A DNA stretch of 64,000 nt from a virus. A program made the translations under genes and the position numbers. Shown piece after piece: positions 1 to 64,000 of the stretch. The notes below the pieces were generated by a model that was not told the DNA's origin, searched no databases, and saw only the letters and a list, made by a program, of their open reading frames with translations. How positions within the stretch are numbered: the first letter of the stretch is position 1; every line of letters begins with the position of its first letter. The stretch covers positions 112,633 to 176,632 of the IMG/VR virus record IMGVR_UViG_3300025435_001056, one strand, 5' to 3'.

Positions 1-792
1 ATGTGCCATCCCGACGACTTTGATATCATTGTGGATCTCGACATACATAAGGGCATCAAGTACAAGGGCGAAGATCTAGAACTGCCCAAACTGGTCCTGG
101 TGCGGTTGGGTGCCGGCATACTGCCATTCCAACTGGCAGTGGTGCGTCATTTTGAACAGGCTGGGATTCCTTGTATCAACGGTAGTTTGCCTATAGAAAC
201 GGTCAAGGACAAGTTGCGTAGTAGCCAAATCTTAAGTCGATCAGGTATTCCTATTCCCAACACCATGATGGTGCGATTACCCATAGACGATGGACTAGTG
301 GAAACAAACATTGGCTTTCCCTGTGTGGTCAAGGTTGTAACCGGTTCGTACGGTGAAGGTGTTTATCTTTGCGAACGAAAACGCGACTACAAGAAGTTGA
401 TGGAGTTTGTGGACAACCTGGGCAACAAAAAAACCATGATAGTGCAGGAATACCTGGGTGAACGACCTGGTGAAGACCTGCGAGTCTTGGTCATAGGCGG
501 CAAGGTCATAGGTGCCATGCGCCGTACCGCACCCGAAGGTGATTTCCGTGCCAACATCACCAACGGCGGCACTGGCGAAAACTTTGAAGTCACAGAAGAA
601 ATCGACTACATTGCCAGAAAAACAGCTCGATCTCTAAATTTAGACATTGCTGGTGTTGATTTGTTGTTTGACAAGCGTGGATTCCGTGTGTGTGAAGCCA
701 ACTCAAATCCTGGTTTTATTGGCTTTGAAAGATTCTGTGGCGTAGATGTAGCAGATTTAATCACGGAATATATCAAGTTCCGCACACAGTAA
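1..792 (+). CDS. RimK-like ATP-grasp ligase, probably 5'-truncated by window edge
   Basis: The product belongs to the ATP-grasp family of carboxylate-amine ligases, closest in pattern to RimK, which adds glutamates to the C-terminus of ribosomal protein S6. Visible marks are the KDKLRS segment near residue 69, the ATP-binding VVKVVTGSYGEGV stretch near 109-121, VQEYLGE near 148, and the metal-binding CEANSNPGF near 231-239. Compared with RimK (about 300 residues) the first 35 or so residues, which form the pre-ATP-grasp Rossmann strand, are missing. The ATG at position 1 is therefore probably an internal methionine and the gene begins upstream. A strong terminator follows immediately. The substrate is unknown; S6 or another host or phage peptide is possible. 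Confidence 0.8.
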   Translation: MCHPDDFDIIVDLDIHKGIKYKGEDLELPKLVLVRLGAGILPFQLAVVRHFEQAGIPCINGSLPIETVKDKLRSSQILSRSGIPIPNTMMVRLPIDDGLVETNIGFPCVVKVVTGSYGEGVYLCERKRDYKKLMEFVDNLGNKKTMIVQEYLGERPGEDLRVLVIGGKVIGAMRRTAPEGDFRANITNGGTGENFEVTEEIDYIARKTARSLNLDIAGVDLLFDKRGFRVCEANSNPGFIGFERFCGVDVADLITEYIKFRTQ

Positions 793-814
793 ATCTATAA
801 ACAACATCAATTGA

Positions 815-835
815 CCCCGTTTAAACGGGGTTTTT
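815..835 (+). terminator. Rho-independent terminator after RimK-like gene
   Basis: CCCCGTTT (815-822) is followed directly by its reverse complement AAACGGGG (823-830) and then by a T run (831-835). It ends the RimK-like transcript just before a new promoter. Confidence 0.85.
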
Positions 836-852
836 GTCTATTAACTAAACGG

Positions 853-881
853 TTGACCCAAAATGATCAATTTTGTATAAT
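853..881 (+). promoter_or_regulatory. Sigma70-type promoter for the GH-like/DUF4214 gene
   Basis: TTGACC (853-858) and TATAAT (876-881) are separated by 17 bases. It is the first of several promoters sharing a GGTTGACC start. The predicted transcript has a leader of about 20 nt before the ATG at 907, with a GGAG ribosome site (898-901). Confidence 0.8.
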
Positions 882-906
882 ACAATATACAATCATCGGA
901 GTCATA

Positions 907-2631
907 ATGAGCAATACGGCCATAAAAAATATCTTGATTGATTTAAGGACCGATCCAACCAACACAGCAGATGTAAATGGCATTGCCATAAACTCACCTG
1001 CACAGATTAATCCCTTACTCGATCATCTCAAAACAGCGGGCTACAACACAGTAACCTTCAATGTGGATGTGGGTATCGACATGAACACCGGCAAGATCGA
1101 TCTGAATCCAAGTCCTGGGTTGAACACTTTGCCATCGGCACATCTTTGGCAAGACGTGGCCTACGCTCATAGCATTGGACTATCTGTCAATATTTTGACA
1201 GTGCCCACAGTGATCTATAATGCCAACGGAACTCCAAATTTTTCAGATACACCGATTTCATCAGCTACACCCTTGGCCGCAGGTGTTAGCATCGATACTG
1301 TATTTAAAAATATAGCCAGCTACGAAACTACCTTAGCTACTCTGGCTCAACAAAATCATGCGGAAACTTTTTATATAGGTAGCAACAATTTTGGATATGA
1401 TTCTGCAACCTACGCACCCGAGTGGCAACAAGTAATCAATGCAGTTCGATCTGTTTATTCTGGAACCATCGCCTATCAGGCCTGTTATGATAATGCAGTA
1501 TTTGGCATGGTTAATCAAATTGACTATTTGCCAAATCCTGTGGTTTCAACCACACCAATTTATAATTTGGCCCAGATTGTAGAAGGGTATTATCACACAC
1601 CGGTATGGACCAACGGGCCCACGTATTTTCAAGAAATTGCCGCAATGGTGCGAGAGTATGGCGCAACGCCAATTGTATTGGATGCTTTTCAGGCACAGGC
1701 TTCGAATACCGGTATAGGAAATCTGACCTATGCATTTTCCACATTGATGGACAACGGATCCAATGCATTGACCAGTCTTCCACAACCAAATCATGTTGAA
1801 CAGGCCCTGGCATATCAAGCATTTTTGTATGTGGCTCAACACTTAATGGCTTCCCAAGTGTCCGGAGTTGGCATAGACGGCTACATGCCCTGGGCACAGG
1901 CTGCATGGTTACAAAATCCTGGAACTAACACCAATGGACAACTTTGGAACTTAATGAATCAACTTGGCAATAATCTTTGGGGAGATTCCACAGTCGAAGC
2001 CGTCATTGCCCAATCTTTTGCAAACAATCCATTGCCCAATTATTTTTTTAGTACTCCAGCGAACGATACTGTCACAGGTAATCCCGGAGTAGTTAACACC
2101 GAAGTCTTCTATGCCAGTTCAACTGCAAGCACAGTTACCAAGACTTCTACAAGTCTCACAGTCACTACACCAATGGACGGTACAGATACACTTGCCAACA
2201 TCCAGCGACTTGAATTTAGTGACACCGTGATTGCGTTCGATTCGGCCCCGGGACAGATAGCCGGAGAAGCCTATCGTTTATACACCGCTGCCCTGGGTCG
2301 CACTCCTGATACCGGAGGACTGGGGTTTTGGATCAATGCCTTAGATAAAGGTGAATCATTACATGACGTGGCTGGCGGTTTTGTAAACAGTCCAGAGTTC
2401 CATAACAAATTCTACGGTGATGGCTCCAATGGTGTTTTTGTTACAGCATTGTACAATAATGTGTTGCATCGTGCTCCGGATGTGGATGGTTACAATTTTT
2501 GGGTTAACAGTCTAAATCACGGTGCTGATCGCGCAGATATATTGGTTGGATTTTCTGAGTCTCCAGAGAACGTAGCACAAACTGTTGGCCTTGTGGGGCA
2601 AGGCATACACTATGATCAATATTTGGGTTGA
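907..2631 (+). CDS. Secreted/surface-type protein: glycoside-hydrolase-like domain plus DUF4214
   Basis: This 574-residue protein has two parts. Residues about 1-400 look like a TIM-barrel glycosidase-like domain, with alternating strand segments such as GYNTVTFNVDVGID, LSVNILTVPTV and TFYIGSNNFGYD; this call is by pattern only. Residues about 450-560 contain two DUF4214-type repeats (EAYRLYTAALGRTPDTGGLGFW and ALYNNVLHRAPDVDGYNFW), preceded by the LEFSDTVIAFD linker common in bacterial RTX/S-layer-like proteins. The start at 907 is preferred over an in-frame ATG at 811, because 811 lies inside the upstream terminator and before the promoter. The gene sits alone between two terminators with its own promoter, an arrangement typical of an accessory moron. 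It may be a virion surface or exported carbohydrate-binding protein. Confidence 0.65.
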   Translation: MSNTAIKNILIDLRTDPTNTADVNGIAINSPAQINPLLDHLKTAGYNTVTFNVDVGIDMNTGKIDLNPSPGLNTLPSAHLWQDVAYAHSIGLSVNILTVPTVIYNANGTPNFSDTPISSATPLAAGVSIDTVFKNIASYETTLATLAQQNHAETFYIGSNNFGYDSATYAPEWQQVINAVRSVYSGTIAYQACYDNAVFGMVNQIDYLPNPVVSTTPIYNLAQIVEGYYHTPVWTNGPTYFQEIAAMVREYGATPIVLDAFQAQASNTGIGNLTYAFSTLMDNGSNALTSLPQPNHVEQALAYQAFLYVAQHLMASQVSGVGIDGYMPWAQAAWLQNPGTNTNGQLWNLMNQLGNNLWGDSTVEAVIAQSFANNPLPNYFFSTPANDTVTGNPGVVNTEVFYASSTASTVTKTSTSLTVTTPMDGTDTLANIQRLEFSDTVIAFDSAPGQIAGEAYRLYTAALGRTPDTGGLGFWINALDKGESLHDVAGGFVNSPEFHNKFYGDGSNGVFVTALYNNVLHRAPDVDGYNFWVNSLNHGADRADILVGFSESPENVAQTVGLVGQGIHYDQYLG

Positions 2632-2659
2632 TCTGTTGCCAAAAAACAACATCTTTTGA

Positions 2660-2681
2660 CCCCGTAAAAAGCGGGGTTTTT
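2660..2681 (+). terminator. Rho-independent terminator
   Basis: CCCCG (2660-2664) pairs with CGGGG (2672-2676) around an A-rich loop and is followed by TTTTT. It closes the DUF4214 unit. Confidence 0.85.
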
Positions 2682-2698
2682 ACGATTTTACCAAAAGG

Positions 2699-2727
2699 TT
2701 GACCAAAAATGCCCAATTTGTTATACT
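2699..2727 (+). promoter_or_regulatory. Sigma70-type promoter (GGTTGACCAAAAA class)
   Basis: TTGACC (2699-2704) and TATACT (2722-2727) are 17 bases apart. The GGTTGACCAAAAA context is shared with promoters at 8146 and 23350. A short inverted repeat, ACTAT/ATAGT (2725-2738), overlaps the -10 region. Confidence 0.85.
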
Positions 2728-2757
2728 ATTATTATAGTGAACATAAAGGAGCAGAAC

Positions 2758-3030
2758 ATGTCAAAACTTACAGCATACACAGTAGAAATTTATAAAGCAG
2801 ATCGTCGTGTTACCGCGGGTCGTAGATTGGTTGAGAAGCGTGACTTTGATCCGGTTACCCGTGACTATATCGACACAGTGGTTGAAAAGCTTCAAACCAA
2901 AGGTATCACAGTTGAACTACACGAAACCTTTGTGACCAAAAAAAACCTAATGGGCGGTCGAGAGTTTACCGAGCGTTACGACACTCCGTATTTTTGCTCG
3001 CCTGCAAGTGAATCTTACTGGAGCATGTAA
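2758..3030 (+). CDS. Small phage protein, unknown function (90 aa)
   Basis: A 90-residue soluble charged protein beginning MSKLTAYTVEIYKADRR, with an RBS AAAGGA ten bases upstream of the ATG. It has no signal peptide, membrane helix or recognised domain. Its position directly behind a near-consensus host-type promoter at the head of a cluster of tiny genes fits an early, host-takeover type product, but that is inference. Confidence 0.75.
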   Translation: MSKLTAYTVEIYKADRRVTAGRRLVEKRDFDPVTRDYIDTVVEKLQTKGITVELHETFVTKKNLMGGREFTERYDTPYFCSPASESYWSM

Positions 3031-3035
3031 TTCGA

Positions 3036-3064
3036 TTGACCAAAAATACCCAATTTGTTATAAT
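3036..3064 (+). promoter_or_regulatory. Sigma70-type promoter before the 3095 small-gene cluster
   Basis: TTGACC (3036-3041) and TATAAT (3059-3064) are spaced by 17 bases. The spacer (aaaaatacccaatttgt) is almost identical to that of the promoter at 2699, so the two promoters look like a duplication. Confidence 0.85.
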
Positions 3065-3094
3065 ATTACATATAGTTAGAAATTAGGAGCAGAT

Positions 3095-3250
3095 ATGACC
3101 CGTAAACATTTCGTAGCAATGGCCCAAGAAATTGCCCAAATGCCAGATCGTGAATCAGCTCGTATTGCAGCCGAGGCCTTTGCGGCAGTGGCCAGAACTG
3201 TAAATTCTCGTTTTGATACCGAACGTTTCTTGACCGCGTGTGGAGTTTAA
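3095..3250 (+). CDS. Small conserved phage protein (51 aa)
   Basis: A 51-residue protein starting MTRKHFVAMAQEIAQ and ending RFDTERFLTACGV, preceded by an AGGAG ribosome site. The pattern of an N-terminal RKHF followed by a C-terminal RFDxxRFxxACG is one I recognise from many small phage proteins of unknown function. It is predicted to be mostly helical. It begins a run of four overlapping or abutting small genes (3095-3882) transcribed from the promoter at 3036. Confidence 0.75.
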   Translation: MTRKHFVAMAQEIAQMPDRESARIAAEAFAAVARTVNSRFDTERFLTACGV

Positions 3251-3251
3251 T

Positions 3252-3593
3252 ATGAACTATACTGTAGACCAAATTAAAACAATCGTAGCCGAAGCTCGCC
3301 ACGAAGCATACCTAGCCGCAGACAAGTTCTTTAAGGACAAGCTAGGTGGTCAAGACAAATATTCCTGTGGCTTTGCCTGGGTAGACATCTTTGGTATCAA
3401 AGGCAATACTCGGGTAGGTCGTGCCATGAAAGAAGCCGGCCTTCGCAAGAGCTATACCGGTAGTTACCAAATTTGGAATCCAGCCAGTTATGCATGTCAG
3501 AATATCGACACTCTTGAAGCAGGTGCTGAGGCAGCTGCAAAGGTATTTGAACGATATGGTTTCAAGGCCTACGCCGGATCGAGGTTAGACTAA
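3252..3593 (+). CDS. Conserved phage protein, unknown function (113 aa)
   Basis: Starts one base after the preceding stop with MNYTVDQIKTIVAEARHEAY and ends RYGFKAYAGSRLD. The segments AADKFFKDKLGG, CGFAWVDI, RVGRAMKEAG and the C-terminal AYAGSRLD form a pattern familiar from conserved hypothetical proteins of diverse tailed phages. No catalytic motif is evident. An upstream in-frame start at 3240 is rejected because it would lie inside the previous gene. Confidence 0.8.
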   Translation: MNYTVDQIKTIVAEARHEAYLAADKFFKDKLGGQDKYSCGFAWVDIFGIKGNTRVGRAMKEAGLRKSYTGSYQIWNPASYACQNIDTLEAGAEAAAKVFERYGFKAYAGSRLD

Positions 3594-3757
3594 TGACCTT
3601 AGATCAAGCCTGTGCTAGAATTGTTGCCTACAGTGTGGTCAACGGTATTGAAAGTCTAACAGCGGTAGAGCGTATGGTCAAATACTATCGACTCTTATCC
3701 ACCGAAGATCAACAAGCCGTTACAGTATTCATGGACAAAACAAAGGAGACAGCATGA
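3593..3757 (+). CDS. Small phage protein, unknown function (54 aa)
   Basis: The ATG overlaps the preceding stop by one base (TAATG), so translation is probably coupled. The 54-residue product (MTLDQACARIVAYSVV...) is acidic to neutral and helical, without a recognised domain. Its stop overlaps the next start as ATGA. Confidence 0.65.
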   Translation: MTLDQACARIVAYSVVNGIESLTAVERMVKYYRLLSTEDQQAVTVFMDKTKETA

Positions 3758-3882
3758 AAGCATTCGTATTAGGAACCGTTTTTGGTATTTTGATCTGTAC
3801 CGTTGGTCTATCCGGAATTGCCAAGATGCTAGACAACGGAGTAGCCAAGGTCCAGGAAGTATCCAAAGAAGCCGCCAAATAA
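3754..3882 (+). CDS. Small single-pass membrane protein (42 aa)
   Basis: The product is MKAFVLGTVFGILICTVGLS followed by a short amphipathic tail ending KVQEVSKEAAK. Residues about 3-22 form one hydrophobic helix with a glycine-rich face. It overlaps the upstream gene as ATGA and has an AAGGAG site nine bases upstream. Small membrane peptides of this layout occur in many phages; a role in membrane modification or lysis timing is only a guess. Confidence 0.65.
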   Translation: MKAFVLGTVFGILICTVGLSGIAKMLDNGVAKVQEVSKEAAK

Positions 3883-3916
3883 GGCTCTTTTGGATAACCA
3901 AATATAGCAATTATGG

Positions 3917-3945
3917 TTGACTTCAAACCCGAATTCAAGTATAAT
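3917..3945 (+). promoter_or_regulatory. Sigma70-type promoter before the 4012 gene
   Basis: TTGACT (3917-3922) and TATAAT (3940-3945) are 17 bases apart, again in a GGTTGAC context. The transcript would carry a leader of about 60 nt before the ATG at 4012. Confidence 0.8.
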
Positions 3946-4011
3946 AGTTATTGTAGTGAGAAGTAAAGGCAGTTTAAATCAACTTAATAGGCAACTTAGA
4001 AAGGCAACACA

Positions 4012-4335
4012 ATGTCACAAGAAAAATTATTTACAGTAGCAGGTACAGCAACTAACGCCGATGGCACAGTTAAGGCACGTTTTGCAAACGACTTGGTAGC
4101 TCGGATCAAGATCCTAAACAAAGCAGGTTGCACCAATATCAACCTTATGGAATTGCCACAAGCAATGACCAAGCTCCAGGCTCTTCAGTACCTGACAGAG
4201 CAGGGTGTCACAGGTGATGCGGGTTACGCAGTAGCCAACAAACTTGCAGAAAAGACCAAGATCGCTAAAAAAGCCGAAATTAAGGTTGCAGGTAAGGCTA
4301 TTAAGTCTGTTAAAGTAGAAAAAGTAACAGCCTAA
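4012..4335 (+). CDS. Basic phage protein, unknown function (107 aa)
   Basis: The 107-residue protein has an N-terminal beta-rich part (LFTVAGTATNADGTVKARFAND), a middle NLMELPQAMTKLQALQYL segment that resembles a conserved phage module, and a lysine-rich tail from about residue 80 (KTKIAKKAEIKVAGKAIKS). The charged tail suggests nucleic-acid binding, but no known fold is assigned. AAAGGC serves as a weak ribosome site. Confidence 0.7.
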   Translation: MSQEKLFTVAGTATNADGTVKARFANDLVARIKILNKAGCTNINLMELPQAMTKLQALQYLTEQGVTGDAGYAVANKLAEKTKIAKKAEIKVAGKAIKSVKVEKVTA

Positions 4336-4380
4336 TAGGTAGTGGGGCAGGTGCAAACTATAAGTCCCCTAACTTATATC

Positions 4381-4674
4381 ATGACAAAGATACTGACCGT
4401 ATCTTTTCTCTTTTTATTATCCGGTTGCGCAGCGGCTCCGTTGGTATTAACCGGACTCGGAGTCACTGGTGTAGCAGTAAACGAAACCACAGGCAAAACC
4501 CTTACAGATCATACAGTAAGTTCAATCAGCGGGCAAGATTGCAGGATTGGTAGAGCATTTAAAGAACAATCGGTTTGCCAAGATTTGAATCAAGCTCAAA
4601 CTCAAATACAAATAATCAATACTGGCACCAAACCATCAACTGTAGAAGAAATTCAAGCTCGTTATCGCTGGTAA
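4381..4674 (+). CDS. Small outer-membrane-type lipoprotein (97 aa)
   Basis: The N-terminus MTKILTVSFLFLLSGC ends in a lipobox (LSGC) with the lipidated cysteine at residue 16, predicting export and processing by signal peptidase II. The mature part, including NETTGKTLTDHTVSSISGQDC and a second cysteine pair, resembles short lipoproteins of Betaproteobacteria and their phages. The ATG at 4381 is chosen over a GTG at 4342 because it places the signal peptide at the very N-terminus. Possible roles are superinfection exclusion or envelope stabilisation; neither is shown by the sequence. Confidence 0.75.
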   Translation: MTKILTVSFLFLLSGCAAAPLVLTGLGVTGVAVNETTGKTLTDHTVSSISGQDCRIGRAFKEQSVCQDLNQAQTQIQIINTGTKPSTVEEIQARYRW

Positions 4675-4702
4675 CTTGGCCATTTTGGCTAAGTATTTTG
4701 AT

Positions 4703-4933
4703 ATGTTTGACGAACTTGATCTTACCATTAGAACTGCAATTCATAATCTCATGCTGGTCTTATACGATCAAGGCATCACCGAAATCCATACCGGCGGCCT
4801 CATGCGCCTGTTGGGTGTGTCCAATGATGTAGCCCAGGAGTATGATGATGAACGGGTGATCTTGGATGATAATTTTGTCAGATATGTGGAAGAAATCAAC
4901 ACACCAAGACCGCCTGATCAGCTCCTGCATTAA
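4703..4933 (+). CDS. Conserved phage protein, unknown function (76 aa)
   Basis: The product begins MFDELDLTIRTAIHNLMLVLYDQG and continues IHTGGLMRLLGVSNDVAQEYDDE, a pattern I associate with small T4-like marine phage proteins that have no assigned function. A TTG at 4676 would extend it by nine residues, but the ATG is preferred. Its stop overlaps the next start as TAATG. Confidence 0.7.
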   Translation: MFDELDLTIRTAIHNLMLVLYDQGITEIHTGGLMRLLGVSNDVAQEYDDERVILDDNFVRYVEEINTPRPPDQLLH

Positions 4934-5175
4934 TGACAGTACCTATTTTCAAAAACGGAGATGCCCTTTATACAGTAATTCTGCGAGAGTCTGATGCTCG
5001 AAATCGATTGGTTAAATGGTCCACTTCCAGTCGTAGTATCCAAGCTCGTGTTGACGAAAACAAGATGCATATCTATGATCACAATACCCTAAGCCTGTTT
5101 ATAGTGACCTGGACACACGGATGGGATAATGTAACAGTTTGGGATCCTTGGCTCAAACGGCATATTACAATTTGA
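4933..5175 (+). CDS. Small phage protein, unknown function (80 aa)
   Basis: An 80-residue beta-rich, aromatic protein (MTVPIFKNGDALYTVILRESDAR...), translationally coupled to the previous gene by a one-base overlap. It ends HGWDNVTVWDPWLKRHITI. No domain is recognised. The following promoter's -35 box overlaps its stop codon. Confidence 0.65.
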   Translation: MTVPIFKNGDALYTVILRESDARNRLVKWSTSSRSIQARVDENKMHIYDHNTLSLFIVTWTHGWDNVTVWDPWLKRHITI

Positions 5176-5199
5176 CAAATGCAATTTACACTGTATAAT
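5172..5199 (+). promoter_or_regulatory. Sigma70-type promoter with leaderless geometry
   Basis: TTGACA (5172-5177) and TATAAT (5194-5199) are 16 bases apart. Exactly six bases separate the -10 box from the ATG at 5206, so the expected transcription start coincides with the start codon. A short repeat ACTGT/ACAGT (5190-5205) brackets the -10 box. Confidence 0.7.
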
Positions 5200-5205
5200 A
5201 ACAGT

Positions 5206-5718
5206 ATGGATCCTAAAGATTATACCACATTTGAAAAAATATTAGACAGTTCGATCGCAACTGATTGTATCACTATTCCTAATGGATACGGAGCCGAAAC
5301 GGTTACAGTAAACAATGCCATTGACACAATCACTTTGTCTGAGTTTGACTTCAATTTACAAAACACCATGTCTACTTATAGTAATGTTACTGTCACTAGC
5401 CCATACATTGTAAGTGGTGGCACTGGTCTTTATACTACAGGTACAACTGCTTCTCCGTGGGCTACTACACCCAGTTCAAAGATCCAACTGAACGGCGAAG
5501 ACGCCGATATCGAAGTTAATGGATTAAGTCTAATGGATGCGATACAAAAGATTGAAGAACGCTTAAACATACTACATCCAAATACTGAATTAGAAGCGGA
5601 ATGGGCAGAACTACGCGAATTGGGCGAGCAATACCGCAAACTTGAGCAACACATCAAGGACAAACAGGCTACATGGGACCGTTTGAAGGCCATGCCACCA
5701 CCGGTGACTGATCAATGA
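5206..5718 (+). CDS. Conserved T4-like phage protein with C-terminal coiled coil (170 aa)
   Basis: The N-terminal two thirds is beta-rich and serine/threonine-rich. The C-terminal third has the segment KIQLNGEDADIEVNGLSLMD followed by a helical, heptad-like stretch containing LEAEWAELRELGEQYRKLEQ. The latter two are a module I recognise from T4-like marine phages, where its function is not known. The start at 5206 is chosen because it sits at the predicted transcription start of the promoter at 5172; an earlier in-frame ATG at 5179 lies inside that promoter. It overlaps the next gene as ATGA. Confidence 0.7.
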   Translation: MDPKDYTTFEKILDSSIATDCITIPNGYGAETVTVNNAIDTITLSEFDFNLQNTMSTYSNVTVTSPYIVSGGTGLYTTGTTASPWATTPSSKIQLNGEDADIEVNGLSLMDAIQKIEERLNILHPNTELEAEWAELRELGEQYRKLEQHIKDKQATWDRLKAMPPPVTDQ

Positions 5719-7106
5719 CAACCTGGTCTGATTTTTACGATCAAATTAGAGATTCTTCCTGGCCCGACTGCACAACTGAAGATCAGTTTGCCTTGTTGCC
5801 TGAACACATACAACAAGAATGCCAAGAAAAATTTGGCTATGTGCCTGGTGCATTTTCCAAGATCTCCAAATTAAAAAATCAAGTTTTCCCAATAAAAACA
5901 GCCACGGCCTGCCAGCTGAAATGGAATTGGAGTACCGTATTTCTTACTACAGAGGAAACCGCCAGTTGCCATAGGACCAATCATCACAAGTTTGATACCG
6001 ATCTATTTGATTTTCATAATACTCCATCAAAATTAGATGATCGAAATCGCATGTTGGCTGGCAAATGGCCTCAGGAAGGATGTACATATTGTCACAACAT
6101 TGAACAAGCAGGGGGGCAGAGTGATCGTATGACCAACCTGAACTTTTCGGGTATACATGCTCCGCCTGAATTAGACAATAATCCTCAAGCCATACAAGTT
6201 ACCCCTAGAATTTTAGAAGTGTATTTTGATAATACCTGTAATTTGAAATGTCTCTACTGTGGTCCACATTTTAGCAGCCTATGGGATGCCGAAAATCGAC
6301 AGTTTGGACAACCGGCCTTTATCAAAAGCAAAAATATAGACAAAAACAAACAACAAATTTTTGCCTGGTTACGAGTCAACGGACAGTATTTGACCAATTT
6401 CAATATACTGGGCGGGGAACCCTTGTACCAGAGCGAATTGGAAGAGTGTTTAGATCTGTTTGAACAGTATCCTGCCTCAGAACTCAAGTTGCAAATTTTT
6501 ACTAATCTTAATACCAAACTTGATCATTTAAAAAAAATAGTTTCCAGAGTCAAACAGTTAGTCAATCAAAATAGTATTAGAGAATTTGAAGTTACAGCCA
6601 GCTTAGACTGCTGGGGTGCGGCACAGGAGTACGTTCGTTATCCTTTGAATTTGGAATCTTGGCAGAAAAATTTTGAATATCTACTGTCAGAATCCTGGAT
6701 CAATTTGATTATAGGCAGTACCGTGACACCGTTAACTATAAAAACTCTGCCAGATTTATTGGAAAGGATCAATCAATGGAATCAAGTTCGACCAGTTCAT
6801 CATTATCAAAACAGTGTTAATGGACCCAGTTACATGTTTATTGATATGTTTGGTGATATTTTTCAGTCAGATTTTGCTTGTGCATTGGAACTCAAACCCG
6901 ATGCTACCCCAGAACAACAGGCCAGCAAAAATTATCTATTGGGCATTGCCAAGCAATCGGTTGCCGGCGCTCCAAACTTGCCTGAAATAAAAAAACTGTT
7001 TGATTTTTTGAATGAAATAGATCGTCGTCGAAAGACCAGCTGGCCCAAAGTATTTCCTTGGTTAGTTTTGGAATTTAGCAAACATGGATTTAATATACCT
7101 ACTTAA
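5715..7106 (+). CDS. Twitch-type radical SAM protein (463 aa)
   Basis: The radical SAM signature CxxxCxxC is present as C175-NLK-C179-LY-C182, where the three cysteines would hold a 4Fe-4S cluster that cleaves S-adenosylmethionine. A glycine-rich NILGGEPLYQ follows near residue 234 and a TASLDCWG segment near 296. The N-terminal part has additional cysteines (C85, C123, C126) in the GCTYCHNIEQAGGQSDR region typical of the twitch subgroup, which binds an auxiliary cluster. The reaction and substrate are unknown; many such proteins modify peptides. It follows the 5206 gene in the same transcript. A second radical SAM gene lies at 23977-24954. Confidence 0.85.
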   Translation: MTTWSDFYDQIRDSSWPDCTTEDQFALLPEHIQQECQEKFGYVPGAFSKISKLKNQVFPIKTATACQLKWNWSTVFLTTEETASCHRTNHHKFDTDLFDFHNTPSKLDDRNRMLAGKWPQEGCTYCHNIEQAGGQSDRMTNLNFSGIHAPPELDNNPQAIQVTPRILEVYFDNTCNLKCLYCGPHFSSLWDAENRQFGQPAFIKSKNIDKNKQQIFAWLRVNGQYLTNFNILGGEPLYQSELEECLDLFEQYPASELKLQIFTNLNTKLDHLKKIVSRVKQLVNQNSIREFEVTASLDCWGAAQEYVRYPLNLESWQKNFEYLLSESWINLIIGSTVTPLTIKTLPDLLERINQWNQVRPVHHYQNSVNGPSYMFIDMFGDIFQSDFACALELKPDATPEQQASKNYLLGIAKQSVAGAPNLPEIKKLFDFLNEIDRRRKTSWPKVFPWLVLEFSKHGFNIPT

Positions 7107-7462
7107 TGGCAAAAAGTATCAAAAATTGTAGATTTTAAACCAGACAAGTTATATAATACTAAGTATTTTAGAGAGTAGAAAAAACAACCAGGCTAACATT
7201 GCGTTTAGCGGAGGATTACAAATCAAGATCTACTCCACAACGGACGGGTCAGTGCCGCAAAGCTGACCGGTATTAAAGAGGACTTCGGAAATCCTCTTCA
7301 TTGACAAATGGTATGGGCAAACTGGAAACAAAGGTTTGCTTAGAGAGTATGGCACTGAGGCCCGAGGTCTTGATCTGTCTAAATATCTACCCACCGCCAT
7401 TGTCTGTGCGCCCATTCCGGGCATCCGCTGAAACGGTCCAGTTGAACCGAAGGAGGACGACA
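7107..7462 (+). ncRNA. Structured leader or small RNA region upstream of the endolysin
   Basis: No convincing gene lies in these 356 bases. A TATAAT at 7152-7157 could be a -10 box, with only a weak -35. Downstream are two clean hairpins: GGTCAG/CTGACC (7247-7252 with 7263-7268) and AGAGGA/TCCTCT (7277-7282 with 7292-7297, loop containing TTCGG). TCCTC could alternatively pair with the endolysin ribosome site AAGGAGG (7450-7456). A late-type CTAAATA is at 7379-7385. The region may be a regulatory leader or an independent RNA; this is inference from pairing by eye. Confidence 0.4.
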
Positions 7463-8149
7463 ATGAAGCGTATCTTATTATCGTTATTACTAGTAGTCAG
7501 CAGTTTGGCAACAGCAGCAGAAGTACGGCAGGATCAGGTAGTGTTGGCAGACAACACGACTTTCAGCGGTCAGATGGCGGAGCATGCCGCTAGTTTCGTT
7601 CGAAGCACTGCCAATACCTTAACAGCACCATTCTTGTCACAGCAGGATGTTGAGTGCTTGGCCCGTAACATATTTTACGAAGCCGGATCGGAACCCTTAG
7701 AGGGCAAGGTGGCCGTGGGCATGGTCACAATCAATAGAACCCAGGACGATCGATACCCACAAGATATCTGCGGAGTAGTAAAACAACGCACAGTGATCAC
7801 AGTACCACAACAGGTCACTCAAGTCAAGACAGTCAAAGAAGGTTGGCTACTACCACCCCGGCAGGTGGTGGAAACTCGAACTCAACGGGTAACTCGTGCC
7901 ATATATCAGTTTAGTTGGGTAGGACAACGCAATCTGCGCATACGCGAAGATGATCCGCGCTGGATCGAAAGCCGCGCTGTGGCCGAAGAACTGGCCCGCG
8001 GCGGCTACGAAACATGGCAAGAAAAGTATAGCGAAGCCATGAATTTCCATGCGGTGTATGTGAATCCGGGCTGGCGTTTAAAGCGCATTGGCCGGGTAGG
8101 AAATCACATATTTTATAAAGGAAACGCACCTGTTCAACAGGGTGGTTGA
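7463..8149 (+). CDS. SleB-type cell wall hydrolase (endolysin) with signal peptide
   Basis: Residues 1-19 (MKRILLSLLLVVSSLATAA) form a signal peptide. The catalytic domain matches the Hydrolase_2/SleB family, with LARNIFYEAGSEPLEGKVAV near 66-85 carrying the predicted catalytic glutamate at residue 73, followed by VTINRTQDDRYPQDICGVV and the AIYQFSWVG block. These enzymes cleave peptidoglycan, and here the protein probably acts in the periplasm at lysis. The ATG at 7463 is supported by a perfect AAGGAGG site; longer in-frame alternatives would read through the structured leader. A stretch between the two conserved blocks (about 110-150) is rich in V, T, Q and R and looks like an insertion. 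Confidence 0.85.
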   Translation: MKRILLSLLLVVSSLATAAEVRQDQVVLADNTTFSGQMAEHAASFVRSTANTLTAPFLSQQDVECLARNIFYEAGSEPLEGKVAVGMVTINRTQDDRYPQDICGVVKQRTVITVPQQVTQVKTVKEGWLLPPRQVVETRTQRVTRAIYQFSWVGQRNLRIREDDPRWIESRAVAEELARGGYETWQEKYSEAMNFHAVYVNPGWRLKRIGRVGNHIFYKGNAPVQQGG

Positions 8150-8174
8150 CCAAAAACTCGCAAGGTGTTATAAT
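8146..8174 (+). promoter_or_regulatory. Sigma70-type promoter with leaderless geometry and operator-like repeat
   Basis: TTGACC (8146-8151) and TATAAT (8169-8174) are 17 bases apart. The TGA stop of the endolysin is embedded in the -35 box. The next ATG (8181) follows the -10 box after exactly six bases. Confidence 0.85.
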
Positions 8175-8198
8175 TGTAGTATGAATAACACTTGCGAG
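8157..8198. repeat. Long inverted repeat bracketing -10 box and start codon (operator candidate)
   Basis: CTCGCAAGGTGTTAT (8157-8171) and ATAACACTTGCGAG (8185-8198) are inverted copies differing by one extra G. The left arm lies in the promoter spacer and -10 box, and the right arm is just downstream of the predicted transcription start. Because only the right arm would be transcribed, a DNA operator is more likely than an RNA hairpin. Confidence 0.75.
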
Positions 8199-8207
8199 TC
8201 GAAATAA
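8181..8207 (+). CDS. Possible 8-codon leaderless leader peptide
   Basis: ATG at the predicted +1 opens a frame MNNTCESK that stops with TAA at 8205-8207. That stop overlaps the ATG (8207) of the next gene as TAATG, so ribosomes could re-initiate. It could be chance, but the stop/start overlap is the same device used by many real genes here. Confidence 0.35.
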   Translation: MNNTCESK

Positions 8208-8602
8208 TGGCATTCCATCTTGAAGGACCGTGGTTAAGCACAACTGGCAAAAAGCGAGGCCCCCGTAAATGGGCCAGTTCCGAAGCCAAACAATTAGCTC
8301 AAAAACGGCAGGCTGAATGGGATCGTAAACTGATTCAGTTTGAAAAGATGGCGCCTAAATTTAGTACAGGACCTTATAATGCTCCAAGAAAAACAATACA
8401 CGACTTTATACCAAAAACTCCACCAGGGCGCGAAACAGTTGCTATCCCTAGTCAGGATACTGGTTGGGTTGCCTGCGTAAAAGCACAAGATACCGAATAT
8501 ACCGGTACCAAAGTAAAAGGTATTGGCACCATGCACAAATCCAATGCTGTGCCTATTTTCTCCGATGACGAAGCAAAAGATATAAGTAAAATGCGTCGCT
8601 GA
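8207..8602 (+). CDS. Small basic phage protein, unknown function (131 aa)
   Basis: The 131-residue product is rich in lysine, arginine and proline (KKRGPRKWASSEAKQLAQKR near the N-terminus), with a central PRKTIHDFIPKTPPG and a short ordered C-terminal part containing ATP-independent-looking motifs only. Part of the C-terminal half (KGIGTMHKSNAVPIFSDDEA) resembles a conserved phage tail segment of unknown role. It has no ribosome site of its own within the expected distance and is probably translated by coupling to the 8-codon frame before it. An alternative start at 8192 has no better support. Confidence 0.75.
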   Translation: MAFHLEGPWLSTTGKKRGPRKWASSEAKQLAQKRQAEWDRKLIQFEKMAPKFSTGPYNAPRKTIHDFIPKTPPGRETVAIPSQDTGWVACVKAQDTEYTGTKVKGIGTMHKSNAVPIFSDDEAKDISKMRR

Positions 8603-8618
8603 AAAAGGAGATAGTGTC

Positions 8619-8837
8619 ATAGCAAAAGAAGAAGTAATCAAAATGGACGGGTTAATAGCCGAAGTGCTACCCAATACCCAGTTCCGTGTGGAAATTGAAG
8701 GATTTGAACGAGCTATCTTGGCTACTTTAAGTGGACGCATGCGGCAAAACAATATCAAAGTGCTAGCCGGTGATACGGTAGAAATGGAATTTAGCCCTTA
8801 CGACCTAACTCGCGGTCGTATTACCCGACGCCGATAA
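8619..8837 (+). CDS. infA: Translation initiation factor IF-1 homologue with apparent AUA start
   Basis: Read from the ATA at 8619 the protein is 72 residues, the usual IF-1 length, and begins (M)AKEEVIKMDGLIAEVLPNTQ, matching the IF-1 N-terminus. The S1/OB-fold core follows with LSGRMRQNNIKVLAGDTVEM and SPYDLTRGRITRR. IF-1 binds the 30S A site during initiation. AAGGAG (8605-8610) lies eight bases before ATA, an ideal spacing, whereas the first ATG (8643) would remove eight conserved residues and has no ribosome site. AUA is a very rare start. A G-to-A change or assembly error from ATG is the main alternative. Confidence 0.8.
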   Translation: MAKEEVIKMDGLIAEVLPNTQFRVEIEGFERAILATLSGRMRQNNIKVLAGDTVEMEFSPYDLTRGRITRRR

Positions 8838-8840
8838 ATA
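8834..8840 (+). promoter_or_regulatory. T4-late-type promoter motif ATAAATA before sod
   Basis: ATAAATA overlaps the IF-1 stop codon and is followed by exactly five bases (tctgt) and ATG (8846). The motif resembles the T4 late box TATAAATA. Confidence 0.6.
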
Positions 8841-8845
8841 TCTGT

Positions 8846-9388
8846 ATGCGTGAAATAATTGACCTAGTAGAAGCTTCTACCCGACCAGCCAAGCTGGAAA
8901 CCACAACCTTGCCCTACACTCACAAGGCCTTGGAACCGGTTATGAGTGCAGATACCATTGAGTATCATTACGAACATTTGGCCAAGGGCTATGCAAAGAA
9001 ATACAATGCAGGCGAAGGCGACCCTGACTTTAATCGTGCTGGAAGTTTCCTGCACAACAAGTTCTTCCCACAGTTGCGTGAACCTCGCGGTGCCAATAGA
9101 CCCAAGGGTGCAGTATTGGAACTGATTGAAACCAAGTTCAAAACCTACGAAGACTTTAAAGCAGCAGTTAAAGAAGTGGCCATGAAGATCCAAGGAAGTG
9201 GTTGGATATATCTATCAACCGGTGGCGAAATCAAAACCATTCGCAATCATGCTGTTCGTACCGATATCTGTGTCTTGATTGACTGGTGGGAGCACTCGTG
9301 GAGTTTGGATTATCAATGGGACAAAGAGAAGTATTTGGATAACATCTGGAAGATTATCAACTGGGATGTTTGCAACGAACGGTTGTAG
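8846..9388 (+). CDS. sodB: Fe/Mn superoxide dismutase
   Basis: The 180-residue protein matches the Fe/Mn superoxide dismutase family, which converts superoxide to oxygen and peroxide. The four metal ligands align as H41 (TIEYHYEH), H70 (GSFLHNKFF), and D146 and H150 (DWWEHSW); Y49 matches the active-site tyrosine. The C-terminal YLDNIWKIINW also matches. An N-terminal extension MREIIDLVEAST resembles the short leader found on other proteins of this phage. Its late-type promoter suggests expression during assembly, perhaps protecting the infected cell. Metal choice cannot be decided from the sequence with certainty. Confidence 0.93.
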   Translation: MREIIDLVEASTRPAKLETTTLPYTHKALEPVMSADTIEYHYEHLAKGYAKKYNAGEGDPDFNRAGSFLHNKFFPQLREPRGANRPKGAVLELIETKFKTYEDFKAAVKEVAMKIQGSGWIYLSTGGEIKTIRNHAVRTDICVLIDWWEHSWSLDYQWDKEKYLDNIWKIINWDVCNERL

Positions 9389-9390
9389 TC

Positions 9391-9397
9391 ATAAATA
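9391..9397 (+). promoter_or_regulatory. T4-late-type promoter motif ATAAATA before HNH gene
   Basis: ATAAATA lies 19 bases before the ATG at 9417 and just after the sod stop. Confidence 0.45.
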
Positions 9398-9416
9398 CTC
9401 GTGGGAACACGCAACC

Positions 9417-9884
9417 ATGAGAACAACCAAAAAACACAGACGCATTTACGAAGATTATTATAATGTAAGATTGCCAAGCATTATTGAAATACATCATATT
9501 GATGGCAATCACGATAACAATGATATCACAAACTTAATGGCAGTTACTATCGAAGAGCACTTTGAAATTCATAGACAACAGGGCGATTACGCTGCGGCAT
9601 TTAGAATATCACAAAGAATGGAAGTTAGCAAAGAGGAAAAAAGTAGATTGGCATCCTTAGCCGCAACCAAAGCCAATGCAGAAGGAAAATGCGGGTTTAA
9701 ATTGGGTCATGCTTCGATCGCTGGAAAGGTAGGCGGCAAAAAAGGTGGCGCCTATGCTAAGGAAAACCGTACAGGAATATTTGCATTAACACCCGAACAG
9801 AATAAACAACGACATTTCAATTCTGTAGTAACCAAAATGATTAAAGCCGGCAAAGCAAGTGCTTGGCCAAGAGAGGAAATATGA
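9417..9884 (+). CDS. HNH endonuclease
   Basis: The 155-residue protein has the phage HNH pattern: [20 protein letters not shown] (residues about 22-41) with the paired histidines at 26-27, the asparagine at 31, and a later EEHFEIH. A glycine/lysine-rich [18 protein letters not shown] segment near 115-130 looks like a NUMOD-type DNA-binding repeat. Free-standing HNH genes in phages are usually homing endonucleases inserted between other genes. This one separates sod from the Fe-S carrier and overlaps the latter as ATGA. Longer upstream starts would overlap sod. Confidence 0.85.
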
Positions 9885-10207
9885 TTACAATTACAGATTC
9901 AGCAGTATCAAAACTCCAAGATATTCTGATAGAGGAAGCCAACCCTAATCTTAAACTTCGTGTGTTTGTACAAGGTGGTGGATGCAGTGGTATGCAATAT
10001 GGTTTTACTCTGGACGAAGAGCAGGCCGAAGATGACTGGGATCTGGATGTCAATGGTGTCCATGTGCTAGTTGACAGCATGAGTGGTGGGTATTTGCAAG
10101 GAGCCACCATAGACTATCGAGAAGATCAATACGGCAGCAGTTTCAGCATCAACAATCCCAACGCTCAAACCACCTGCGGTTGCGGTAGTAGCTTTAGCCC
10201 TTACTAA
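9881..10207 (+). CDS. erpA: A-type iron-sulfur carrier (ErpA/IscA family)
   Basis: The 108-residue protein has the A-type carrier signature of three conserved cysteines: C35 in [11 protein letters not shown], and C99 and C101 in TTCGCGSSF. These hold an Fe-S cluster for transfer to apo-proteins. It starts within the HNH stop (ATGA) after a GAGAGG site. Two radical SAM proteins in this window need 4Fe-4S clusters and are plausible clients. Confidence 0.93.
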
Positions 10208-10226
10208 CCAGAATACTCTAGCTTAA

Positions 10227-10250
10227 CCCTATGCTAAATACAGTATAGGG
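10227..10250 (+). promoter_or_regulatory. Late-type promoter motif inside an inverted repeat
   Basis: CCCTAT (10227-10232) pairs with ATAGGG (10245-10250). The loop contains CTAAATA (10234-10240). The first fibre gene starts 21 bases after that motif. Confidence 0.5.
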
Positions 10251-10261
10251 GTCCTGAATCT

Positions 10262-12301
10262 ATGAGTCAAGTATACATCAATGTAGGAGCAACACCAAAC
10301 GACGGTGATGGCGATCCCATCCGCACGGCGTTTATTAAAACTAACACCAATTTTAGCACACTTTTTAGCATACCGCAAGCCAGTCCTCCTCCAACATTGG
10401 TAGGCAGCCCCGGTGATTTTGCTGGCATGTATGCCTATAGCGGTTCTTATTTTTACTATTGTTTTGCTAACTATACCGGCAATACAACAATTTGGGCACA
10501 AATTACACAAGCTGGTAATGTTTCAGTTTCGGCCATTAACAATGGAACCAGCAATATATCAATTGCAGGAGTCAATGCCAATGCCACAGTCAATATTAAT
10601 GGCACCAGCGATGTGGCAGTTTTTAGCAATGCCGGCATTTTTCTCAGTGGTGTAGTCAGTGCCACTGGTAATATACGCGGCGGCAACATTAATACAGCCG
10701 GAGTAGTCAGTGCCATTGGAAATATTTCTGGAAATTATATACTGGGAAATGGAAGTCAACTGACTGGATTACCGGCCACTTATTCAAATGCCAATGTGGC
10801 TAATTATTTGCCAGTATATTCGGGCAACATATCAAGCAACAATTTATCAGCTACGGGCAATATTGTTGGCAATAATATTTTTTCCAGCAGTATCATCAGT
10901 GCCACAGGCAATATTGTTACTGCTGGATATTTTGTTGGAAACTTTGCCGGCAATATCACTGGAAATTTGGTGGTACCTGGTTCAAACACTGAAGTGTTGT
11001 TCAATACCAATGGAAACTCTGATGCGGTAGCTGGCATGACCTACAACAAAGGAACCAATACTTTTGCAGTATTGGGAACTGTTAGCTCACAAGGTAATAT
11101 CATTGGCGGTAACATTGTCACTGTGGGACTAATCACTACCGCAGGAAATGTGTATGCTGCTAACATCACAGGTGGTAATCTATTAACCGGTGGACTGATT
11201 AGTGCGGCTGGATCACTCAATACCAACACTAGTGTCATTGCTCAAGGTAACATACGTGGTGGAAATTTGATCAGCAACGGATTGATCACATCCACCGGTA
11301 ATGTTACCGGTGGCAACTTGTTGACAGGCGGTCTGGTTTCAGCCACAGGCAACATAAGTGGTAACTATATTCGTGCTGGGCAAGATATCAATGCTGGCGG
11401 CAATGTCACGGCCGTCAATGTCAATGCCAATATAGCCAGTATCATTGGCAATGTCTACGGCGGCAATATTTCAACTGTTGGTCTAATAAGTGCTGTAGGA
11501 AATGTCTCTGGCAATTATTTTATTGGCAATGGAAGACAGCTTACTGGATTGCCAACTTCATACAGCAATACTGATGTGGCCTCCTTTTTATCTGCGTACG
11601 GTTCCAACACTGTCAGCACTACCGGCACTGTAACCGCAGGTAATATCACAGGTGGCAATGTGTTAACTGGTGGAGTTGTCTCTGCCATCGGCAATGTCAT
11701 TGGCAACTACATACTTGGTAACGGAAGTCAACTAACCGGATTGCCAGCCAATTACGGAAATTCAAATGTGACCACTTTGTTGGCGGCATTTGGAAGTAAT
11801 ACTATATCGACCACAGGAAACATTACAGTTGGCAATATTCTTAATGCCAACGCAAATGCCCAAGGCAATATTGGATCGCCTGGTGTATATTTCAACACAG
11901 TTTTTGCGCAGGCTACTTCGGCACAGTATGCTGACTTGGCTGAATGTTATCTAGCTGATGCCGACTATACCCCTGGAACTGTAGTTAGTTTTGGGGGTAC
12001 TGCAGAAGTTACCACTAGTGATATAGATGCAGATCCTAAGATTGCTGGTGTAGTAAGTACTCATCCGGCTCACCTAATGAATTCTAAGTTATCTGGAGAT
12101 CATGTGGTAGCTGTGGCTTTGGTAGGTCGTGTGCCATGTCACGTAATAGGACCTGTTACTGCAGGAGCCATGATGGTGTCGGCCGGTAATGGTCGTGCTA
12201 GAGCTGAAGTTGACCCAGCAATGGGCACAGTAATTGGCAAGGCTGTACGGGCATTTGATGGTGCAACAGGTACTATTGAAATAGTTGTTGGAAGAATTTA
12301 A
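10262..12301 (+). CDS. Repetitive tail-fibre-like protein (679 aa)
   Basis: The N-terminal module YINVGATPNDGDGDPIRTAF followed by NTNFSTLF is a short attachment-type segment recognised in phage fibre proteins. Residues about 90-540 are a long low-complexity region of glycine/asparagine repeats such as SATGNISGNYI and GGNLLTGGL, expected to form a beta-helical trimeric shaft. The C-terminal 120 residues (from [19 protein letters not shown]) form a conserved terminal domain also found in the 14797 gene. The product is probably displayed on the virion and involved in host binding. It is the first gene of the fibre block and is followed after three bases by the next. Confidence 0.8.
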   Translation: MSQVYINVGATPNDGDGDPIRTAFIKTNTNFSTLFSIPQASPPPTLVGSPGDFAGMYAYSGSYFYYCFANYTGNTTIWAQITQAGNVSVSAINNGTSNISIAGVNANATVNINGTSDVAVFSNAGIFLSGVVSATGNIRGGNINTAGVVSAIGNISGNYILGNGSQLTGLPATYSNANVANYLPVYSGNISSNNLSATGNIVGNNIFSSSIISATGNIVTAGYFVGNFAGNITGNLVVPGSNTEVLFNTNGNSDAVAGMTYNKGTNTFAVLGTVSSQGNIIGGNIVTVGLITTAGNVYAANITGGNLLTGGLISAAGSLNTNTSVIAQGNIRGGNLISNGLITSTGNVTGGNLLTGGLVSATGNISGNYIRAGQDINAGGNVTAVNVNANIASIIGNVYGGNISTVGLISAVGNVSGNYFIGNGRQLTGLPTSYSNTDVASFLSAYGSNTVSTTGTVTAGNITGGNVLTGGVVSAIGNVIGNYILGNGSQLTGLPANYGNSNVTTLLAAFGSNTISTTGNITVGNILNANANAQGNIGSPGVYFNTVFAQATSAQYADLAECYLADADYTPGTVVSFGGTAEVTTSDIDADPKIAGVVSTHPAHLMNSKLSGDHVVAVALVGRVPCHVIGPVTAGAMMVSAGNGRARAEVDPAMGTVIGKAVRAFDGATGTIEIVVGRI

Positions 12302-12304
12302 ACA

Positions 12305-14767
12305 ATGTCTCGACCAGTTTGGATCACTCCTCCTGGCAGTTTAGGAACCATACCCGAGGGTGTTTTTTATTCGGTTCCTTTGGCTGCCGCAGCTGACACC
12401 ACGGTATACTATCAACTGATTGCTGGAAATTTGCCTGCAGGTATGTTCATTGACGAAACCGGTGTATTGTCTGGTAATCCTATGGCCAAGAGCACGGCTG
12501 CTGGTGTTCCGTTGCCGGTGGTTGCTGATACTACCAGCCGATTTGCTGTTAGAGCTTATACCAACACTCGACAATTAGCTGACCGTACTTTTACCATTAC
12601 GGTTACAGGACAAAACACAGTAAACTGGGTTACACCGCCCGGCAATATTGGTAACTATTATGATGGCAATCAAATCACCGCGTTGGCTGTTGATTATCAA
12701 GACACTGACATTTATGCCAAGCCCGTGGTAACTCTGATCAGTGGTGCTTTACCACCTGGACTTGCTATATCCTCTACAGGCGTGATTTCAGGCTATATAG
12801 AACCGGCCATACCGCCAGGGGCTACTCCAGGTTTTAGCTATGCCGGAACACAGGGCTATGATGTGTATGCTTTTGATTTTACTACAAGCAGTGTCACTAC
12901 CAATTATGAATTTACTTTAAAAGTTACCAACGGCCAGTCCACAGATACCCGTACTTTCAGTATCTTGGTGTATGCTCTGGAGACCATGACTGCAGACACT
13001 ACAAAGATAACTGCCGACAACACATTTATCACAGCTGATGTATCACCACCAATTCCGCCTATTATTACCACACCTATTGGCACAATTGGCTCTACACGCA
13101 GCGACAATTTCTTTGCATTTCAGTTTACAGGCATAGATTTCAACTACAATCAGTTTCAATTTGTAGCCAATACAACATTGCCACCGGGCTTGACTCTGGA
13201 TCCAAATTCAGGATGGCTGTATGGTTATATACCAGCTGGCGGCATTGTCTCGACGGTGTACCCTTTTAGTCTGTATGCACAAGAAGTCAACAATAGATCA
13301 GTAGTTAGCCCTGTTTACAACTACAGCTTGACTATTACCAGCCCAGTTGGGTCAGATGTAACTTGGCTTACACCCAGTTACCTAGGATCTATCTTTAATG
13401 GATCAACCAGCACTTTTTATGTGTCTGCAATTAGCTCAGGTGGACAAAGTCTCAGCTATCAGTTGTTATCAGGCAGCGACAGCAGATTGCCGCAGGGACT
13501 AGAACTGTTGCCCAATGGGTTGATTGCAGGTCGAGTCAGCTTTGACACTTTTGCTGTGGACGGTGGCGCCACCACATTTGATTCCACAACCAATGCCGAT
13601 ACTACCGTGGTTCCCAAACCCACTACGTTTGATCTAGTATGCTCATTCACAGTGCAGGCCACCAGTGTCAACGGTGTGGTCAATGCTACCCAGGTATTTT
13701 CAATACGGGTGATCCGTAAATACAACCAACCCTACGACAATCTCTACGTGCAGGCCATGCCGCCTGAATCAGACCGTGCTCTAGTAACCAGCCTGTTGCA
13801 GGACACACAAATATTCCCATCTAATTTGATTTATCGATTCAACGATCCTAATTTTGGAGTGGCCAATCGCGTGATCTATCGTCATGCCTACGGACTCACA
13901 GCGGCTACGTTGGATACCTATGTAGCTAGTTTAAATCTCAATCACTACTGGAAAAATTTGACCTTGGGCGAAATCAAAACAGCCAGAGCAGTCGATCCGG
14001 TTACTGGTGCGGTCATATATGAAGTAGTTTATAGTGAAGTTATAGATGACCTAGTCAATAATGAAGGCCAAAGTGTCGGTAAGTCGGTGAATTTGCCATA
14101 TGTAGTTGAGGGTGACGTGCAAACGGTATATCCTAATGCCTTGACTGACATGCGTACACAGGTAATCGATGTGGTTGGCCAGGAAAGCAATATTTTACCC
14201 TTGTGGATGTTAAGTAAACAGTCAGACGGATCGGTCCTGGGATTCACACCGGCCTGGGTCATAGCTTATACCAATCCAGGACAAAGCGGACAAATTGCCT
14301 ACAACATAAGAACACATTTCGGCCAACAGTTGAATCTGATTGACTTTGAAGTGGATCGTTACGAATTAGATGGCCTGTTGACTCGTAATTGGAACAGAGA
14401 ATTGCAACAATGGACACCAACACCTCCTCAGTTGACCACTTTTGATCTGAATCATCGTTTAGGAACCTGGGTGAACAATTATAGCGAAATAGTATCTTGG
14501 ACCAATAATACCGGAGGTTTAGTCTATTGGACTTATGGATTCCCGTCTGGTACTACTTTTGACGGCGGTAGCATGCAGTTTGAGGCACCGGTAGACATGT
14601 ACTCAAATACCACCGCCTATGATTCGTATCTGCTGTTCCCGCGCCGTAATATCCTGCAACGTGTGCCACAGATAAATCCTTTGTTGTTTGTCAACAGTTC
14701 TGGTTCTGCAATTGAATGGCACAGTACTGACGATCGCCCCTTAGTTTTTACCGGTACCAACGCATAA
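12305..14767 (+). CDS. Large structural protein with repeated putative Ig domains (820 aa)
   Basis: At least four repeats of the type W-x-TP-x-G-x-LG followed by a YYQLIAGNLPAGM-like block (near residues 5, 105, 245 and 355) match He_PIG-like putative Ig domains. From about residue 490 the sequence changes to a distinct region (ATLDTYVASLNLNHYWKNL, LNLIDFEVDRYELDGLLTRN) without recognised family. It is likely a virion tail or baseplate-associated adhesin. It starts four bases after the previous stop, so co-translation is likely. The stop codon overlaps a late-type promoter motif. Confidence 0.75.
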   Translation: MSRPVWITPPGSLGTIPEGVFYSVPLAAAADTTVYYQLIAGNLPAGMFIDETGVLSGNPMAKSTAAGVPLPVVADTTSRFAVRAYTNTRQLADRTFTITVTGQNTVNWVTPPGNIGNYYDGNQITALAVDYQDTDIYAKPVVTLISGALPPGLAISSTGVISGYIEPAIPPGATPGFSYAGTQGYDVYAFDFTTSSVTTNYEFTLKVTNGQSTDTRTFSILVYALETMTADTTKITADNTFITADVSPPIPPIITTPIGTIGSTRSDNFFAFQFTGIDFNYNQFQFVANTTLPPGLTLDPNSGWLYGYIPAGGIVSTVYPFSLYAQEVNNRSVVSPVYNYSLTITSPVGSDVTWLTPSYLGSIFNGSTSTFYVSAISSGGQSLSYQLLSGSDSRLPQGLELLPNGLIAGRVSFDTFAVDGGATTFDSTTNADTTVVPKPTTFDLVCSFTVQATSVNGVVNATQVFSIRVIRKYNQPYDNLYVQAMPPESDRALVTSLLQDTQIFPSNLIYRFNDPNFGVANRVIYRHAYGLTAATLDTYVASLNLNHYWKNLTLGEIKTARAVDPVTGAVIYEVVYSEVIDDLVNNEGQSVGKSVNLPYVVEGDVQTVYPNALTDMRTQVIDVVGQESNILPLWMLSKQSDGSVLGFTPAWVIAYTNPGQSGQIAYNIRTHFGQQLNLIDFEVDRYELDGLLTRNWNRELQQWTPTPPQLTTFDLNHRLGTWVNNYSEIVSWTNNTGGLVYWTYGFPSGTTFDGGSMQFEAPVDMYSNTTAYDSYLLFPRRNILQRVPQINPLLFVNSSGSAIEWHSTDDRPLVFTGTNA

Positions 14768-14770
14768 ATA
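14764..14770 (+). promoter_or_regulatory. T4-late-type promoter motif ATAAATA
   Basis: ATAAATA overlaps the preceding stop codon and lies 26 bases before the ATG at 14797, which has an AGGA ribosome site. The same 26-base spacing is seen at 17815 and 39929. Confidence 0.5.
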
Positions 14771-14796
14771 TTGCATAAACTACCAACAGGACCCAA

Positions 14797-15717
14797 ATGA
14801 CCGTTCCATACACTTTTGCTAACCAATCAGGCCCAGTGGCAGCAGCCGAACTTGATGCTAATTTTGCCGCTGTAAGCGGTGCCACTGGATCAACCGGTCC
14901 TACAGGCGCCACTGGTCCCAGTGGTGGTCCCACAGGTGCCACTGGTGCCACGGGTGCAGGAGCAACAGGTGCCACGGGCGTTGCAGGTGCAGATGGTGCA
15001 ACAGGCGCAACAGGCGTTACAGGATCAACAGGTCCACAAGGCGATCCTGGGGGTGCCACTGGTGCCACAGGTGTTGTTGGATCAACCGGCGCTACAGGTG
15101 CAGGAGCAACAGGTGCCACTGGAGTTGGAGCCACTGGAACAGCAGGTGCAAATGGGGCGACAGGTGCTACTGGAACATTTAGCGGCACATTGACTTCCAA
15201 CATTGCTGGTGCCGGTTACAGTATTAGTAACATTGGCACACTAACAGTTGGTAGTATTGTCAACAACAATGCCAACGGTGTGGGCAATATTGGCTCAAGC
15301 ACAACATATTTCAAAACTGTATTTGCCCTGGCTACCTCGGCACAGTATGCGGACTTGGCAGAAAACTATCTAGCCGATGCAACCTACAATCCCGGAACGA
15401 TAGTTATTTTTGGCGGAGATCAAGAAATAACAGTTACTTCAGAATTTGCCGATGAGCGTGTGGCTGGAGCAATATCAACTGAACCAGCACACTTAATGAA
15501 TTCAGGATTAGCTGGATTACCAGTGGCCTTACGTGGTCGTGTTCCTGTACAGGTCATAGGACCTGTGACCAAAGGTGACAGCTTGGTTACCAGTTCGATT
15601 GCAGGATTTGCACAAAGTATAGGCAGAGATAGGAGCTACTCACAGGCTGTATTTGCCAAGGCACTTGAGACCAACATTACAGATGACAAAAAAGTTATTA
15701 CGGCTGTGATACTTTAA
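14797..15717 (+). CDS. Fibre protein with collagen-like repeats (306 aa)
   Basis: An N-terminal [21 protein letters not shown] segment resembles that of the 15737 gene. Residues about 28-127 are collagen-like Gly-X-Y repeats dominated by GAT (for example GATGATGAGATGATG). The C-terminal about 140 residues, from [20 protein letters not shown], form the same terminal domain as in the 10262 protein. Trimeric collagen-like shafts occur in phage fibres. The repetitive DNA makes length variation by slippage plausible. No enzymatic motif is visible. Confidence 0.8.
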
Positions 15718-15736
15718 AACAATACTTTAGGAAAAT

Positions 15737-16705
15737 ATGACTTCGCTATACACATTCGGTTCACAAATAGGCCCAATACCATTGGGCGAGTTGGACTATA
15801 ATTTTGCTGTTGTGGCCAACAATGTGCTCACAGCCAACACTGTGATTTCTAATTCACAGCCCAATATTACTTTGTTAGGTACACTAACCGGACTCACAGT
15901 AAGCGGAAATCTACAGGTCAACAGGGCCACATTGACCAACCTATCAGTCACCGGCAATACATACGCTGGCAATACCAGCCTGGGAAATCTGGCGGTAAAT
16001 TCCGATACTATACTCTACGGAAATCTCACAGTTTATGGAAACACCACAACCATCAACAGTAATACTGTAGTCACCAATGATCTTCTGTTGGTATTGGGCA
16101 ACAATCAAAACAGCGGATTGGCCTTAAACGGCGCTGGGTTGGCGGTAGGCAACAACAGTCTTGCTACTTGGCGGTTTAACAATGCTACCAACAGTTGGCA
16201 AAGCAACATTGCTGTAATTCCAACTGGTAATGCCGTATTATCCTTGGGTGGTACAAACAACTATTGGGGAACGGCCTACATCAATACAATCAGTGCCCAT
16301 GGCAATGTTACTGGCAATTATTTTGTTGGCAATGGTAGCCTATTAACTGGTATAGGCACATATACCAATGCCAATGTGGCCGCTTACTTGCCCACGTATA
16401 CTGGCAATTTTACTGCTAATAATATTTCTGCCAGTGGAAACTTACTTGTAACCGGAAGCGCACAACTGTCAGGCGGTGCTACAGCTCCTACTGCTGCAAA
16501 CGGCACAGCCAATAGCCAGGTAGCTACTACAGCATTTGTTAGTAATCAAATGGCAAATTCAATTGGTAAATTAAGTACCAACTGGTCAGTTGCACAGATT
16601 GGTAATAATTTATATTTTCAATTTAATGGCGCCAATATTGCCAGATTAGATACATCGGGCAACTTTGTCACCATCGGAAATGTTACTGCGTTTGGAACAT
16701 TGTAA
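15737..16705 (+). CDS. Fibre-like structural protein (322 aa)
   Basis: The N-terminus MTSLYTFGSQIGPIPLGELD parallels that of the 14797 protein, suggesting a shared attachment module. A middle region (about 50-230) has short asparagine/glycine beta repeats (NLSVTGNTYAGNTSLGNLAV). The C-terminal part includes PTAANGTANSQVATTAFV, a segment common near the end of phage fibres. An AGGAAA site precedes the ATG. It overlaps the next gene by one base. Confidence 0.75.
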   Translation: MTSLYTFGSQIGPIPLGELDYNFAVVANNVLTANTVISNSQPNITLLGTLTGLTVSGNLQVNRATLTNLSVTGNTYAGNTSLGNLAVNSDTILYGNLTVYGNTTTINSNTVVTNDLLLVLGNNQNSGLALNGAGLAVGNNSLATWRFNNATNSWQSNIAVIPTGNAVLSLGGTNNYWGTAYINTISAHGNVTGNYFVGNGSLLTGIGTYTNANVAAYLPTYTGNFTANNISASGNLLVTGSAQLSGGATAPTAANGTANSQVATTAFVSNQMANSIGKLSTNWSVAQIGNNLYFQFNGANIARLDTSGNFVTIGNVTAFGTL

Positions 16706-17775
16706 TGACTCTGCCAACAAGCGGTCCCATTTCTTTGGCCGATATTCAGCAGGAGTTCGGTGGCACTCATCCAGTTACACTTAGTAATTATTACAAAGGT
16801 GGCGCCTATGTGCATCCGTGGTCCACTGCCCCAAATGTTCCTGCAAGTGGAAAAATATCTATCAGTGATTTTTACGGTGCCAGCAATACCGCAGCACCAG
16901 CAGTGACCTGGGTTACTTCGGCTAGCCAATCAATGGAACAAACTGTTCCGTTTAGTCTACAATTAAATGCTACTAATGCCGTGACTTATGCAGTGACCAG
17001 TGGAACATTACCCAATAATCTTTCTATGACTACAGGAGGATTAATAACAGGCACACCCGGAACAGTACAGACAACTTATCCAACTATTACAGCAACTTCA
17101 ATTTACAATGTGTCTACTCCACAGGCATTTACATTTGACGTGTATTCTCCTCCACCTTCGTATAATGAAATTATTACTGGTCCAGCCAGCGGCAACGGTG
17201 GAACTCAACTGAATATGCAAATTACAGGGGCAGCACCAAATTCAACCTATAATGTTACCCAAACTAGCGGACCGCCTCTCTTTGTTAGTCCAAGTGTTAA
17301 TAATAACATAGGATCCGACGGTACCGCTATTTTTGTTGTGCTTCCGCAACAACCTGCATATTACAATTTTAGTTTTTATTTTACCGCAACTGGAGATACT
17401 AGAACATTTAGTTATGTTGTAAACTACACCTATACTAATGGTTTTACACAAGAATACGGTTGGACTGGTTCTAATTTAACTTTAGCTCAGCAGATTAACC
17501 AAACTTATTACGAATCTAACAACGCATTTACAGTCACTTACACTCCTACTCCGGAAACCAGATGGGGGTTGTACAGACGGGGCGAGTCTGGCGGTATAAG
17601 TTTTTGGGTACAGGCTTGTGTAAACAATGGGTGGTCGATATCATCTCAGGGGTTGATTAATGCTATCTTTACTGCGGCAAGCCAAGATGCCGATGCTGCA
17701 AGGGCGCTTACTCCAAATAAATCCTATGTTCCCGGACCTGGCTATGGTGATTTTAGTGATCGTCCAGTTCCTTAA
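16705..17775 (+). CDS. Tail-associated protein with Ig-like and DUF4214-like regions (356 aa)
   Basis: The N-terminal 60 residues (LPTSGPISLADIQQEFGG to KISISDFYGAS) match a short module found at the start of many phage tail proteins. A putative Ig-like domain follows (VTYAVTSGTLPNNLSMTTGG). The C-terminal region contains WGLYRRGESGGISFWVQACV, which resembles the DUF4214 repeat of the 907-2631 protein. The ATG overlaps the previous stop as TAATG. It is probably part of the adsorption apparatus. Confidence 0.7.
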   Translation: MTLPTSGPISLADIQQEFGGTHPVTLSNYYKGGAYVHPWSTAPNVPASGKISISDFYGASNTAAPAVTWVTSASQSMEQTVPFSLQLNATNAVTYAVTSGTLPNNLSMTTGGLITGTPGTVQTTYPTITATSIYNVSTPQAFTFDVYSPPPSYNEIITGPASGNGGTQLNMQITGAAPNSTYNVTQTSGPPLFVSPSVNNNIGSDGTAIFVVLPQQPAYYNFSFYFTATGDTRTFSYVVNYTYTNGFTQEYGWTGSNLTLAQQINQTYYESNNAFTVTYTPTPETRWGLYRRGESGGISFWVQACVNNGWSISSQGLINAIFTAASQDADAARALTPNKSYVPGPGYGDFSDRPVP

Positions 17776-17814
17776 ATACGCCAAAGATTTTATCAATATT
17801 AACGTACACCCCGG

Positions 17815-17821
17815 CTAAATA
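17815..17821 (+). promoter_or_regulatory. T4-late-type promoter motif CTAAATA
   Basis: CTAAATA lies 26 bases before the ATG at 17848, with an AAGGAAAG ribosome site between them. Confidence 0.5.
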
Positions 17822-17847
17822 CAACTAATGATTAAGGAAAGACACAA

Positions 17848-18726
17848 ATGACCAGTAATATCAACCCAAATGACATTGACGGTAATTATCCAGTAGCCGG
17901 ACAAGACAACAACAGTCAGGGCTTCCGCGACAATTTTACCAATACTGCCACCAATTTTCAGTATGCCGCAGACGAAATTACCGATCTGCAGAACAAAGCC
18001 GTGCTCAAAGCCGCACTAAACGGAACGGCCTTAGACAACAACATGAACGGCAGCTTGCTATACAATGCACAGCTCCAACAGATGACTCAAACGGTGATAC
18101 CGTTGGGTACCTTGAATGGTTCTGTAGTGCTAAATTTTGCCACCGGATCTGTACAGACCTTGACCACAAATGGTCCTATCACATTGGGATTCAGCAACTT
18201 GCCAGCGGCCGGTGTTTCAGGAACCATAGCCCTGCAGGTCACAGTGGCCAGTACAGCACACACTATCACTTTCCCCACAGCAGTATCGGTCAACACCGCT
18301 GGTATCCAGGGATTTGATATCACTACCAATGTAATGGAGTTTGCTGCATCAGGCACCTACAACTTTGCGTTTACTACGGTAAATGGCGGGAGTACTGTGA
18401 CTATCAGCCAGGACAACAATTCACTTGTACCATTCAATAATTCCAGCGAATTGCTCAGCAGTGCTTCAGCTGCCAACTTGGCCGTGACCACCAGCTACTT
18501 TACTACAGTTTCTGCCAGCACTGCTACCTTGGCCGCTGGTGTTGCTGGACAAATCAAAGTGTTCAGCATGAATGCGGCTTCGGGCAACATGGTAATCACT
18601 GTAACCAACCATGCCTGGGCCGGATCCGGCACAATCACATTTTCGTCTGCTGGCCAAAGTTGCATCTTGCAATATACCAATAACAAATGGTTCTGCATTG
18701 GCAACAACGGCGTTGCTTTTGCCTAA
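17848..18726 (+). CDS. Virion/fibre-like protein (292 aa)
   Basis: The N-terminus NINPNDIDGNYPVAGQDNNS followed by QGFRDNFTNTATNFQYA is a short conserved start found on T4-like phage fibre or decoration proteins, and parallels the NTNFSTLF module at 10262. The rest is beta-rich and threonine/serine-rich, with a GSVVLNFATGSVQTLTTNG block and a C-terminal SCILQYTNNKWFCIGNNG that resembles a common fibre tip motif. It closes the fibre block. No enzymatic signature is seen. Confidence 0.7.
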   Translation: MTSNINPNDIDGNYPVAGQDNNSQGFRDNFTNTATNFQYAADEITDLQNKAVLKAALNGTALDNNMNGSLLYNAQLQQMTQTVIPLGTLNGSVVLNFATGSVQTLTTNGPITLGFSNLPAAGVSGTIALQVTVASTAHTITFPTAVSVNTAGIQGFDITTNVMEFAASGTYNFAFTTVNGGSTVTISQDNNSLVPFNNSSELLSSASAANLAVTTSYFTTVSASTATLAAGVAGQIKVFSMNAASGNMVITVTNHAWAGSGTITFSSAGQSCILQYTNNKWFCIGNNGVAFA

Positions 18727-18736
18727 ACCAAAACGG

Positions 18737-18765
18737 TTGACAATAATCAAAACTAGCTGTATACT
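18737..18765 (+). promoter_or_regulatory. Sigma70-type promoter with leaderless geometry
   Basis: TTGACA (18737-18742) and TATACT (18760-18765) are 17 bases apart. Exactly six bases (caagga) separate the -10 box from the ATG at 18772, placing the A of ATG at the predicted +1. Confidence 0.8.
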
Positions 18766-18771
18766 CAAGGA

Positions 18772-18993
18772 ATGGAACATCCATTAATTTCAAACCTTGA
18801 TGACTTGACCGAACAGCAACTTTTGGACAAAATAACCGAACTCAATAAAAAATTGGCCATCGCCTACAACACTGGCAACGGACATCTGTGCAATCAAGTG
18901 CGTATGGCTATTGAAACTTATCAAAACAAATACCAAGAAAAGCTCCGCAAAAAACCCGATGAGGGGTTTGACAACATCATAGACATATCATGA
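18772..18993 (+). CDS. Small conserved T4-like phage protein (73 aa)
   Basis: The product MEHPLISNLDDLTEQQLLDK continues with a long charged helix (ITELNKKLAIAYNTGNGHLC, NQVRMAIETYQNKYQEK). Short helical proteins of this pattern are common among T4-like marine phages, and their function is unknown. The ATG is at the predicted transcription start, so the mRNA should be leaderless. The stop overlaps the next start as ATGA. Confidence 0.75.
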   Translation: MEHPLISNLDDLTEQQLLDKITELNKKLAIAYNTGNGHLCNQVRMAIETYQNKYQEKLRKKPDEGFDNIIDIS

Positions 18994-19589
18994 ATGTAAG
19001 AATTGCACAACCGTTTTCAATTACAGCTGGCGGGTGGTATGATGACTACCTAGAGATGAATCAGTACAATATAAAACTGTGGATGATCACACAAAGCATG
19101 AGCGAATTAGAACAAAACATTGCATTTCGCAGGATAAAACATTTTGTTCACTACGAACTCAACAGTACAGTATTCATCGATTCGGCTGAGACAGAAAAAT
19201 GTGCCGAATTGTCACAAGCTGGACTCAATATTACTACCTTGCCTGGTGTTCCGGCGGATCAACTGATTGGTATCATGTTGTTCCACAAACTCAATGCTAT
19301 CATGGAAGGTCGTATCAGTGTAGTTGAGGTTGAAATTTCGGCTGGAGATGCTGTAATATATCTACACGGCGAGCATGAAACTTCAGATGATGTTAAACAA
19401 CCCGATTGGTGGTCCACCGCAGATCTGATACATTCAGATATTATAGAAAACACTGAAAATATTGTAAGTTTAAGATCTGTTACTCGTTGGAAAGATCTAG
19501 ATTTGGACTGGCCTGAAGATAGTACTCCAACAGACTCAGGTAATACCATAGTTTTTGCTGACTTTAAATCTAGTGATGATACAAAATAA
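18990..19589 (+). CDS. Conserved phage protein, unknown function (199 aa)
   Basis: The product begins MNVRIAQPFSITAGGWYDDY and contains FRRIKHFVHYELNSTVFIDS and a C-terminal acidic region rich in D and W (PDWWSTADLIHSD, RWKDLDLDWPED). No known domain is assigned. It is coupled to the previous gene by ATGA and overlaps the next gene by 14 bases. Its neighbours are small conserved phage genes and replication genes. Confidence 0.75.
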   Translation: MNVRIAQPFSITAGGWYDDYLEMNQYNIKLWMITQSMSELEQNIAFRRIKHFVHYELNSTVFIDSAETEKCAELSQAGLNITTLPGVPADQLIGIMLFHKLNAIMEGRISVVEVEISAGDAVIYLHGEHETSDDVKQPDWWSTADLIHSDIIENTENIVSLRSVTRWKDLDLDWPEDSTPTDSGNTIVFADFKSSDDTK

Positions 19590-20088
19590 ATTTGGTGAAA
19601 TGATTTTTAACGAATCTGACGTGTGTGACTTGATCATGCAAGGTTGCGCTGTGGCAGATCTTTCAGAAATGATTGTAGACGAAACGGTAGATTTGACTTG
19701 CTGGCCCGATACCTTAAATCCTGCGCCTAATTTCCTACAACAAAAATCTCACGACTGTACAGTGTCAGAATTTCACCAACAACAACAGTCACATTGGCAC
19801 ATGCCCACAGAATACAAGATATTAGACATAGCTGAACATGTTCTTGGATTGTGTATCACCGAAGAAGAATTACAACGCTGTGGGCAAGAGTTGTTGTTAT
19901 ATCAGGAACGCAATTTATTTGATCTGCTACGCTACTTAAAGTACCTAGTAGACGTCATGACCAAAAATCAAATCATTTGGGGTGTTGGGCGTGGATCAAG
20001 CGTGGCTAGTTATGTGCTGTTTAAGCTGGGTGTGCACCGCATTGACAGTCTTTATTACAAATTAAATATACACGAATTCTTGCGATAA
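19576..20088 (+). CDS. DnaE-like fragment protein (170 aa)
   Basis: The C-terminal third, IWGVGRGSSVASYVLFKLGV followed by HRIDSLYYKLNIHEFLR, closely resembles the GxGRGSSAGSLVAYLLGIT region of bacterial DNA polymerase III alpha (DnaE), where the GRGSS serine lies in the nucleotide-binding palm. No PHP domain or catalytic aspartate triad is present, so it cannot be a complete polymerase. Similar short proteins occur in T4-like marine phages. It may be a domesticated remnant with another role. An upstream TTG/ATG at 19555 is less likely because it extends deeper into the preceding gene. Confidence 0.65.
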   Translation: MIQNKFGEMIFNESDVCDLIMQGCAVADLSEMIVDETVDLTCWPDTLNPAPNFLQQKSHDCTVSEFHQQQQSHWHMPTEYKILDIAEHVLGLCITEEELQRCGQELLLYQERNLFDLLRYLKYLVDVMTKNQIIWGVGRGSSVASYVLFKLGVHRIDSLYYKLNIHEFLR

Positions 20089-20115
20089 GTATACACATAT
20101 CCTAAAGGAACTATT

Positions 20116-20688
20116 ATGACCAATCAAGTTTATAAATCAGCACAGGGTCAGAGTGTTGATCTGGGCACAATTAAATTGAAAAACGAGCATGTGCGTGCTG
20201 TGGGCAACATGAATGTAAATGCTCGGGGCGACGTAGTAGATAGTAATAATCAAGTGATTGAATCCAAAAGTCGCCAGATACAGAGGCAAAATGCTCAGTT
20301 AACCAACGTGGCCGATGCTGTGGTCCATACCAGTAGCGCAGCGGCACGACGAGCTCGCCAAGCGGCTGTTGCAAGTGCCCAGACCATGCCGGTAGATACA
20401 GTGTCGGATATTGTACCTGCAGACACTACGCCCGAAACAACATCAGTGTCTATGGTTCCAGTTGAACCACTGGTAGAAGTGCCAGACCCTGTTGAACCGC
20501 TCGTGACAGCGCCGTCTCCGGTCGAACCAACAAATATAGCAGATGCAATTGCACAGTCCACTCCAGCTACATCCGCTACAGGCGGCGGATTAGCAGCAGC
20601 TATTGCAAGATCCAAAACAATCAAACAAGAAAAAGAAAAAACTTTTAGACAACTACAACAAGATACACCAGGAGTAAGGAAGATTTAA
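20116..20688 (+). CDS. Conserved phage protein with Pro/Val-rich middle (190 aa)
   Basis: The N-terminal 60 residues (QVYKSAQGQSVDLGTIKLKN and AVGNMNVNARGDVVDSNNQV) form a conserved segment known from T4-like marine phages, without assigned function. Residues about 95-150 are low-complexity P/V/E/T (PVEPLVEVPDPVEPLV). The C-terminal 40 residues contain GGGLAAAIARSKTIKQEKEK, a helical positively charged tail. AAAGGA precedes the ATG. It overlaps the GroES gene by one base. Confidence 0.7.
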   Translation: MTNQVYKSAQGQSVDLGTIKLKNEHVRAVGNMNVNARGDVVDSNNQVIESKSRQIQRQNAQLTNVADAVVHTSSAAARRARQAAVASAQTMPVDTVSDIVPADTTPETTSVSMVPVEPLVEVPDPVEPLVTAPSPVEPTNIADAIAQSTPATSATGGGLAAAIARSKTIKQEKEKTFRQLQQDTPGVRKI

Positions 20689-21086
20689 TGAAAAAACCAG
20701 CTTTTGCACCACACAAGTTAAACCGTCGGCAAATTAAAGCCTTGCATGATGATATCCTAGTACACGACATGGCATTTGATACACGTATTACCCAAGGCGG
20801 TATTTGGATACCAAATGACAACGGCAAGGGACACGGCATCCGCCCTAGATGGGGTCGTGTGTATGCCGTAGGTCCAGAACAACAGGAAGTAAGAGTTGGG
20901 CAATGGGTCATGGTCGAGCATGGTCGTTGGACCCGTGGGTTAGAAATTGAAGACGAATCTGGAGAAACCACCATCCGTAAGGTCGATCCTGATTGTATCA
21001 TGATGATATCCGATGAGGAAGAATGTCCCGATGCTGAAGGCATTAGCACCGCAGTACATATTGACAGCAAAACCATGCCAGCCTAG
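20688..21086 (+). CDS. groES: Phage GroES-like co-chaperonin
   Basis: The 132-residue protein follows the Cpn10 layout: LHDDILVHDMAFDTRITQGGI (mobile loop region near 20-40), then WGRVYAVGPEQQEVRVGQWV and a C-terminal DPDCIMMI strand. In T4 the analogous gp31 replaces GroES on host GroEL to fold the capsid protein. The mobile loop here is shorter than in gp31. Start ATG overlaps the upstream stop as TAATG. Confidence 0.85.
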   Translation: MKKPAFAPHKLNRRQIKALHDDILVHDMAFDTRITQGGIWIPNDNGKGHGIRPRWGRVYAVGPEQQEVRVGQWVMVEHGRWTRGLEIEDESGETTIRKVDPDCIMMISDEEECPDAEGISTAVHIDSKTMPA

Positions 21087-21244
21087 TGAAATTTTGCAGA
21101 TGCAATCTACTATGATTAATCGCTTACTGTAGTCACGGTTGGAACGATAGTATCAACCTTTGCACCCTTTACAACAATGGGCATTGCCCGTTGGTGCAGA
21201 GATCATTTACATGACAAGAATTGTAAATAAAAACACCTAAATGG
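21087..21244 (+). other. Non-coding interval with a hairpin
   Basis: No gene is supported here. A compact hairpin CAATGGGC/GCCCGTTG lies at 21175-21193 with a three-base loop. It is not followed by a T run, so it is not a typical terminator. A weaker GGTTG/CAACC pair lies at 21138-21158. Confidence 0.4.
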
Positions 21245-21370
21245 TTGCAAGAGTTCAAAGAAAAGCGTAAAATCAAAAAACAAGAGGAATTAATACGGGC
21301 GTTACGACGCCCCAAAAACAAACAACGCCGACCAGCGGCAAAGTTTGCAAACAAAATAGGATCAAAATGA
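21245..21370 (+). CDS. Possible very basic 41-aa peptide before the clamp loader
   Basis: An open frame from a TTG encodes about 41 residues dominated by K and R (FKEKRKIKKQEELIRALRRP and KNKQRRPAAKFANK). It ends in an ATGA overlap with the clamp-loader start, which is how most real genes here are joined. There is no good ribosome site and no ATG, so support is modest. If real it could bind nucleic acid. Confidence 0.35.
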   Translation: MQEFKEKRKIKKQEELIRALRRPKNKQRRPAAKFANKIGSK

Positions 21371-22287
21371 AAGAACTTTGGGTAGAAAAATATAGACCAC
21401 AAACCATGGACGGTTATGTGTTTGTGGATGCTGCACAGCGTGAACAGGTTGCCGCTTGGATACAAGATAAAACTATTCCACATCTCCTGTTCTCGGGCAG
21501 TCCCGGCACAGGCAAGACCACCTTGGCCAAGATGTTGGTTTCGGAACTGGGCATTGATGAATATGATGTCATGTGGGCTAACGGATCCAAAGAAGCTCGT
21601 AAGATTGAATGGGTAGACAAGTTGATCTCGTTTTGTCAGACCATGCCCTATGGTGATTTCAAAGTGGTCATGATCGACGAAGCTGACTACATGAATCCTG
21701 CTTCGGTACAGCCAGCCTTGCGTAACCTCATGGAAGACTACAGTGCCACAGTGCGTTTTATCCTGACTTGTAACTATCCTAACAAGATTATTCCACCTAT
21801 CCATAGTCGTTGTCAACAGCTACACATTGTCAAAACTGATCTAACAGAATTCACAGCCAGGGTAGCCACTGTCTTGGTCACCGAAGCGGTAGAATTTGAT
21901 TTGGATACCTTGGACAGCTATGTGCGTGCTACATATCCAGATCTGCGTAAATGTCTAAACCTAGTCCAACAAAACAGCCAATCTGGCACCTTGACAGCAC
22001 CCAATAGCACAGACAAGAGTGTAGGTGATTGGAAACTGGATTGTGTACAGTTATTCAAAGATGGCAAGATGCGAGAAGCCAGAACACTCATGTGTCAACA
22101 GAGCACTCCTGAGGAAGCCGATGACATATTCCGCTGGATGTATGACAATTTAGATCTTTGGTCAACTGATCCGCACAAGCAGGATCAAGCGATTGTAATT
22201 ATTCGCAACGGCCTGGTCAATGTGCCCATGGTAGTTGATCAAGAAATAAATCTAAGTGCTACACTCACGGAATTATGTCAACTGTAA
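21367..22287 (+). CDS. 44: Clamp loader AAA+ subunit (T4 gp44-like)
   Basis: The 306-residue protein matches replication factor C small subunit/gp44. Marks are WVEKYRPQTMDGYVF at the N-terminus, Walker A GSPGTGKT (residues 44-51), Walker B VVMIDEADYM near 98, and the HSRCQQL block containing the SRC arginine finger. With the clamp (63152) and polymerase (59371) it would form the phage replication complex, loading the sliding clamp on primer-template DNA with ATP. It ends 13 bases inside the next gene. No separate gp62-like subunit was identified in this window. Confidence 0.93.
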   Translation: MKELWVEKYRPQTMDGYVFVDAAQREQVAAWIQDKTIPHLLFSGSPGTGKTTLAKMLVSELGIDEYDVMWANGSKEARKIEWVDKLISFCQTMPYGDFKVVMIDEADYMNPASVQPALRNLMEDYSATVRFILTCNYPNKIIPPIHSRCQQLHIVKTDLTEFTARVATVLVTEAVEFDLDTLDSYVRATYPDLRKCLNLVQQNSQSGTLTAPNSTDKSVGDWKLDCVQLFKDGKMREARTLMCQQSTPEEADDIFRWMYDNLDLWSTDPHKQDQAIVIIRNGLVNVPMVVDQEINLSATLTELCQL

Positions 22288-23060
22288 ACAAAAATTTAAA
22301 TGTTTGTTTCGATGGATGTAGTCTTACTGTTGGAGAAGGGTTTCCTGAGCAACTGCGGGATGATTACATTTATGATAGACTACTAACTAAAAAATTTAAT
22401 TTCAACAGCACAAATATTGCCCAACCTGGGTCTGGCAATCATGTAATTTTTATGCGCACGGTACAGGCGTTAAAAGAAAAAAAATATGATATTGTGTTTG
22501 TGCAGTGGAGTGGGTTGAATAGACTGTGGTTGAGCCCTGGGCCGGAAGTATGGTATGTTGCCATGATCAACAAGAGCATCACCGAATTTAGATATCGCGA
22601 CATTTACCTGGGCAAAAAAGACAAATTAAAATTTGAAGAAACCGTGGCATTATTAAATCACAATTATCAAAACATATTTGATTTAATCACCTATTGCGAC
22701 ATTTTATCGAATCTGGCAATTATAAATTCTACTAAAATTGTTTTTATAAATGGACTGGTTCCTTGGCAAGATGATTTAATCAAGCCGTTTGATACCAATA
22801 ATCCTAGTGAGTCATTGAGTGACTATACAAAAAACATGTTAGAGTTTGATGATCGCAACGATGAAGAAATTATTTTATTTTTTTCTAAACTACAACAAAA
22901 ATTTACCGAACTAGATAAATCGTTATGGGTCAATCTATTTGATTCGTTTTATAAGAATAGTATCGACGTCGGTCCCGAAGGACATCATCCTGGTATAAAA
23001 AGTCATCAATGGATGGCAGAGCAAATAACTAATTACATTAACACTAAAAACTTTTTATGA
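22275..23060 (+). CDS. SGNH/GDSL-like hydrolase family protein (261 aa)
   Basis: Block I is FDGCSLTVGEGF with a candidate nucleophile serine at residue 16. The PGSGNH segment near 52-57 resembles the block III asparagine, and GPEGHHPG near the C-terminus resembles the block V DxxH. SGNH enzymes are esterases or acyltransferases acting on sugars or lipids. The gene overlaps the clamp loader by 13 bases and the following gene by ATGA. A second protein of the same type is at 27792-28475. The substrate is unknown; glycan deacylation is possible. Confidence 0.65.
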   Translation: MSTVNKNLNVCFDGCSLTVGEGFPEQLRDDYIYDRLLTKKFNFNSTNIAQPGSGNHVIFMRTVQALKEKKYDIVFVQWSGLNRLWLSPGPEVWYVAMINKSITEFRYRDIYLGKKDKLKFEETVALLNHNYQNIFDLITYCDILSNLAIINSTKIVFINGLVPWQDDLIKPFDTNNPSESLSDYTKNMLEFDDRNDEEIILFFSKLQQKFTELDKSLWVNLFDSFYKNSIDVGPEGHHPGIKSHQWMAEQITNYINTKNFL

Positions 23061-23353
23061 GATACTTATTTTTAACCTACTATCAAAAACCCACTGGCAA
23101 GATCGATGAAGTCATGACTATCGCTAACCGGATACGTCGCAAAGATCTCCAGACCACTAATGTGATCTTAGACTTTGAAGAACAAAAGGTTGTACTGTGC
23201 AGTGTGTCGGGGATCACAGCCAAAAAGGATTGGGACACCATTGTGAGCTACTACTATCAACACTATCCGGCCACCATTGAGCGCCTGTTCCAGGAGAACG
23301 GGCATGAATTAGACATAAAAGCACCTGCTACGGCCGCCGCTACCGCCGGTTGA
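23057..23353 (+). CDS. Conserved small phage protein (98 aa)
   Basis: The product MRYLFLTYYQKPTGKIDEVM continues with ANRIRRKDLQTTNVILDFEE and an Ala/Thr-rich tail. I recognise the pattern from T4-like marine phages but know no function. It is coupled to the SGNH gene by ATGA. Its stop codon TGA forms part of the downstream -35 box TTGACC. Confidence 0.75.
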   Translation: MRYLFLTYYQKPTGKIDEVMTIANRIRRKDLQTTNVILDFEEQKVVLCSVSGITAKKDWDTIVSYYYQHYPATIERLFQENGHELDIKAPATAAATAG

Positions 23354-23378
23354 CCAAAAAGTCATTTCGTAGTATAAT
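23350..23378 (+). promoter_or_regulatory. Sigma70-type promoter with leaderless geometry
   Basis: TTGACC (23350-23355) and TATAAT (23373-23378) are 17 bases apart. Six bases separate the -10 box from the ATG at 23385. Confidence 0.85.
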
Positions 23379-23391
23379 AATACTATGAAAT
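23364..23391. repeat. Inverted repeat over -10 box and start codon (operator candidate)
   Basis: ATTTCGTAGTAT (23364-23375) and ATACTATGAAAT (23380-23391) are inverted copies with one mismatch in twelve. The repeat spans the -10 box, predicted start site and ATG, as the unrelated repeat at 8157 does. Confidence 0.6.
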
Positions 23392-23987
23392 CAAAATTTA
23401 AGAACCTAAAACGACTGATCCTGACCGACTGCGACGGCGTTTGTTTAGATTGGGAATGGGCATTCAATGTCTGGATGCAAGAACACGGGTTCGTTGAACA
23501 AGAGGGTTCAAAATTTGAATATGACATGAGTTTGCGGTATGGTATCACTAGAGAGCAGGTAATCAAACTGATCAAGGTATTTAACGAAAGTGCCGCGATT
23601 GGATTCCTTCCGGCACAGCGTGATGCCATGTTCTATATCAAACGTCTACACGAAGAACATGGATTCAGATTCCATGCCATTACTAGCGTAAGCCTAGATC
23701 CCAACGCAATCAAACTGCGTGAAATGAATATACACAAGCTGTTTGGTCCTACCGCATTTGAACGGATTGTATGTCTAGATACCGGAGCACACAAAGACGA
23801 AGTACTTGAAGAATACGAAGGCACTGGTTGCTGGTGGATTGAGGATAAGCCAGCTAATGCCGAAGCAGGCTATCGTGCAGGACTAAAATGTTTGTTAGTA
23901 GAACACGGGCACAACATGAACTATAATCACAAACATATACAGCTGGTCAAAAATTGGAAACATATTTACGAAATAGTTACTCAGTAA
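23385..23987 (+). CDS. HAD-superfamily phosphatase/nucleotidase (200 aa)
   Basis: The HAD nucleophile motif is ILTDCDGVCLDW with D15 and D17. A second motif region ITSVSLD lies near 103, and CWWIEDKPANAEAGYRAGL near 149-167 supplies the C-terminal acidic motif. HAD enzymes of this size include deoxyribonucleotidases, so a nucleotide-scavenging role is possible. The mRNA is predicted to be leaderless. The 3' end overlaps the convergent radical SAM gene by 11 bases. Confidence 0.8.
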   Translation: MKSKFKNLKRLILTDCDGVCLDWEWAFNVWMQEHGFVEQEGSKFEYDMSLRYGITREQVIKLIKVFNESAAIGFLPAQRDAMFYIKRLHEEHGFRFHAITSVSLDPNAIKLREMNIHKLFGPTAFERIVCLDTGAHKDEVLEEYEGTGCWWIEDKPANAEAGYRAGLKCLLVEHGHNMNYNHKHIQLVKNWKHIYEIVTQ

Positions 23988-24954
23988 CGCCGCAAACAGT
24001 ATTACAGTTGTAAATTTGACGATCAGTGCTCCAGGTTTTTTCGATACGATCAAACCAGGTCATAGCTTGTTCTATACCAACTTGGTTGGCATTGTTACAC
24101 TCAGGCAAGATTTGTTTAAGCCCAGGATTTCCTGTATGATTCATTTGTCTAGGATAGAATCCTAACCAACAACAGGGAGATACTTCTCCAGTAGCACTGA
24201 CATATAAAGATTTTGATTTTGCAACTTTGCAATCGATCCTCTTGGGGGTTGTTACAGGATCTATAAGATTATTTCTGCGAGATCCTTCCCACCACATGAT
24301 TTTGTCTTCCCAATTTTTTGGTTCAATGTTGTCGCCTATGTCGTGTGAAAATTCTCGATTGCGATTGAATACTGAAAAACGACTACGACCCTGATCAATT
24401 AATTCAAATTTTTCAAATCCCATTTGCTGGCTTAATTCACGACAAGCATCAATTTGATGTAAATTATGATCAAATTTAATCATTGACCAAATTGCATGCC
24501 CACCTGCTGCAATAAATTTACGAGCATTTTCTAATATAAAATGATAATCGGTGTATTGTCTATATAAGTGATGAGTATCTTCGAGTCCTTCTATTCTAAA
24601 ATGTACGGTAACGCCTAGTCGACCCAATGGTTCCCAAACCGATGGTTTGGCACTGCCATTGGTGGATATCACAATATGAAGAGCGGAATTTTTTTCTAAA
24701 AAATATCGTACAATTTCTAATCCATCACGACAAGTAATAAAATCTCCAAGGTTACCATTTATGTTAATGATTTTAAGTTGCTGTAAAAACTCTGGTTGAA
24801 AAATAGTTTTGGCCTCTGCAAGAGTCATATCGTGTATAGGATAGTCGTCAACTACGTCAACTCCGCCCATGTTCCTAGGACAACCAGGACAACCAGCATT
24901 GCATCGAGTGGAAATTTCTAAGTGTATTTCTTTGACTTCGGAATAGGAGTACAT
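23977..24954 (-). CDS. Radical SAM/SPASM-like protein (325 aa)
   Basis: The radical SAM motif is C18-NAG-C22-PG-C25. A GNLGDFITC segment, HIVISTNGS and HFRIEGLEDT follow as the barrel strands. The C-terminal ATGEVSPCCWLGF and YNCNTVCG regions carry the extra cysteines expected of a SPASM-type auxiliary cluster. Such enzymes often modify peptides or sugars. The start at 24954 is chosen because it opens with the motif at the usual distance and lies five bases after a late-type ATAAATA on this strand. Its closest functional neighbour is the P-loop gene just upstream. Confidence 0.85.
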   Translation of the reverse strand: MYSYSEVKEIHLEISTRCNAGCPGCPRNMGGVDVVDDYPIHDMTLAEAKTIFQPEFLQQLKIININGNLGDFITCRDGLEIVRYFLEKNSALHIVISTNGSAKPSVWEPLGRLGVTVHFRIEGLEDTHHLYRQYTDYHFILENARKFIAAGGHAIWSMIKFDHNLHQIDACRELSQQMGFEKFELIDQGRSRFSVFNRNREFSHDIGDNIEPKNWEDKIMWWEGSRRNNLIDPVTTPKRIDCKVAKSKSLYVSATGEVSPCCWLGFYPRQMNHTGNPGLKQILPECNNANQVGIEQAMTWFDRIEKTWSTDRQIYNCNTVCGVTE

Positions 24955-24959
24955 TTTTA

Positions 24960-24966
24960 TATTTAT
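24960..24966 (-). promoter_or_regulatory. T4-late-type promoter motif ATAAATA (minus strand)
   Basis: On the minus strand ATAAATA is followed by five bases and the ATG of the radical SAM gene, the same spacing as at 8834, 26637 and 40941. Confidence 0.55.
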
Positions 24967-25709
24967 TGTAGTATAGATTCGCACATGGTTTTAGACCAAT
25001 GCTGACCAAACAAATCTATAGAGTCGGGCGATTTTGCCATTTCCAAATTTGTTTGCCATAGTTTATGATAACATGGAGCGATATCAATATTGAGTAACTC
25101 AGACAAACGTTTGCTACCATCGGGCGATATCACATCTTTATAAGGTATAGTCACGTGCGGAAAATTTACAAAAGGAGTTGAATTATTTCTCACAGATAGT
25201 TGTTTTTTGAAAATCTTGCATCGATCTTGGTTTGTTATTATTTGATTTTTGAATTGGTAATCTATGTGATATTTTGGTAAATTGTATTCGATAGCATGCC
25301 GACGGGTGTCATAAAATCCAAAAGTTTTGACACAAAATTCCCAACATAAAGTTGCAAAGTCAACTCCGGTGGTATCGATCACAATAATTTTTATAGCCGG
25401 TAAATCGTCTGTGCATATTTGATTGTTAATATGCCATCCGTGGCAAGCGCCCGAATAAACATATTCAGCATTGGAATCTAAATGCCAATTTTGTTTTTGT
25501 AAATAGTCACGGAGATTATTAGGGCCAATATCCGGCAACTTGTCAAGATTTCTCATTGCCTGTTGAACACCGTGACTACGGCCAGTTAGGGGGTCTATAA
25601 TCCACTCATTGTTGATTGATCCTGGCAAACTACCAAGCCACCCAGCAACAAAGTCGGTTCTAGAACCACCACAACCTAAGGTTAAGTAAAGAGATATAGG
25701 GTAGGTCAT
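24963..25709 (-). CDS. P-loop/sulfotransferase-like protein (248 aa)
   Basis: The N-terminal LYLTLGCGGSRTDFVAGWLG resembles a strand followed by a phosphate-binding loop, as in sulfotransferase-type P-loop proteins that bind PAPS rather than ATP. A central IKIIVIDTTGVDFATL strand and CHGWH segment are present. No firm family match can be made. It lies upstream of the radical SAM gene on the same strand. A GTAAATA motif precedes its ATG by six bases. Confidence 0.55.
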   Translation of the reverse strand: MTYPISLYLTLGCGGSRTDFVAGWLGSLPGSINNEWIIDPLTGRSHGVQQAMRNLDKLPDIGPNNLRDYLQKQNWHLDSNAEYVYSGACHGWHINNQICTDDLPAIKIIVIDTTGVDFATLCWEFCVKTFGFYDTRRHAIEYNLPKYHIDYQFKNQIITNQDRCKIFKKQLSVRNNSTPFVNFPHVTIPYKDVISPDGSKRLSELLNIDIAPCYHKLWQTNLEMAKSPDSIDLFGQHWSKTMCESILQ

Positions 25710-25715
25710 ACCCTA

Positions 25716-25722
25716 TATTTAC
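25716..25722 (-). promoter_or_regulatory. T4-late-type promoter motif GTAAATA (minus strand)
   Basis: GTAAATA on the minus strand is followed by six bases (tagggt) and the ATG at 25709. Confidence 0.45.
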
Positions 25723-25729
25723 TATTTGA

Positions 25730-26470
25730 TTACTCGGCATAAAGATTTAGCACGCTATCGATGATAGCATGCCGCTGTATGTCGCGATTATCTAAATTAC
25801 ATACAGCTATTCCTTTTACACCCCCTTTCTGCAATCTTTGGCACAGGTCTATCAGACCATTATTGCCGCGGCTGCGATCCGCCTGTTCTACGTCGCCCGT
25901 GATTACAATCTTACTGTCTTGGCCGATACGGGTCATCAGCATTTTGCATTGTGCTGGCGTGGCATTTTGCATTTCGTCAGCTACAATATATGCATTTTTT
26001 AACGTTCTGCCCCTCATAAAAGCCAGCGGAGCAATCTCTATAGTTTGCTCTTCTATCATAGCGGCTATATCGGGTTGACGATAGTACTCGCGAAGAATAT
26101 CTGTCAATGGTCGTACCCAAGGATCCATTTTTTGATTGAGGTCGCCGGGTAAGAAACCATGTTTTTCGTCTTCTACACCCACTGCTGGGCGTGTTAACAC
26201 TATACGATCTACTGCTCCTTCTCTAAATGCTTTTACTGCTGCCAGCATGGCCAAATAGGTTTTTCCTGTTCCTGCTGGACCTGCTGTAACCACAATCGAC
26301 TGATTTTTGTCCTGCAAGGCCAAAACCAACCGCTCTTGATTTCTTGTACGTGGTACAATATCAATAGGCCGTTGTTTTTGTGGTTTTGGTTGATCAAAAC
26401 GGATTGTGTTTTCTTGTAATGTCATTTTCTGACGCTTTTGTGATTTGCTAACTACTTTTTGTCTACTCAT
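25730..26470 (-). CDS. phoH: PhoH-like ATPase (246 aa)
   Basis: The protein has Walker A GPAGTGKT near residue 65, the LTRPAVGVEDEKHGFLPGDL block, Walker B IVADEMQNATPAQ and ITGDVEQAD, all diagnostic of PhoH. The N-terminal 30 residues are basic. PhoH-like ATPases/helicases are frequent in marine T4-like phages and their role during infection is not settled. A GGAG site lies before the ATG. It is the promoter-proximal gene of the minus-strand block and diverges from the 26649 gene. Confidence 0.93.
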   Translation of the reverse strand: MSRQKVVSKSQKRQKMTLQENTIRFDQPKPQKQRPIDIVPRTRNQERLVLALQDKNQSIVVTAGPAGTGKTYLAMLAAVKAFREGAVDRIVLTRPAVGVEDEKHGFLPGDLNQKMDPWVRPLTDILREYYRQPDIAAMIEEQTIEIAPLAFMRGRTLKNAYIVADEMQNATPAQCKMLMTRIGQDSKIVITGDVEQADRSRGNNGLIDLCQRLQKGGVKGIAVCNLDNRDIQRHAIIDSVLNLYAE

Positions 26471-26530
26471 GATACTCCGTGTAGTGGGTTAGATTACTTC
26501 CAACAGCACCGTGCTGTCTTAATTATTTAG

Positions 26531-26561
26531 GTACCCATACTCAAAAGTTTAGTATGGGTAC
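26531..26561. repeat. Perfect inverted repeat in divergent intergenic region
   Basis: GTACCCATACT (26531-26541) and AGTATGGGTAC (26551-26561) are perfect inverted copies around nine bases. A second short palindrome CAGCAC/GTGCTG lies at 26504-26516. They lie between divergent phoH and the 26649 gene, so an operator or a bidirectional structural element is possible. No T run follows. Confidence 0.6.
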
Positions 26562-26636
26562 TAAATGATTTAAATCTAGTATAAGTATTAGACTGTACAC
26601 TCAACTCTCCAAACTGTTCATAGTTGTAAATTAACC

Positions 26637-26643
26637 ATAAATA
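26637..26643 (+). promoter_or_regulatory. T4-late-type promoter motif ATAAATA
   Basis: ATAAATA is followed by five bases (atcat) and ATG at 26649. Confidence 0.55.
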
Positions 26644-26648
26644 ATCAT

Positions 26649-27227
26649 ATGGATCAAGAAATTTTTAAAAATCATCAAGACTACTGGCAAGTTGCCAAAA
26701 ACATTCGTGACATCTACATGAGCGAAGGTAGTCTGCTTACTCTGTTGGATTTTGAACGAGTGCTAGATGAACTAGATATCTATGCGTTCAAAAACTGGAG
26801 CATAGGCGAACTGGTACAGGGCCCCACAGTTAGCAAGTATCGTGTAAGTTGCATATTCATGTGGCCTGAAAAACTCATGCCAGATCCGCGTGGTGCTTGT
26901 AGACTCTTGCCATTTGACTGCAAGGTCGAATACAAAAAAACCACAATGAAAATTCCAGTCAAGATTATGGATCCGTCGGACTATCGCCCAGGCACACACA
27001 AGGCCAAGATTACCGAAAAGAAAATATGGCTGGTAGAGATAACCATGCCCAAGAGTCTCATGAGCGACATACGCACCGGTTCTGTAGAACTAGAAGACCA
27101 AGACATTGACTTGGCTGACCTAGATGATGCTTACGAACAGGATCTAGATAAAGACGAATTACAAAATCAACAACAAGCCCAAAATGCACAACAATCACTT
27201 AGCCAACCTCAAACGCCTGGTTTCTGA
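26649..27227 (+). CDS. Conserved phage protein with acidic tail (192 aa)
   Basis: The product begins MDQEIFKNHQDYWQVAKNIR and contains FMWPEKLMPDPRGACRLLPF. From about residue 145 it is acidic (DIDLADLDDAYEQDLDKDEL) and ends in a glutamine-rich tail. No enzymatic domain is recognised. It is a conserved hypothetical type known to me from large T4-like phages. It overlaps the following gene by 44 bases, so both are probably made from one late transcript. Confidence 0.7.
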   Translation: MDQEIFKNHQDYWQVAKNIRDIYMSEGSLLTLLDFERVLDELDIYAFKNWSIGELVQGPTVSKYRVSCIFMWPEKLMPDPRGACRLLPFDCKVEYKKTTMKIPVKIMDPSDYRPGTHKAKITEKKIWLVEITMPKSLMSDIRTGSVELEDQDIDLADLDDAYEQDLDKDELQNQQQAQNAQQSLSQPQTPGF

Positions 27228-27753
27228 AAGCCTAGACTATAAAGAAATGGAAGGCTTGATGAAGCCTACAATTCATGTGGATGAATTTTCAAGTAAGATG
27301 GGCGACGACGATGACATCATTGTGGTCAGTTTTTTTGTGCGTGATGCTCAGGCCGCAAAGGATCTAATGACCTGGTTTGAAAAAGGTTATGATTTTGTGT
27401 TGGATGCAGATCGTAGTCCAGGCGAAATCAAACCCAATCGTTATCTAGTGTATGTAGAAATTCGGCGTCGTAGCACAGCCGGGGCACATGTGGAACAACT
27501 CTTAAACGACCTCAATACTTTGACCGAACACCAAGGCAGTTCGGCCTGGACCATGCACTACAAGGGCGAATCAATTCCATTTACAATGGAAACTTTTGAA
27601 CAGTTGGTACCATTAAGTCCTAGAGCTTACCGTGAGCGTTACGAGCAAGATCTCAACGAAATGCGCACAGCTGCCGGAGTCCCGGTGGTCACCCACTACG
27701 ATCGAAAAGACCCGGCCTTGCAATCTATTCAATCAGCCGCTGGCCTACTATAA
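27184..27753 (+). CDS. Conserved phage protein (189 aa)
   Basis: The product begins MHNNHLANLKRLVSESLDYK and contains the segments IIVVSFFVRDAQAAKDLMTW and KPNRYLVYVEIRRRS. It ends near THYDRKDPALQSIQSAAGLL. The alpha/beta pattern suggests a small globular domain, and no catalytic residues stand out. The start inside the previous gene is chosen because of strong ORF length; a later ATG would remove conserved-looking sequence. Function is unknown. Confidence 0.7.
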   Translation: MHNNHLANLKRLVSESLDYKEMEGLMKPTIHVDEFSSKMGDDDDIIVVSFFVRDAQAAKDLMTWFEKGYDFVLDADRSPGEIKPNRYLVYVEIRRRSTAGAHVEQLLNDLNTLTEHQGSSAWTMHYKGESIPFTMETFEQLVPLSPRAYRERYEQDLNEMRTAAGVPVVTHYDRKDPALQSIQSAAGLL

Positions 27754-27780
27754 AATCATAGTGTTATCGTAATCTAGGTA

Positions 27781-27786
27781 TATAAT
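27781..27786 (+). promoter_or_regulatory. -10 box TATAAT five bases before a start codon
   Basis: TATAAT is followed by tgcct and ATG (27792). No convincing -35 box is seen, so this is a weaker member of the leaderless group. Confidence 0.45.
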
Positions 27787-27791
27787 TGCCT

Positions 27792-28475
27792 ATGAAACTA
27801 AAAAGTTTTGGATGTAGTTTTATCTTTGGTTCAGAACTGGCCGATGATGGGCATGGTGGACCGTATGCTACGCCTAGTCAGTTGACTTGGCCTGCACATT
27901 TAGCTAGTTATTTAAATCGTCAATACGAATGCTATGCTCGTCCAGGGTCTGGGAATCTACAGATATTAGAAAGTATCTTAAATCAAGCAGCCACCAGTAC
28001 CAGTTCGGATTTATTTGTTATTGGATGGACCTGGATCGATCGATTTGATTACTACCCAACAAATCCCAACACGCCTAGTCGCAGTCCTTGGCGTACTATT
28101 ATGCCGGTAGATACCGATACAGTAGCTCAAGTTTACTATAGAAATCTACATTCAGAATATCGTGACAAACTTGTTTCTTTGGCCAATATCAAATTGGCCA
28201 TTGATACATTACAACAACGACAAATTCCCTTTGTGATGACCTACATGGATCAACTGTTGTTTGATCAGCAGTGGCATATTACCCCGGCTGTGATCGAACT
28301 ACAAACCTATGTGCAACCTTTTATGAAAAATTTTGATGGACAAACATTTTTAGAATGGAGCAGGGCCAATGATTATCCAGAAACTGCGGCTTGGCATCCT
28401 TTAGAAGAAGCACACCGAGCCGCATCTGATTTTATGATTAAAGTTTTTGATAAACAAAATACAGGCGATTGTTAG
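27792..28475 (+). CDS. SGNH-like hydrolase family protein (227 aa)
   Basis: The start MKLKSFGCSFIFGSEL carries a GxS nucleophile motif with serine at residue 9. PGSGNLQI near 53 matches the GxN block, and WHPLEEAH near 208 supplies the C-terminal histidine. The overall plan parallels that of the 22275 protein, including the PGSGN block, so the two are distant paralogues or independent captures. Likely an esterase or acyltransferase. The start at 27792 is preferred over 27786 because 27786 lies in the -10 box. It overlaps the convergent methyltransferase gene by 38 bases. Confidence 0.6.
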   Translation: MKLKSFGCSFIFGSELADDGHGGPYATPSQLTWPAHLASYLNRQYECYARPGSGNLQILESILNQAATSTSSDLFVIGWTWIDRFDYYPTNPNTPSRSPWRTIMPVDTDTVAQVYYRNLHSEYRDKLVSLANIKLAIDTLQQRQIPFVMTYMDQLLFDQQWHITPAVIELQTYVQPFMKNFDGQTFLEWSRANDYPETAAWHPLEEAHRAASDFMIKVFDKQNTGDC

Positions 28476-29166
28476 CATCCTTCTTGAATTCCAATAGTTT
28501 GAGATTAAACAGTTCGGCAAACTCATTTACTAGCTCAAACGACCAGGGAAAAATATCCACATACGGTCCTGTTTTATGGGTCACTCCGGGGTTAGCACGC
28601 AGATAAAAACGTCCACCCGTTTTAAGCAGATCCACGCAGTGTCCAAAACGAGCTTCGATTTCATCTTGGCTGTTAAAATTGATAGATCCCAAGGCCATGA
28701 TCACATCGTACTTGTGCTTTACACGGTATTCGAGAATATCTACCTGATAGTCAGCTGCGTCATTGTAAGGATCAATGCCCACTAAATTTTGAATACGGCC
28801 TTTGAATGGATGATACCCACAGCCCACATCCAGTACAGCTTCGGGATTGAGTTTGTTGATTTCTTCTGCTAGTTGCCAACCAGTGTGATTGTAATCATCC
28901 GTACGCGGTTTCCAAATTTCCCCAAAAAAGCGCAGAATGTAGCGTTCGCTGATGGTGTCTACAATTTTGAGCAACGGGCCGTTGAAGCCGCAGTCTTCCA
29001 ACATGAGTTCAGCTTCTATCGTATCCTTGAACTTGCGATAACGAGCCGGCGTCCAAGGCAGTTGATCTACCTCAGTGTCGACGTCAATAGAAATATTCTT
29101 ATACTTGGGTAAATTAAAAGTATCTTGTAAATTTTTTGTAATTAGGTTAAAAATTTTGGTATTCAT
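28438..29166 (-). CDS. Class I SAM-dependent methyltransferase (242 aa)
   Basis: The SAM-binding motif I is AVLDVGCGYHPF near residue 109, followed by the LVGIDPYND acidic strand and the KYDVIMALGSINF and LLKTGGRFYLRANPG post-motifs. The N-terminal 90 residues form an additional helical domain. The substrate is unknown. It is isolated on the minus strand between plus-strand genes. Confidence 0.8.
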   Translation of the reverse strand: MNTKIFNLITKNLQDTFNLPKYKNISIDVDTEVDQLPWTPARYRKFKDTIEAELMLEDCGFNGPLLKIVDTISERYILRFFGEIWKPRTDDYNHTGWQLAEEINKLNPEAVLDVGCGYHPFKGRIQNLVGIDPYNDAADYQVDILEYRVKHKYDVIMALGSINFNSQDEIEARFGHCVDLLKTGGRFYLRANPGVTHKTGPYVDIFPWSFELVNEFAELFNLKLLEFKKDANNRLYFVYQKL

Positions 29167-29185
29167 TAAAAATTTTCCGTTTTAG

Positions 29186-29192
29186 GTAAATA
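29186..29192 (+). promoter_or_regulatory. Late-type motif GTAAATA upstream of diiron gene
   Basis: GTAAATA lies 65 bases before the ATG at 29258, which has a good AAGGAG site. Support is moderate because of the distance. Confidence 0.3.
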
Positions 29193-29257
29193 ATTTTACA
29201 AAGAGCTTAAAAATTTTAGGCCACTTGTAAATTCATATAACTATTTAAGGAGATTTT

Positions 29258-29953
29258 ATGAACTCAAAAGAATTTGTTGCCAAGATCGTGGCCGATAACC
29301 AAGCCCTGTTTCAAGCAAGCCAGCACAATGTTCGGGCTTACTTTGACAGTAAGCCAGCTCAAGAAGAACTGGTAGAGCACTTTATTGGCCGTATGGTCAA
29401 TGAGCGTATGAACATGGTTGAGATCAGCCAAGCTATTGCTACCATGCCTGCCGATGCAGATCCTGTAGAATTACAGTTGTTGACACAACAGGCTGCCGAC
29501 GAAGCTGTTCATTTCCGTCTTGTTAAAGAAGTTATTGAACACATTCAAGGTGCACCAGTTGATGTAGAAGCCGCCATTGCTCGCGAAGCCGCTAAACCAA
29601 CTGCCAAAGGTGCTGGTTTATTGGCCAAGTACGGTGCAGAGAATGATCGAGTGGCTCTTGCCGCTTATCAGTTGGTTGCCGAAGGTCGCGCCGAAGCTGT
29701 TTGGAACACTATGGCCGAGTGCATTGAAGATGAATTTATTAGTAAAAGTTATGCCAAAATTGCCCGGGATGAAGGTTTCCACAGCAAGATTGGTGCTCGT
29801 AAGCTAGAGCAGTTAGTTACAGATGCAGAAGTTGCTGCTCGAGTTGAAACATTGGTTGCCGCTATGCGTAAAGACTTGTATGAAATTTCATGCCGGAACA
29901 CTGTAGCAGCTGAAGCTGGCAAAGAGCTAGTGGCAGACGCATACGGTTGGTAA
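29258..29953 (+). CDS. Ferritin-like diiron-carboxylate protein (231 aa)
   Basis: Two ExxH motifs occur on predicted helices, E82-AV-H85 (QQAADEAVHFRLVKE) and E172-GF-H175 (RDEGFHSKIGA). Further glutamates E49 and E142 are placed to complete a four-helix diiron site, as in MiaE- or PaaA-type oxygenases. The protein is therefore probably a small diiron oxidase or oxygenase. No exact family can be assigned. It heads the 29258-34462 cassette, with a strong AAGGAG site. The next gene starts one base after its stop. Confidence 0.65.
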   Translation: MNSKEFVAKIVADNQALFQASQHNVRAYFDSKPAQEELVEHFIGRMVNERMNMVEISQAIATMPADADPVELQLLTQQAADEAVHFRLVKEVIEHIQGAPVDVEAAIAREAAKPTAKGAGLLAKYGAENDRVALAAYQLVAEGRAEAVWNTMAECIEDEFISKSYAKIARDEGFHSKIGARKLEQLVTDAEVAARVETLVAAMRKDLYEISCRNTVAAEAGKELVADAYGW

Positions 29954-29954
29954 T

Positions 29955-30515
29955 TTGAAAATAGGACTCACTCAGCGGATCCTAAACTTCAGAGGGCGGG
30001 CGTATGACTCAATTGAGCATGGTTGGTATTCCTACTTGAAAGAGCATACGCTTGTTTTTGTTCCCAATCGATTAGATCAGGATTTTGAATCAGTAGCACA
30101 AGAAGTAGATTGTCTTATTATCACCGGTGGCGATGATCGTTTGATCAGACGCACCACAGAATTACAATTAGCCACAGCAGTAATAAAACAACAAAAACCT
30201 ATTTTGGGTGTATGTCATGGAGCATTTTTGCTGACTGATGTGTTTGGCGGTATAGTCGGTCGTAAAGACGGACATAGAGATGGAATTGAACATGTGGTCC
30301 GGTATTGTGAGCAGGATTATGTGGTCAACAGTTTTCACGGACTTGCAATTGAATCGGCACCACCCACAGCACAAGTACTGGCTCGAGACCCCGATGGCAC
30401 TTGCGAATCCTGGATTGATGGGTTGGTAGCAGCAGTAGTATGGCATCCAGAACGTATGGCAAACCCCTGGTTGCCAACAGAAATACAAAATTTAATATTC
30501 AAGGACAACAAATGA
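29955..30515 (+). CDS. Class I glutamine amidotransferase-like protein (186 aa)
   Basis: The sequence has the class I GATase / peptidase C26 plan: CLIITGGDDRL near 53, the nucleophile elbow PILGVCHGAFLL with C87, VVNSFHGLAI, and the VVWHPERM histidine/glutamate pair at H164 and E166. Members cleave gamma-glutamyl amides or supply ammonia. It uses a TTG start one base after the preceding stop; MKIGLTQRIL is the expected N-terminus. No synthase partner domain is fused. A gamma-glutamyl hydrolase acting on a ligated glutamate is a possibility in view of the RimK-like gene at the left edge, but that is inference. Confidence 0.8.
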   Translation: MKIGLTQRILNFRGRAYDSIEHGWYSYLKEHTLVFVPNRLDQDFESVAQEVDCLIITGGDDRLIRRTTELQLATAVIKQQKPILGVCHGAFLLTDVFGGIVGRKDGHRDGIEHVVRYCEQDYVVNSFHGLAIESAPPTAQVLARDPDGTCESWIDGLVAAVVWHPERMANPWLPTEIQNLIFKDNK

Positions 30516-31486
30516 AAAAATTATTAGCGGTATTATTATTAATCCCAACCCTGGCCATGGCCTGGGAACCTATATATCCAGTTTCTGTAATTGTGGGCAA
30601 CACTCCCGGAGCTGGCAACGAAATTGCCTTTAGAGCCCTGGCAGCTGTTGTGCAAAAAAACAATCCCAAGTTTGTGTATGTGGTCGAAAACAAACCCGGT
30701 GCTGATTCAGTAGTGGCTCAAAATTATTTCCTACAGCAACCAGCCGATGGATACACCATCAATCTACCCAGCCATATGAGTACCTATGTGACTAATGACA
30801 TCTGGGAAGCCAAGATCAAAAAGTTTAACTACGATTCATTCATTGATGTCATGACCATGGGCAAGAGTCCATTGGTCCTGGTTGCCAATGCAAAAAGCAA
30901 GATCAATACTCCGGTTGAATTTATTAGATTAATTGCTACAACTACCCGTCCTATTAATGTTGCGGTAGGCGGTGGTGCTCATAGAACTGCCTACGAATAT
31001 CTTATGATGAAGGCCCATGGCAACGCTGACCTGGTCAAACCTATCAAGTTCAATGGTCCTTTACCGGCAGTGACCAGTGTTGCATCATTTGATACCGCCG
31101 GAGGAACAGAATTTGGTATTATGCCCATTGCTGTGGCTCGGCCATTGGTTGAGGCTGGCAAGGTCAAGCCCATTGGATTTACAGGCACACACCGCATGCC
31201 ACAATATCCCAATGTTCCCTTGTTAAATGAATGGGTTCCCGGTATCAATGTATATGCCGCTTGGTCAATAGAATTACCCAAAGGCACGCCTCAAGAAGTA
31301 GTCGATTGGTATCAGCAGAAGTTTAGTGCGGCTGTACATAGTGCGGAGTATAAAAAGTGGTGCGAACAAAATGTGGTCTTTGTGGATGAGTCTGAACTAA
31401 AGCCAGCTGGACTACGCCGGCACATGGAGGAACTGCGTGCTACATTCTTGCCTGTGTTGAAAACTATTGATTTAAGCAAAGAATGA
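30512..31486 (+). CDS. TctC/Bug-family periplasmic substrate-binding protein (324 aa)
   Basis: Residues 1-17 (MKKLLAVLLLIPTLAMA) are a signal peptide. The mature part matches the tripartite tricarboxylate transporter receptor (Bug) family: PVSVIVGNTPGAGNEIAFRA, VENKPGADSVVAQNYFLQQP ADGYT-like segment, and the C-terminal GTPQEVVDWYQQKF. These bind small carboxylated ligands in the periplasm and are hugely expanded in Betaproteobacteria. No TctA/TctB membrane genes are nearby, so it may feed a host transporter or sequester a ligand. It is joined to both neighbours by ATGA overlaps. Confidence 0.85.
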   Translation: MKKLLAVLLLIPTLAMAWEPIYPVSVIVGNTPGAGNEIAFRALAAVVQKNNPKFVYVVENKPGADSVVAQNYFLQQPADGYTINLPSHMSTYVTNDIWEAKIKKFNYDSFIDVMTMGKSPLVLVANAKSKINTPVEFIRLIATTTRPINVAVGGGAHRTAYEYLMMKAHGNADLVKPIKFNGPLPAVTSVASFDTAGGTEFGIMPIAVARPLVEAGKVKPIGFTGTHRMPQYPNVPLLNEWVPGINVYAAWSIELPKGTPQEVVDWYQQKFSAAVHSAEYKKWCEQNVVFVDESELKPAGLRRHMEELRATFLPVLKTIDLSKE

Positions 31487-32103
31487 AATATATCTTTTGT
31501 GCAGGTGCACCTGGCTCAAAATGGAGCAGTCTAATCAAAAACATCTACTACAGCCCCGATGTGGATCGTTCGGACTATTCGGATGACAGAACCTACTGGC
31601 ACGATGCTCCGGGACAGTTGGAACTCATGCACCTAGGTGCTTATTTTGATCCTGGCATGGAGTTTGGCGACTGGTTTGATCGTTTGGACCAATATACTCG
31701 GGCCGAATGTGAAGCTGAATTTGACCGCCCGTTTTCGGGCACAGGTATTCGTATCATCAAAAGCCATGTGTTTGCACATCACATAGATTTTATCAAACAG
31801 ACCTGGCCTGATTGCCCTGTTATCCTGGCACATCGCAACAATGATGCCGCACTGGGCTGGTGGGTCAAGTGTGGACACTTTAATATTACCTACCCGCTAT
31901 ATGATAAGTACTATCGAGATCTGCGAACCATGGCTGGCATAATTGCCAATCAAAATCAGGATATACAAAAAGCATGGGATCATCACAAGGGTAAAATACC
32001 TCCAAATAATCTTGCGTTGGCAGATATTTTAGGAATCAAATTGCCGCCTGATAATTATTTTCAAGACTACAGACAATCGGACCTAGGAGTAAAGGTAATA
32101 TGA
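31483..32103 (+). CDS. Sulfotransferase-like P-loop protein (206 aa)
   Basis: The N-terminus MKYIFCAGAPGSKWSSLIKN has the strand-GxPGSxxS loop typical of PAPS-dependent sulfotransferases. GIRIIKSHVFAHHIDFI near 90 and CPVILAHRNNDAALGWW near 114 fit the two PAPS-contact blocks (xKSH and HRN/RxP). No cytoplasmic ATP-type Walker B is present. Enzyme activity is inference. The gene is tightly coupled on both sides (ATGA), between the TctC protein and a hydroxylase-like protein, and upstream of an APS kinase-like gene that could produce its cofactor. Confidence 0.65.
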   Translation: MKYIFCAGAPGSKWSSLIKNIYYSPDVDRSDYSDDRTYWHDAPGQLELMHLGAYFDPGMEFGDWFDRLDQYTRAECEAEFDRPFSGTGIRIIKSHVFAHHIDFIKQTWPDCPVILAHRNNDAALGWWVKCGHFNITYPLYDKYYRDLRTMAGIIANQNQDIQKAWDHHKGKIPPNNLALADILGIKLPPDNYFQDYRQSDLGVKVI

Positions 32104-32786
32104 AAAATCAAGCAGATTACGACAGCAGTTGGCAATGGTGTGTGGATCACAGTTGTTATCATTTTGATAACACTCGCATTGACCAGCCTGGTGAATGGTT
32201 TCGGGTCTTGGGTCGTTTTGAAGGCAACTGGACCGACGAAGTGACACAGGCTCAAGGAAAACCCATAACTTGGGCTACCCGTAAATTTTACGGCAATGAC
32301 GATGATACCGTAAGTCCCATGTTAGCTCAAGAAGAAAACGATCTTAGAACTACAGGTGCTCCGGTAGATCTTGAACTGACCGACGCAGTATTTGATATCA
32401 CGCCTTATCCTACCTTGATACGCATGAGTGAATACTTTGGTATAGCAGATGCCAAGATTCGCATGCATTATCAAAGACCAGGGCAGATGTTCAACCTGCA
32501 CATAGACAAATTGCAGGATCGTTGTCCTGAAGATCCTGAACAAGTGATCAGAATGACCATCATGCTAGCCGACTGGGCACCTGGACAATTTTACTCTTAC
32601 GGTACCTGTAACTACTCACACTGGCGTGCCGGAGATGTTCATATCTTTGATTGGGCCAATGTGCCACATGCCACGGCCAATGCCAGTCGCCACATGCGCC
32701 CGGTGCTACAGATCACTGGACTCAAAACCGAACACACTAGAAAATTATTAGAATACGCAGGACCCGAAGCCAGATATCAGGTATGA
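32100..32786 (+). CDS. Aspartyl/asparaginyl hydroxylase-like 2OG-Fe(II) protein (228 aa)
   Basis: The double-stranded beta-helix iron site is visible as H134-I-D136 in NLHIDKLQD and H190 in WANVPHATANAS. R200 (SRHMRPVLQITG) would bind 2-oxoglutarate. The spacing matches aspartyl beta-hydroxylase-type proteins. The N-terminal 110 residues show no known domain. It probably oxidises a protein, peptide or sugar substrate. Starts in ATGA overlap with the sulfotransferase-like gene. Two further 2OG-type genes lie at 55391 and 56094. Confidence 0.75.
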   Translation: MKNQADYDSSWQWCVDHSCYHFDNTRIDQPGEWFRVLGRFEGNWTDEVTQAQGKPITWATRKFYGNDDDTVSPMLAQEENDLRTTGAPVDLELTDAVFDITPYPTLIRMSEYFGIADAKIRMHYQRPGQMFNLHIDKLQDRCPEDPEQVIRMTIMLADWAPGQFYSYGTCNYSHWRAGDVHIFDWANVPHATANASRHMRPVLQITGLKTEHTRKLLEYAGPEARYQV

Positions 32787-33418
32787 CACAAACAAAAAAA
32801 CTGTTGATCCTGACCGGTCCACAGGGTGCAGGCAATCACATGTGGTCAAAAATCTTTGCTCTGTATCCAAGGACCTTTGGCTGGCAGGCTCTGCTGGACA
32901 AATACTGGATTGGGCATGATCAAGAACCCTTTGCTGAATACTGGGAAGATCCTGAAAAATTAAAAGACTTTGATTGGTCTGGTCACGATTACTTTGTGAC
33001 CAGTATCAGCGTGCCTTACATGCTGAATGGTGAACGTACCATACCTCGTTTTGGTCCATTCATACAGGCAGTTCGGGCAGCCGGAGTACAGATCCAATTT
33101 GCCATTCTAGGCCGAGATGCCAACATACTTGAAATGCAAGAAACTCGTGTGCGTGGAGAGCCTACCTTGCATCTAGCTGTTAACGAGCTGGCCAAACTAT
33201 CTGGGCAGATGCCACAATTTCTCAGTTACGAATTGTTGCATTTATATGGCCGTGACTATCTACAACAATTAAATACCATACTCGAGTTTCCTGTGGTTCA
33301 TACAGATCCCAGGATTAACGAAATCATAAAGGAAGACGCAAATACCAAATATTTTCAACCTGTAGAACATCATTGGGTAGACGATTTGGCCAAACATACT
33401 TCAAGGAAATGGCGATGA
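32783..33418 (+). CDS. P-loop protein, possibly sulfotransferase- or kinase-like (211 aa)
   Basis: The N-terminal KKLLILTGPQGAGNHMWSKI has a GxxGxGNHxxxK variant of the P-loop. IQFAILGRDANILEMQETRV near 109-128 resembles a sulfotransferase RD block. Standard Walker A lysine-threonine is absent (NHM replaces GKT), so ordinary ATPase activity is doubtful. The gene is coupled to the hydroxylase-like gene and the APS kinase-like gene by ATGA overlaps. A role in the same pathway is likely from context only. Confidence 0.55.
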   Translation: MTQTKKLLILTGPQGAGNHMWSKIFALYPRTFGWQALLDKYWIGHDQEPFAEYWEDPEKLKDFDWSGHDYFVTSISVPYMLNGERTIPRFGPFIQAVRAAGVQIQFAILGRDANILEMQETRVRGEPTLHLAVNELAKLSGQMPQFLSYELLHLYGRDYLQQLNTILEFPVVHTDPRINEIIKEDANTKYFQPVEHHWVDDLAKHTSRKWR

Positions 33419-34251
33419 CACAACGAATTTTAATCATGGGTTTACCAGGATCGGGCAAAACAACTCTAGCAGGTGTTTTAAAAAAATACTTAGAAGAGCA
33501 TGGCGATATCAACTATACTCGAGCATTAAACGAATGCATCGGACCCGGAGTCATGGTTAATTGGTTCAATGCTGATGATGTCCGTCGCAAGTACAACGAC
33601 TGGGACTTTAGTCAGGATGGTCGCATTCGTCAGAGCCTGCGCATGTTTCAGTTCAGCATGGAGTCCGGAGGCGACTATGTGATCTGTGACTTTGTTGCAC
33701 CCTTAGTAGAACAGCGTAACAACTTTAAGGCTGATTGGACCATCTGGGTAGACACTATCCGTGAAGGACGTTATGCTGATACCAATCGAGCCTTTGTGGA
33801 ACCTGAACAGTACGACTTCCGCATTATCGAGCAGAATGCAGAAAAATGGGCTGAATTTATTGGTGAACACATTGTAGCCAATCGTCGTCGTCCGGTCTTT
33901 GATTGGCAGAAGGAAACTGTACAGATGCTGGGCCGTTGGCAACCCTGGCATGACGGACATCGTGCCCTGTTTGAACGCTTGATTGCTCGCACCGGGCAGG
34001 TAGTAATTCAAATTCGTGATTGCCAGGGCTGGCAAGGTTCGAACCCATTTGAAATAAAAAAAGTTAAAGAATTTATTCGACGCGACCTGGATCCAATCTA
34101 TCAAGGACAATACGAAATACAAGTAGTTCCTAACATTGTACATATTGGATGGGGCCGTGGAGTTGGTTATACGTCGGGCAAAGAAACGTTTGACGAAAGC
34201 ATTACTGACATAAGTGCTACCAAAATTCGTCGAGAAATGGGCCTTGAGTGA
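33415..34251 (+). CDS. APS kinase-like domain fused to a HxGH nucleotidyltransferase (278 aa)
   Basis: Residues 1-160 match the adenylylsulfate kinase (CysC) family: Walker A GLPGSGKT (9-16), FNADDVRRKYNDWDFSQDGR near 57, CDFVAPLVEQRNNF near 100, and IWVDTIREGRYADTNR near 115. Residues about 165-278 form a cytidylyltransferase-type domain with GRWQPWHDGH (173-182) and a C-terminal ISATKIRREM. A kinase plus adenylyltransferase resembles a PAPS synthetase in logic, though the second domain is NMNAT/FAD-synthetase-like in its motif and not classical ATP sulfurylase. The substrate remains open. It overlaps neighbours on both sides. Confidence 0.75.
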   Translation: MTQRILIMGLPGSGKTTLAGVLKKYLEEHGDINYTRALNECIGPGVMVNWFNADDVRRKYNDWDFSQDGRIRQSLRMFQFSMESGGDYVICDFVAPLVEQRNNFKADWTIWVDTIREGRYADTNRAFVEPEQYDFRIIEQNAEKWAEFIGEHIVANRRRPVFDWQKETVQMLGRWQPWHDGHRALFERLIARTGQVVIQIRDCQGWQGSNPFEIKKVKEFIRRDLDPIYQGQYEIQVVPNIVHIGWGRGVGYTSGKETFDESITDISATKIRREMGLE

Positions 34252-34462
34252 TACCGCTTTACAAAGTTTGGTTAAAGCCATCAGTTGGCAAGTAACTGGA
34301 TCCATTGACACTTTTGTTATCAGCTGGTTGATTACTGGTCAGGTGTTACTGGCCAGTGGTATAGCCTTTACTGAAATTATAACCAAGGTCTTTTTGTTTT
34401 GGGCCCACGAGCGAGTATGGAATAAGATTGCGTGGGGTATTGACTTGGTTGACAAAAAATAG
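34244..34462 (+). CDS. DUF2061-family small membrane protein (72 aa)
   Basis: The protein starts at a TTG overlapping the previous stop by eight bases, reading (M)SDTALQSLVKAISWQVTGSI. It contains two hydrophobic helices and ends with KVFLFWAHERVWNKIAWG, the hallmark of DUF2061. The family has no proven function. Its place at the end of the APS-kinase cassette suggests a membrane component, perhaps for substrate entry. An upstream GTG (34214) would run further into the kinase gene. Confidence 0.75.
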   Translation: MSDTALQSLVKAISWQVTGSIDTFVISWLITGQVLLASGIAFTEIITKVFLFWAHERVWNKIAWGIDLVDKK

Positions 34463-34468
34463 TATAAT
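34440..34468 (+). promoter_or_regulatory. Sigma70-type promoter(s) for dnaJ
   Basis: TTGACT (34440-34445) and TATAAT (34463-34468) are 17 bases apart and leave 11 bases to the ATG at 34480. A second overlapping pair, TTGACA (34449-34454) and TATAGT (34472-34477), also has a 17-base spacer but would start inside the gene. Confidence 0.65.
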
Positions 34469-34479
34469 TAGTATAGTAC

Positions 34480-35271
34480 ATGAAAAATTATTACGAAGCC
34501 TTAGGAGTCGATCGCACGGCCAGCCCAGATGAAATCAAACTGGCCTATCGACGATTAGCCAGCCAACATCATCCTGACAAGGGCGGAGACAAGCATCGAT
34601 TCCAAGAAGTTGAAGAAGCCTACAGGACTCTAAGTGATCCCAATGCACGAGCTCAATATGACAATCCTATAAGTGCTCGTGGCCCTGGATTTGGTTTTCA
34701 ACCCAATGGTTTTGATTTTGAATCAATATTTGATATTTTTGGTGCCAGATTTCAGCATCCGCATCAACAACAACGCCGAGCACAACATGCCATTATGACC
34801 TTGTGGATTACCTTGAAAGATGTGGCCCTGGGTGGTCGCAAAACAGTCAGCGTAGGTACTCCTCAGGGAAACTCCACAATTGAAATAGAAATACCCAAAG
34901 GAATCAATGATGGCGATAATGTACAATATGGTGGTGTTGGTCCCAATGGTATGGATCTAGTGATTACCTACAGAATACATCAGGATCCTAAGTGGAATCG
35001 CAACGGCCTTACCTTACATGCAAAAGAAAACATATCTGTTTGGGATTTGATACTAGGTACAGAATTACCTGTTCGTGACATATTGGGAAATAGCCTAACT
35101 TTAACTGTGCCGCCTAGATCACAACCTGACACAATACTGCGCCTGCGCGGTCGCGGACTAACCGATCGGGCAGGCAACACCGGTGATATGTTGGTCAAAC
35201 TACAAGTACAAATTCCTGATATTATTCCGCAAGAATTATTGGACCACATTACTCAAATCCGTGGTCAATAA
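34480..35271 (+). CDS. dnaJ: DnaJ/CbpA-type co-chaperone (263 aa)
   Basis: The N-terminal J-domain has the HPD triad at residues 31-33 (QHHPDKGGDKHRFQEVEEAY). There is a short G/F region and no zinc-finger domain, as in CbpA-type proteins. Residues about 110-260 form the two C-terminal substrate-binding beta domains (IEIPKGINDGDNVQYGGVG, LTVPPRSQPDTILRLRGRGL). It would stimulate host DnaK and is likely transcribed with a near-leaderless mRNA. ClpA follows under its own promoter. Confidence 0.92.
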   Translation: MKNYYEALGVDRTASPDEIKLAYRRLASQHHPDKGGDKHRFQEVEEAYRTLSDPNARAQYDNPISARGPGFGFQPNGFDFESIFDIFGARFQHPHQQQRRAQHAIMTLWITLKDVALGGRKTVSVGTPQGNSTIEIEIPKGINDGDNVQYGGVGPNGMDLVITYRIHQDPKWNRNGLTLHAKENISVWDLILGTELPVRDILGNSLTLTVPPRSQPDTILRLRGRGLTDRAGNTGDMLVKLQVQIPDIIPQELLDHITQIRGQ

Positions 35272-35284
35272 ATAATCCTATAGC

Positions 35285-35313
35285 TTGCATTTTGTATTAA
35301 AATACAGTATAAT
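35285..35313 (+). promoter_or_regulatory. Sigma70-type promoter for clpA with upstream inverted repeat
   Basis: TTGCAT (35285-35290) and TATAAT (35308-35313) are 17 bases apart. The spacer holds a perfect TGTATT/AATACA repeat (35293-35306). An ATAAATA at 35268-35274 lies further upstream. Confidence 0.7.
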
Positions 35314-35346
35314 AAACATTCGGTTAACATATTAAAAAAGGAACAC

Positions 35347-37623
35347 ATGCAAACTAGCCCCGAAATTGAACAGATCCTAGAAAACGCAGTTGGTCTGGCC
35401 CGCGAATACAAACACGAATATGTCTTAACCGAACATGTGTTGTTGGCTCTGATACGTTACAACCCCTTCCGTAAATGTTTAGAAAAATACGGTACCAATG
35501 CGGATCTTATGGATCAAGAGATTCAGGCCTATCTGCTCAGCCTAACCAATCTGGTTACTGACAAAGATGCTCCACCTAAAAAAACTAATGCACTAGAACG
35601 TTGTTTTAACCGAGCTTTGACCCAGGTGTTGTTTACCGGACGCCGTCAGGTGGCCACAGCTGATCTTTATCAGGCCATGATGGCCGAGACCAATAGTCAT
35701 GCACACTATTTTCTGCTCAAGTATGGCGTGCAGAAAAAAGACTTTATGGAGTTTTGGCAACAACACTACAATCATGCCGATGTAACTTTGAGTGATCAGC
35801 AGGCCTCTGAAATACTTACACAACACTGTTTGGATTTGACCAAGCTGGCTAAAGAAGATCGATTAGAGCCCATGATCGGACGATCCGCTGAAGTAGAAGA
35901 AATGATCACAGTTCTGGCACGCAAGTTTAAAGCCAATGTGCTCATGGTTGGTGATCCTGGGGTGGGCAAAACTGCTATTATTGAAGGCCTAGCACAAGAA
36001 ATTAGTACAGGTCGTGTACCAGAGTTCTTGAAAGATCATGAAGTGTGGAGCCTAGAAATAGCTAGTTTGTTAGCCGGAAGCAAATATCGTGGCGAGTTTG
36101 AAGAAAAATTCAAACAGGTCATTGCCGCACTTGAAACCAAGAAAAAATGTATTTTGTTCATTGACGAAGCACATACCATGATGGGTGCTGGAAGTTCTAG
36201 CAACAGTACCTTGGATTTTGCCAACATGTTAAAACCAGCCATTACTAAAGGTAATTTAAAAGTAGTAGCAAGCACTACCTGGGAAGAATACTACGAGTCA
36301 TTTGAAAAAGATCGCGCACTTATGCGTCGTTTTCATCGTGTAGCCATCGACGAGCCCACACCCGAAGTAACAGAGCAAATTCTTATTGGACTTAGCCCAA
36401 GATTAGAGTCATTTCACAATGTGTTAATTGGTACTGATGCTATCACTTCTGCTGTAGAATTAAGTGGTCGATATATACATGATCGTAAAAATCCCGACAA
36501 GAGTATTGATCTAATTGACGGTGCCTGTGCTCGAGAGCGTGTAAAAGACAAAGGTACAGTCACAGTTAATCAAGACATGATCATGGCACAGCTGAGTCGT
36601 GTGACCTCAGTACCGTTAGATCGTTTGCAAAATGAGAGCAGTCAAAATATTGTCGAACTAGAAAGCAATATTAAACAAAAGCTCTATGGACAAGATACTG
36701 CCGTAGATGCAGTACTAGAACGCATTTATATTAATTTTAGTGGTATTGGGAATGGCCGTCGTCCTATTGCCAGCTACCTATTCCTGGGACCCACAGGTAC
36801 TGGTAAAACAGAACTAGCCAAGTTGTTGGCTGAAAATCTAGATATGAAATTGCTCAAGTATGATATGTCAGAATATCAAGAACGACACACGGTTAGCAGT
36901 CTAATTGGTGCACCTCCGGGTTATGTAGGATTCGAAGATGGCAATATCGGCGGCGGCAAGTTGATTAGTGATATTAGTAAAAATCCATTTAGTATTTTGT
37001 TGTTCGATGAAATCGAAAAAGCTCACCCCGATGTAATCAATATCATGTTGCAAATGTTAGATGAAGCCCGTATTACTAGCAGTAATGGTAAAGTGGTAGA
37101 TCTTAAAAATTGCATCATTATCATGACATCGAACTTGGGTGCTAGAGACAACGAAACAAACAACATTGGTTTTGGACAAAGTTTAGAAAAAACCGGCAGT
37201 GAAGATAAGGCCATGAAAGAATTCTTTAAGCCTGAACTACGTAATCGCATTGATCAAGTCTGTAAGTTTATTAAACTGGACAACTTGGCTATCAAGAAGG
37301 TAGTAGTCAAATTTGTAGATGAACTAAAGGCTACGCTTGCAGATCGTCATGTTGATTTGACCTTGACTGAACCCGTAATTGATCTTTTGGTCGAAAAGGG
37401 CTATGACAGCCGGATGGGTGCCAGACCTCTAAGTCGCAAGATTGATGAACTAATTCGTGTACCATTAAGTAAACGTATCTTGTTTGATCGTTTAGAAAAT
37501 TGCGCTATCCGTGCGGTTTTAAATGGCGATCAAATTGAATTTGTTACCAATAATGCCAACACCGGGTCCGTTGTCGATGACCAAGGATATATTGTAATTG
37601 ACCAAATCGATCCTCCCGTTTAA
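35347..37623 (+). CDS. clpA: ClpA-type AAA+ unfoldase (758 aa)
   Basis: The length equals that of E. coli ClpA (758). The order is an N-terminal Clp_N domain (repeats starting QILENAVGLAREYKHEYVLT), D1 with Walker A GDPGVGKT near 203 and FIDEAHTMMGAG, and D2 with Walker A GPTGTGKT near 481 and LLFDEIEKAHPDVINIM. There is no ClpB-type middle domain. An IGF tripeptide (NNIGFGQS near residue 607) lies where ClpA/ClpX carry the loop that docks on ClpP, so it could drive host ClpP. No clpP is visible in the window. AAAAAGGAAC precedes the ATG. Confidence 0.93.
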   Translation: MQTSPEIEQILENAVGLAREYKHEYVLTEHVLLALIRYNPFRKCLEKYGTNADLMDQEIQAYLLSLTNLVTDKDAPPKKTNALERCFNRALTQVLFTGRRQVATADLYQAMMAETNSHAHYFLLKYGVQKKDFMEFWQQHYNHADVTLSDQQASEILTQHCLDLTKLAKEDRLEPMIGRSAEVEEMITVLARKFKANVLMVGDPGVGKTAIIEGLAQEISTGRVPEFLKDHEVWSLEIASLLAGSKYRGEFEEKFKQVIAALETKKKCILFIDEAHTMMGAGSSSNSTLDFANMLKPAITKGNLKVVASTTWEEYYESFEKDRALMRRFHRVAIDEPTPEVTEQILIGLSPRLESFHNVLIGTDAITSAVELSGRYIHDRKNPDKSIDLIDGACARERVKDKGTVTVNQDMIMAQLSRVTSVPLDRLQNESSQNIVELESNIKQKLYGQDTAVDAVLERIYINFSGIGNGRRPIASYLFLGPTGTGKTELAKLLAENLDMKLLKYDMSEYQERHTVSSLIGAPPGYVGFEDGNIGGGKLISDISKNPFSILLFDEIEKAHPDVINIMLQMLDEARITSSNGKVVDLKNCIIIMTSNLGARDNETNNIGFGQSLEKTGSEDKAMKEFFKPELRNRIDQVCKFIKLDNLAIKKVVVKFVDELKATLADRHVDLTLTEPVIDLLVEKGYDSRMGARPLSRKIDELIRVPLSKRILFDRLENCAIRAVLNGDQIEFVTNNANTGSVVDDQGYIVIDQIDPPV

Positions 37624-38302
37624 AATAGTCTTTAAAGATCGACTGTTTTACAGTCGATTTGAGTACACCATTGGATTTCAACTAGACGAAGCCAGTTGCC
37701 TGCGTGAGCTAGATCATACCTATATCGACACCATGATAGAGCGGCGCAAGGTTTGGCGTGAAGTAGCGCATCAGCGTTGGCAAAAGACCAACAACACATT
37801 TGGCAATATACTGACTCGTCGTACCAAAGAAATCACTGGCCAAACAGTCAACGACCTACACGAATTTGCTCGACATCTATTGACCACTACAGCAGATTTC
37901 AAATTGATTGTGAGTTCCAATTACGGTCATGTATATACCAATGATTGCAAGTTAATAGATCAATTAAGTGACCTAGGATCGTTGAAACAAAAAATTTATC
38001 GTCGTGCTGTGATAACTCGGGCCAAAGATACAATCAGTTTGAGAAATCCACAGCATCAGTTTCGTAGTTATTTTAAATCGACCAAAATTACTGCCGAACA
38101 AAAAGACCATCTAGTGGCATTTTTAACCATGCAAACAGAAATCAGGGTCAGTCCAGCCTTGAGCGGTTGGATGCTGACACCGTTTCATAGGACCCAGGAT
38201 TATTTTTTTGTAGATCACAATGAAATGACCTGGTTAACCATGTTGAGCCTAGTGCGTACAGGACTTGTAAGAAAAACTATGCAGATAATTGCAACTAAAT
38301 AG
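37598..38302 (+). CDS. Phage protein, unknown function (234 aa)
   Basis: A basic protein starting at a TTG inside the clpA 3' end, (M)TKSILPFKIVFKDRLFYSRF. Further segments include RRKVWREVAHQRWQKTNNTF and PQHQFRSYFKSTKITAEQKD. No ATG lies early in the frame, so the TTG start is a best guess and the N-terminus is uncertain. The aromatic and basic content would suit nucleic-acid or structural interactions, but no family is recognised. Overlap with clpA indicates co-transcription. Confidence 0.65.
   Translation: MTKSILPFKIVFKDRLFYSRFEYTIGFQLDEASCLRELDHTYIDTMIERRKVWREVAHQRWQKTNNTFGNILTRRTKEITGQTVNDLHEFARHLLTTTADFKLIVSSNYGHVYTNDCKLIDQLSDLGSLKQKIYRRAVITRAKDTISLRNPQHQFRSYFKSTKITAEQKDHLVAFLTMQTEIRVSPALSGWMLTPFHRTQDYFFVDHNEMTWLTMLSLVRTGLVRKTMQIIATK
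38295..38301 (+). promoter_or_regulatory. T4-late-type promoter motif CTAAATA
   Basis: CTAAATA overlaps the upstream stop and is followed by seven bases and ATG (38309). Confidence 0.5.
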
Positions 38303-38308
38303 TTAGCT

Positions 38309-38677
38309 ATGACACAGTACACCACTTTAACTCTACTACCCTCGACCGTTTATGGCACACCTTCGGGCAACTATAACGGATCCAACACCACATTTATAGG
38401 TAATGTAGTTCCGGCCGCTAATTACTATGCTGGTCAAGGAGTAGTACAAACCTTAACCTATACTACCAATGGTTTTGTTGGAGTAATTACCATACAAGCC
38501 ACTCTGAACGATAACAATCCGCAGGCTGCCTGGTTTGACATAGATTCGTATGGTAATGCCACGGTGCCCACTACTGGAACACATGCCAATTCTGTTATGG
38601 GCAATTTTAGCTATCTCAGAGCTGCGGTAACAGATTTTACAGCCGGCAATATCACCGTTGTGACTGCTTCTTATTGA
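38309..38677 (+). CDS. Small beta-rich, likely structural protein (122 aa)
   Basis: The product contains SGNYNGSNTTFIGNVVPAAN and FVGVITIQATLNDNNPQAAW, with a threonine/glycine/asparagine composition typical of decoration or fibre proteins. It is predicted all-beta. Late-type motif upstream fits a virion role. No family is named. Confidence 0.65.
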   Translation: MTQYTTLTLLPSTVYGTPSGNYNGSNTTFIGNVVPAANYYAGQGVVQTLTYTTNGFVGVITIQATLNDNNPQAAWFDIDSYGNATVPTTGTHANSVMGNFSYLRAAVTDFTAGNITVVTASY

Positions 38678-38690
38678 TTAGAAAGATTCT

Positions 38691-39125
38691 ATGACTACCT
38701 ATCAAATTTCATGTACTATCGGAACTACAGACCCTATTGCTAAATTGGCATTAGAAATTTGGCTTGATAATCAACAGTTATGGCATGCAGAACAAATCGC
38801 AGAACTGACATCGTTGACTTTTGATCTAGAAGAAGACGAAGACGAACACGAACTAAAATTTGTGATGAAAAATAAAGACTTGTCACATACCACGGTCGAT
38901 AGCGACGGCAATATACTGAGTGATGCTAGATTGACCGTTTCGGATCTGGCCTTTGACGAAATAAAATTGGGGCAAATTTTTATTGATCAGTCCACTTACA
39001 CTCATGATTTTAATGGTACCCAGAACAAAATTGTTGAACAATTCTACGGAGAGATGGGGTGCAACGGTACAGTAAGCCTTAAATTTACCACTCCGATCTA
39101 CCTGTGGCTGCTAGAAAAGATGTAA
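38691..39125 (+). CDS. Phage protein with acidic stretch (144 aa)
   Basis: The product begins MTTYQISCTIGTTDPIAKLA and has an acidic loop FDLEEDEDEHELKF near residues 45-58. It ends with GTVSLKFTTPIYLWLLEKM. The alternating pattern suggests a beta-sandwich, possibly carbohydrate-binding-like. Function is unknown. Another late-type motif starts just after the stop. Confidence 0.65.
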   Translation: MTTYQISCTIGTTDPIAKLALEIWLDNQQLWHAEQIAELTSLTFDLEEDEDEHELKFVMKNKDLSHTTVDSDGNILSDARLTVSDLAFDEIKLGQIFIDQSTYTHDFNGTQNKIVEQFYGEMGCNGTVSLKFTTPIYLWLLEKM

Positions 39126-39127
39126 TA

Positions 39128-39134
39128 CTAAATA
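39128..39134 (+). promoter_or_regulatory. T4-late-type promoter motif CTAAATA
   Basis: CTAAATA is followed by seven bases and ATG (39142), the same spacing as at 38295. Confidence 0.5.
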
Positions 39135-39141
39135 TGTTACA

Positions 39142-39909
39142 ATGAACTATCTTGTAATCTATCCCGGACGATTTCATCCATTTCATCGAGGACATCTAGC
39201 CAGCTATGAATATTTAACCCGCAAATACGGGGCTGATAATGTGTACATTGCTACCAGTGAATTAACTGCGCCTATAACCAGCCCTTTTAGTTATAGCGAC
39301 AAGGTTTCCATGATGACCAAATTGGGTATTCCGTCTAGTCATATCGTCAAAGTGACCAATCCCTATCAGGCTACTGAAATAATCAAAGGCCTGCCCGAAG
39401 AAGAAAAGTCCAATACTGTATTGATATTTGCGGTCAGTGCCAAAGACCAAGAAGGTAAGAAACCTAGATTTACCTTTGGCACCAAGCGTAATGGCAATCC
39501 CAGCTATATGCAACCCATGCCAGACAACACCAAACAGCTTGAGCCATTAACAAAACATGCTTATGTAACTGTGGTACCAACGGTCAATTTTAAAGTACGC
39601 GGTGCCGATGCCAACAGTGCCACTGAGATTAGACAGCAGTATATCAAGGGCAATCAAGCTGATCGTGAACAAATTATACACGATCTATATGGAACTGTAG
39701 ATCCCGAGCTTAAAAATATATTTGATAAAAAATTGGGTGTTGCGGAACGAGCACAGGAATTTGTCAAAGAAGCTCGTAATATACGTACAGAAAGAAGTAT
39801 AGCTTGGCTCAAACAAGTATTGATCTTAGAACAAAAAGCGCATCCAGATCCAATGATAGAAGATCTTCGCATTGATTATATTGAAGAAAAACGGCCTAGG
39901 AAAATTTAA
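39142..39909 (+). CDS. HxGH nucleotidyltransferase (255 aa)
   Basis: The N-terminal VIYPGRFHPFHRGHLASYEY contains the cytidylyltransferase-type HxGH motif (H15-RG-H18). SATEIRQQYI near 155 resembles the C-terminal ISxTxIR motif of NMN adenylyltransferase and related enzymes. A helical tail (about 190-255) is specific to this protein. Reaction likely transfers a nucleotide from NTP to a phosphorylated substrate. T4-like phages often carry enzymes of this class, some in NAD metabolism. It differs from the nucleotidyltransferase domain at 33415, so substrates may differ. Confidence 0.8.
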   Translation: MNYLVIYPGRFHPFHRGHLASYEYLTRKYGADNVYIATSELTAPITSPFSYSDKVSMMTKLGIPSSHIVKVTNPYQATEIIKGLPEEEKSNTVLIFAVSAKDQEGKKPRFTFGTKRNGNPSYMQPMPDNTKQLEPLTKHAYVTVVPTVNFKVRGADANSATEIRQQYIKGNQADREQIIHDLYGTVDPELKNIFDKKLGVAERAQEFVKEARNIRTERSIAWLKQVLILEQKAHPDPMIEDLRIDYIEEKRPRKI

Positions 39910-39926
39910 CCTGGTGTGCTAAACTA

Positions 39927-39951
39927 GTGTAAATATTCGACTATTTTACAC
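39927..39951 (+). promoter_or_regulatory. Late-type motif GTAAATA within inverted repeat
   Basis: GTGTAAA (39927-39933) and TTTACAC (39945-39951) are inverted copies. GTAAATA (39929-39935) overlaps the left arm and lies 26 bases before the ATG at 39962, with AAAGGA between. Confidence 0.5.
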
Positions 39952-39961
39952 AAAGGAAATC

Positions 39962-40885
39962 ATGGCTGATCAAGACGCAGTACCTACTACACAACTACCT
40001 GAGGTGCCTCAACCACAGATTAATCAAATAACTGAAAATCCACAACCGGGTGCCAATCAAATCCAGGTCAATGTTGATTTCCTAAAGACCACTCGAGTAC
40101 ACATCTGTATGCCTTGCTATGGCGGCATGTTGACCGAAAGTTGCTTTATGAGCTACATCAAGTGGGCCAATGTTTGTCGTCAGTTGGGCATTGACTGGAC
40201 CATGGAAACCATGACCAATGAAAGCCTGATCAGCCGTGCTCGTAACACACTCACAGCCAAGTTCTTGTACAACAAAGAGTCAACACACTTGATGTTTATC
40301 GACGCCGACATCGGCTGGGAGCCATGGCATTTATTGGTCATGTTGAACCGTGATGTGGATGTTATTGGTGGACTTTACCCAATGAAATCCTTACCAGTCA
40401 AATGGTGTGTCAACGGCTTTGAAGGTGCTGAAGAAGGTCCAGATGGTCTGCAAGAAGTATCAAAAACCGGCACAGGATTCTTGTTGATCAAGCGTGGTGT
40501 ATTTGAAAAGTTGGATGCTCACCCTGCTACCAAGCCGTTCATGAACGACATTGGTTTACCTGTAGAATTAAATCCCTACATGAAGACCTACTTTGATACA
40601 GCAGTACGTGAAAATCGTTACTACTCAGAGGACTGGACATTCTGTGAAAACTGGCGTGATCTAGGCGGTAAAGTCTGGATTGACAAGCGTGTGTTACTCA
40701 AACATACCGGCACCTATGTGTTTGACTTCCAAACACAGGATCAGCTGTACAAGGATCTGCACAACTTGGCCTTGCAAAACGGTGCTGCCCTGGGTGGTGC
40801 TGTGGGAGTTGCTGCTCCGGTTGATACTGCGAAACCAGTGGAAGCTAAAGTTTTGGCATCCAGTAAAAAAAGCAAGAAAAAGTAA
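39962..40885 (+). CDS. Glycosyltransferase family-2-like protein (307 aa)
   Basis: The N-terminal 40 residues are proline/glutamine-rich. A GT-A type core follows: RVHICMPCYGGMLTESCFMS, NTLTAKFLYNKESTHLMFID with the D114-A-D116 metal-binding motif, and RDVDVIGGLYPMKSL. A C-terminal KSKKK lysine tail is present. Such proteins transfer a sugar from a nucleotide-sugar donor and are common in large marine phages. Substrate unknown; virion or DNA/host glycan modification are options. A terminator follows. Confidence 0.75.
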   Translation: MADQDAVPTTQLPEVPQPQINQITENPQPGANQIQVNVDFLKTTRVHICMPCYGGMLTESCFMSYIKWANVCRQLGIDWTMETMTNESLISRARNTLTAKFLYNKESTHLMFIDADIGWEPWHLLVMLNRDVDVIGGLYPMKSLPVKWCVNGFEGAEEGPDGLQEVSKTGTGFLLIKRGVFEKLDAHPATKPFMNDIGLPVELNPYMKTYFDTAVRENRYYSEDWTFCENWRDLGGKVWIDKRVLLKHTGTYVFDFQTQDQLYKDLHNLALQNGAALGGAVGVAAPVDTAKPVEAKVLASSKKSKKK

Positions 40886-40908
40886 CAGTCACCTGACCTA
40901 AACTACAC

Positions 40909-40935
40909 AAGCCGCTATCTCAGCGGCTTTTGTTT
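40909..40935 (+). terminator. Rho-independent terminator
   Basis: GCCGCT (40911-40916) pairs with AGCGGC (40922-40927), followed by TTTTGTTT. It separates the glycosyltransferase from the large late operon. Confidence 0.85.
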
Positions 40936-40940
40936 GCCCG

Positions 40941-40947
40941 GTAAATA
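40941..40947 (+). promoter_or_regulatory. T4-late-type promoter motif GTAAATA
   Basis: GTAAATA is followed by five bases (catct) and the ATG of the 1451-aa gene. It lies just after a terminator, where a fresh promoter is expected. Confidence 0.65.
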
Positions 40948-40952
40948 CATCT

Positions 40953-43900
40953 ATGAACATTCAAGAGCTGGATTCCTACAACCTCGCAGATGCTGTCAAG
41001 TTTAATGATCATCTAAATCCTCGTTTGTGGACTGCCGACGAGCACCTACGCCCCGAAGTGCGTGAGCAACTGCTACGCATAGCTGAAGATTTTCGCGAAA
41101 GCCTGGGCATATCAGATCTAGATCTACGGGACATAACCATCAGCGGAAGCAATGCGGCCTATACCTACACACCCAATTCAGACATTGATCTACACCTGGT
41201 GGTCGATGTGCCCGACGATAAAGTTTATCGTGAACTGTTCAATGCCAAAAAGTTTCAGTACAATGAACAGCATGACATCACTATTGGCGGTGCCGATGTG
41301 GAACTGTATGTGCAAGACGACAAAGAACCACACATCAGTCAAGGGGTATATTCGGTACTCAACAACAAGTGGTTGTCAGTGCCACGCCGTGTAAAGAGTG
41401 TGGTGGATGATACCAGCACCAGAAATAAATTTGAAACAGTGGGTCATCAGATTGAACGAGCCATCCGGTCGGGCAACATAAAAAGAATGTCCCGCCTGAT
41501 TGACAAGATCAAGAAAATGCGTCAAACTGGCCTGGAAGCACACGGAGAATTTGGTCCTGAAAACCTGGTATTCAAAATGCTACGCACACAGGGCAAGATC
41601 AAACAACTGTATGATGCTCGTACAGCGGCCAAGGATCGTGAGCTGAGTCTTAAGGAAAAAGCTCCGGTTAAGTTGCCAAAACTGACCTGGGGATTCAAGA
41701 CACCTAGAGTCATGGAAACAGCACCGGCTACAGAACTTGAGCAACCAAAACTGTCTGAAGAAGATATCTTGCGAGACTTTATACACTTCTGTGTCAAAGA
41801 ATTAAAAATTGATCGTTTGCCTACCATCAAGTTGCGTAAAGATCCACAGTGGCCTGTGGTGAACAAGACCTTTGGCCGTTACACCAATGATCGACATCTA
41901 CTGGAAGTGGCCTGGGGTGGTCGCCACATCATGGATGTGCTACGCACAGTGGCACATGAACTCACACACAAACATCAGCACGAGCGCGATGGTGCCCGTA
42001 TGGGAGCCACAGCCGGCGAAACCGGCAGTCCTTGGGAAAATGAAGCCAATGCTAGAGCCGGCATACTCATGCGTGACTATGCTAGACTGCACCCTGACTA
42101 TTTTGCCATAGGGCAAGCACATGACTTGACCGAAGCCACCGGATACATACCCACAGCGGCCGAAGCTGATGATCCACGCTTTAAGATGGCCTTGACTCGG
42201 GATGTGCGTCCGGGTGCTATAGGTCGTGCGGCCAATGCTTTCTTGTTGGACACAGATGCACAGGGTCATCCGCAGGAACTGAGACCCGATGGACTGGTAC
42301 ACCGTATGATGGCCGAATACCATCAGTTCAAAAAGAAAAATCGTCTGAGTGAAACAGTAGAGCTGGACGAAGTCAAAATGAGTCCCAGCAGTTTGATGAA
42401 GTGGGCCGGTAGTCCTGAAGCTCAGGGTATCCGTGCCGGCTTTGAAGCCGAGTTGATATTCCGTGACACAGCCAGTGAAGATTCAGATTACGATCAAGAA
42501 CCCGATTATGATCAGGACGAGCGTTGCCGTAGCATAGATCAAGTGGTGGACTTTTTCCAAACGGATGATTATGGTTATGGTATCAGTGATCGCCAGGCTG
42601 AACGCTTGCGTGAGGGCCTAGACGAACAATACTACGAGTGGCACGATGAGCGAATGTACGCCGCTTGGAAAGACGAGCAGGACGAGCTGATTAAAGAAGC
42701 CTGGTTAGAAGACAAGCCCATGACGGAACGCATACATGCGGCCTTAGTTGATGGGTTGGAATTGACCGATGAAGAAGCCGATGCGGTTGAAGCCTTGCAT
42801 GCCCAGCGTGAAAAGGGTGAAATCAAAGGTTCAGACATGTCAGAAGAACAGTTGGACATGGTTGCAAAGTATAGCGAAGCTCGTAGCATTGCCGAAGATG
42901 TGTTAGAAGAAGATGTGGAACAAACCATAGCCAAGCAAGATGGTTTCTATGACAGTGTGTTGGACAGCTTCCGTGATAACTTTTACATAGATGACGACCG
43001 CGGATTTTTTGACGATGTAGGACTACGCTGGATGAGCGATGTGTCAAACGAATATGATTTGGGCTGGCCCTACATGTCCGGTGGTGGCAACGGCGGATCG
43101 AGAGATCCTGAAGAAATTGGCGACAGTTTGAGCAAGGCCGTTGGCATGCAGGTCAAAGTAAGTAGCGGGTATCATCAGGCCACTCGTAAGCCAGACCTGT
43201 GGATCCTAGAACCTGACTCGAGTCTGGAACCCGACGATCGTGAAGACTATGGACTCGAAATAGTAAGTCCACCCCTGCCCTTGTTGACTACACTAGAAAA
43301 ACTACAACAAGTGGTTGACTGGGCCAACAGCGGTACAGGTGATGCCTATACCAACAGTTCAACTGGCCTACACATGGGCGTAAGCGTGCCTCACAAGGGC
43401 GGTGATGTAGACTATGTTAAACTGATCCTGTTCATGGGTGACGAACATGTGTTGCAACAGTTTGGTCGTGAAAGCAGTGTGTACTGCAAGAGTGCCCTGG
43501 CCAAGTTCCGAGAGAATATCAAGGGTGGCCGTGCGGATCCCATGGGCGTGATCAAATACATGCAATCGGGCTTGCTAGAACTGGCACACAAGGACATACA
43601 AAAAGGTGTAGGCACCGGCAAGTATACAAGTGCGCACATACAGGATGGTTATATAGAATTCAGATCACCCGGTGGTGATTGGTTGTCCGAAGCTAGAGCC
43701 CTGTCAGAAGATGCCAACAGCGCCAACATATTACAAAATACCATGTTGCGTTTTGCTCGTGCCATGCAGATTGCCTCTGACCCTAGTGCCGAACGCCAGG
43801 AGTATGCCAAAAAGCTGTACAAGCTAGTTGCTCCCGAAGGTGATGATCCTAGCCTGGCTCTGTTTGCTCGATACTCCGCAGGCGATATCGACAAAGAACA

Positions 43901-45308
43901 ACTAAAGAAACAGTGGGCTGAAAAGACCTTGGGCACTGAAAAGAAAATTAATCAGCGTTGGAAACTGTATCAAAACGTCAACGGACGTTGGGAACCGGTT
44001 CCGGCAGCTGAGTGGAACGGCTACACTGAAGATCAGGTAAAAAATGCTGTGTGGAGCCGTTATGGTCGTGAAGCTCTTGACACTGGTGAATACCAATTGG
44101 TCAACATGGGCGAACAAGACTGGGAAGTGTATGATGTCAAGACCGGCAAGACCTTGGAAATAGTCAAGGGCAAGAGCAAGGGCGAAGTGGCCGATGCGGT
44201 GTATGACAAGTATGTGGATCAGGGTATTGGCTTTCAGGTGCGTCCGTGGGAAGATCCTGCCAAGATGTCACCCCGAGCAAAACTGGCTAAACGAATAGTT
44301 AAACCCGCGGACAAAAAAGACTGGGACGTTGTTTACAAACCAACTGGTCGTGTAATTGATAGTATACTACGTGTTGACAAAGATGAAGCCAAAAGATTAT
44401 TGGGACACGTGGCCGCGTTACACGACTTTGAAAATGCCGACGATTTAGAAATTCGTCCGCAAGATGTAAAACGGGCCGCTGACAATCGCCAAGACAGCAA
44501 AAGATTAGGGGCTACCTTGGGCGTCAATAATGTGGAACCCGATGTGGCACAAAACTTTGATCAACCTCAGGATGCTACCAACAGGGTAGGTTCTTGGAGC
44601 ATATACGATGTTACCCTAGGACGTGAGCTCAGCAGAATGGACAATGTTCCTTGGTCTCAGGCTGATGCTCGTGCTAACGAAATTGAACGCGGCACTGGAC
44701 ACAACATATCAGTGCGTGGTTTGTCAGAAACGATGGTAGAAAGCCTACCTGCCAAAAATCTCAATCAGTTATACAAGATCAAACAGCAGTTGGCCAATCC
44801 GGCCATGACCACGGCAGAGCCTGAGCCAACGGCCAAACCAGCCGTTGCCAAACCAGCCCAACCCAGACTACATGCCGCTCTAACAGATCTACAGCGCCAG
44901 CGTGAAAAGATACAACGCATCCTGGATCTCAAACAGGAGATAGAAACACTTACAGCCCGTGCTGGTCGCACACGCTACGGAATCACTCCAGGCCTGGCCG
45001 CTGATATCGAAGACATATACCCCAATCCTGCCACCGAAAAGGACATGGATGCGGCCATATCCGGTTATCAAACCCAGTTGAAAAAACTGCAGGATTATAT
45101 TGCTCGTCAACGTAGAGTATTTCCCAAGGAAGATGTTGCGGAAAACTTTGCCGATGGTCGAGGTCCAGGTCGCCCAGGAGACAGCGTTCGTCATGGAATA
45201 CCCAAAGGTGCTACCATGGCTGAATTAGAAAAGGCCAGTCATGCCAAGGGTAGAAAAGGGCAATTGGCCCGTTGGCAGTTAAATATGCGTAGAGGAAAAA
45301 AGAAATGA
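40953..45308 (+). CDS. Giant modular protein: nucleotidyltransferase, zincin-like and amidoligase-like regions (1451 aa)
   Basis: Residues about 60-85 (TISGSNAAYTYTPNSDIDLH) match the pol-beta-type nucleotidyltransferase GS...DxD pattern. RTVAHELTHKHQHERDG (335-339 HELTH) is a zinc metallopeptidase HExxH with a candidate third ligand at E364. IRAGFEAELIF near 493 and YGLEIVSPPLPL near 780, with TGLHMGVSV, resemble the amidoligase (COOH-NH2 ligase) family. The C-terminal 500 residues contain two repeats starting near KWKLYQNVNGRWEP. Such a fusion suggests a virion-packaged or injected multi-enzyme protein. It opens the late operon and overlaps the next gene as ATGA. Domain calls are by motif only. 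Confidence 0.7.
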   Translation: MNIQELDSYNLADAVKFNDHLNPRLWTADEHLRPEVREQLLRIAEDFRESLGISDLDLRDITISGSNAAYTYTPNSDIDLHLVVDVPDDKVYRELFNAKKFQYNEQHDITIGGADVELYVQDDKEPHISQGVYSVLNNKWLSVPRRVKSVVDDTSTRNKFETVGHQIERAIRSGNIKRMSRLIDKIKKMRQTGLEAHGEFGPENLVFKMLRTQGKIKQLYDARTAAKDRELSLKEKAPVKLPKLTWGFKTPRVMETAPATELEQPKLSEEDILRDFIHFCVKELKIDRLPTIKLRKDPQWPVVNKTFGRYTNDRHLLEVAWGGRHIMDVLRTVAHELTHKHQHERDGARMGATAGETGSPWENEANARAGILMRDYARLHPDYFAIGQAHDLTEATGYIPTAAEADDPRFKMALTRDVRPGAIGRAANAFLLDTDAQGHPQELRPDGLVHRMMAEYHQFKKKNRLSETVELDEVKMSPSSLMKWAGSPEAQGIRAGFEAELIFRDTASEDSDYDQEPDYDQDERCRSIDQVVDFFQTDDYGYGISDRQAERLREGLDEQYYEWHDERMYAAWKDEQDELIKEAWLEDKPMTERIHAALVDGLELTDEEADAVEALHAQREKGEIKGSDMSEEQLDMVAKYSEARSIAEDVLEEDVEQTIAKQDGFYDSVLDSFRDNFYIDDDRGFFDDVGLRWMSDVSNEYDLGWPYMSGGGNGGSRDPEEIGDSLSKAVGMQVKVSSGYHQATRKPDLWILEPDSSLEPDDREDYGLEIVSPPLPLLTTLEKLQQVVDWANSGTGDAYTNSSTGLHMGVSVPHKGGDVDYVKLILFMGDEHVLQQFGRESSVYCKSALAKFRENIKGGRADPMGVIKYMQSGLLELAHKDIQKGVGTGKYTSAHIQDGYIEFRSPGGDWLSEARALSEDANSANILQNTMLRFARAMQIASDPSAERQEYAKKLYKLVAPEGDDPSLALFARYSAGDIDKEQLKKQWAEKTLGTEKKINQRWKLYQNVNGRWEPVPAAEWNGYTEDQVKNAVWSRYGREALDTGEYQLVNMGEQDWEVYDVKTGKTLEIVKGKSKGEVADAVYDKYVDQGIGFQVRPWEDPAKMSPRAKLAKRIVKPADKKDWDVVYKPTGRVIDSILRVDKDEAKRLLGHVAALHDFENADDLEIRPQDVKRAADNRQDSKRLGATLGVNNVEPDVAQNFDQPQDATNRVGSWSIYDVTLGRELSRMDNVPWSQADARANEIERGTGHNISVRGLSETMVESLPAKNLNQLYKIKQQLANPAMTTAEPEPTAKPAVAKPAQPRLHAALTDLQRQREKIQRILDLKQEIETLTARAGRTRYGITPGLAADIEDIYPNPATEKDMDAAISGYQTQLKKLQDYIARQRRVFPKEDVAENFADGRGPGRPGDSVRHGIPKGATMAELEKASHAKGRKGQLARWQLNMRRGKKK

Positions 45309-46267
45309 AAGCTAACGAATTTGTCACTGAAAAGTGGAGTCAAAAATACAAGAACAGTATCAACTGTAGCCACCCTAAGGGGTTTAGCCAACGTGCTCAT
45401 TGTGCTGGCAAGAAGAAGCACAACGAAAGCCATGAGTTAATGGAAATGACATGCCCAGACTGTGGCATGTGCCAAACACACGGCAACTTAAATGAAATCA
45501 AAAAAGGTCAAAAAGATGCCAACGGTTACACTCGTTGCTGGCCTGGTCGACATGCCGAAGGTACCAAGCGTGGTAAAAACGGCGGACAAGTTCGCAACTG
45601 TGTGCCCAACGAAAGTGTGGCAGAAGGCGAAGGTCGCGTAGATCCTATCCTGATCAAAGCACTCAACCGCATGCCCGACGGTTTGGCAACTCATCGTGAA
45701 GTGCTGGATGCCGCCTATGACGCTTATGCCATGGAACTGGGCAAGATGGCCATGCGAAGCGAGTATGGTGTAACCAACCGTTATATTCCACAACTCTTGA
45801 GCCTTTACAAAGACAAACACGGTTTAACTTTTAACGAAGAACAAGAAGAACTTGCAGAAGAGTTTGATCTGATCGAGTCAATCATTGAAGACTTGGCCGC
45901 AAGCAATGGAGTTGATAGTGAAGTGATCTGGGAAGATTTAGAGAGCTTGGACGATGATGAGCTGTATGTGTTTGCTACCACCAGCACCATTATGGAAACT
46001 GAAGCCTGGCAAAAGGCCAATAATCGAGATAGAACCAACGGCATGAGTCGTAAGGCAGTAAAAGCCTATCGCAGAGAACATCCTGGGTCAAAACTACAAA
46101 CAGCAGTGACTACTAAACCTTCAAAATTGAAAAAAGGTAGCAAGGCCTCCAAGCGTCGTAAGAGCTACTGCTCAAGATCAAAAGGCCAAATGAAAATGCA
46201 CAATATCTCGTGTGCCAAAACTCCAGATAAAGCTATCTGTAAAGCACGTCGTCGCTGGAATTGCTGA
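45305..46267 (+). CDS. Cysteine-rich modular phage protein (320 aa)
   Basis: The N-terminal EKWSQKYKNSINCSHPKGFS with QRAHCAGKKK, a CPDCGMC knuckle near residue 43, and a C-terminal KSYCSRSKGQMKMHNISCAK with CKARRRWNC are short cysteine-containing modules that recur in large T4-like phage proteins. Between them is a helical acidic region (about 120-250). The cysteine spacing would suit zinc binding. Function is unknown. The start overlaps the giant gene stop as ATGA and its own stop overlaps the next start as TGATG. Confidence 0.7.
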   Translation: MKANEFVTEKWSQKYKNSINCSHPKGFSQRAHCAGKKKHNESHELMEMTCPDCGMCQTHGNLNEIKKGQKDANGYTRCWPGRHAEGTKRGKNGGQVRNCVPNESVAEGEGRVDPILIKALNRMPDGLATHREVLDAAYDAYAMELGKMAMRSEYGVTNRYIPQLLSLYKDKHGLTFNEEQEELAEEFDLIESIIEDLAASNGVDSEVIWEDLESLDDDELYVFATTSTIMETEAWQKANNRDRTNGMSRKAVKAYRREHPGSKLQTAVTTKPSKLKKGSKASKRRKSYCSRSKGQMKMHNISCAKTPDKAICKARRRWNC

Positions 46268-46521
46268 TGCGTTTGAGAGAGTTTGCTCCTGGAGCCGGTG
46301 ACGGCCGTAACGAGCCCAACGAAGAAGAAGTGCTTCGCAAGTTGGCCGCACAGTGGTGGCACGGCGATGAAGATCCGCGTGCTGAACGTGCCTTGTCCGC
46401 CCTGGGTTGGACCATAGGACAAAACGAAAGCGATGACGAAGACGGTGTGTTTGTTGTGCGTATTGGCGACATCAACGGCGACAGTTACATATCCTTTCCA
46501 GAAAGCGAATTGGATTTATGA
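46267..46521 (+). CDS. Small protein paralogous to the N-terminus of the next gene (84 aa)
   Basis: MRLREFAPGAGDGRNEPNEE continues with LAAQWWHGDEDPRAERALSA and LGWTIGQNESDD. The same plan (MRLREF, then a W-W pair, then ALGWTI) occurs in residues 1-80 of the 46518 gene, so the two arose by tandem duplication. The single-domain version has no other part. Function is unknown. Confidence 0.65.
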   Translation: MRLREFAPGAGDGRNEPNEEEVLRKLAAQWWHGDEDPRAERALSALGWTIGQNESDDEDGVFVVRIGDINGDSYISFPESELDL

Positions 46522-48380
46522 GATTAAGAGAGTTTGTAACTAACCCAGATCCGTGGAATGGTGGCGAGGATGATGAAGTACCAGATCATCTGTATCGTTT
46601 GGCCAATCTATGGTGGAACTCTGCTGATCCGCAAGAACAACAAGCCTATGCTCGTGAATTGGCCGCACTTGGCTGGACTATTCAACAGGTAGATTATGAT
46701 TATGTCCAGCTCAAGAATCGCGCAGGTCAAGAGTATACTATCAGTGACAGCGGCTTTGATCCCGATCTAGATGAAGTTGTAAATCCTAACCTGCGACCCG
46801 GCTGGGAACGCCGGGAACACCGCGGTGGATTGGATCTCTTGGCTTCTTACAATGAACCCAACGGTCAGCGGGTGCTCAGCATCTTGGCCTATGATCGCGG
46901 CGGTAGAGAAATAGGCAATGCACACTTTGAAGTCATAAACGATCATTTGGAAAGTTTTGACACCTATGTGCGGCCCGACATGCGCCATCAGGGCATAGCC
47001 ACTGTGATGTATGACTATGCGCAAGAGCTGGGCAATGATCTCAAGCCCAGCGGCTATCAAACTCGTGCTGGCAAGCGGTTCTGGCGAGCCCGTCAGCAAC
47101 CACAACAGGTGGCCGAAATCAGTGACGAACTACGCCGTAGCTATTTAGATCGTGCTGGTCGTCATGTGGATCGTCGTATGGATCACATGGCTCGTGTGCG
47201 TGATAAACTCAATAAAGGTTATGAAATCTACCATGCAGATCGTCCTGCAGGAAGCTCACAGATAGTGGATCGCTTTGAAGCTGATACTCCTGCGGAAGCC
47301 AGACGCTATTATGAACAGTATATTCAGAACTATGAAAGTGATCGAGACTTTGATCTACGCCTACGCCGTGCTACAGGTATCATGGAATTATTTGATCGTC
47401 CTGTTAAACATGAGCCTACTACTAGCCGCACACGCCAGCGTTTTAAGACTGATGTTGATGGACATGAAATTCAAGTACACTTTAATCCCAAAGGTGATCA
47501 ACTTGAAGTCGACTTCTATGTAGATGGTCGTGGCTTTGCTGTACAAAACACAGTTAAAAATCCACGCGAAGTGTTCAGTGCCGCGGTACGCACAATCATG
47601 GATAGATTGCCCGAAGCCATTGCATATTACAAACCCAAAACAGTTTGGTACAAGTCCGTAGGCCTTGATAAATCTCGTGTCAGCCTGTATAAAAAGTTGT
47701 TAGATGTATTTCAACAATCTCTAGGCCCAGACTGGACAGCAAAAACATTTCCAAAAGAGGGCTGGCAATTTTACACTTTGACTCGCAATAAGCTAGATGA
47801 AATAGCCCGCATACCACAGGGTGACTACGGAGACGAAGGAACCTTGGCCGGCGATGTGCCTAGAGTCAAGCGAAAACCCTTGCCCGGCGGAAGCGGATAC
47901 ACTTACGGGGTAAACAAAAAAGATCCTGAATACATGGAAATCATGATATTCGATGAGGATAAACTGGTAGCCGAAATGGATCTGTCTCATACCAGAGATC
48001 CACTCAAAACCTGGCAAGTAGAAAATGTGGCCACCGATCCAGCTTATCGTGGTCAGGGCTTGGGCAAAGCACTCTACGGTATCGCTCTTAGTATTTTAAA
48101 ACTCACAGTAGAAGCCGGCGAAACACAAACTAAACACGGACAGAGAATGTGGATTATGTTAAACTCAATCCCTGGAGTTGAAGTACAAGGCTATGCCATG
48201 GAACCCACAGCGGAATATCGTGCTAGACCCGGGGATGAAGTTGTAGATCAAAACAAAACTTGGACTCGTTATACATTTCCTGTAGAACCCGGACAGCGCA
48301 GCATGCGTAGCACCCGTCGTGGAACAGGCATTTATAGTAGCCACTATGTGAGCATGATAGCTAGGTGGACCGGCGCATGA
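46518..48380 (+). CDS. Two-GNAT acetyltransferase-like modular protein (620 aa)
   Basis: Residues 1-80 match the 46267 protein. Two GNAT-type acetyl-CoA binding motifs are visible: DTYVRPDMRHQGIATVMYDY near 150 and ENVATDPAYRGQGLGKALYG near 505. Between them is a region with KTVWYKSVGLDKSRVSLYKK and an acidic-basic helical part. Acetylation of host or phage proteins is possible. It is in a run of ATGA-coupled late genes. Confidence 0.75.
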   Translation: MRLREFVTNPDPWNGGEDDEVPDHLYRLANLWWNSADPQEQQAYARELAALGWTIQQVDYDYVQLKNRAGQEYTISDSGFDPDLDEVVNPNLRPGWERREHRGGLDLLASYNEPNGQRVLSILAYDRGGREIGNAHFEVINDHLESFDTYVRPDMRHQGIATVMYDYAQELGNDLKPSGYQTRAGKRFWRARQQPQQVAEISDELRRSYLDRAGRHVDRRMDHMARVRDKLNKGYEIYHADRPAGSSQIVDRFEADTPAEARRYYEQYIQNYESDRDFDLRLRRATGIMELFDRPVKHEPTTSRTRQRFKTDVDGHEIQVHFNPKGDQLEVDFYVDGRGFAVQNTVKNPREVFSAAVRTIMDRLPEAIAYYKPKTVWYKSVGLDKSRVSLYKKLLDVFQQSLGPDWTAKTFPKEGWQFYTLTRNKLDEIARIPQGDYGDEGTLAGDVPRVKRKPLPGGSGYTYGVNKKDPEYMEIMIFDEDKLVAEMDLSHTRDPLKTWQVENVATDPAYRGQGLGKALYGIALSILKLTVEAGETQTKHGQRMWIMLNSIPGVEVQGYAMEPTAEYRARPGDEVVDQNKTWTRYTFPVEPGQRSMRSTRRGTGIYSSHYVSMIARWTGA

Positions 48381-48736
48381 AGGCTGAAGAACTAGATACG
48401 GTACCAGCTGAAGATGTCCTAGTGTATGTGCAGAGCATACATCACGATTTTAATCTTCCCGATACAATTTTAACTCATCCGCGCTGGCGCAAGACTCGTG
48501 TGCCTTTGAATCGCCTGCATATTCCAGATCCAGAATCGGGCGAAGATCTAGCGGATCCTTACAATCGTGTACAAATGATCGACATGCATCATGTAGCCGA
48601 AATAACTCGACGCGATATAGAACGACGTCCTATTGTAGTCGATGACAATCGACACATAATTGACGGCAATCATCGTGCTTTAGCCGCTAGACTAGGCGGT
48701 CTTTTTGATATTCCAGCCTATATACCTGTAAAATAA
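48377..48736 (+). CDS. ParB/sulfiredoxin-like nuclease-domain protein (119 aa)
   Basis: RRPIVVDDNRHIIDGNHRAL near residues 80-100 matches the ParB-type DNA-binding/nuclease core (xGNHRxxA). The earlier VPLNRLHIPDPESGEDLADP contributes the first strand. No helix-turn-helix follows, so partition activity is unlikely; CTPase or nuclease activity is possible. Coupled to the GNAT gene by ATGA. Confidence 0.75.
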   Translation: MKAEELDTVPAEDVLVYVQSIHHDFNLPDTILTHPRWRKTRVPLNRLHIPDPESGEDLADPYNRVQMIDMHHVAEITRRDIERRPIVVDDNRHIIDGNHRALAARLGGLFDIPAYIPVK

Positions 48737-48743
48737 ATGGCCG

Positions 48744-48750
48744 CTAAATA
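48744..48750 (+). promoter_or_regulatory. T4-late-type promoter motif CTAAATA
   Basis: CTAAATA is followed by four bases (cagt) and ATG (48755). It lies inside a possible six-codon longer reading frame from 48737, which argues for the downstream start. Confidence 0.45.
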
Positions 48751-48754
48751 CAGT

Positions 48755-49048
48755 ATGGCCCGACAATTTATTCGTTTACTATGCGACGTAACCTGCGACT
48801 GGGAAGGACTTAGTCCTATCTATCGGGCCTATGTCAACGACGAATTGTTTGCTGAACGTACCTGGATTTGGACCGATTGTTACCTGGAAGAACTGTTCCA
48901 GATTGAAGCCAAATCTGGAGAATACCGTGTGCGCTATGAACTAGTACCGCCACACCTGGCCAACTTGACTGTGAGCAATTGGCGGGTAGAATACGGACCA
49001 GCTACTGTAGAAAACGGCGTTTTAAGGATACACAATGAGACTGTATGA
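48755..49048 (+). CDS. Small phage protein, unknown function (97 aa)
   Basis: The product MARQFIRLLCDVTCDWEGLS contains a tryptophan- and cysteine-rich start and ERTWIWTDCYLEELFQIEAK. The alternating pattern is beta-rich. A longer form from ATG 48737 adds six residues, but the late-type motif just before 48755 favours the short form. It overlaps the next gene by 14 bases. Confidence 0.65.
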   Translation: MARQFIRLLCDVTCDWEGLSPIYRAYVNDELFAERTWIWTDCYLEELFQIEAKSGEYRVRYELVPPHLANLTVSNWRVEYGPATVENGVLRIHNETV

Positions 49049-49238
49049 AATTGTAAATTTGGATGAAACTGCGTCAGCAGGAGCCACCGGTTCAGGTAGC
49101 GTAGCCACTGTAGCCATGCCCTTGGGCGGCACCATCAGCAGAAATGGCGGCAGTTTCTTTACCGGAACTAAATACATTACCGGCGATGCAACACCAAATA
49201 CGCCGGCTGAATACAAGAAGTACAAACGGAAAAAGTGA
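49035..49238 (+). CDS. Small Gly/Ser/Thr-rich phage protein (67 aa)
   Basis: The product MRLYEIVNLDETASAGATGS resembles the MxLxEI start shared by other proteins of this operon. A low-complexity G/T/S stretch follows, then a lysine-rich tail PAEYKKYKRKK. No function is known. It starts inside the previous gene and overlaps the Dps-like start (GTGATG). Confidence 0.55.
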   Translation: MRLYEIVNLDETASAGATGSGSVATVAMPLGGTISRNGGSFFTGTKYITGDATPNTPAEYKKYKRKK

Positions 49239-49678
49239 TGCTGGCTGATTTATTAAAAACTCTATTGGGAACACAGGCTGCCTACTATGTCAAGGCCCAC
49301 GGTTTCCATTGGAATGTAGAAACTCTTGATTTTTATCAGTATCATAAGTTTTTCCAAAAGATCTATGAAGATGCCTACAGCGCCATAGATCCCATAGCCG
49401 AATATATCAGAAGCCTAGACGAATATGCTCCAGGCAGCCTAGAGCGTTTTTTAGAACTAAGCATAATTACCGGGCAGACCAAAGTGCCCCGTGCCCGATT
49501 AATGATTGAAGAACTGTTGGCCAACAGTGAAGAAATGGTTGCCCTATTGAACCAGTGTTTTGCTGCTGCCACCAAAGAAAACAAACAAGACATAGCGAAC
49601 TTTATCGCTGAACGTTTGAGCCAGACCAACAAGTTTGCCTGGCAACTACGTTCTACCTTAAAGGAAGCAAGGGCATGA
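49238..49678 (+). CDS. Dps-like ferritin-superfamily protein (146 aa)
   Basis: The sequence AHGFHWNVETLDFYQYHKFF followed by DAYSAIDPIAEYIRSL matches the Dps ferroxidase region. Aligning to E. coli Dps, H24, H36, D51 and E55 correspond to H51, H63, D78 and E82, while the aspartate equivalent to D67 is glutamine (Q40). Dps proteins bind iron and protect DNA from oxidative damage as dodecamers. The N-terminal DNA-binding tail is absent. The altered ligand may weaken ferroxidase activity. Confidence 0.8.
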   Translation: MLADLLKTLLGTQAAYYVKAHGFHWNVETLDFYQYHKFFQKIYEDAYSAIDPIAEYIRSLDEYAPGSLERFLELSIITGQTKVPRARLMIEELLANSEEMVALLNQCFAAATKENKQDIANFIAERLSQTNKFAWQLRSTLKEARA

Positions 49679-49681
49679 TCC

Positions 49682-50338
49682 ATGGCACACGACCATAACG
49701 ATATCTATTCAATAGTTGAACGTCTCCGTGTCTTGGAAGAAGGACTGGACAAGAACCAACGGTCGGTAAACCAACTCAGTGCCACATTCAAACCCAAGAC
49801 TGTGGCTGTGCTGACTGCCAAGACTGATCCTAAAAATCCCATGGCAGGCAAGCTAGTAGGCGGCAGTGAAAGTGTGGAACCCGATGAAGACATGCTGGAA
49901 GATGCTGGCATGTCCTGGGATGGAGTAAGCCCCGACACCAAAGAATTTGCCAGCGAGGACGTGTTGGAAAAGGTCAAAAGATCATTTACTGATTTTGTCA
50001 AGTCGGTAGAAGAAGAAATTAAAGATTCGGATATCAAAGAGAAAAAGTCAGAAGATACGGATCTCAAAGACAAAGATCAAAAGGATCGTGCTCTCATAGC
50101 CAAACAGGTCAAAGAACACGGTACCAACTTACCTGAATCAGATCCAGTAAAAACCATCACCAATGAGTCAGGCACTTGGGCAATACACGAGGCCGCCGGC
50201 AGTTTTGAAATACGACACGGTAATGGCCGACTGCCTACTAGATTTAAAAACATGGATGAAGCCGCCTTGGCTGTGGAAATGTTTAACCTGCGTCGTAAAA
50301 GAAACGATGTCACACAAGATTATATAGATGAAGCTTAA
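49682..50338 (+). CDS. Conserved phage protein with charged middle (218 aa)
   Basis: The N-terminal DHNDIYSIVERLRVLEEGLD and QLSATFKPKTVAVLTAKTDP segments resemble conserved T4-like marine phage proteins of unknown role. Residues about 95-140 are a charged helix (KSVEEEIKDSDIKEKKSEDT). The C-terminal SGTWAIHEAAGSFEIRHGNG with RLPTRFKNMDEA may be a small compact domain. It follows the Dps-like gene after three bases. Confidence 0.65.
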   Translation: MAHDHNDIYSIVERLRVLEEGLDKNQRSVNQLSATFKPKTVAVLTAKTDPKNPMAGKLVGGSESVEPDEDMLEDAGMSWDGVSPDTKEFASEDVLEKVKRSFTDFVKSVEEEIKDSDIKEKKSEDTDLKDKDQKDRALIAKQVKEHGTNLPESDPVKTITNESGTWAIHEAAGSFEIRHGNGRLPTRFKNMDEAALAVEMFNLRRKRNDVTQDYIDEA

Positions 50339-50350
50339 GGAAGAAAATAA

Positions 50351-53300
50351 ATGTTAGCATTAGACCTATTCAATACCCGGTTCGAAAAGAATTTACAAGA
50401 AGGCGCCTTAGACGACACCATAACTCGTACACAGGCACACTTGATGGAGCCCTTGAGCAAGCGTGCTGCCGAAATCCGCACCCAGTTGCGCAGTGGCAAA
50501 TTACGACCCATGCAGATTCAACAGTTGGAACGCGAGTATGAAGATCTAGTTGACAAGCGCATGAAGATTCTCAAAGGTGAAATCACTTCACAAGAAGAAT
50601 GCATGGGCTACGGCGGTCTTGGTGAAGATGTTTATGACACTTACACCAATACTTACAGTCCCGAAGCTATTGCATTAGGTAAACGATTTTGCGAACACTA
50701 TAATATCACAGATGATGACGATATTCAATTTGCAGTGGAAATTATTGATAACGAACTCGAAGGGTTTAAACACGCTAATCAACCTGTAGATTTAAAGCGT
50801 ATAAAAAGCAGTGTAGCTGACGCATTCCGCCAGGCGTTCCGTGGTATTAGAACTGATGGGCCAAACTTCCGTAAACACTTTAAAGAAGCAGGTCTTCCTG
50901 ATATTGCAGACAAGCAGGCCAAGATGTCTCAACTCAATCAACCCGGTCGAGCAGGCACAGATACTGTCAAGCCACAACAGCGTGTGAACCCTAACCCCAA
51001 CAAGGGCGTAGTAGGTCATGCTGCAGATTGGTTGCGTGGCAAGGGCGGTCCTGGCAAAGAAGGTCCTACCTACGAAGACCTAGATGAACAAGCCACTCCT
51101 GGATCTACAGCACAAGGTGTTTACAATGAAATGATTCAAGCCTGGACCGACGAAAAAGATCATCTGGTCATACCATTTCCCAACAGCCCCAATGCCACAC
51201 TTACAAGACCTCAGTTATGGAACGCACTTGTGACTCTAGGACAAGTAGCGCCAAATCGTCGAGCAAAATATATAGAATCAAAATTTAATGATTTTGAAAC
51301 ATTCATGCACTGGCTCAACCAGATAAAACGCTACAAGGTTCCGGCCAAGAAAAAGAAAAATGTACAGCAGGCCATGGATTTACAACCACAAGTGGTAGCA
51401 CCGCCATCAGTTACACAGGCCGCTGAACCACAAGTTCCAATGGCCGAAACCCGCGGTCAAAAAAAAAATTCTGAAGACCCAGATCTAACAGGGTCCACAG
51501 CTCGTGATGCTACAGTGCAACGCGAACTTCAAAAGGTCCGTGCTCGTCACCCTTCGGCCCGCACTGATATTGAAGCATTGGTCAAGGATGAAATAGTCAA
51601 TCAAGAACGGGTAAATCAAGAAATTGAGCATTTAGAAACCGTTGACAGTCAACAAGATGCCCAGCTGAAACAGGCACTGACCTTGAATCGCCAGCAAGAA
51701 CAAGAAATTACCAATCTTAATCAGGAGTTGTCAAGACTTGACAGCAGGTTGAATCAGATCATGTCTACCACGGCTGCAAAACCCACAACACAACCAACTA
51801 AATCCGCAACAACTACAAAGGCAACTCCTGCTACCGCAACACCATTGTCGGTAACTCCTGCAACAACTGAACCTATCAAGCCGGCCGAACCAGTAGCAGA
51901 TAAATCTGCGGCTGAAATTGTACGCCTGGAAAAACAGATACAGCAGTTGGAGCTGATGATGACTCTCAAGACTCCAGCACAACAAGATGATCTCCGTGAT
52001 CGTATTGACGCATTGGAAAAAGAGCGCGATGCCAAGGTAGAAAAACAAAAGGCCGCTACAGCCAAGGGCGCCGCCACTAGAAAAGCCAATAAGGACAAGG
52101 CCGCGGCCGCGGCCGCAAGTGAAAAACCATCAAGCGCACCAACTACAGTTGAGCCTGAAAAAACACAAAAACCTTACTATCCTGATACTGCCGGTATAGC
52201 AGGCATGGGAGGATCTACCAAAACTAAACCCAATAAACCCAATAAACCAACCGGCATGGATTTTTTAGATGATCTTCTTAAAGGTCACAAAATTGAAATG
52301 GACCCGGGCGAAACAGCCGAGCTTGATCCGGAAGAATTACGACAAACTGCCGAAGTTGATGAAGGTACCGACAATCCTGCAGATATCGGTTCAGGCAAAC
52401 AGTTAAGACGTACTCCAGAGATTCGCAGACTCAAGCAGGTTCGAGACTACGAACTCATGTTGAAAAAAGAGCTGGCCAATCGCATACAGGATCGTAATGC
52501 CGAGGATGATGAGCAAGATTTTCAAGATGTAACAGAAAGTAACATGAAACGCATGCTCGGTGATCTTGACGACATGACCGATGCCGAATTCCTGCAACTC
52601 TACAAGCGTCCCAAACAGTATTGGCGCAATCAGTTAGCGGTCAAATCTACACCGGCTAGCAATATCAATGACTTAGAATCCGATATTGATACTGCTGTGG
52701 CCAAACCCACATTTGATCGTACAGGTCGCATGGTTCGCACCAAGCCGGCCAATACACAACAGGGCATGCGTCGCATGTTGGGCCGACCTAAAACAACACG
52801 CCTGGCTCCAGCTTTAGAGCCAGTGGAAGTGACCATGCAGGTACCCAACAGAAAAACTGATCAGTATGATCTGTTACCAGCTCGCATATTCAACAGCGAA
52901 GCCGAAGCCCGTGAATTTGCTCGTAGAGTAAACGGTTATATTACCAGCATCAAGCCGGTCATGCACGAAGCTACTGTAGGCGGATCAGGTCTAACTGGGT
53001 TACAAGACCACTATGCTGTGTATAAGAAAGAAAACGGCCGAGTCACCAAAGTTAAGGATACCAACAAGGCTGGCGGACCAATGAACAGTCTGCAAGCTCA
53101 GGCCTATGTCAATACTATGATCAAGAATAATCCTCAACGCTACAATCACGAAACAGTCTGGCATGCTCCGGCCGATATAGATCTGGACGAAGGACAAGTA
53201 GTTCCATTCGCTATACCCGATGATCGTGCCCAAGGTAATTACGAGCAGATGAATTATCGCAAGAATCCAAGTGACCGATATGGTGTTATTGATCACACAT

Positions 53301-54022
53301 TTAACAAATTAATAGTAACTGCTAACAATTTAAAACAGGCCAAGATGGAAGCTATTGAGTGGGCCGACTACGACGACATTAAAACCAGCGTGGTCAATCA
53401 AAAAACTGGAAAAACTGTGTTCGTGGTCAATGGATCGCATGATGCTGAACAGTACATGTATGAGGCTGCCAATCCAGCACAACAGTCTGCCATTGCCATC
53501 AACATGAAGAAGCATCATAAGAAGCCCAAACACGTGGAAGAAGATGCCATCCCTGGCAAGATGGTTACCCAGGGCTTTGTGGTTGAATATGATCCTACAA
53601 CACAGACTGTGGTGATCAGCAAGCGTGGTCAAGAATTGGATCGCTTTGCTTTCAAAGGCAAACCCAACCTGATCGGCTTCCAGAAAATCATAGCCAGGCG
53701 AGTCAAGGCCCTGGAAGATGATCTCTACGGAGCCGATGATGAAGCCGGCGCAGTAAGTCTCAGTCGCGTAAAAGTACCAGGACGTGGCTACGGATTCCAA
53801 GAACTGGGTGAAGAATCCAGTACCAGCAGTGACGAAGCCGAGAGTGCCATCCTAAAACGAATTATGACGGCACATTTGGATCTGCTAAAAGAATTTGGTC
53901 CACAAAAGGTCATGCAGGCTGTAGAAGAAGTGGCTTACAATGTAGGCGACTTGGACGAAATTGGATCCAGCGATGTCAGTGCCTGGGTACACGAAGTCAA
54001 ACAAATCCTCGGTGCTGAATGA
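50351..54022 (+). CDS. Giant modular late protein with coiled coil (1223 aa)
   Basis: The N-terminal 120 residues form helices and a YGGLGEDVYDTYTNTYSPEA segment. Residues about 380-600 include long coiled-coil heptads (EQEITNLNQELSRLDSRLNQ and EIVRLEKQIQQLELMM) and Pro/Thr/Ala-rich linkers (PTTQPTKSATTTKATPATAT). Several domains follow from about 690, including NPAQQSAIAINMKKHHKKPK. No enzyme motif was found. The mosaic layout and late position suggest a virion or injected protein. AAGGAAG precedes the ATG. It is joined to the deaminase by ATGA. Confidence 0.7.
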   Translation: MLALDLFNTRFEKNLQEGALDDTITRTQAHLMEPLSKRAAEIRTQLRSGKLRPMQIQQLEREYEDLVDKRMKILKGEITSQEECMGYGGLGEDVYDTYTNTYSPEAIALGKRFCEHYNITDDDDIQFAVEIIDNELEGFKHANQPVDLKRIKSSVADAFRQAFRGIRTDGPNFRKHFKEAGLPDIADKQAKMSQLNQPGRAGTDTVKPQQRVNPNPNKGVVGHAADWLRGKGGPGKEGPTYEDLDEQATPGSTAQGVYNEMIQAWTDEKDHLVIPFPNSPNATLTRPQLWNALVTLGQVAPNRRAKYIESKFNDFETFMHWLNQIKRYKVPAKKKKNVQQAMDLQPQVVAPPSVTQAAEPQVPMAETRGQKKNSEDPDLTGSTARDATVQRELQKVRARHPSARTDIEALVKDEIVNQERVNQEIEHLETVDSQQDAQLKQALTLNRQQEQEITNLNQELSRLDSRLNQIMSTTAAKPTTQPTKSATTTKATPATATPLSVTPATTEPIKPAEPVADKSAAEIVRLEKQIQQLELMMTLKTPAQQDDLRDRIDALEKERDAKVEKQKAATAKGAATRKANKDKAAAAAASEKPSSAPTTVEPEKTQKPYYPDTAGIAGMGGSTKTKPNKPNKPTGMDFLDDLLKGHKIEMDPGETAELDPEELRQTAEVDEGTDNPADIGSGKQLRRTPEIRRLKQVRDYELMLKKELANRIQDRNAEDDEQDFQDVTESNMKRMLGDLDDMTDAEFLQLYKRPKQYWRNQLAVKSTPASNINDLESDIDTAVAKPTFDRTGRMVRTKPANTQQGMRRMLGRPKTTRLAPALEPVEVTMQVPNRKTDQYDLLPARIFNSEAEAREFARRVNGYITSIKPVMHEATVGGSGLTGLQDHYAVYKKENGRVTKVKDTNKAGGPMNSLQAQAYVNTMIKNNPQRYNHETVWHAPADIDLDEGQVVPFAIPDDRAQGNYEQMNYRKNPSDRYGVIDHTFNKLIVTANNLKQAKMEAIEWADYDDIKTSVVNQKTGKTVFVVNGSHDAEQYMYEAANPAQQSAIAINMKKHHKKPKHVEEDAIPGKMVTQGFVVEYDPTTQTVVISKRGQELDRFAFKGKPNLIGFQKIIARRVKALEDDLYGADDEAGAVSLSRVKVPGRGYGFQELGEESSTSSDEAESAILKRIMTAHLDLLKEFGPQKVMQAVEEVAYNVGDLDEIGSSDVSAWVHEVKQILGAE

Positions 54023-54657
54023 AAATATCAGATTTCAAAATAAAAAACTACAACAAACTGGACAGTATCCTGGTGCGTCTGTGTGAGTTGGTCATAGACG
54101 GTCAACGCAAGAATCCTGATCTATACGGCATGGTAGCTGCCGCTGTGCTGGATCCTGATAACCGCTGTGTAGCTGCACTAAACTATCAAACTGATGCTGG
54201 CGATGTACATGGTGAACGTGCCGCAATAGATGCCTATCATGAACGCTTTGGTTCTATACCCGAAGGCAGCATTATACTCACTACCTGTAGTCCTTGCACT
54301 GAGCCTATGCCTGAACGGTATGGCGACAGTTGCAAAGACCTGATCAGCTCAACCGCAGTGCATAAAGTCTATGCTGGCTACAGAGACCCCAGTCAACAAA
54401 CTTTTGGCGGTAACAAGACCTATCATTTGGAAATCACTCGTAACAAGAAGATACAGGAGCTGTGCGGGGCTTTTGCTGCAACTTGGCTCAAGGATGAATT
54501 GAATGAACTCAGTTTCCTAGGAAGCCCTTGTACCAAGGACTGTAGCGGCCATAGAGCCGGTTATGCCTGGAGTCAAAGCAAGGGTGGCCAGGTAGCACAA
54601 AGCCCTTGGAGCCCCAGCTTCAACAAGGGCAGTCAACTACATGTGGATGGCAAATGA
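54019..54657 (+). CDS. Cytidine/deoxycytidylate deaminase-like protein with Cys-rich tail (212 aa)
   Basis: The zinc-dependent deaminase core shows HGE (H64-G-E66) in DVHGERAAIDAY and C90/C93 (TTCSPCTEPM) with a later C105 (GDSCKDLI), a longer PC...C loop than usual, as in RibD-type or antibiotic deaminases. The C-terminal module FLGSPCTKDCSGHRAGYAWS and KGSQLHVDGK is a small cysteine/histidine domain known to me from phage proteins. Likely deaminates a cytosine-type base or nucleotide. Function of the tail is unknown. Confidence 0.75.
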   Translation: MKISDFKIKNYNKLDSILVRLCELVIDGQRKNPDLYGMVAAAVLDPDNRCVAALNYQTDAGDVHGERAAIDAYHERFGSIPEGSIILTTCSPCTEPMPERYGDSCKDLISSTAVHKVYAGYRDPSQQTFGGNKTYHLEITRNKKIQELCGAFAATWLKDELNELSFLGSPCTKDCSGHRAGYAWSQSKGGQVAQSPWSPSFNKGSQLHVDGK

Positions 54658-54725
54658 ACGATTACCCAGTATGGCCCGAAGACAACGGCGATGATAGTCC
54701 AAGAAATCCTTACGCACCAGTCTGA
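54654..54725 (+). CDS. Possible 23-aa acidic peptide
   Basis: An ATGA-coupled frame after the deaminase encodes MNDYPVWPEDNGDDSPRNPY APV-type residues and stops at 54725. It overlaps the start of the methyltransferase gene by 35 bases in another frame. The proline/aspartate-rich composition resembles other small phage peptides, but evidence is only the coupled start. Confidence 0.35.
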   Translation: MNDYPVWPEDNGDDSPRNPYAPV

Positions 54726-55281
54726 GATCACTGAATCCAGTGGCTACAGCCTGGCTGGTAGTTTTACCAGAGATCTTATTGCCAGCAAGGTCTGGTTGTT
54801 ACAAGAACTAGAAAAGATTCAACGTCATTACACCACCATATATGTATTGGGATCCTGGTATGGTAACATGGCCCTGTTCATGAGTCTACAGCCTGTCATT
54901 ATAGCAGACACTATTATCAATGTGGAAGTCAATCCTGAAATGTTGCAGACCAGTGAACGGTTATTAGATATGGCCGGCGTAGATAACGTGGAGTTCATGC
55001 TGAAAGATGCCAACAAGCTAGACTATCAGCAGTTAGGTGATGCCGGTGTGGTAGTCAATACTAGCCTGACCGAAATGTCAGAACGGGCCTGGTTTGATCA
55101 CCTACCGGACGGCACCTTGGTTGTGATGCAGGCCAGAGATCAAGATCCTGGAGTCGAATATCACAGTATATCAGATATACAACGAAGGTATCCCTTAAGC
55201 CAAATACTATATCACGGCTCCATGCAGTTGCGCGATCCCGAAACCCAATATACTCGTTATATGGTTATCGGTATCAAATAG
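54691..55281 (+). CDS. SAM-dependent methyltransferase-like protein (196 aa)
   Basis: The core Rossmann fold shows TIYVLGSWYGNMALFM as a motif I variant, followed by the acidic-strand NVEVNPEMLQTSERLLDMAG and VNTSLTEMSERAWFDHLPDG. The start MIVQEILTHQ resembles other operon proteins. Glycines in motif I are reduced (GSWYGN), which may be a functional variant or a degenerate site. Substrate is unknown. Confidence 0.65.
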   Translation: MIVQEILTHQSEITESSGYSLAGSFTRDLIASKVWLLQELEKIQRHYTTIYVLGSWYGNMALFMSLQPVIIADTIINVEVNPEMLQTSERLLDMAGVDNVEFMLKDANKLDYQQLGDAGVVVNTSLTEMSERAWFDHLPDGTLVVMQARDQDPGVEYHSISDIQRRYPLSQILYHGSMQLRDPETQYTRYMVIGIK

Positions 55282-55390
55282 AATACCCTTAGGACCGCAC
55301 TAGTTGCGAGGGTGGCCGGGTGCTGGCCTAGTTGAACGATTCGCTACCGTGAAACTTAAAGTGACCAACCATTAGCAGATAACTACAATA
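55282..55390 (+). ncRNA. Structured intergenic RNA candidate
   Basis: These 109 bases contain several small stem-forming segments: CGCA/TGCG around CTAGT (55297-55309), GGCC/GGCC (55315-55329) and a CTAGTTG direct repeat. The composition is richer in G and C than the neighbouring intergenic DNA. It does not fold as a tRNA: no T-arm or discriminator pattern was found. It may be a leader for the hydroxylase gene that follows. Confidence 0.3.
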
Positions 55391-56101
55391 ATGAAACCAT
55401 ATGTAAAAGAATTCCTTGATACTTACAACGATAAGAATATCTTTGAGTATGCGCCATTGCCCGATGGCGATGTGTGGGCTCAGGCCAATTGGATACTATT
55501 TGAATCCAAAATGCCATGGTTAGAATTGACAGGTATTGATGCACCTTATGCAGAAATGTTGGCCGAAGCACAGGCTCTTAAAGACCTATTTGTGTATCAC
55601 CGTGATGGTGAAGAAGGACACAGTGGGTGGCGTAGTTTGTCTGTACATGGTATCAGTGCTGACAAGACCAATGTGCCTGAAACTTACGGTTTAGATCCTA
55701 ACCAGGTCACTTATCAGTGGACTGAAATACAAGATCGTTGCCCAGTTACAGTTGAATTTTTCAAACAAGTATTTCCTTACAGTCGATATCAAAGATTAAG
55801 ATACATGTTGCTGGAACCCGGCGGATACATTGCACCACACAGTGACAATGTTAAAAATATTCCTGGGGCCGCTGTAAATATTTCATTAAACAATCCTGAG
55901 AATTGTCGGCTGACCAGCACGTTTGGAACCATGCCATTTAGAGATTCAGGTAGTATATTTTTGTTTAACAATCATTATCAACATGCCGTGCATAATGCCA
56001 GCAATACCGATAGATTTCATATGATTGTACATGGAGAATGGCGCAGTCCAGATTGGCAACAACTAGTAGTCAACAGTTATAAAAAGGCCCTAAATGGTTG
56101 A
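55391..56101 (+). CDS. 2OG-Fe(II) aspartyl/asparaginyl hydroxylase-like protein (236 aa)
   Basis: The iron-binding motif is H150-S-D152 in YIAPHSDNVK, with H198/H201 in HYQHAVHNAS and R208 (TDRFHM) for 2-oxoglutarate. The intervening NISLNNPENCRLTSTFGTMP matches the fold of this family. It shares the plan with the 32100 protein and with the next gene. It may hydroxylate a peptide or sugar. The preceding region has no clear promoter, and no ribosome site is strong; an RNA leader may be involved. Confidence 0.75.
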   Translation: MKPYVKEFLDTYNDKNIFEYAPLPDGDVWAQANWILFESKMPWLELTGIDAPYAEMLAEAQALKDLFVYHRDGEEGHSGWRSLSVHGISADKTNVPETYGLDPNQVTYQWTEIQDRCPVTVEFFKQVFPYSRYQRLRYMLLEPGGYIAPHSDNVKNIPGAAVNISLNNPENCRLTSTFGTMPFRDSGSIFLFNNHYQHAVHNASNTDRFHMIVHGEWRSPDWQQLVVNSYKKALNG

Positions 56102-56759
56102 AACTTTTGATAATTTAATTTCTTCTGAACAGTTGTCTTGGTTCCGCAATGACTTTGAACGCATGATTGACGTTGATCCGGTCATGCGTCCATACGATCC
56201 TGCAGATGCCAAACGCATATATGGTGTAGACGATTGCTCGGTGCTGGATCAACGGCACTTGGTACAGGCTGGTACTGAGGCCTATAACATTATGATTGAT
56301 ATTCTTGCACCAGTAATACCTGCTGGCACATTTTTTTACATGGCCTATCAGCGACAATTTTTACCACATCAATTGCATGTGGACGAAGTGTACGAGCATA
56401 CCAATTTAGACTATGCCAAAAGTGCGGTAATTCCCTTGTACGAAAACACCAATAACATTTTTAAAACCATTATTTGGAACAAGGTATTTTTGACCAATAG
56501 CGATCTACACAGTTTTTTCAAAGAGTACATTGCAGATTCTTCAAAATTCCCAACAGTCAGTGATGTCAGTGCCACACAAGATGTTGACCATTGCTGGGGA
56601 TTGCCCAGCATAGTGGATGTCATGTCATTAGATGGCGTATATGATTATCAATTGGGATCTATCGGTATGTTCGATCGTACTCATGTACATTGTTCATCCA
56701 ACTGGCGAAAATATCGTCAGATTGATTACAAAGATATCATTATACTTCACATTGGCTGA
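56094..56759 (+). CDS. 2OG-Fe(II) oxygenase-like protein (221 aa)
   Basis: FLPHQLHVDEVY carries the H95-V-D97 motif. The C-terminal MFDRTHVHCSSNWRKY provides the distal histidine (H197/H199) and the basic 2-oxoglutarate contact (R205). The sequence otherwise differs from the neighbouring hydroxylase, so the pair may act on related substrates in order. It overlaps the previous gene by eight bases and the convergent gene by 13. Confidence 0.7.
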   Translation: MVETFDNLISSEQLSWFRNDFERMIDVDPVMRPYDPADAKRIYGVDDCSVLDQRHLVQAGTEAYNIMIDILAPVIPAGTFFYMAYQRQFLPHQLHVDEVYEHTNLDYAKSAVIPLYENTNNIFKTIIWNKVFLTNSDLHSFFKEYIADSSKFPTVSDVSATQDVDHCWGLPSIVDVMSLDGVYDYQLGSIGMFDRTHVHCSSNWRKYRQIDYKDIIILHIG

Positions 56760-58114
56760 AAAAAGTCTAGGCCGCCGCAGTTTTCTAAAAACATAGGCAC
56801 AGGTGTTTTAGATCTTAACGTATTTTTAAAATCGTTGCTGTGATTCTGACACCAGGCGTTGGTACGATAGAACATCAAGTAATCCATCTTAAATGCATTG
56901 CTGGTCCACACATAGACACCCTGTTTGCTGTCAACAACCAGTTGTAAAATTTGATCTGCAGCCGTGTTATCGAGCAAATTTAGATTCACGTAATGGTGAT
57001 CCATATTTCTGTATCGTTGCCACAGGGCAGTAAATTCTTCTCGGGTCATGCCGGCATTGCTCAGGAACCAGGTCAAATTATTGTCAATTGAATTATATGT
57101 AAAATAGATAGGAGCATAGTCAGGATGTTGATTTCTAAAATCAGCAAATACCGATTCAAAACTGTCAAAATCTCCTGACCAGTTGTCAATCAAATGCCGT
57201 TGCCAATCCAAAGCAGCCTGACTGATATCAAACAGATAAATTTTAGAGTCGGCGGCAAAGTTTGTCTGTCCAGCAATGCAGGCTGGTTTCAAACCACCAC
57301 ACACACCTACAAAACAATCCATCGGCACAGTTCGGGCATTTTCATTGGCTTGCAAGTGCTCGGTATTCAGCACATAATAACCAACCTGCAGATTTTTAGT
57401 CAAATAGTCCAGTGCTTGTTTAAACCACCACAACGGACCATTGGTATCTTCAGGTACATGAGTGGGATCATTTATTATTTGTACCAGACCATCGTGACAG
57501 AATTCTGGATAACAGTGATTTTTCTTGTTTCTCACTTCGTTAGGAATATTAGTTATACTGTGACCGTTGCGTACAAATCCAGCTATGACTTCTAGTCCAA
57601 AGTAACCAAGATCACTAGTATATGTGGTCAAGTCTTCTGAGGACGGTCTCACCCACCAAGGAGTATAGTCATCATGCACATTGTCTGGGCATCGTTCTGT
57701 AGTCCTGGTAACAATTTCAACCGGACCAGGAGTCCACTCAAACGGCGGACTACCAATGGCTGTATAGGCCGCCAGATCAATAGCAAACCATTGCGGATGC
57801 AGGTGATAGTAGCCGCCGCGATCTAATATATGGCAGGCCAAGGGACTGTTTTCATTCTTGGCATGTTCAATAGTTTTGAACAACAAGGTTTGATCTTGTA
57901 AAAAGTTACCGGCGGTGACCACAACTGCCCAGGCAAAATTGCCGGCTAGTTGTTGCAAAGTTGCGGTAATGGTTTTGGTATGAAATATGTTCAGACGATA
58001 CTTTCCATTTAATTTAAAATCAGTAAAGTCAATTAAATTTTGTGCAATATCATCACATTCAGGTTTTAAATCATTGTACAACACCACGGCAATTTCTGGG
58101 TAATCGTTATTCAT
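56747..58114 (-). CDS. Two-part protein of unknown function (455 aa)
   Basis: Residues about 1-190 have a strand-helix plan (AVVLYNDLKPECDDIAQNLI, LQQLAGNFAWAVVVTAGNFL) that may be GT-A-like but lacks a clear DxD. From about 255 the segment MDCFVGVCGGLKPACIAGQT followed by SKIYLFDISQAALDWQRHLI looks like a Rossmann methyltransferase motif I and acidic strand. The two parts may be glycosyltransferase plus methyltransferase; this is tentative. It is alone on the minus strand and shares a divergent intergenic region with dsbA. Confidence 0.55.
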   Translation of the reverse strand: MNNDYPEIAVVLYNDLKPECDDIAQNLIDFTDFKLNGKYRLNIFHTKTITATLQQLAGNFAWAVVVTAGNFLQDQTLLFKTIEHAKNENSPLACHILDRGGYYHLHPQWFAIDLAAYTAIGSPPFEWTPGPVEIVTRTTERCPDNVHDDYTPWWVRPSSEDLTTYTSDLGYFGLEVIAGFVRNGHSITNIPNEVRNKKNHCYPEFCHDGLVQIINDPTHVPEDTNGPLWWFKQALDYLTKNLQVGYYVLNTEHLQANENARTVPMDCFVGVCGGLKPACIAGQTNFAADSKIYLFDISQAALDWQRHLIDNWSGDFDSFESVFADFRNQHPDYAPIYFTYNSIDNNLTWFLSNAGMTREEFTALWQRYRNMDHHYVNLNLLDNTAADQILQLVVDSKQGVYVWTSNAFKMDYLMFYRTNAWCQNHSNDFKNTLRSKTPVPMFLENCGGLDFFQPM

Positions 58115-58154
58115 ATCAAATTCTAAGTTATTAATTGGTAATCAGTGATCTGAA

Positions 58155-58161
58155 TATTTAT
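58155..58161 (-). promoter_or_regulatory. T4-late-type promoter motif ATAAATA (minus strand)
   Basis: ATAAATA on the minus strand lies 40 bases before the ATG at 58114. Confidence 0.4.
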
Positions 58162-58193
58162 TTTGATTGGATTTACCAAAAATAAAAAATCTC

Positions 58194-58229
58194 TTGCTTT
58201 CTTTAAAAAATGTTGTATAATAGTACAAC
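58194..58229 (+). promoter_or_regulatory. Sigma70-type promoter for dsbA with operator-like repeat
   Basis: TTGCTT (58194-58199) and TATAAT (58216-58221) are 16 bases apart. GTTGTA (58212-58217) and TACAAC (58224-58229) form a perfect six-base inverted repeat over the -10 box and predicted start. A TTAGGAG site follows. Confidence 0.7.
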
Positions 58230-58246
58230 TTACTTAGGAGAACCAA

Positions 58247-58510
58247 ATGTCTAACAACAGAACTTTTAACACAGCGGAACAGGCCAAACTTACCCAAATT
58301 ATCAACGAAGGTATGCAAGTCACCATGGAGATTGAAACACTCACAGGTGGACTTAATGATACTATCAAAGCCGTAGCAGAAGAATTAGACATCAAACCCA
58401 ATATTCTTAAGAAGGCTATCAAGTTGGCACACAAGAGCGAATTTGGTCGTGAACAACAGGATCACGAATTATTAGAAACAATTTTGACCACAGTGGGGAA
58501 AACACTCTAA
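58247..58510 (+). CDS. dsbA: T4 DsbA-like dsDNA-binding protein (87 aa)
   Basis: The helical protein contains GLNDTIKAVAEELDIKPNIL and KKAIKLAHKSEFGREQQDHE, a pattern matching T4 DsbA, a small protein that binds double-stranded DNA near late promoters and helps late transcription. Length (87) is close to T4 DsbA (89). The gene has its own host-type promoter, and an operator-like repeat suggests self-regulation. Presence of DsbA supports the late-promoter reading of the (A/G/C)TAAATA motif. Confidence 0.8.
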   Translation: MSNNRTFNTAEQAKLTQIINEGMQVTMEIETLTGGLNDTIKAVAEELDIKPNILKKAIKLAHKSEFGREQQDHELLETILTTVGKTL

Positions 58511-58513
58511 TTA

Positions 58514-59290
58514 ATGCCAGCAGATATCCTTGTCAAATATTGCGGGTTTCCAGCTCTAGAGATTGAACTAGATGCCAGTTCTGTGCGTGATAGCTACAAG
58601 GAACTGGTTAGGAAAAACAGCCAACAGCCGGCCATCAGCAGAGATCCTTGTCGTTACACCGTGGACTATCTGCAACAGCTGGCTCTAGAAGCTCGCACAG
58701 TGCTGGGATGGGATTGGATCGAAGATTCGTACGATCTTAATACCACAACTAAACTGCACAAGGACATAGAAACTTATCTAGCTCGTGGGTTTGAAAATAT
58801 ACCCGAAGAGCATGATCACTTATGTCATGAACTGCACTACGCGATACATGCTGTGCAGGCCGGCAACACTAGAGGCGAGTGGATACAGGTCGAATGGTTC
58901 AATGATGATTCGATCGCTATGCCGGACGATCTTGGGTTCTCGTGCAATCTAAAGTTTGGCGATGTAAAACTGCAAAATCCTTACGTGGGACATGATCCGG
59001 CTTTTCTTACCATGCAGAATGATTTTGACAATGTAGCACAGACCTGCAGGTTTCACGACATTATAAAACCCGGTATCAATATCATGATACGACCATATGC
59101 ATTTAACCCTGATAAAAATTACCTGCCTCGATTGAAAAGCCATGCACCAGAGTGGTTTGAACAACACGGAGCCGAACGCATAATGAGATATACCGGTTGG
59201 CCTTGTGTGGGATCTGTGTTAAACTTAGATGTGTTACAAGACATAGCCAACAGCCCGGTATTTGAGTTGAAAAATGTTACAGTGGTATAA
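58514..59290 (+). CDS. Conserved phage protein (258 aa)
   Basis: The product begins MPADILVKYCGFPALEIELD and includes EEHDHLCHELHYAIHAVQAG and NDFDNVAQTCRFHDIIKPGI. Histidine-rich stretches (EEHDHLCHELHYAIH) could bind metal, but no named family fits. It sits between DsbA and the DNA polymerase, so it may be part of the replication/transcription region. Starts three bases after the dsbA stop. Confidence 0.7.
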   Translation: MPADILVKYCGFPALEIELDASSVRDSYKELVRKNSQQPAISRDPCRYTVDYLQQLALEARTVLGWDWIEDSYDLNTTTKLHKDIETYLARGFENIPEEHDHLCHELHYAIHAVQAGNTRGEWIQVEWFNDDSIAMPDDLGFSCNLKFGDVKLQNPYVGHDPAFLTMQNDFDNVAQTCRFHDIIKPGINIMIRPYAFNPDKNYLPRLKSHAPEWFEQHGAERIMRYTGWPCVGSVLNLDVLQDIANSPVFELKNVTVV

Positions 59291-59370
59291 CACTATGATA
59301 ATTACAGTATGAGTCGCTCACATCACGAGCATGAATCAAGGTCAGTGGGCCATAAGCCACAAGGAGAACG

Positions 59371-62025
59371 ATGTATATTGACGCCTTATTTGATCGTGAA
59401 CACGATCGCATACATGTAGTTGAGCGCAGAGATAGCGAGCGAAAATATTGCGAGTATCCGGCCAACTATGTTTTTTATTATCAAGATCCTCGTGGTAAAT
59501 TTCAAAGTATATTTGGGACACCAGTCAGTAGATTTTCAACTCGCAACAACAAAGAGTTTCGCAAAGAACTCAAAATGCAGTCCAGCAAACGATTGTTTGA
59601 AAGCGATATCAACCCAGTGTTCCGTTGTCTTGAAGACAACTACAAAGGTCAAGATGCACCCAAACTAAATGTAGCGTTCTTTGACATTGAGGTTGACTTT
59701 GATCCTGATCGTGGATTTAGTCGACCCGAAGATCCATTCAACCCTATCACAGCTATTAGTGTCTACTTACAATGGTTGGAACAACTAGTGACTCTGGTAA
59801 TTCCGCCCAAACATATGAGTGCCGAAACTGCCAAAGAAATTGCCGGGCAGTTTGAGAATACTGTTGTATTCACCGACGAAGGTGAAATGTTAAAAACATT
59901 CCTGGATCTCATTGAAGATGCTGATGCATTGTCTGGGTGGAATAGCGAAGGCTTTGATATACCGTACACTATTAATCGTGTCACCCGTGTGCTCAGCCGA
60001 GATGACACACGAAGATTTTGTTTATGGAATCAATATCCTAAAAAGCGTACCTTTGAACGTTTTGGTGCGGAAAACGAAACATACGATTTGATTGGTCGTG
60101 TACACATGGACTATATGCAACTGTATAGAAAATATACCTATGAAGAACGGCACAGTTATAGTTTAGATGCCATTGGCGAATACGAGTTAGAAGAATCAAA
60201 AACTGCTTTTGAAGGTACCCTAGATCAGCTGTATAATCAAAACTTCAAAACATTTATTGAATATAACAGACAAGATACATTACTGTTAGCCAAGCTGGAC
60301 AAAAAGTTAAAGTTCTTGGATCTTGCCAACACACTGGCACATGAAAATACAGTGCTGTTGCAAACCACCATGGGTGCTGTAGCTGTAACTGAACAGGCCA
60401 TCATCAATGAAGCACACGAACGTGGTATGGTAGTGCCCAACAGGAAAGAGCGGTATAGTGACGAAGATACACAGGCTGCAGGTGCTTATGTTGCTTACCC
60501 AAGAAAAGGAATCCACGAATATGTTGGATCAATAGATATCAATAGTCTGTACCCATCTGCAATTCGCGCACTCAACATGGGACCCGAAACCATTGTTGGG
60601 CAACTGCGCCCTGTCATGACAGATCGATATATTGCTGATAAGATGCGTGCAGGATCAAGTTTTGCTGCCGCATGGGAAGGTTTATTTGCCACGCTAGAAT
60701 ATACAGCAGTAATGGAAATGCAGACCGGTACAGAAGTCACGGTGGATTGGCAAGATGGTGAAGAAAGCGTACACAGTGCTGCAGAAGTATGGAAGATTGT
60801 GTTTGACTCGAATCGACCCTGGATGATCAGTGCCAATGGCACGATCTTCACCTATGAACGAGAAGCAGTAATTCCCGGACTACTTAAACGCTGGTATGCT
60901 GAACGTAAAGAGATGCAGGCCAGACTCAAGGAGGCAAAAAATGCAGAAGACGAGGAATACTGGGACAAGCGACAGTTGGTTAAAAAAATCAATCTTAACA
61001 GTCTCTATGGTGCTATCCTTAATCCTGGTTGTAGATTTTTTGATAAACGCATCGGACAAAGTACCACACTAACCGGACGCAGCATTGCCAAACACATGGA
61101 CGCCTATGTGAACGAATGTATCACCGGTCAGTATGACCATGTAGGAGAAGCAATCATTTACGGTGACACTGACTCTTGTTATTTCACTGCCTATCCTGTA
61201 CTCAAAGATGATATAGAAAAGGGTAACATGACCTGGAGTCGTGAAACCGCAGTTCAGTTATATAATTCAATTGCTGACCAAGTCAATGACAGTTTTCCAG
61301 GATTCATGGAGACTGCATTCCATGTGCCTAGAGAAATGGGATCAGTGATTCGTGGCGGTCGAGAGATTGTAGCTTCAAAAGGCCTGTTTATCACCAAGAA
61401 GCGATATGCTGTCTTGTACTATGATAAAGAAAATAAACGGGTAGATACCCACGGTTTACCTGGCAAGGTCAAGGCCATGGGTTTAGATTTAAAAAGATCA
61501 GACACCCCCAAAGTAATTCAAGATTTTTTAAGCGAGATTTTAAATGATGTCCTGATCGGCAGTACTCGAGATCAAATTATTCAAAAAATTCGAGAGTTTA
61601 AATATAAATTCAAAGAGCGTCCGGGTTGGGAAAAAGGCAGTCCCAAACGTGTCAACAATTTGACCAAGTACGCCAAAGAAGAAGAACGCCTAGGCAAAGC
61701 CAACATGCCAGGACATGTACGTGCGGCCATTAACTGGAACAATCTACGCCGAATGAACAGTGACAAATATAGTCTACAAATTGTTGACGGTATGAAAACC
61801 ATTGTATGCAAACTAAAACAAAATCCTCTGGGTTGGACCAGTATCGGATATCCCACAGATGAATTGCACCTACCACAGTGGTTTAAAGATTTGCCGTTTG
61901 ATGATTCAGAAATGGAAGCCACAGTGGTAGATCAAAAATTGGATAATTTGCTAAGTGTGCTAGAATGGGATCTAGCAAGTGCTACCAATACCGAAAATAC
62001 TTTTCAAGCATTATTTGAGTGGTGA
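59371..62025 (+). CDS. 43: Family-B DNA polymerase (T4 gp43-like, 884 aa)
   Basis: All landmarks are visible: ExoI FFDIEVD with D105 and E107, ExoII GWNSEGFDIPYTINRV, ExoIII YNRQDTLLLAKLD, polymerase motif A DINSLYPSAIRALNMGPET near 389, motif B KKINLNSLYGAILN, and motif C YGDTDS near 597-602. The length is close to T4 gp43 (898). The C-terminal NTFQALFEW is positioned like the clamp-binding tail. The AAGGAG site is eight bases before the ATG. It acts with the clamp loader (21367) and clamp (63152). Confidence 0.97.
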   Translation: MYIDALFDREHDRIHVVERRDSERKYCEYPANYVFYYQDPRGKFQSIFGTPVSRFSTRNNKEFRKELKMQSSKRLFESDINPVFRCLEDNYKGQDAPKLNVAFFDIEVDFDPDRGFSRPEDPFNPITAISVYLQWLEQLVTLVIPPKHMSAETAKEIAGQFENTVVFTDEGEMLKTFLDLIEDADALSGWNSEGFDIPYTINRVTRVLSRDDTRRFCLWNQYPKKRTFERFGAENETYDLIGRVHMDYMQLYRKYTYEERHSYSLDAIGEYELEESKTAFEGTLDQLYNQNFKTFIEYNRQDTLLLAKLDKKLKFLDLANTLAHENTVLLQTTMGAVAVTEQAIINEAHERGMVVPNRKERYSDEDTQAAGAYVAYPRKGIHEYVGSIDINSLYPSAIRALNMGPETIVGQLRPVMTDRYIADKMRAGSSFAAAWEGLFATLEYTAVMEMQTGTEVTVDWQDGEESVHSAAEVWKIVFDSNRPWMISANGTIFTYEREAVIPGLLKRWYAERKEMQARLKEAKNAEDEEYWDKRQLVKKINLNSLYGAILNPGCRFFDKRIGQSTTLTGRSIAKHMDAYVNECITGQYDHVGEAIIYGDTDSCYFTAYPVLKDDIEKGNMTWSRETAVQLYNSIADQVNDSFPGFMETAFHVPREMGSVIRGGREIVASKGLFITKKRYAVLYYDKENKRVDTHGLPGKVKAMGLDLKRSDTPKVIQDFLSEILNDVLIGSTRDQIIQKIREFKYKFKERPGWEKGSPKRVNNLTKYAKEEERLGKANMPGHVRAAINWNNLRRMNSDKYSLQIVDGMKTIVCKLKQNPLGWTSIGYPTDELHLPQWFKDLPFDDSEMEATVVDQKLDNLLSVLEWDLASATNTENTFQALFEW

Positions 62026-62026
62026 T

Positions 62027-63091
62027 ATGAAAAAACTCAGTGAACTTGTTGCTTACAAAAACGAACTAGATCGTTTATCTACAGAATCTGCACGGACCAC
62101 TACCAACACAGAACTGAGTAAAATTACTCATGTGACACAGTCAGATCAACTAACAAAACAACTGGCCCAACTTGATAGTGATTTTGTAAAATTTCAGGAC
62201 ACATTTAATCAAATCAGACAAGATCTGCAGGATCAAATTTCTGAGGCAGAACGACCTTGGATTGTGGATGCTTATCGTCGTTACGACCAGGGCGAAGCCG
62301 ATCATGCCGAGGATATTCTTAATTTGCGACAAGCCAACTCGATTGATTCTACACCATTTCGTACCAAACTAACACAGTATGCTGATTGGAAATATCCAGC
62401 CATGATCATTCGACCCGGTTTAGAATCATTTATTGACGACATGGTGGCCTATGATCCGCTTTATTTGATAGATCTGTCCTATGATTTTCTACGTCCAGCA
62501 ATGGACAAGTTTAATGAACGCTATCAAAATCGTCTTAGACCCTACGTGGTTCGAGAGGACCCGGATGCAGAAATATTAAAACAATTGCCCGATTCACAGT
62601 TTGGATTGTGTTTGGCCTTTAACTATTTTAATTTTAGACCGTTTGCAATAATCAAAAAATATCTAGAAGAAGTTTACCAAAAGCTCAAACCTGGTGGCAC
62701 TTTTGTGTTTACTTTCAACGACTGTGATCGACGCAGCGCTGTAGAACTGGTCGAAAATTATTATTGTTGTTACACCCCGGGTCACCTAGTACGTGAATTG
62801 GTTACTACAGTGGGCTACAACATTGTGTATTCTTGGAACGATAGTGGACCTACCACTTGGCTCGAAGTACAACGGCCCGGCACCTTAAATTCTTTAAAAG
62901 GTGGACAAACTCTGGCTAAGATATTACCAATACCCGAACCAGAACCAGAGCCATCAGCGGATATCACAACTCTAAACAATCTTAGATTGCAAGTATTGGC
63001 ATTGAATCTATACAACCCCGATCATGTCAAATACGGCTTTGGAGAAGCCAAACTAAGAGCAATATTGGCCGAACAGGACAAGGAAAATTAA
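62027..63091 (+). CDS. SAM-dependent methyltransferase with N-terminal coiled coil (354 aa)
   Basis: Residues 1-90 are helical and coiled-coil-like (LTKQLAQLDSDFVKFQDTFN). The middle FGLCLAFNYFNFRP and KLKPGGTFVFTFNDCDRRSA block matches the late strands of class I methyltransferases, although a clear motif I glycine cluster is not visible. The C-terminal PIPEPEPEPS linker leads to a short helical tail. The ATG two bases after the polymerase stop indicates a shared transcript. The target is unknown. Confidence 0.65.
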   Translation: MKKLSELVAYKNELDRLSTESARTTTNTELSKITHVTQSDQLTKQLAQLDSDFVKFQDTFNQIRQDLQDQISEAERPWIVDAYRRYDQGEADHAEDILNLRQANSIDSTPFRTKLTQYADWKYPAMIIRPGLESFIDDMVAYDPLYLIDLSYDFLRPAMDKFNERYQNRLRPYVVREDPDAEILKQLPDSQFGLCLAFNYFNFRPFAIIKKYLEEVYQKLKPGGTFVFTFNDCDRRSAVELVENYYCCYTPGHLVRELVTTVGYNIVYSWNDSGPTTWLEVQRPGTLNSLKGGQTLAKILPIPEPEPEPSADITTLNNLRLQVLALNLYNPDHVKYGFGEAKLRAILAEQDKEN

Positions 63092-63100
63092 CCATAACAG

Positions 63101-63129
63101 TTGTAAAATCTAAATAACCCCTGTACAAT
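63101..63129 (+). promoter_or_regulatory. Sigma70-type promoter for the sliding clamp
   Basis: TTGTAA (63101-63106) and TACAAT (63124-63129) are 17 bases apart, and AAGGAG precedes the ATG. A CTAAATA motif at 63110-63116 lies inside the spacer, so both promoter types may be combined. Confidence 0.6.
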
Positions 63130-63151
63130 AAACAAATAAGGAGAATTACCC

Positions 63152-63874
63152 ATGAGAGATCATTTATTGGATTTAGTAGAACACACATACGATCTAGGTT
63201 GCATTGACCTGGTCAAAATTACCGGCGACGACAAGGCCACATCTATTGCAGGACTGGCTGAGGACAAGAGCCTTATTGTAAACGGTGAGTTTGCAGGACC
63301 TGTTGCTGATTTCATTGGCACTTTTGGCATGCCAAATCTAAACAAGTTGAAGATTTTATTGAACTTGGAACCCTACAGAGAAAAAGCCAAGTTGACTATT
63401 ACTCGCAAGGATACCGGTGCACTGGATCAGTTGACTTTTGAAAATGCCGAAGGCGACTTTAAGAACAGTTATCGTTTTATGGCCACAGAAATTATCAATG
63501 GCAAACTCAAAGATGTCAAAATGAAACCAGTTACTTGGAATGTGGAATTTGTACCCACAGTGGCCTCTATTCAACGACTCAAGATGCAGGCCAGTGCCAA
63601 TGCCGAAGAAACCAATTTCAAAGCCCGCACCGATGGAACAGATTTAAAATTTTATTTTGGTGATCACTCAACTCATGCCGGTAATTTTGTGTTTCAGGCC
63701 AATGTGGGCGGACAACTCAAGCGTGAGTGGTCTTGGCCAGTAAAAGTTGTGATCAGCATTTTGGATTTGACCGGTGACAAGACCATGCGCATCAGCGACG
63801 AAGGCGTGGCTGAGATTACCGTCAACAGCGGTGTTGGTGTTTATACTTACAAAATTCCAGCACAATCTAAGTAA
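63152..63874 (+). CDS. 45: Sliding clamp (T4 gp45-like, 240 aa)
   Basis: The protein shows the two-fold repeated beta-alpha-beta clamp pattern of gp45 (T4: 228 residues), with segments LVKITGDDKATSIAGLAEDK, TFGMPNLNKLKILLNL, YRFMATEIINGKLKDVKMKP and DLTGDKTMRISDEGVAEITV. It would form a ring on DNA that tethers the polymerase and, in T4, also activates late transcription. It has a good AAGGAG site. Confidence 0.93.
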   Translation: MRDHLLDLVEHTYDLGCIDLVKITGDDKATSIAGLAEDKSLIVNGEFAGPVADFIGTFGMPNLNKLKILLNLEPYREKAKLTITRKDTGALDQLTFENAEGDFKNSYRFMATEIINGKLKDVKMKPVTWNVEFVPTVASIQRLKMQASANAEETNFKARTDGTDLKFYFGDHSTHAGNFVFQANVGGQLKREWSWPVKVVISILDLTGDKTMRISDEGVAEITVNSGVGVYTYKIPAQSK

Positions 63875-63877
63875 CCA

Positions 63878-64000
63878 ATGTCTCAGGATAATTTAACTGT
63901 CAAACAGTCAGACTACGCCGTCTTCCTTCCAGCCATTTCGGGCTTTTATGCTACCTTTGTAGGCAAACAGCGTGATCCGGTCAATGGACCTTATGTAGAT
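63878..64000 (+). CDS. Truncated gene at window end (41 aa visible)
   Basis: The open frame MSQDNLTVKQSDYAVFLPAI continues SGFYATFVGKQRDPVNGPYV into the right edge with no stop. The DYAVFLPAISGFY...GKQR start resembles a group of T4-like phage proteins that carry a DSGGFQ (transglycosylase-like) motif further on, but that part is outside the window, so the identification is from memory and weak. The ATG begins three bases after the clamp stop. Confidence 0.6.
   Translation, partial: MSQDNLTVKQSDYAVFLPAISGFYATFVGKQRDPVNGPYVD

What the first reader, a model, noticed from the sequence alone, without database searches (positions are those of the whole stretch)
29258..34462. Tightly coupled candidate sulfonation/oxidation cassette
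Eight genes are joined by ATGA, one-base or eight-base junctions: diiron protein, class I GATase, TctC binding protein, sulfotransferase-like protein, Asp-hydroxylase-like 2OG oxygenase, P-loop protein, APS-kinase/HxGH-nucleotidyltransferase fusion and DUF2061 membrane protein. An APS kinase-type domain plus a nucleotidyltransferase and two sulfotransferase-like proteins suggest production and use of an activated sulfate or a related nucleotide. I know no described phage system with this composition.
Basis: inference. Interest (0 to 1): 0.75.

Follow-up and report, generated by a model that had tools for sequence, protein, structure and literature searches.

The report
Compact sulfate-activating enzyme in phage
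A large freshwater phage carries a short two-domain enzyme that probably makes activated sulfate (PAPS), and separate-gene relatives of it in the ocean bacterium SAR11 sit beside, and occur together with, the APS reductase genes, so this may be the ATP sulfurylase that SAR11 has seemed to lack.

Summary
The eight genes exist as described: five ATGA junctions, one 1-base gap, one 8-base overlap. The cassette as a whole is local to one phage clade; diiron+GATase occur in only 3 of 80 related loci. The mobile core is the kinase-nucleotidyltransferase fusion, often with DUF2061 beside it; at least 596 relatives are in IMG/VR.

The 'activated sulfate' idea gains strong indirect support from bacterial relatives. 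The kinase half is an APS-kinase relative without the canonical lid. The HxGH half resembles NMN adenylyltransferase by sequence, not any known ATP sulfurylase. In SAR11 the two parts are separate genes. They lie directly beside aprMBA (APS reductase) in 9 of 9 loci fetched of two arrangements, and co-occur with aprA across 58 genomes (39/1/2/16, p=3e-11). They never occur with CysD (0/40 versus 7/18). Only 3 of 41 aprA genomes hold a known Sat. SAR11's AprBA without Sat is a recognised gap.

Best explanation: a compact PAPS synthetase whose HxGH domain is a new kind of ATP sulfurylase. No activity is shown. Use of the PAPS by the neighbouring sulfotransferase-like proteins is only plausible. 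Phage cysC in freshwater is already known; the second domain and its meaning appear not to be.

The parts
29258..29953 (+). ferritin-like/diiron-type protein, optional member
   Evidence: weak Pfam matches only; in 3 of 80 loci, always with the GATase
29955..30515 (+). class I glutamine amidotransferase (PF07722), TTG start, optional member
   Evidence: 4e-16; in 3 of 80 loci
30512..31486 (+). TctC-type solute-binding protein
   Evidence: PF03401 7e-20; in 14 of 80 loci
31483..32103 (+). divergent sulfotransferase-like P-loop protein, candidate user of PAPS
   Evidence: PF13469 in 8 of 9 members, below cut-off in the window protein; model pLDDT 85.8, best PDB matches mostly sulfotransferases with TM about 0.4-0.5
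32100..32786 (+). 2OG-Fe(II) oxygenase-like protein
   Evidence: invariant HxD, H and R; no Pfam match
32783..33418 (+). P-loop protein of uncertain kind, perhaps sulfotransferase-like
   Evidence: no Pfam match; profile comparison 61%
33415..34251 (+). fusion: APS-kinase-like domain (residues about 1-160, no lid) plus HxGH nucleotidyltransferase domain (about 165-278); proposed compact PAPS synthetase
34244..34462 (+). DUF2061 membrane protein; 8-base overlap with the fusion if the TTG at 34244 is the start
   Evidence: PF09834 8e-20; junction; adjacent to the fusion in 36 of 80 loci
28438..29166 (-). methyltransferase-like gene of the same variable region
   Evidence: weak methyltransferase matches; in 14 of 80 loci

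Best explanation
The fusion at 33415-34251 is a compact PAPS synthetase. Inferred steps: (1) the C-terminal HxGH domain, an NMNAT-like nucleotidyltransferase of about 115-130 residues, adenylates sulfate with ATP to give APS (a new kind of ATP sulfurylase, neither Sat nor CysDN); (2) the N-terminal APS-kinase domain, which has lost the canonical lid, phosphorylates APS on the 3'-OH to give PAPS; (3) PAPS is used by sulfotransferases of phage or host, here possibly 31483-32103 and 32783-33418, on an unknown acceptor. DUF2061 is an accessory membrane protein of unknown role. In SAR11 and SAR86 the two parts are separate, mostly overlapping genes; beside aprMBA in SAR11 the HxGH protein would run as APS + PPi -> ATP + sulfate, the missing last step of sulfite oxidation. 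Shown here: family relations, gene neighbourhoods, co-occurrence. Not shown: any activity.
For: Kinase half: APS kinases are the best matches by Pfam, NCBIfam, PDB profile (2.9e-11) and fold (human PAPSS1, Penicillium APS kinase); Asp54, Arg57, Phe65, Arg70 of the APS site kept. HxGH half and pair in SAR11: directly beside aprA-aprB-aprM-like in 9 of 9 loci fetched of subtype B and of the HxGH-before-aprM type (AprA 5e-298, AprB 2e-57). Co-occurrence with aprA over 58 genomes 39/1/2/16, p=3e-11; with CysD 0 of 40 versus 7 of 18, p=1e-4. Known Sat in only 3 of 41 aprA genomes. In four CysD genomes CysD-CysNC lies at the flank where others have apr+pair, in three of them followed by DUF2061. Rhodospirillales: 5 of 5 fusion genomes have no other APS-kinase match versus 28 of 71 others, p=0.013; fusion beside arylsulfotransferase-type and Sulfotransfer_3 genes. 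SAR11 AprBA without sat/cysDNC is stated in PMC5069961. Domain order is that of animal PAPSS.
Against: No sequence similarity of the HxGH half to any ATP sulfurylase; nearest are NMN adenylyltransferases. The APS-kinase lid is missing. In SAR11 subtype A the pair is not beside apr, and a HIT-family protein next to aprM could also dispose of APS. Two aprA genomes (G109, G123) lack the pair. The pair does not co-vary with Sulfotransfer_3 in SAR11 (p=0.38). Three of five Rhodospirillales fusion genomes also have a CysD-like gene. The genomes are related, so p-values are indicative, and completeness is unknown.
Confidence: 0.65

Rival explanations
1. Only the kinase half acts on APS (an APS kinase using host-made APS); the HxGH half transfers a nucleotide to something else. 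The phage then only boosts APS to PAPS, as annotated for phage cysC.
For: Kinase relation to APS kinases is firm, HxGH relation to sulfurylases absent. Three of five Rhodospirillales fusion genomes have a divergent CysD-like gene that could make APS.
Against: HxGH protein alone, without the kinase, stands directly before aprMBA in SAR11 (L251, L252) and the pair tracks aprA; 38 of 41 aprA genomes have no known sulfurylase.
Confidence: 0.17
2. NAD-type enzyme: HxGH half is an NMN adenylyltransferase and the kinase half a nicotinamide riboside or related kinase (NadR-like logic), for phage NAD+ supply.
For: Best sequence matches of the HxGH half are NMNATs (7e-8); in Stenotrophomonas phage Bhz60 a distant relative overlaps a NADAR-domain gene.
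Against: Kinase half matches APS kinases, not riboside kinases; similarity to NMNAT ends after about 80 positions; apr linkage and CysD exclusion in SAR11 are unexplained; absent from 18 of 58 SAR11 genomes, so it is not their essential NMNAT.
Confidence: 0.08
3. Campylobacter-like phosphoramidate logic: nucleotidyltransferase, GATase and APS-kinase-like kinase make a 3'-phospho-CDP-amidate donor for sulfotransferase-like transferases (pathway recalled from knowledge of the Cj1415-Cj1418 work).
For: A class I GATase, an APS-kinase-like kinase and a nucleotidyltransferase lie in one gene run.
Against: The GATase is in only 3 of 80 fusion loci and always with the diiron gene; the pair in SAR11 is beside apr, with no GATase in the loci listed for subtype B.
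Confidence: 0.03
4. All eight genes form one dedicated sulfation/oxidation pathway.
For: ATGA coupling; same order in L017 and L027, nearly so in L046.
Against: Members come and go independently: L053 lacks diiron, GATase and DUF2061, L063 lacks the P-loop gene, L067 keeps only TctC+fusion, L013/L072 keep only the fusion with a DUF2061.
Confidence: 0.07

Closest known systems
PAPS synthetase (animal PAPSS1/2; Aquifex bifunctional SAT/APS kinase)
   Same: APS-kinase domain plus HxGH-superfamily nucleotidyltransferase in one chain; kinase first, as in PAPSS; PAPSS1 is the best fold match
   Different: About 278 residues instead of about 620; HxGH half is not PF01747 and has GRWQPWHxGH instead of QxRNPxHxxH; kinase lid deleted
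Phage-encoded cysC of freshwater phages (PMC10914622)
   Same: Freshwater, larger phage genomes, APS-kinase annotation
   Different: Reported as assimilatory sulfate reduction gene, with no second domain in the passages read; whether those cysC genes are this family is inferred
sat-aprMBA type sulfite oxidation loci of sulfur oxidisers (aprM arrangement per PMC2211403)
   Same: aprM-aprB-aprA genes with the HxGH gene directly before aprM in L251/L252
   Different: No Sat there; a protein of another HxGH subfamily stands in
Archaeal-type NMN adenylyltransferase (NadM; MJ0541, 2qjt)
   Same: GRxQPxHxGH motif and first ~80 positions
   Different: Second half does not align; shorter; own motifs R201, GRxVGY, ISATKIR

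Membership tests
APS kinase (kinase half) | Family match (PF01583 / APS-kinase structures) | tested here: met
   PF01583 1.2e-6, 29.1 bits over cut-off 21.1; PDB profile 2.9e-11; NCBIfam apsK far below its cut-off, 20.6 of 138.7 bits
APS kinase (kinase half) | P-loop and APS-site Asp/Arg/Phe/Arg (DGDNxR...GFxxxDR) | tested here: met
   G9-T16, D54, R57, F65, R70 conserved; aligned with CysNC kinases; roles of residues from general knowledge of the family
APS kinase (kinase half) | Lid segment RDPKGLYKKAR | tested here: not met
   Deleted in the phage, SAR11, SAR86 and Rhodospirillales proteins shown
ATP sulfurylase Sat (PF01747) | Family match and QxRNPxHxxH motif | tested here: not met
   No Pfam or PDB profile match to Sat; motif is GRWQPWHxGH
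ATP sulfurylase (by function) | Makes APS from ATP + sulfate | not testable with these tools
   Only indirect: apr linkage and co-occurrence
PAPS synthetase (bifunctional) | APS kinase and recognised ATP sulfurylase domains in one chain | tested here: not met
   APS-kinase half yes, recognised sulfurylase half no; claim is 'works like', not 'member of'
NMN adenylyltransferase (HxGH half) | Full-length family match over curated cut-off | tested here: not met
   24 bits versus cut-offs of 127 and 181; alignment stops near position 81
Sulfotransferase (31483-32103) | Family and fold match | tested here: inconclusive
   PF13469 24.3 bits, cut-off 27, 8 of 9 members match at E<0.1; fold matches mostly sulfotransferases, TM about 0.4-0.5
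Sulfotransferase (31483-32103) | 3'-phosphate-binding Arg...Ser motif | tested here: not met
   Arg118 invariant; position +8 is Trp126
Sulfotransferase (32783-33418) | Family match | tested here: not met
   No Pfam match in 7 members; profile comparison 61%
Campylobacter phosphoramidate pathway | GATase obligatory with the kinase | tested here: not met
   GATase in 3 of 80 fusion loci

The most novel reading that the evidence does not exclude
The HxGH domain is a further kind of ATP sulfurylase, of a different subfamily from Sat and unrelated to CysDN, that closes the sulfite-oxidation pathway of SAR11 and, joined to a lidless APS kinase, gives hundreds of freshwater phages a very small PAPS synthetase used with sulfotransferases to sulfate a host or virion molecule.
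Probability: 0.4. Interest if true: 0.9.

Novelty: new variant of a known kind. Interest (0 to 1): 0.78.

Why it matters
AprBA without an ATP sulfurylase in SAR11, among the most abundant ocean bacteria, is an open point in the literature (PMC5069961). A 124-residue candidate, directly beside aprMBA and co-occurring with aprA, makes the question testable with one small protein. For phages, the gene reported as 'cysC for assimilatory sulfate reduction' would instead be a self-contained PAPS supply, which points to sulfation rather than cysteine synthesis and would change how sulfur 'auxiliary genes' in freshwater viromes are read.

Tried and rejected
DNA similarity to phage records gave mainly Clp hits. 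A Pfam census of 94 genes near the fusion in dereplicated phage loci shows no common pathway, so phage neighbourhoods alone do not tell the function. The Campylobacter phosphoramidate idea was considered because of the GATase and dropped because the GATase is optional. A general link of DUF2061 with sulfate activation was tested in Rhodospirillales and not found: DUF2061 and CysNC/CysD positions are far apart there. Correlation of the SAR11 pair with Sulfotransfer_3 genes is absent. The rest of this phage contig holds no further sulfotransferase by these profiles. A PDB profile search with the sulfotransferase-like alignment gave nothing. Paper searches for a phage PAPS synthetase found none.
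Full report
WHAT IS THERE. The window is positions 112633-176632 of a 176.6-kb IMG/VR virus record, a phage with DnaJ, ClpB-type, PhoH, clamp-loader-like and polymerase genes (read from the sequences). The eight ORFs are open and tightly packed: five ATGA junctions, one 1-base gap and one 8-base overlap if DUF2061 starts at TTG 34244. Pfam confirms GATase, TctC, APS kinase and DUF2061; the diiron, 2OG and second P-loop assignments rest on weak or motif evidence. Just upstream on the other strand lies a methyltransferase-like gene (28438-29166) of the same variable region.

HOW MUCH IS CONSERVED. In the best 80 loci the whole gene run occurs only in the same phage clade: L017 and L027 have all of it, L046 lacks only a detectable DUF2061, L053/L054 lack diiron, GATase and DUF2061, and others keep less, down to the fusion with a DUF2061 at the same site between the SGNH-like gene and DnaJ (L013, L072). 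The remaining loci are other phages that share only the fusion, often with DUF2061 directly beside it (36 of 80; 12 of 21 dereplicated loci contain DUF2061). Other neighbours are mixed. So what travels is the fusion, with DUF2061 as a frequent companion. Real sulfotransferases (PF13469 4e-16 in L050) lie within 10 kb in 14 loci and the window's sulfotransferase-like family in 11, 25 of 80 in all, 6 of 21 dereplicated. I have no background rate, so this is descriptive only.

THE KINASE HALF. By Pfam, NCBIfam, PDB profile and fold it is nearest to APS kinases, and in Rhodospirillales genomes the profile next finds weaker matches in frames of CysNC size. Aligned with CysNC kinases it keeps the P-loop and the Asp, Arg, Phe and Arg of the APS site but has lost the lid segment (only two CysNC sequences were picked up by that script). 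The AlphaFold model is good (pLDDT 86.9) and its best PDB match is human PAPSS1.

THE HxGH HALF. It carries GRWQPWHxGH, R201, NPF, GR(G/D)VGY and ISATKIR, nearly invariant from these phages to SAR11 and SAR86. Profile searches find only NMN adenylyltransferases with significance, and only over the first ~80 positions. Nothing in its sequence says 'sulfurylase'.

THE BACTERIAL RELATIVES. A scan of one genome per species finds the protein, fused or as two genes, in SAR11, SAR86 and Rhodospirillales. In SAR11 I saw three arrangements. (a) Subtype B: kinase (164-165 aa) and HxGH (130-131 aa) overlapping by 8 bases, next to aprA-aprB-aprM-like genes (one small gene between) in all seven genomes fetched: L234, L235, L236, L241, L248, L249, L250 (AprA TIGR02061 5e-298 and AprB TIGR02060 2e-57 in L234). 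(b) HxGH without a detected kinase, directly before aprM-aprB-aprA on one strand: L251, L252. (c) Subtype A: the two genes near each other but away from apr, among Rieske-type, methyltransferase, 2OG-type, enoyl-CoA hydratase-like, DMGDH-like and methanethiol-oxidase-like genes; one HxGH-only genome (L238) is also of this kind. The loci in (a) and (b) were picked for being subtype B or HxGH-only, not for apr.

CO-OCCURRENCE. Over 58 genomes of the order, 40 have a strong match to the pair (E <= 1.2e-43; match lists were truncated, and for G084 only the kinase is listed) and 41 have aprA over the cut-off. Both: 39; pair only: 1; aprA only: 2; neither: 16; p = 3e-11. CysD is in exactly seven genomes, none with the pair or with aprA over the cut-off; the five of these that I looked at more closely have a CysNC-sized APS-kinase match instead. 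In four of the seven (L237, L242, L244, L246) the same two flanking genes that lie beside apr+pair elsewhere lie beside or close to CysD-CysNC, and in three of those DUF2061 follows CysNC by about 50 bases. A search that could have sunk the idea, for the known sulfurylase PF01747, finds it in 4 of 58 genomes, 3 of the 41 with aprA; three of the four loci look like surface-polysaccharide regions. The literature states that Pelagibacter has AprBA but lacks sat and cysDNCHIJ (PMC5069961). The simplest reading is that the HxGH protein makes or consumes APS. The genomes are related and of unknown completeness, so p-values are indicative only.

RHODOSPIRILLALES. Of 76 genomes in the order of G001, five have the fusion and none of these has another APS-kinase match, against 43 of 71 others (p = 0.013). 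Three of the five have a divergent CysD-like gene and none has Sat. In G001, and by sequence resemblance G009, the fusion is divergent from an arylsulfotransferase-type gene (PF14269 3e-21 in G001) with a Sulfotransfer_3 gene (3e-18 in G001) a few kb on.

ORIGIN. In a tree of 29 kinase+HxGH sequences the 13 freshwater phage proteins form one fully supported group, placed with SAR86 and SAR11 subtype B with moderate support (81/88). Stenotrophomonas phage proteins (33-37% identical) are far off. Joining of two overlapping bacterial genes, in the same order, is the natural inference.

USE OF PAPS IN THIS PHAGE. Protein 31483-32103 is a divergent sulfotransferase-like protein but lacks the canonical 3'-phosphate serine (motif from general knowledge); 32783-33418 is uncertain. 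No other sulfotransferase was found in the rest of the contig, which may be incomplete. So the acceptor, and even use by these proteins, remain open. In Rotsee Lake, phage cysC transcripts exceeded non-phage ones under some conditions (PMC10914622); whether those cysC genes are this family is inference.

VERDICT. Observation confirmed; interpretation half right. The hunch on activated sulfate is now the best-supported reading of the fusion, on grounds outside the window; the eight-gene cassette is not a conserved system.

Noticed in passing
L257:5351-5749, L258:9627-10025, L259:9961-10356, L260:9409-9807: In SAR11 aprMBA loci without the HxGH gene next door, a HIT-family-like protein stands before aprM; HIT/Hint proteins can act on APS in other organisms (from general knowledge), so it is a second candidate for APS turnover.
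   Followed up: no
L237:3523-8560, L242:1162-7278, L244:2547-7582 versus L234:4289-9992: Apparent locus swap in SAR11: CysD-CysNC-DUF2061 lies beside the same two genes that border apr plus the kinase/HxGH pair in other genomes.
   Followed up: partly
L253:4543-8360, L254:5117-7425, L255:5011-8159: The rare true Sat genes of SAR11 lie in polysaccharide-like regions next to a pyruvate-kinase-like gene, in L253 with an APS-kinase-like gene before and a sulfotransferase-like gene after.
   Followed up: no
L083:6565-7741: A distant relative of the fusion in Stenotrophomonas phage Bhz60 overlaps a NADAR-domain gene by 8 bases, which may mean a different (NAD-related) role for that branch.
   Followed up: no
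window:55391-56759: A second oxygenase pair outside the cassette: an Asp_Arg_Hydrox protein (PF05118 7e-12) overlapping a 221-residue protein without a Pfam match.
   Followed up: no
L104:5980-13322: In one SAR11 genome the pair lies in a run with EgtB, EgtD, a methyltransferase, a Rieske oxygenase, a methanethiol-oxidase-like protein and a ferredoxin, an organosulfur-rich neighbourhood.
   Followed up: partly
SAR11 genomes: Sulfotransfer_3 proteins, many in frames of 500-600 residues, are common in SAR11 (42 of 58 genomes over the cut-off), including genomes without CysD or Sat, so their PAPS source was unexplained.
   Followed up: partly
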